Positions 1-8,984 of a stretch of 8,984 bases of DNA are shown piece after piece. The notes beneath the pieces were generated by a model. That model did no database searches. It was not told the origin of the DNA and saw nothing but the letters and a program-made list of their open reading frames with translations. Each line of letters begins with the position of its first letter. Within the stretch, counting starts at the first letter, position 1. The DNA comes from Anaerolineae bacterium (GTDB lineage: Bacteria > Chloroflexota > Anaerolineae > B4-G1 > SLSP01): positions 1 through 8,984 of the forward strand of contig JAFGSL010000092.1 in assembly GCA_016934645.1 (NCBI GenBank), in the 5' to 3' direction. The position numbers and the translations under genes are program-made.

Positions 1-525
1 CATCCGGGCGGGCAAGACGGTTTCACTGTACGAGTGCGTTTCCCAGCACACCGCGAAGCGCTGTGCCGCCTCAAGGTCGAGATTAGCTATGACGAGGAAG
101 TCCTGTTGTCACCGGCCACCCGTTCCTTGATCCATAGTTACACTACACTGCCATTGGTCGAGTGGCGTTGTTATGCGCTAGAAGAAATCGTGGCTGAGAA
201 GCTGCGCGCATTGCTGCAAAGTCGCGCCCGGCTTCAGGCGCGCGGATGGGGTGCAAGCCGTGTTTGCCGGGACTACTATGATTTGTGGTATGTGCTGAGT
301 TACAGTACGCTGAACTTGACGCTGTTCCCTGATTTGCTGGGCCGCAAGTGCGCATTACGTCAAGTGCATTTTGATACGCCTGCGGATTTCCTGGCCCCAG
401 AGCTACAGGCGATAGCGCAGGCTGAATGGGAACGTCAATTGCGACCTTTTGTCCCATCCGGCCCGTCAGCGGCGCAAGTGTTGACCGAACTCGCTGGTTT
501 ACTGCTGGGTCTGACTTTGAATTGA
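1..525 (+). CDS. AbiEii/AbiGii-family nucleotidyltransferase, 5' part outside the window
   Basis: The frame is open from base 1 to the TGA at 523-525, giving 174 visible residues. The true start lies upstream; the GTG at 34 is internal, because in-frame codons before it (GFTVRVRFP...) continue smoothly into the domain. Two stretches mark the family: ALEEIVAEKLRALLQ at visible residues 59-73 and RDYYDLWYVL at 90-99, the conserved C-terminal Lys/Asp-Tyr-Tyr-Asp-Leu part of the AbiEii/AbiGii nucleotidyltransferase fold. In the family these proteins are toxins of type IV-like toxin-antitoxin or abortive-infection pairs that transfer nucleotides to an RNA target; many members are uncharacterised. 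The N-terminal catalytic GS-x-D region and any AbiEi antitoxin gene would be upstream and are not visible. It converges on the GH2 gene with 13 bases between stops and has no evident link to the sugar locus. Family assignment is fairly sure; toxin activity is inference. Confidence 0.8.
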   Translation, partial: HPGGQDGFTVRVRFPAHREALCRLKVEISYDEEVLLSPATRSLIHSYTTLPLVEWRCYALEEIVAEKLRALLQSRARLQARGWGASRVCRDYYDLWYVLSYSTLNLTLFPDLLGRKCALRQVHFDTPADFLAPELQAIAQAEWERQLRPFVPSGPSAAQVLTELAGLLLGLTLN

Positions 526-538
526 TTGTTATCAGATC

Positions 539-2905
539 TCAGTTCGTCACGTTGATTTTTATCTCGGCAGGCTCCAAGCCTGCACCGGTGGCGCGGACGG
601 TCAGCGTGCCCGCTTCATCCGCGCGGGCCACCGCCAGCGCTTTGCCGTAATAGGTGGTATAGCGGCCGCTGTCGAAACGTTCCTCGGTACGAGGGTTGGC
701 GCTGCCGAAGCCCAATAATTCACCACCCTCCGTGGTTACGGAGAGGCTTCTATCGTCGTTGCTCTCCACAATGTCGTTTTCCCCGACGAGGTCAATGTGG
801 ACGTAAACGAGTTCGCCTGAACGGATGGCCGTGTCCTCCGGATTCAGCGCGATGCGTATCTTGCCCGTCGCGGAAACCAGCTCACTTGCAGAAATCTGAT
901 CGCCGTTTTGATCATATGCTACGGCCTTGACTGAGCCTGGCGCATACTTCGTTTTATACAGGGCCTTGTAGGCTTTGAGCTTCTTTTTGCCCAGCGATTT
1001 GCCGTTGAGGAACAGTTCCACCGCATGAGCATCCGCGTACACTTCAATCTCTGCCTTGTTGCCCTCGCAGTTTTTCCAGGACCAACTGTCCAGCGCGTTT
1101 GTACCTCGCCACAACCCCTTGGTTGGCCGTATGCCAGGGTGATTCACTGGCCGCACCCCAATATAAGGTTTCTCCTCGAAGCCCCAGACCACGGAGGCAT
1201 ACTTGGCCGGAGCGCCAGGATGGCCCAGGAGGTCAATCGCGCCACACTCCGAAGAGAGCCAGGGATAAGGTTTATCCATGATTGGCGACCTATCGTAGGC
1301 CCAGGCGCCGATGCTCGCCTCGCCCAGGTAATCCCAGGAGGCCCACATAAAATCGCCGATGAGGTAGGGGTACTTCTCCACCATGGCCCAGTTCGCGGCG
1401 ATGTCTTGATGGAAGGTCTCGCTGCCTACGACGATCCGGTCGGGGTGTTTTTTGCCCTCCAGTGGATAACGTCCCATGGCGTAGTTGTAGCCGGCGATGT
1501 CCAGAGCATCCAGGCCCGGACTTGTGACTTGATCCGCCGCCTTCAGATTGGGTATTTTGCTCATGATTGGCCCTATGAGTGAGGTCGCCAGATTGAAGAA
1601 CAAGCTGCCGGATACGGCCGGCTTTTTCTTCTTTTCCGGTTGGCCTTCAGAGGAAATAGCTTCCTCTTTGTAGATACCCCGGCCCTTGCTCGCCATGTAA
1701 ATGAGAAACAGGTTGATGCCGGCTGTGACCGCGCGGTTGGGGTCCAGGTCGTGCAGATAGTCCACCATCTCCCTGGTCAGTTGCATTCCCCGTTCCTGAT
1801 ACGGCTCCGACACTTCGTTTCCGATGGAGTACATGATGACAGAGGGATGGTTGAAGTCCTTGTCCACCATTGACTTGATGTCTTCCCGATACCATGCGTT
1901 GAAATCGCCGGCATAGTCGTATTTGTTCTTGTGCATATACCACATATCAGCGAACTCGTCCATAACATACATACCATAGCGATCACAGGCGTCCAGTAGG
2001 GCTTTGCTGGTGGGGTTGTGGGCGCTGCGGATGGCGTTGAATCCCGATCCCTTGAGGATGCGGACACGGCGTTCTTCCGCTTTGTCATAGGCGCAGGCGC
2101 CCAGGATGCCGTTGTCGTGGTGGATGCAGCCGCCACGCAGCAGGGTTTCCTGGCCATTGATGAACAAGCCCTGGTTGGACCATGCCACCTTGCGGATACC
2201 GAAATGCTCGATGACTTCATCCACGACCTGGTCGTTTTCCTTGAGAATCACGCGGCAGCGATACAGGTGCGGCGTCTCCGCCGACCACAGCCGCGCGTTG
2301 GCGATGCTGAATTCCACGGATGCGCCGCTGCCTGTGGCGATCACTTGGTCGTCATCGAGGATCTCCACACTTATCTCACCGCCGTTGGCCGTGGTTTCGA
2401 CCAGGACCTTGGCGGGTGCATAAGACAAGGTGGAAACCTTCACGCCGTCCACTTCGATGTGTGTTTTGTTCCCGACCCACAGATATACCGGGCGATAAAT
2501 GCCGCTGCCCGAATACCAACGGCTGTTCGGCAGTTGCGAATTGTCAGCCACGACGCGGAGAGTGTTTTCCGCGCCGTATTGCAAGAAACGATCTGCCTGG
2601 ACAAAGAAACGGGAATAGCCATAGGGTCGGCCACCGGTTTCCCGCCCGTTCAGATACACCTTGCTGTTCTTGTAGATGCCTTCGAACTCGAAGACAACGT
2701 GCTTATCTTGCCAGTCTTTGGGAACGGCAAAGGTCTTTTCGTAGACATATACGCCGCCGGTGCAAAAACCAATGGCGTTGCCACCTGGGCTTTGCGGATC
2801 GCGCGTTTCATGGATCATCGCGTCGTGGGGCAGAGTGACCGCTTGCCATTGGTCCGCGCCTGCCTTTTGGAACCTCCAGCCATGGTTGAAATCGCTGCGT
2901 TTCAT
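539..2905 (-). CDS. Glycoside hydrolase family 2 enzyme (beta-galactosidase-like), cytoplasmic
   Basis: A 788-residue protein expected to hydrolyse terminal beta-galactosides or related beta-glycosides with retention of configuration. Domain order: GH2 jelly-roll sugar-binding domain (about 1-145, with YSGSGIYRPVYLW at 131-143), immunoglobulin-like domain (about 150-238), TIM barrel (about 242-580), a DUF4982-like segment (about 604-665, WSWKNCEGNKAEIEVYAD) and a C-terminal GH2 C5-type beta domain (about 680-786). RSAHNP at 293-298 and MDEFADMW at 315-322 are typical GH2 barrel motifs. E364 in IGNE fits the acid/base, and E496 in VVGSETF fits the nucleophile. An insertion-like segment (about 402-463) sits between the two catalytic residues. 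There is no signal peptide or membrane segment, so it should act inside the cell on imported sugar. The ATG at 2905 is supported by AAGGAG seven bases upstream. It is transcribed divergently from the transporter-regulator-rhamnosidase genes, which points to shared control. Exact substrate (galactoside, glucuronide or other) is not settled by sequence. Confidence 0.9.
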   Translation of the reverse strand: MKRSDFNHGWRFQKAGADQWQAVTLPHDAMIHETRDPQSPGGNAIGFCTGGVYVYEKTFAVPKDWQDKHVVFEFEGIYKNSKVYLNGRETGGRPYGYSRFFVQADRFLQYGAENTLRVVADNSQLPNSRWYSGSGIYRPVYLWVGNKTHIEVDGVKVSTLSYAPAKVLVETTANGGEISVEILDDDQVIATGSGASVEFSIANARLWSAETPHLYRCRVILKENDQVVDEVIEHFGIRKVAWSNQGLFINGQETLLRGGCIHHDNGILGACAYDKAEERRVRILKGSGFNAIRSAHNPTSKALLDACDRYGMYVMDEFADMWYMHKNKYDYAGDFNAWYREDIKSMVDKDFNHPSVIMYSIGNEVSEPYQERGMQLTREMVDYLHDLDPNRAVTAGINLFLIYMASKGRGIYKEEAISSEGQPEKKKKPAVSGSLFFNLATSLIGPIMSKIPNLKAADQVTSPGLDALDIAGYNYAMGRYPLEGKKHPDRIVVGSETFHQDIAANWAMVEKYPYLIGDFMWASWDYLGEASIGAWAYDRSPIMDKPYPWLSSECGAIDLLGHPGAPAKYASVVWGFEEKPYIGVRPVNHPGIRPTKGLWRGTNALDSWSWKNCEGNKAEIEVYADAHAVELFLNGKSLGKKKLKAYKALYKTKYAPGSVKAVAYDQNGDQISASELVSATGKIRIALNPEDTAIRSGELVYVHIDLVGENDIVESNDDRSLSVTTEGGELLGFGSANPRTEERFDSGRYTTYYGKALAVARADEAGTLTVRATGAGLEPAEIKINVTN

Positions 2906-2912
2906 TGCATCG

Positions 2913-2918
2913 CTCCTT
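2913..2918 (-). promoter_or_regulatory. Ribosome binding site of the GH2 gene
   Basis: On the minus strand this reads AAGGAG, with seven bases before the ATG at 2905-2903. It decides the start: another ATG at 2910-2908 is out of frame. Confidence 0.8.
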
Positions 2919-2942
2919 TTCTGTGGTAAAGCCTTGTGGCGC

Positions 2943-2954
2943 CTGTGTTCACAG
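2943..2954. repeat. Short inverted repeat CTGTG-TT-CACAG, possible operator
   Basis: The arms CTGTG and CACAG are separated by two bases. With the proposed minus-strand promoter at 2964-2992, the site falls just after the expected transcription start of the GH2 gene, a position usual for repressor operators. A related sequence, CTGTGAAAACA, occurs at 3024-3034, matching the minus-strand reading CTGTGAACACAG in its first seven bases. Short and possibly coincidental; no binding protein can be assigned. Confidence 0.3.
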
Positions 2955-2960
2955 TAGAAA

Positions 2961-2992
2961 TGGATATTATCACGATGTTTGGAAAATATCCA
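2961..2992. repeat. 8-bp perfect inverted repeat over the GH2 promoter
   Basis: TGGATATT at 2961-2968 and AATATCCA at 2985-2992 are exact reverse complements separated by 16 bases. The two arms coincide with the proposed -10 and -35 boxes of the minus-strand promoter. The arms face the same side of the helix to within about a quarter turn (24 bp centre to centre), which could suit a dimeric regulator. A role as operator is inference. Confidence 0.4.
2964..2992 (-). promoter_or_regulatory. Candidate sigma-70-type promoter for the GH2 gene
   Basis: On the minus strand, TGGATA (2992-2987, four of six matches to TTGACA) lies 17 bases before TAATAT (2969-2964). The -10 box is preceded by TGA, giving an extended -10 (TGATAATAT). 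Transcription would start near 2957, about 50 bases before the ATG. Spacing is ideal and the location fits; no experimental support. Confidence 0.5.
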
Positions 2993-3081
2993 GCAGATTC
3001 ACGCTTCGAGGCGGTGTTCTTCTCTGTGAAAACAAGGACTTGTATTGGATGAACGGAAAAATGCCAAGAATGTCGGAAATC

Positions 3082-3113
3082 TGATATACTTATATTCTCT
3101 GTATTGGTATACT
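3082..3113 (+). promoter_or_regulatory. Candidate promoter region of the transporter operon with two extended -10 boxes
   Basis: TGATATACT (3082-3090) and TGGTATACT (3105-3113) are near-identical extended -10 sequences (TGnTATACT), 23 bp apart. Neither has a good -35 box: the 17-bp positions hold TGCCAA and TATACT. Weak -35 boxes are common at promoters that depend on an AraC-type activator, and such a regulator is encoded in this operon. The 23-bp direct repetition could also be a pair of regulator half-sites. Transcription would start about 60-90 bases before the ATG at 3179. Confidence 0.45.
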
Positions 3114-3167
3114 GAATTGATAGCAAGTCAGCGCCAGCGGTTTCACGTGTCTATCAGTTGAAACAAT

Positions 3168-3172
3168 GGAGG
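3168..3172 (+). promoter_or_regulatory. Ribosome binding site of the transporter gene
   Basis: GGAGG sits six bases before the ATG at 3179. It lies inside the longer frame that could begin with TTG at 3158, so it argues for 3179 as the real start. Confidence 0.85.
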
Positions 3173-3178
3173 ATTGGT

Positions 3179-4609
3179 ATGGGTAAAACCAAGGCAAAAC
3201 GGGAGTATCCGCTCGATGGAAAGACCACTTTTGGGCTTTCCACGATGCGTTGGACAATCACGGCCGCTATGTCTTTGACAACAACTGCATTTCTGCTGTA
3301 CTTGACCGACTATTCTGGCATCGGAGCGGCAGCGGCAACGGTTGGCACGATCTTGCTGCTCGCCGGGCGGCTGTTCGACGCGTTCGATGATCCCTTACAG
3401 GGCTGGATTATGGATAATGCGCCCCGCACGAAGATCGGCAGATACAAACCCTTTATGTTGGGCGGCGTCGTGGTATGCACTACGGCGCTCATCCTCCTGT
3501 TCAACATTCCGAGGAATGTGAGTCTGGCGGTGAAGATCGTGTGGTTGTCCGTTGCGTATCTACTCTACGAGATCGGCTATTCCTTCCAGCCGGCTGACCC
3601 GATCAAGTATTCTCTTTCGCCCGATCCCAAAATCAGAGAGCGGATTCTGGTGGTCCCGCGGGTGGTCGAGCAAATCGTTGCAGTCCCATTCTCGTTCTTC
3701 CTGACGCTGGCGCTTGCCCTCGGCGGATCGTTGGGGGACGCAGGGAAAGGCATCAGCCTGAGTGTCATTCTGGTCACAGTGCCCATGATGATCATGTCGT
3801 TCGTCGGGACCTTGTTGGTCAGAGAGGGCCATGTGACGCAGCAGAGTGAGAGTGTCGGTTTCAGGGACATCCTGGCTATGCTGAAAATCAACAAACCGCT
3901 CTTGGTCATGGCCATTACGGGTCTCATTGGACTGGCGTTTCCCTTCATCATGGCATCTGCCGTCTACTACATCAAATGGGCGTTCGGACCCGAAAACCTG
4001 GGGACCAATTCTGCCATCTGGGGCGCTGTCATCTTGCTCGGTATCATCACCGGCACGATCATCGCCCCAAAACTCCTCAAGCAGACGATTCCGATGAAGG
4101 GTGTGATCATCTGCAACCTGGCGAACGCCGCGCCGCTTGCAGTGTTGTATGTATTGTCCCTCCTCGGTTTTCGCAACCCTATCGTCTTCTTTGGCTTTAT
4201 GTTCTTAGCGATGACGGCCGCCGGCATGAGCTACATCCCAGGCACTGTCCTGGCAATGGAGGTCATGGATTATTCACTGCATAGGACCGGGAAGGGGATG
4301 CAAGGCATCATTCAAGCCATACGCAACTTTCTCGAAAAAACACAGTCCGCTATGTCCAGCACCGTCACGGGCGCTGTATTGATCGCAGTCGGTTACGTGG
4401 TCAACGACGCCGGAGACTACGTGGGAACCGCTCCCGTCGAATCACTGCTGTCTGGCTTGCTCCTGGTATGTATGCTGATCCCGGCCATCTTGAGTGTACT
4501 GTCTGCGGGAATTTACCACTTTTTCTATCCTCTGAAGGGTGCAGTCCGCGACCAGATGTACGCACACCTCGGAGAGTCTAGGGAACAAAATCTCCCCGAG
4601 CGTGTCTAA
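3179..4609 (+). CDS. GPH-family (MelB-type) sugar:cation symporter
   Basis: A 476-residue inner-membrane protein of the glycoside-pentoside-hexuronide:cation symporter family (MFS_2 fold), expected to import a glycoside or oligosaccharide with Na+ or H+. It shows about twelve hydrophobic segments, close to the usual 450-500 residues. The family signature lies at 64-91: GRLFDAFDDP then GWIMDN, then RTKIGRYKP. D67 and D71 align with the cation-binding aspartates of helix II in MelB (D55 and D59). The second half carries AMEVMDYSLHRTGKGMQG (359-376), equivalent to the DYxxxxTGKRxxG loop of the family. The ATG at 3179 is chosen over an in-frame TTG at 3158 because of GGAGG six bases upstream. It is first gene of a + operon with the regulator-rhamnosidase frame 26 bases downstream and is divergent from the GH2 gene. 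The substrate is inferred from those neighbours: a rhamnose- and probably galactose-containing compound. Confidence 0.9.
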   Translation: MGKTKAKREYPLDGKTTFGLSTMRWTITAAMSLTTTAFLLYLTDYSGIGAAAATVGTILLLAGRLFDAFDDPLQGWIMDNAPRTKIGRYKPFMLGGVVVCTTALILLFNIPRNVSLAVKIVWLSVAYLLYEIGYSFQPADPIKYSLSPDPKIRERILVVPRVVEQIVAVPFSFFLTLALALGGSLGDAGKGISLSVILVTVPMMIMSFVGTLLVREGHVTQQSESVGFRDILAMLKINKPLLVMAITGLIGLAFPFIMASAVYYIKWAFGPENLGTNSAIWGAVILLGIITGTIIAPKLLKQTIPMKGVIICNLANAAPLAVLYVLSLLGFRNPIVFFGFMFLAMTAAGMSYIPGTVLAMEVMDYSLHRTGKGMQGIIQAIRNFLEKTQSAMSSTVTGAVLIAVGYVVNDAGDYVGTAPVESLLSGLLLVCMLIPAILSVLSAGIYHFFYPLKGAVRDQMYAHLGESREQNLPERV

Positions 4610-4635
4610 ATCGTGTGAGGTCTTCATAGTCTATT

Positions 4636-5886
4636 ATGGAATCCGCTGCCAGGTCCTTCTACCGTGTGATCTCGAGCGTCTATCACCTCCAGTTGCGTAT
4701 CCACGACGAAACCGGAGCGCTTCAGGAGATCATCTCGCCGCACGGCGACGGTGAGGCGACCCTGTCTATCGATACCCAAAGCAGCGAACGGCTCTGTAGC
4801 TTGTGCGGTCAGAGCCGGAGACCGCAGGTCATCTCCAACGACCTAAACCAGGTCTGGGCCGGTGTGCCCGTTCTCGAGGGGGATGTTCTCCGGGGCACGA
4901 TCGTGGTTGGCCCTGTCTACACGTCTGAGGTGTCGGAACACCTCGTGGCCGATTACGCGCGCGTTCATCACCTGCCGTTTCAGTCCAGGGCACAGTGGTT
5001 CGCGGCATTCCGGCAGACGCCTATCTACCCCTACGTCGAGTTTGCCCGGCTGGTCGCCATGATCTACCAATTCCTCTATCATCAGGAGATGGATATCTCA
5101 TTGCTGGCTACGGCGAGCTTGCCAGTGGAAATGCTGGTGAACCCTATTGAGCTGCAGACCTACCGGCGCAACCGGGTCTACGACGAGAGTCCGGTTCATG
5201 CCACGTATGCCTTTGAACAGATGATCTGGCAGTGCATCCGGGAAGGGAAACTTGAGAAGCTGAAAAAGCATCTCCAGGGCGGCACCTATGGCAACATTGG
5301 CCCGATGGGCCACAATGATCCCGTCCGGCAGCACAAAAACACGTTCATTGTCTCGGTGACGCTGGCGACGCGCGCCGCCATTGAGGGTGGCCTCAGCCCG
5401 GAGATTGCCTATTCCCTCAGCGATCTGTACATCCAACAGGTCGAAACGATGAAGGATGTGCTGCTGATTATGACATTGAACGAAGCGATGTTATACGATT
5501 TTGCCAATCGCGTGCATCACCAGCAGCACACTCGCCGTTATTCGAAATTGGTCAACGCTTGCTGTGATTTCATCGACGAACATGTTCGGGAGAACTTGAG
5601 AGTTAGCGATGTTGCAGCGTTCACTGGCTACAGCGCGGATTATGTGTCGAGAAAGTTCAAGGAAGAAACCGGTGGTTCGATCGGCAACTATTTCCAGGCG
5701 GCAAAGGTATCCGAGGCTAAGTCGTTGCTCAAATACTCCGAACTGTCGCTGGCCGAAATTAGCGAACTGCTTTCCTTCAGTTCGCAGAGCTTCTTTACTG
5801 GGACATTTAAGCGTGTGACGGGCGTTACCCCAGGGCAATATCGTCAGGATGCCGAACCTGGTACCTGTCATTCTTATGGAGGAAAC
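4636..5886 (+). other. Regulator module: sensor domain plus AraC-type HTH
   Basis: Residues 1-417 of the long frame. The N-terminal part (about 5-150) resembles the ligand-binding region of a clostridial/streptococcal AraC group: SFYRVISSVYHLQLRIHDE at the start, C54-x-x-C57, and VWAGVPVLEG with GTIVVGPVY (73-95), PocR-like in pattern. A helical middle part (about 185-293) has DPVRQHKNTFIV (228-239), TRAAIEGG and LSDLYIQQ, which I recall as conserved between sensor and HTH in this group. The HTH_18 domain runs from about 304 to 405: first helix-turn-helix VSDVAAFTGYSADYVSRKF (323-341), second SLAEISELLSFSSQSFFTGT (371-390), closing FKRVTGVTPGQYR (391-403). It is complete, so the module could work as a stand-alone activator. 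Probable targets are the divergent promoters at 2906-3178; the inducer is presumably rhamnose or a product of the locus (inference). Confidence 0.85.
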
Positions 5887-8760
5887 ATGAAAATAACCCA
5901 TCTCAGGACCAATCGAATTGAAAGTCCTTTGGGATTCACACTCGACCATCTGTCTTTTTCCTGGATGGTCGAGGACGCATCTGACCCAGTGCAGACCGCC
6001 GCGCAGTTCATCCTGGCGAAGGACCCCGAATTCGAGGAAGTGTTCTTTGATAGCGGGCGGGAAGAAGGATTGCGCATCGATAGTTTGGCTTACCGCCCGG
6101 ACATCTGCCTTGCACCGCGCACGCGCTACTATTGGAAAGTGCGTGTTTGGGGCGAGACCGAATACGCCGAGAGTGCCGCAGCCTGGTTCGAAACCGCCAA
6201 GATGGATGAATCCTGGCAGGCGCAGTGGATTACTCCTGATTGGGAGGATAAAGCCATTCATCCCATCCTCTCGAAGTCCTTCACGCTGCCTACTCAAGCG
6301 TTGAATGCCAGAGTTTATATATGTGGACTGGGACTCTACCACCTGGAACTCAACGGCGACAAGGTTGGCAACGAACACCTTACGCCCTACTGCAACGCCT
6401 ACGATCAATGGCTGCAATACCAGACGTTTGACATCACCGGCCAGCTCACCGAGGGAGAAAACCGCCTGGCGGTGATGCTCGGCAATGGCTGGTACAAGGG
6501 ACGCTACTGTGGCGATGGTGGGCACCATAGCAACGTGTACGGCGACCGGTTTGCGCTCATATGTGAGGTGCGCATCACACTCCAGACGGGCGAAGAACTG
6601 GTGCTGGGTAGCGACGAGTCCTGGACGACCACGCGCTCACCCGTTCTCGCAAGTGAGATCTATGATGGCGAAATTTACGATGCACGGCTGGTTGGAGTGG
6701 GCGACACCTGCGGCGTCAAACCAATCGCTATGGATATGAATAAGCTCCAGGCACGCCGGTCGCTGCCGGTGTGCATCAATGAAGAACGCAAACCGGTTGC
6801 TATTCTCCATACCCCGGCCGGTGAGACCGTGCTGGATATGGGCCAAAATATGGTCGGGTGGGTGCGATTCAAAACGCAAGCTCCTGCCGGGACGGAAATT
6901 GACCTACAGTACGGCGAGGTGCTGCAAGGCGGTAACTTCTACCGAGACAACCTGCGTTCTGCCAAGGCCGAATATGCCTATATTGCCGATGGTCGGGAAG
7001 CCATCGTCCAGCCGTATTTCACCTTCTACGGGTTCCGGTATGTCAAAGTGACCGGATGGCCCGGTGAGGTGAATACTGACGACTTCACCGGCTGCGTGGT
7101 CTATTCTAAGATGGACATCATCGGCGATATCCAAACGTCCAACGAGAAGGTAAACCGGTTGTTCCAAAATGCTCTCTGGGGCCAAAAAGGCAACTTCCTG
7201 GATATCCCCACCGATTGCCCGCAGCGCGATGAGCGCCTGGGTTGGACCGGGGACACACAGATGTTCTCGGGCACAGCTTGTTTCAACATGGATTCCGGCG
7301 CGTTCTTTGCCAAATTCAGCTATGATTGTGCTCTCGAACAGGCAAAACGCGGCGGGATGGTGCCGATGGTTGTTCCGGCGGTGGATATGCAAGGTGGCGG
7401 CTCCAGTGCCTGGGGAGATGTGGCGACGATCCTCCCCTGGAACGTGTACGAATTCTACGGGGATAAGGCTATCCTCGAACAACAGTTTGAGAGCATGCGC
7501 AGTTGGGTGGATTTCATCAAGGCCGCGGATGATGCCGCCGGCGGTAAGCGGCTCTGGACATCCGGGTTCCATTTTGGCGATTGGCTCTCACTGGATGGCA
7601 GCGATCCGAACTCACCGATGGGTGGCACACCCGAAGACTTCATTGCCTCGGCCTATTACTATCACTCCACTCGTTTGGTGGCGCGCGCAGCGGCGGTGCT
7701 CGGAAAAACCGACGAGGCAGCCGGCTATGGCGCACTGGCCGAGGAAATCAAAGCCGCCATTCAGCAGGAATTCTTCACGCCAACCGGACGCCTTGCCATC
7801 AACACGCAAACCGGCTTTGTATTGGCCCTGTTTATGGATCTCGCCCCGGAGGAGTTTCGCACGCGCGTGATCCACGATCTGATTTTCCGACTGCGCAAAG
7901 ACAAAGTCCATCTGCGCACCGGATTTGTGGGCACGCCCTATCTCTGCCGGGTGCTCTCCAACCACGGCGCCAACGACCTGGCCTACCGGTTGTTGCTCAA
8001 CGAGGATTACCCCTCCTGGCTGTATGCGGTCAATCTGGGCGCGACCACCATTTGGGAGCGCTGGAACTCCCTCAACCCGGATGGCACGGTCAGTTCTACG
8101 GGAATGAACTCGCTCAACCATTACGCATACGGCTCCATCGTCGAGTGGATGTACCGCGATATGTGTGGCCTGAGTCCCACCTCGGGCGACGATGGCGTCA
8201 CCGGCTTCCGCCGAGCACGCATCGCGCCCAAACCCAATCTCTTACTCCAATGGGCAAAGGCGCGCTATCGTTCGGCTGCGGGGCTTTATGAAAGCGCTTG
8301 GAGAATCGGCGAGCACGGTGAGCTATCCTTCGAGTTCACCATCCCATTTAGCGCTGAGGCTGAGGTAGTGCTCCCAGATGCAGCGTTGGGCGAAATTTCC
8401 ATCAATGGACAAAAATCTGCAAAAGGAACCCCACAGGGCAATGACCTGAACCTACAACTTCCTGCCGGCACTTACCTGATCATCTATCAACCCACCCGAC
8501 CGTACCGGAAAACGTTCAGCACGCATACACCCATCGTGCAGCTAGTGCAGAACGAACAGGCTAAAGCCATCCTGGCGGGTGTTTTTCCTATGATTGCCGC
8601 CTTGGACGATGCTATGTTAGCGGCGATGGGCGAAGCCAGCATGCGCGATATGGCAACCACACCCTATCTGCCTATGACGCCCGAACAACTGGATGACATT
8701 GACCAATTGTTGAAAGAAATCGGAAACTGGGAATGGAATTCCAAGAAAGAAAACTGTTGA
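4636..8760 (+). CDS. AraC-family regulator fused in frame to GH78 alpha-L-rhamnosidase
   Basis: One uninterrupted frame of 1374 codons. Residues 1 to about 290 are a sensor region with a CxxC pair (C54, C57); about 300-405 is an AraC-type double helix-turn-helix; 406-417 is a 12-residue link; 418-1374 is a full-length alpha-L-rhamnosidase. The two halves are normally separate proteins of about 410 and 950 residues. I know of no established family with this architecture, so a lost stop codon or a sequencing error must be considered; a Shine-Dalgarno and ATG remain at 5878-5889, so the enzyme may also be made alone. An in-frame TAG at 4627 makes ATG 4636 the furthest possible start; its Shine-Dalgarno is poor (GAGG at 4617-4620, 15 bases away), perhaps compensated by coupling to the transporter stop 26 bases before. 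If translated through, the enzyme would carry its own DNA-binding module. The two modules are described in separate entries. Confidence 0.8.
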   Translation: MESAARSFYRVISSVYHLQLRIHDETGALQEIISPHGDGEATLSIDTQSSERLCSLCGQSRRPQVISNDLNQVWAGVPVLEGDVLRGTIVVGPVYTSEVSEHLVADYARVHHLPFQSRAQWFAAFRQTPIYPYVEFARLVAMIYQFLYHQEMDISLLATASLPVEMLVNPIELQTYRRNRVYDESPVHATYAFEQMIWQCIREGKLEKLKKHLQGGTYGNIGPMGHNDPVRQHKNTFIVSVTLATRAAIEGGLSPEIAYSLSDLYIQQVETMKDVLLIMTLNEAMLYDFANRVHHQQHTRRYSKLVNACCDFIDEHVRENLRVSDVAAFTGYSADYVSRKFKEETGGSIGNYFQAAKVSEAKSLLKYSELSLAEISELLSFSSQSFFTGTFKRVTGVTPGQYRQDAEPGTCHSYGGNMKITHLRTNRIESPLGFTLDHLSFSWMVEDASDPVQTAAQFILAKDPEFEEVFFDSGREEGLRIDSLAYRPDICLAPRTRYYWKVRVWGETEYAESAAAWFETAKMDESWQAQWITPDWEDKAIHPILSKSFTLPTQALNARVYICGLGLYHLELNGDKVGNEHLTPYCNAYDQWLQYQTFDITGQLTEGENRLAVMLGNGWYKGRYCGDGGHHSNVYGDRFALICEVRITLQTGEELVLGSDESWTTTRSPVLASEIYDGEIYDARLVGVGDTCGVKPIAMDMNKLQARRSLPVCINEERKPVAILHTPAGETVLDMGQNMVGWVRFKTQAPAGTEIDLQYGEVLQGGNFYRDNLRSAKAEYAYIADGREAIVQPYFTFYGFRYVKVTGWPGEVNTDDFTGCVVYSKMDIIGDIQTSNEKVNRLFQNALWGQKGNFLDIPTDCPQRDERLGWTGDTQMFSGTACFNMDSGAFFAKFSYDCALEQAKRGGMVPMVVPAVDMQGGGSSAWGDVATILPWNVYEFYGDKAILEQQFESMRSWVDFIKAADDAAGGKRLWTSGFHFGDWLSLDGSDPNSPMGGTPEDFIASAYYYHSTRLVARAAAVLGKTDEAAGYGALAEEIKAAIQQEFFTPTGRLAINTQTGFVLALFMDLAPEEFRTRVIHDLIFRLRKDKVHLRTGFVGTPYLCRVLSNHGANDLAYRLLLNEDYPSWLYAVNLGATTIWERWNSLNPDGTVSSTGMNSLNHYAYGSIVEWMYRDMCGLSPTSGDDGVTGFRRARIAPKPNLLLQWAKARYRSAAGLYESAWRIGEHGELSFEFTIPFSAEAEVVLPDAALGEISINGQKSAKGTPQGNDLNLQLPAGTYLIIYQPTRPYRKTFSTHTPIVQLVQNEQAKAILAGVFPMIAALDDAMLAAMGEASMRDMATTPYLPMTPEQLDDIDQLLKEIGNWEWNSKKENC
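5878..5889 (+). promoter_or_regulatory. Internal ribosome binding site and ATG at the regulator-rhamnosidase junction
   Basis: GGAGG (5878-5882), four bases, then ATG (5887-5889), in frame 1 like the whole fusion. The ATG begins MKITHLRTNRIE, the usual start of this kind of GH78 protein, so this is very likely the original start of a separate rhamnosidase gene. Changing T5877 to A would turn the preceding TAT codon into TAA and extend the site to TAAGGAGG. Confidence 0.75.
5887..8760 (+). other. Enzyme module: GH78 alpha-L-rhamnosidase, 957 residues
   Basis: Residues 418-1374 of the long frame, expected to release terminal alpha-L-rhamnose by an inverting mechanism. Domains (fusion numbering): fibronectin-III-like N domain (418 to about 520), rhamnosidase N beta domain (about 528-700, with NGDKVGNEHLTPYCNAYD and LGNGWYKGRY), concanavalin-like domain (about 715-820, GETVLDMGQNMVGWVRF), the (alpha/alpha)6 catalytic barrel (about 825-1177) and the C-terminal beta domain (about 1178-1285). 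The catalytic motif DCPQRDERLGWTGD is at 860-873, with E866 the likely general acid and D860 and D873 substrate-binding. E1141 in GATTIWERW fits the general base. A helical tail follows (about 1297-1366). No signal peptide is visible at either start, so it is cytoplasmic, matching the importer. Length without the regulator (957) is normal for GH78. Family call is very sure; the natural glycoside is unknown. Confidence 0.93.
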
Positions 8761-8864
8761 CCTTGCCCAAGTCGGGGTTGAGGCAGAATTAACTTCGCGG
8801 AGAGCCACTGAATGGGCAAAGGTTTATCACATTGATCAAAGACAGAACCGTCTGTGGCACGGTA

Positions 8865-8888
8865 GGCCGGGGTCATCACACCCCGGCC
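8865..8888. terminator. Perfect 9-bp hairpin between convergent genes, possible terminator
   Basis: GGCCGGGGT (8865-8873) pairs fully with ACCCCGGCC (8880-8888) around a six-base loop. It lies 104 bases after the rhamnosidase stop and 8 bases beyond the stop of the minus-strand gene on the right, so it could end transcription from both sides. Neither strand has a clear run of U after the stem, so classical intrinsic termination is uncertain. A weaker stem, ACAGA-ACCG-TCTGT, lies just before it at 8842-8855. Confidence 0.5.
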
Positions 8889-8896
8889 AAACATTT

Positions 8897-8984
8897 CTAC
8901 CAGAACGCCGGATACTCCTCCTTCAACTCCAGCCCAATGTCCAGACTGTGGGCGAAGAGCGCCCACAACACCCAGGCCAGCGCC
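8897..8984 (-). CDS. C-terminal end of an unidentified protein, partial
   Basis: Reading in from the right edge on the minus strand, 28 codons lead to a TAG at 8899-8897. The peptide begins ALAWVLWALFAHSLDIG and ends ELKEEYPAFW. The first part is hydrophobic with two tryptophans and looks like the end of a membrane helix; the end is charged. The composition looks like real coding sequence, and the stop lies directly before a strong hairpin. The start and most of the gene are outside the window and I cannot name a family. A different minus-strand frame is open from the right edge to 8664, but it would run into the rhamnosidase gene and is less likely. Confidence 0.4.
   Translation of the reverse strand, partial: ALAWVLWALFAHSLDIGLELKEEYPAFW

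Follow-up and report, generated by a model that had tools for sequence, protein, structure and literature searches.

The window, by which we mean the whole stretch of 8,984 nucleotides of DNA that was analysed, contains a sugar symporter gene, a divergent glycoside hydrolase family 2 gene, a truncated toxin-antitoxin gene and, 26 nt after the stop codon of the symporter and on the same strand, one long open reading frame in which an AraC-type regulator is followed by a GH78 alpha-L-rhamnosidase (Table 1). The symporter likely starts at ATG 3179, which follows a GGAGG, the mechanical open reading frame beginning at TTG 3158. As judged from domain content, the combination of symporter, regulator and GH78 enzyme with a divergent GH2 gene fits a locus for rhamnoside use. 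A search for operators in 2905-3179 gave only two short imperfect inverted repeats; these repeats, of 11 nt each, lie at 2944-3034, in the region that separates the symporter from the divergent GH2 gene, and could be an operator. Within 2800-6000, no terminator was found (2.9 expected by chance) and four promoter-like sites were counted against 2.8 expected.

Table 1. Features of the window, with coordinates counted from its first nucleotide.
Feature	Coordinates	Strand	Remarks
AbiEii-type nucleotidyltransferase, 3' part (type IV toxin-antitoxin, PF08843)	1-525		Cut by the start of the window
Glycoside hydrolase family 2 protein	539-2905	-	Pfam; divergent from the symporter
MFS_2 / GPH-type sugar symporter	3179-4609	+	Pfam; directly upstream of the fused frame
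Fused frame, AraC-type regulator and GH78	4636-8760	+	1374 aa; computed mass 154 kDa
Regulator part, residues 1-404	4636-5847	+	PocR-like sensor region, all-helical middle, AraC HTH at 327-404
Linker QDAEPGTCHSYGGN, residues 404-417	5845-5886	+	From sequence and comparison of tail lengths
GGAGG, Shine-Dalgarno-like	5878-5882	+	4 nt ahead of ATG 5887
GH78 alpha-L-rhamnosidase part, residues 418-1374	5887-8760	+	107 kDa if begun at ATG 5887

The sequence-only reading of this DNA had placed a complete regulator and a complete GH78 enzyme in one open frame, and this is borne out: the frame runs without a stop over 1374 codons and, in the same protein, Pfam assigns residues 327-404 to HTH_18 and places five GH78-related domains between residues 420 and 1255, the immunoglobulin-like Rha78A N-terminal domain beginning at residue 420. 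The junction had been estimated at about 12 residues; it is indeed short, and its length is 14 residues, QDAEPGTCHSYGGN, which separate R403, the last residue of the regulator's PGQYR motif, from M418 (nt 5887), the usual first methionine of the stand-alone enzyme. The other two plus-strand frames carry stops on either side in the junction stretch, and hidden RNA structure at the junction did not rise above chance (z 0.49).

In the enzyme part, PF17389 scores 404.8 bits and PF08531, PF05592, PF17390 and PF25788 are also above their cut-offs, the (alpha/alpha)6 catalytic domain and the flanking domains of GH78 both being present. At the positions aligned with E866 and E1141, the solved rhamnosidase 3w5m has the glutamates E636 and E895, which we take to be the catalytic acid and base; E866 and E1141 hence presumably have the same roles. 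In the regulator part, the AraC DNA-binding domain is matched by HTH_18 at 65.3 bits (cut-off 33.6) and also by HTH_AraC, whereas the PocR domain PF10114 matches residues 71-146 at 19.6 bits, under the Pfam gathering score of 23.9; PF10114 matches 28 of the 40 members of the regulator-family alignment at E <= 1e-3. A structure model has high confidence over most of residues 1-408 and matches solved AraC-type DNA-binding domains such as 6swi and 3w6v, GAF domains appearing among its matches only at E ~0.07 or worse; the low confidence of the model from residue 409 says little about the linker, because the alignment behind it held no GH78 rows.

A search with the whole chain, in which scoring was confined to the 7992 candidates with the most words in common with it, returned 63 proteins, the best of them a second fused sequence, P0001, of 1364 aa, which shares 93% identity with the query across 99% of the query's length. 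P0001 represents a cluster of six sequences on six contigs from two sources, one of which sequences may be the protein of the window itself; all comparisons given here are with this cluster representative and at the protein level. The two proteins align with zero internal gaps and have linkers of equal length, the junction of P0001 reading GQYRQGAEPNPLHSYGGNMKITH. Identities are 272/300 in the sensor region, 92/104 in the HTH region and 902/947 in the enzyme; within the linker they fall to 3/7 over residues 405-411, the fastest-changing piece, and are 6/6 over residues 412-417, the nucleotide divergence of the linker being at least 6 bases. At the other end of the enzyme, the window's GH78 part continues (8728-8760) for 10 residues where P0001 has already stopped (1374 vs 1364 aa); within the fused pair the enzyme's own stop has therefore moved as well.

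P0001 bears directly on whether an error of sequencing or assembly has erased a stop codon or a frame shift between two ordinary genes. Such an error would agree with the nearest non-fused relatives, which have two proteins, but P0001, at 93% identity, shares the frame, the linker length and the open junction, and its cluster draws on several contigs and both sources. A local assembly error is unlikely because P0001, being 7% different, cannot stem from the same reads; we therefore consider an artefact very improbable, and the fusion is probably real. It had been argued from the sequence that two separate proteins in all close relatives, together with low coverage here, would speak against the fusion: separate proteins are what the more distant relatives have, whereas P0001 is fused.

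Next to these two sequences, the fused arrangement is rare. HTH_18 and GH78 occurred together in no whole-chain hit besides P0001, and a search with residues 1-415, run on 7794 candidates whose length was suitable, gave eight hits, namely P0001, P0056 (GH43 and HTH) and six others without a listed glycosidase domain. The database search for HTH_18 with GH78 that the sequence-only reading had proposed thus finds the same junction in P0001 only, and a fused layout common to several diverged lineages was not found among the 63 and 8 hits, which yielded it in the window and the P0001 cluster alone. A fused frame was absent from all of the best 80 of 591 GH78 loci (blastp E <= 1e-8, stop-to-stop frames of at least 80 aa). 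Two loci have GH78 genes broken by a single stop into two same-frame pieces (L045 7833-10712 and L062 7914-10742). Of 154 genomes from one order, with no more than four candidates scored in each, 49 had a match at E <= 1e-100; no match listed was fused, none of them beginning before query residue 406 or lying in an open frame longer than 996 aa. A pattern scan and a protein scan revealed no fused relatives in viruses, and none of the 213 matching plasmid records spanned 80% of the query. Close regulators were found at E <= 1e-40 in 1 of 396 genomes of the class of G010 and in 4 of 400 genomes of its order (both draws include G010), with a best identity of 41%. The two best G010 regulator relatives (L081 1-2727 and L091 1483-3942) adjoin a protein whose start resembles, by eye, that of the window symporter.

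The closest stand-alone regulator is P0067 (408 aa, 72% identical), and a stand-alone GH78 protein, P0002 (947 aa), is 87% identical to the enzyme part. Both are listed from source lgn on contigs of 10,128 bases, and on this sole ground they are probably two neighbouring genes of one contig. The regulator half is 46-71% identical to 39 aligned PocR-like relatives, and several of the named regulator hits are from Anaerolineaceae. For GH78, the highest identities among named genome loci (65-70%) are with Chloroflexi and Anaerolineae, the loci of Bacillus, Paenibacillus and Clostridia being mostly below 60%. From these identities and the regulator hits, a host belonging to Chloroflexota is likely. 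We built trees for GH78 (20 rows) and for the regulator (35 rows), and in both the fused pair forms a single clade (100/100) within unfused sequences. P0067 stands next to the pair in the regulator tree (99/97); in the GH78 tree P0003, and not P0002, joins it first (95/95), P0002 being nearer by path length (0.17 vs 0.29). As the fused pair is nested within unfused sequences, the parsimonious reading is that a single fusion event joined two genes; on the sequences compared, the fusion would be a derived state, and it is both shallow and rare.

Decay of the regulator was considered and rejected: among columns that are nearly invariant in 39 stand-alone relatives, the window regulator deviates at one and P0001 at none, the references themselves deviating at 0 to 11. 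With the two glutamates aligned to 3w5m kept in the enzyme, both halves look intact by sequence, in agreement with the original impression that neither had decayed. The stem of the fused pair in the regulator tree is longer than that of P0067 (0.30 vs 0.15), which hints at faster change and not at decay.

We then compared the linker with the C-terminal tails of stand-alone regulators. From 120 listed regulators, 6 were dropped for length and 30 for lacking the motif P-x-Q-[YF]-R; in the 84 that were used, the tail past the motif measured 3-8 residues in 68 and at most 13 in 81, the longest having 23. P0067 has five residues past the motif, QNGEA, where the window has QDAEP. From about residue 409 the linker looks spacer-like because most stand-alone regulators have ended by that point, and this piece is probably a former intergenic spacer now read as protein. 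The six residues that are identical in P0001 overlie the GGAGG site (reading HSYGGN) and, so far as the protein of P0001 can tell, their conservation fits a ribosome-binding site that has been kept, rather than a peptide. When linkers were simulated with 6 random substitutions, 76% stayed free of stops; the persistence of the open linker is therefore weak evidence of selection, and a claim of selection for an open linker was abandoned on this figure.

Inside the fused frame, the stretch ahead of ATG 5887 pairs with the anti-Shine-Dalgarno sequence at a duplex energy of -9.3 kcal/mol (scored from -18 to -3), equal to that of the symporter start at 3179, and this ATG ranks 4th of the 167 on the plus strand. 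It is also 4th among the 96 in-frame ATG, GTG and TTG codons of the fused frame, three of which score slightly better, and GGAGG precedes another ATG at 4258, within the symporter gene, so that the GGAGG and ATG at 5887 are suggestive only. A spacing of 4 nt between GGAGG and ATG is rather short. The regulator start at 4636 scores -3.2 and has GAGGT 14 nt ahead; its weakness is partly a matter of the scored interval, which cuts this GAGGT. Start energies in unfused GH78 loci range from +3.5 to -10.5 (19 of the 80 loci, in a few of which the start was placed according to the match and is displaced by at least one codon). Since the ribosome-binding site and start codon of the enzyme persist inside the frame, the likeliest outcome of translation would be two proteins, a scarce 154-kDa regulator-enzyme begun at 4636 and a free 107-kDa enzyme begun at 5887.

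The explanation that we favour, and regard as reasonably probable, is a young fusion of neighbouring genes that yields two products and whose long chain regulates through its own sensor. In a locus for rhamnoside use, made up of the symporter, a PocR-like AraC regulator and GH78, with the divergent GH2, two adjacent genes would have been joined recently by loss of the stop codon and of the frame break between regulator and enzyme, and the old spacer would now be translated as the 14-residue linker. The 154-kDa chain, at low abundance, would bind DNA and sense its ligand through the N-terminal sensor, putting the locus under sugar control, with the rhamnosidase carried behind the HTH; the bulk of the enzyme would be the more abundant free 107-kDa rhamnosidase from ATG 5887. 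A neutral fusion, in which the long chain is cut or mostly unused and the regulator and the free enzyme act as they do in unfused relatives, seems to us rather unlikely, though it agrees with a rare and shallow fusion, with a linker that would be open by chance at the divergence between the window and P0001, and with the retained internal start. Against it, a 107-kDa tail behind a DNA-binding domain would normally carry a cost, and the regulator is without decay. This neutral reading is near the best reading and differs from it only in whether the long chain matters.

The sequence-only reading had gone further, in suggesting that DNA binding could be influenced in cis by catalysis or by occupancy with substrate. 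This is possible and goes unsupported by the sequence, because the protein has kept its own PocR-like sensor, the linker is its fastest-changing piece and the enzyme keeps a ribosome-binding site from which it would be made separately. As a cis-acting trigger enzyme, the rhamnosidase would alter DNA binding by the HTH when it binds or converts its substrate, or through rhamnose freed beside the sensor; the intactness of both halves, the existence elsewhere of a chain with GH43 and HTH_18 (P0056) and the fact that two lineages at least 6 nt apart in the linker keep the fusion, without a stop or an indel, could all be cited for it. The last point loses most of its force, as the simulated linkers show that persistence argues little for selection; moreover, the linker changes fast, the sensor of the regulator is intact, the free enzyme that is probably also made would dilute any effect in cis, and the fusion is confined to a single shallow clade. 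We consider this trigger enzyme improbable. We give just as little credence to a glycosidase-coupled transcription factor, in which a rhamnosidase tethered to the HTH would report substrate or set inducer free at the promoter; the internal start would add free enzyme, so that one frame would set the doses of both sensor-enzyme and bulk enzyme.

On the favoured reading of a young fusion with two products, the locus appears to hold a merger of regulator and enzyme caught midway, with the downstream ribosome-binding site still in frame. If catalysis did feed into DNA binding, the protein would represent a novel type of sugar sensor; if it does not, an AraC-type HTH would be shown to tolerate a 107-kDa C-terminal tail.

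It had also been stated that no family with this layout is described. For GH78 this stands, since no AraC-GH78 fusion was found described in the open-licence literature; an AraC-type HTH joined to an enzyme, by contrast, is not new in kind, as Ada and P0056 illustrate. In Ada, the adaptive-response regulator of E. coli, an AraC-type HTH is followed by a catalytic domain in one chain, the N-terminal part senses by methyl transfer and the enzyme is a DNA methyltransferase. The likeness to the fused frame lies in an AraC-type HTH followed by an enzyme, and we claim no sequence relation past the HTH; the fused frame has a glycosidase and a PocR-like sensor instead. Trigger enzymes such as PutA and BirA also combine an enzyme with transcription control in one protein and their catalytic site itself senses, whereas the fused protein appears to retain a separate sensor.

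The regulator half is a normal member of a group of AraC regulators with a PocR-like sensor from Anaerolineae-type bacteria (P0067-P0105). A source names some of these 'YSIRK-targeted surface antigen transcriptional regulator', and those listed are, unlike the fused frame, stand-alone proteins of 404-422 aa. The enzyme half has the same domains and aligned glutamates as stand-alone GH78 proteins (P0002-P0041 and the solved 3w5m, 6gsz and 6i60), which are without a regulator. A survey of AraC/XylS proteins reports 106 different companion domains (PMC5882156), in keeping with such joinings being not new in kind. Like the fused frame, P0056 (809 aa, cluster of 8) unites a glycosidase and an AraC-type HTH in one polypeptide, and its C-terminal half shares 37% identity with the window regulator across 52% of residues 1-415; it differs in having the enzyme first, an N-terminal GH43 (4-314 and 344-541), and the HTH last (723-801), in the enzyme family, and in that no PocR-like sensor is reported for it.
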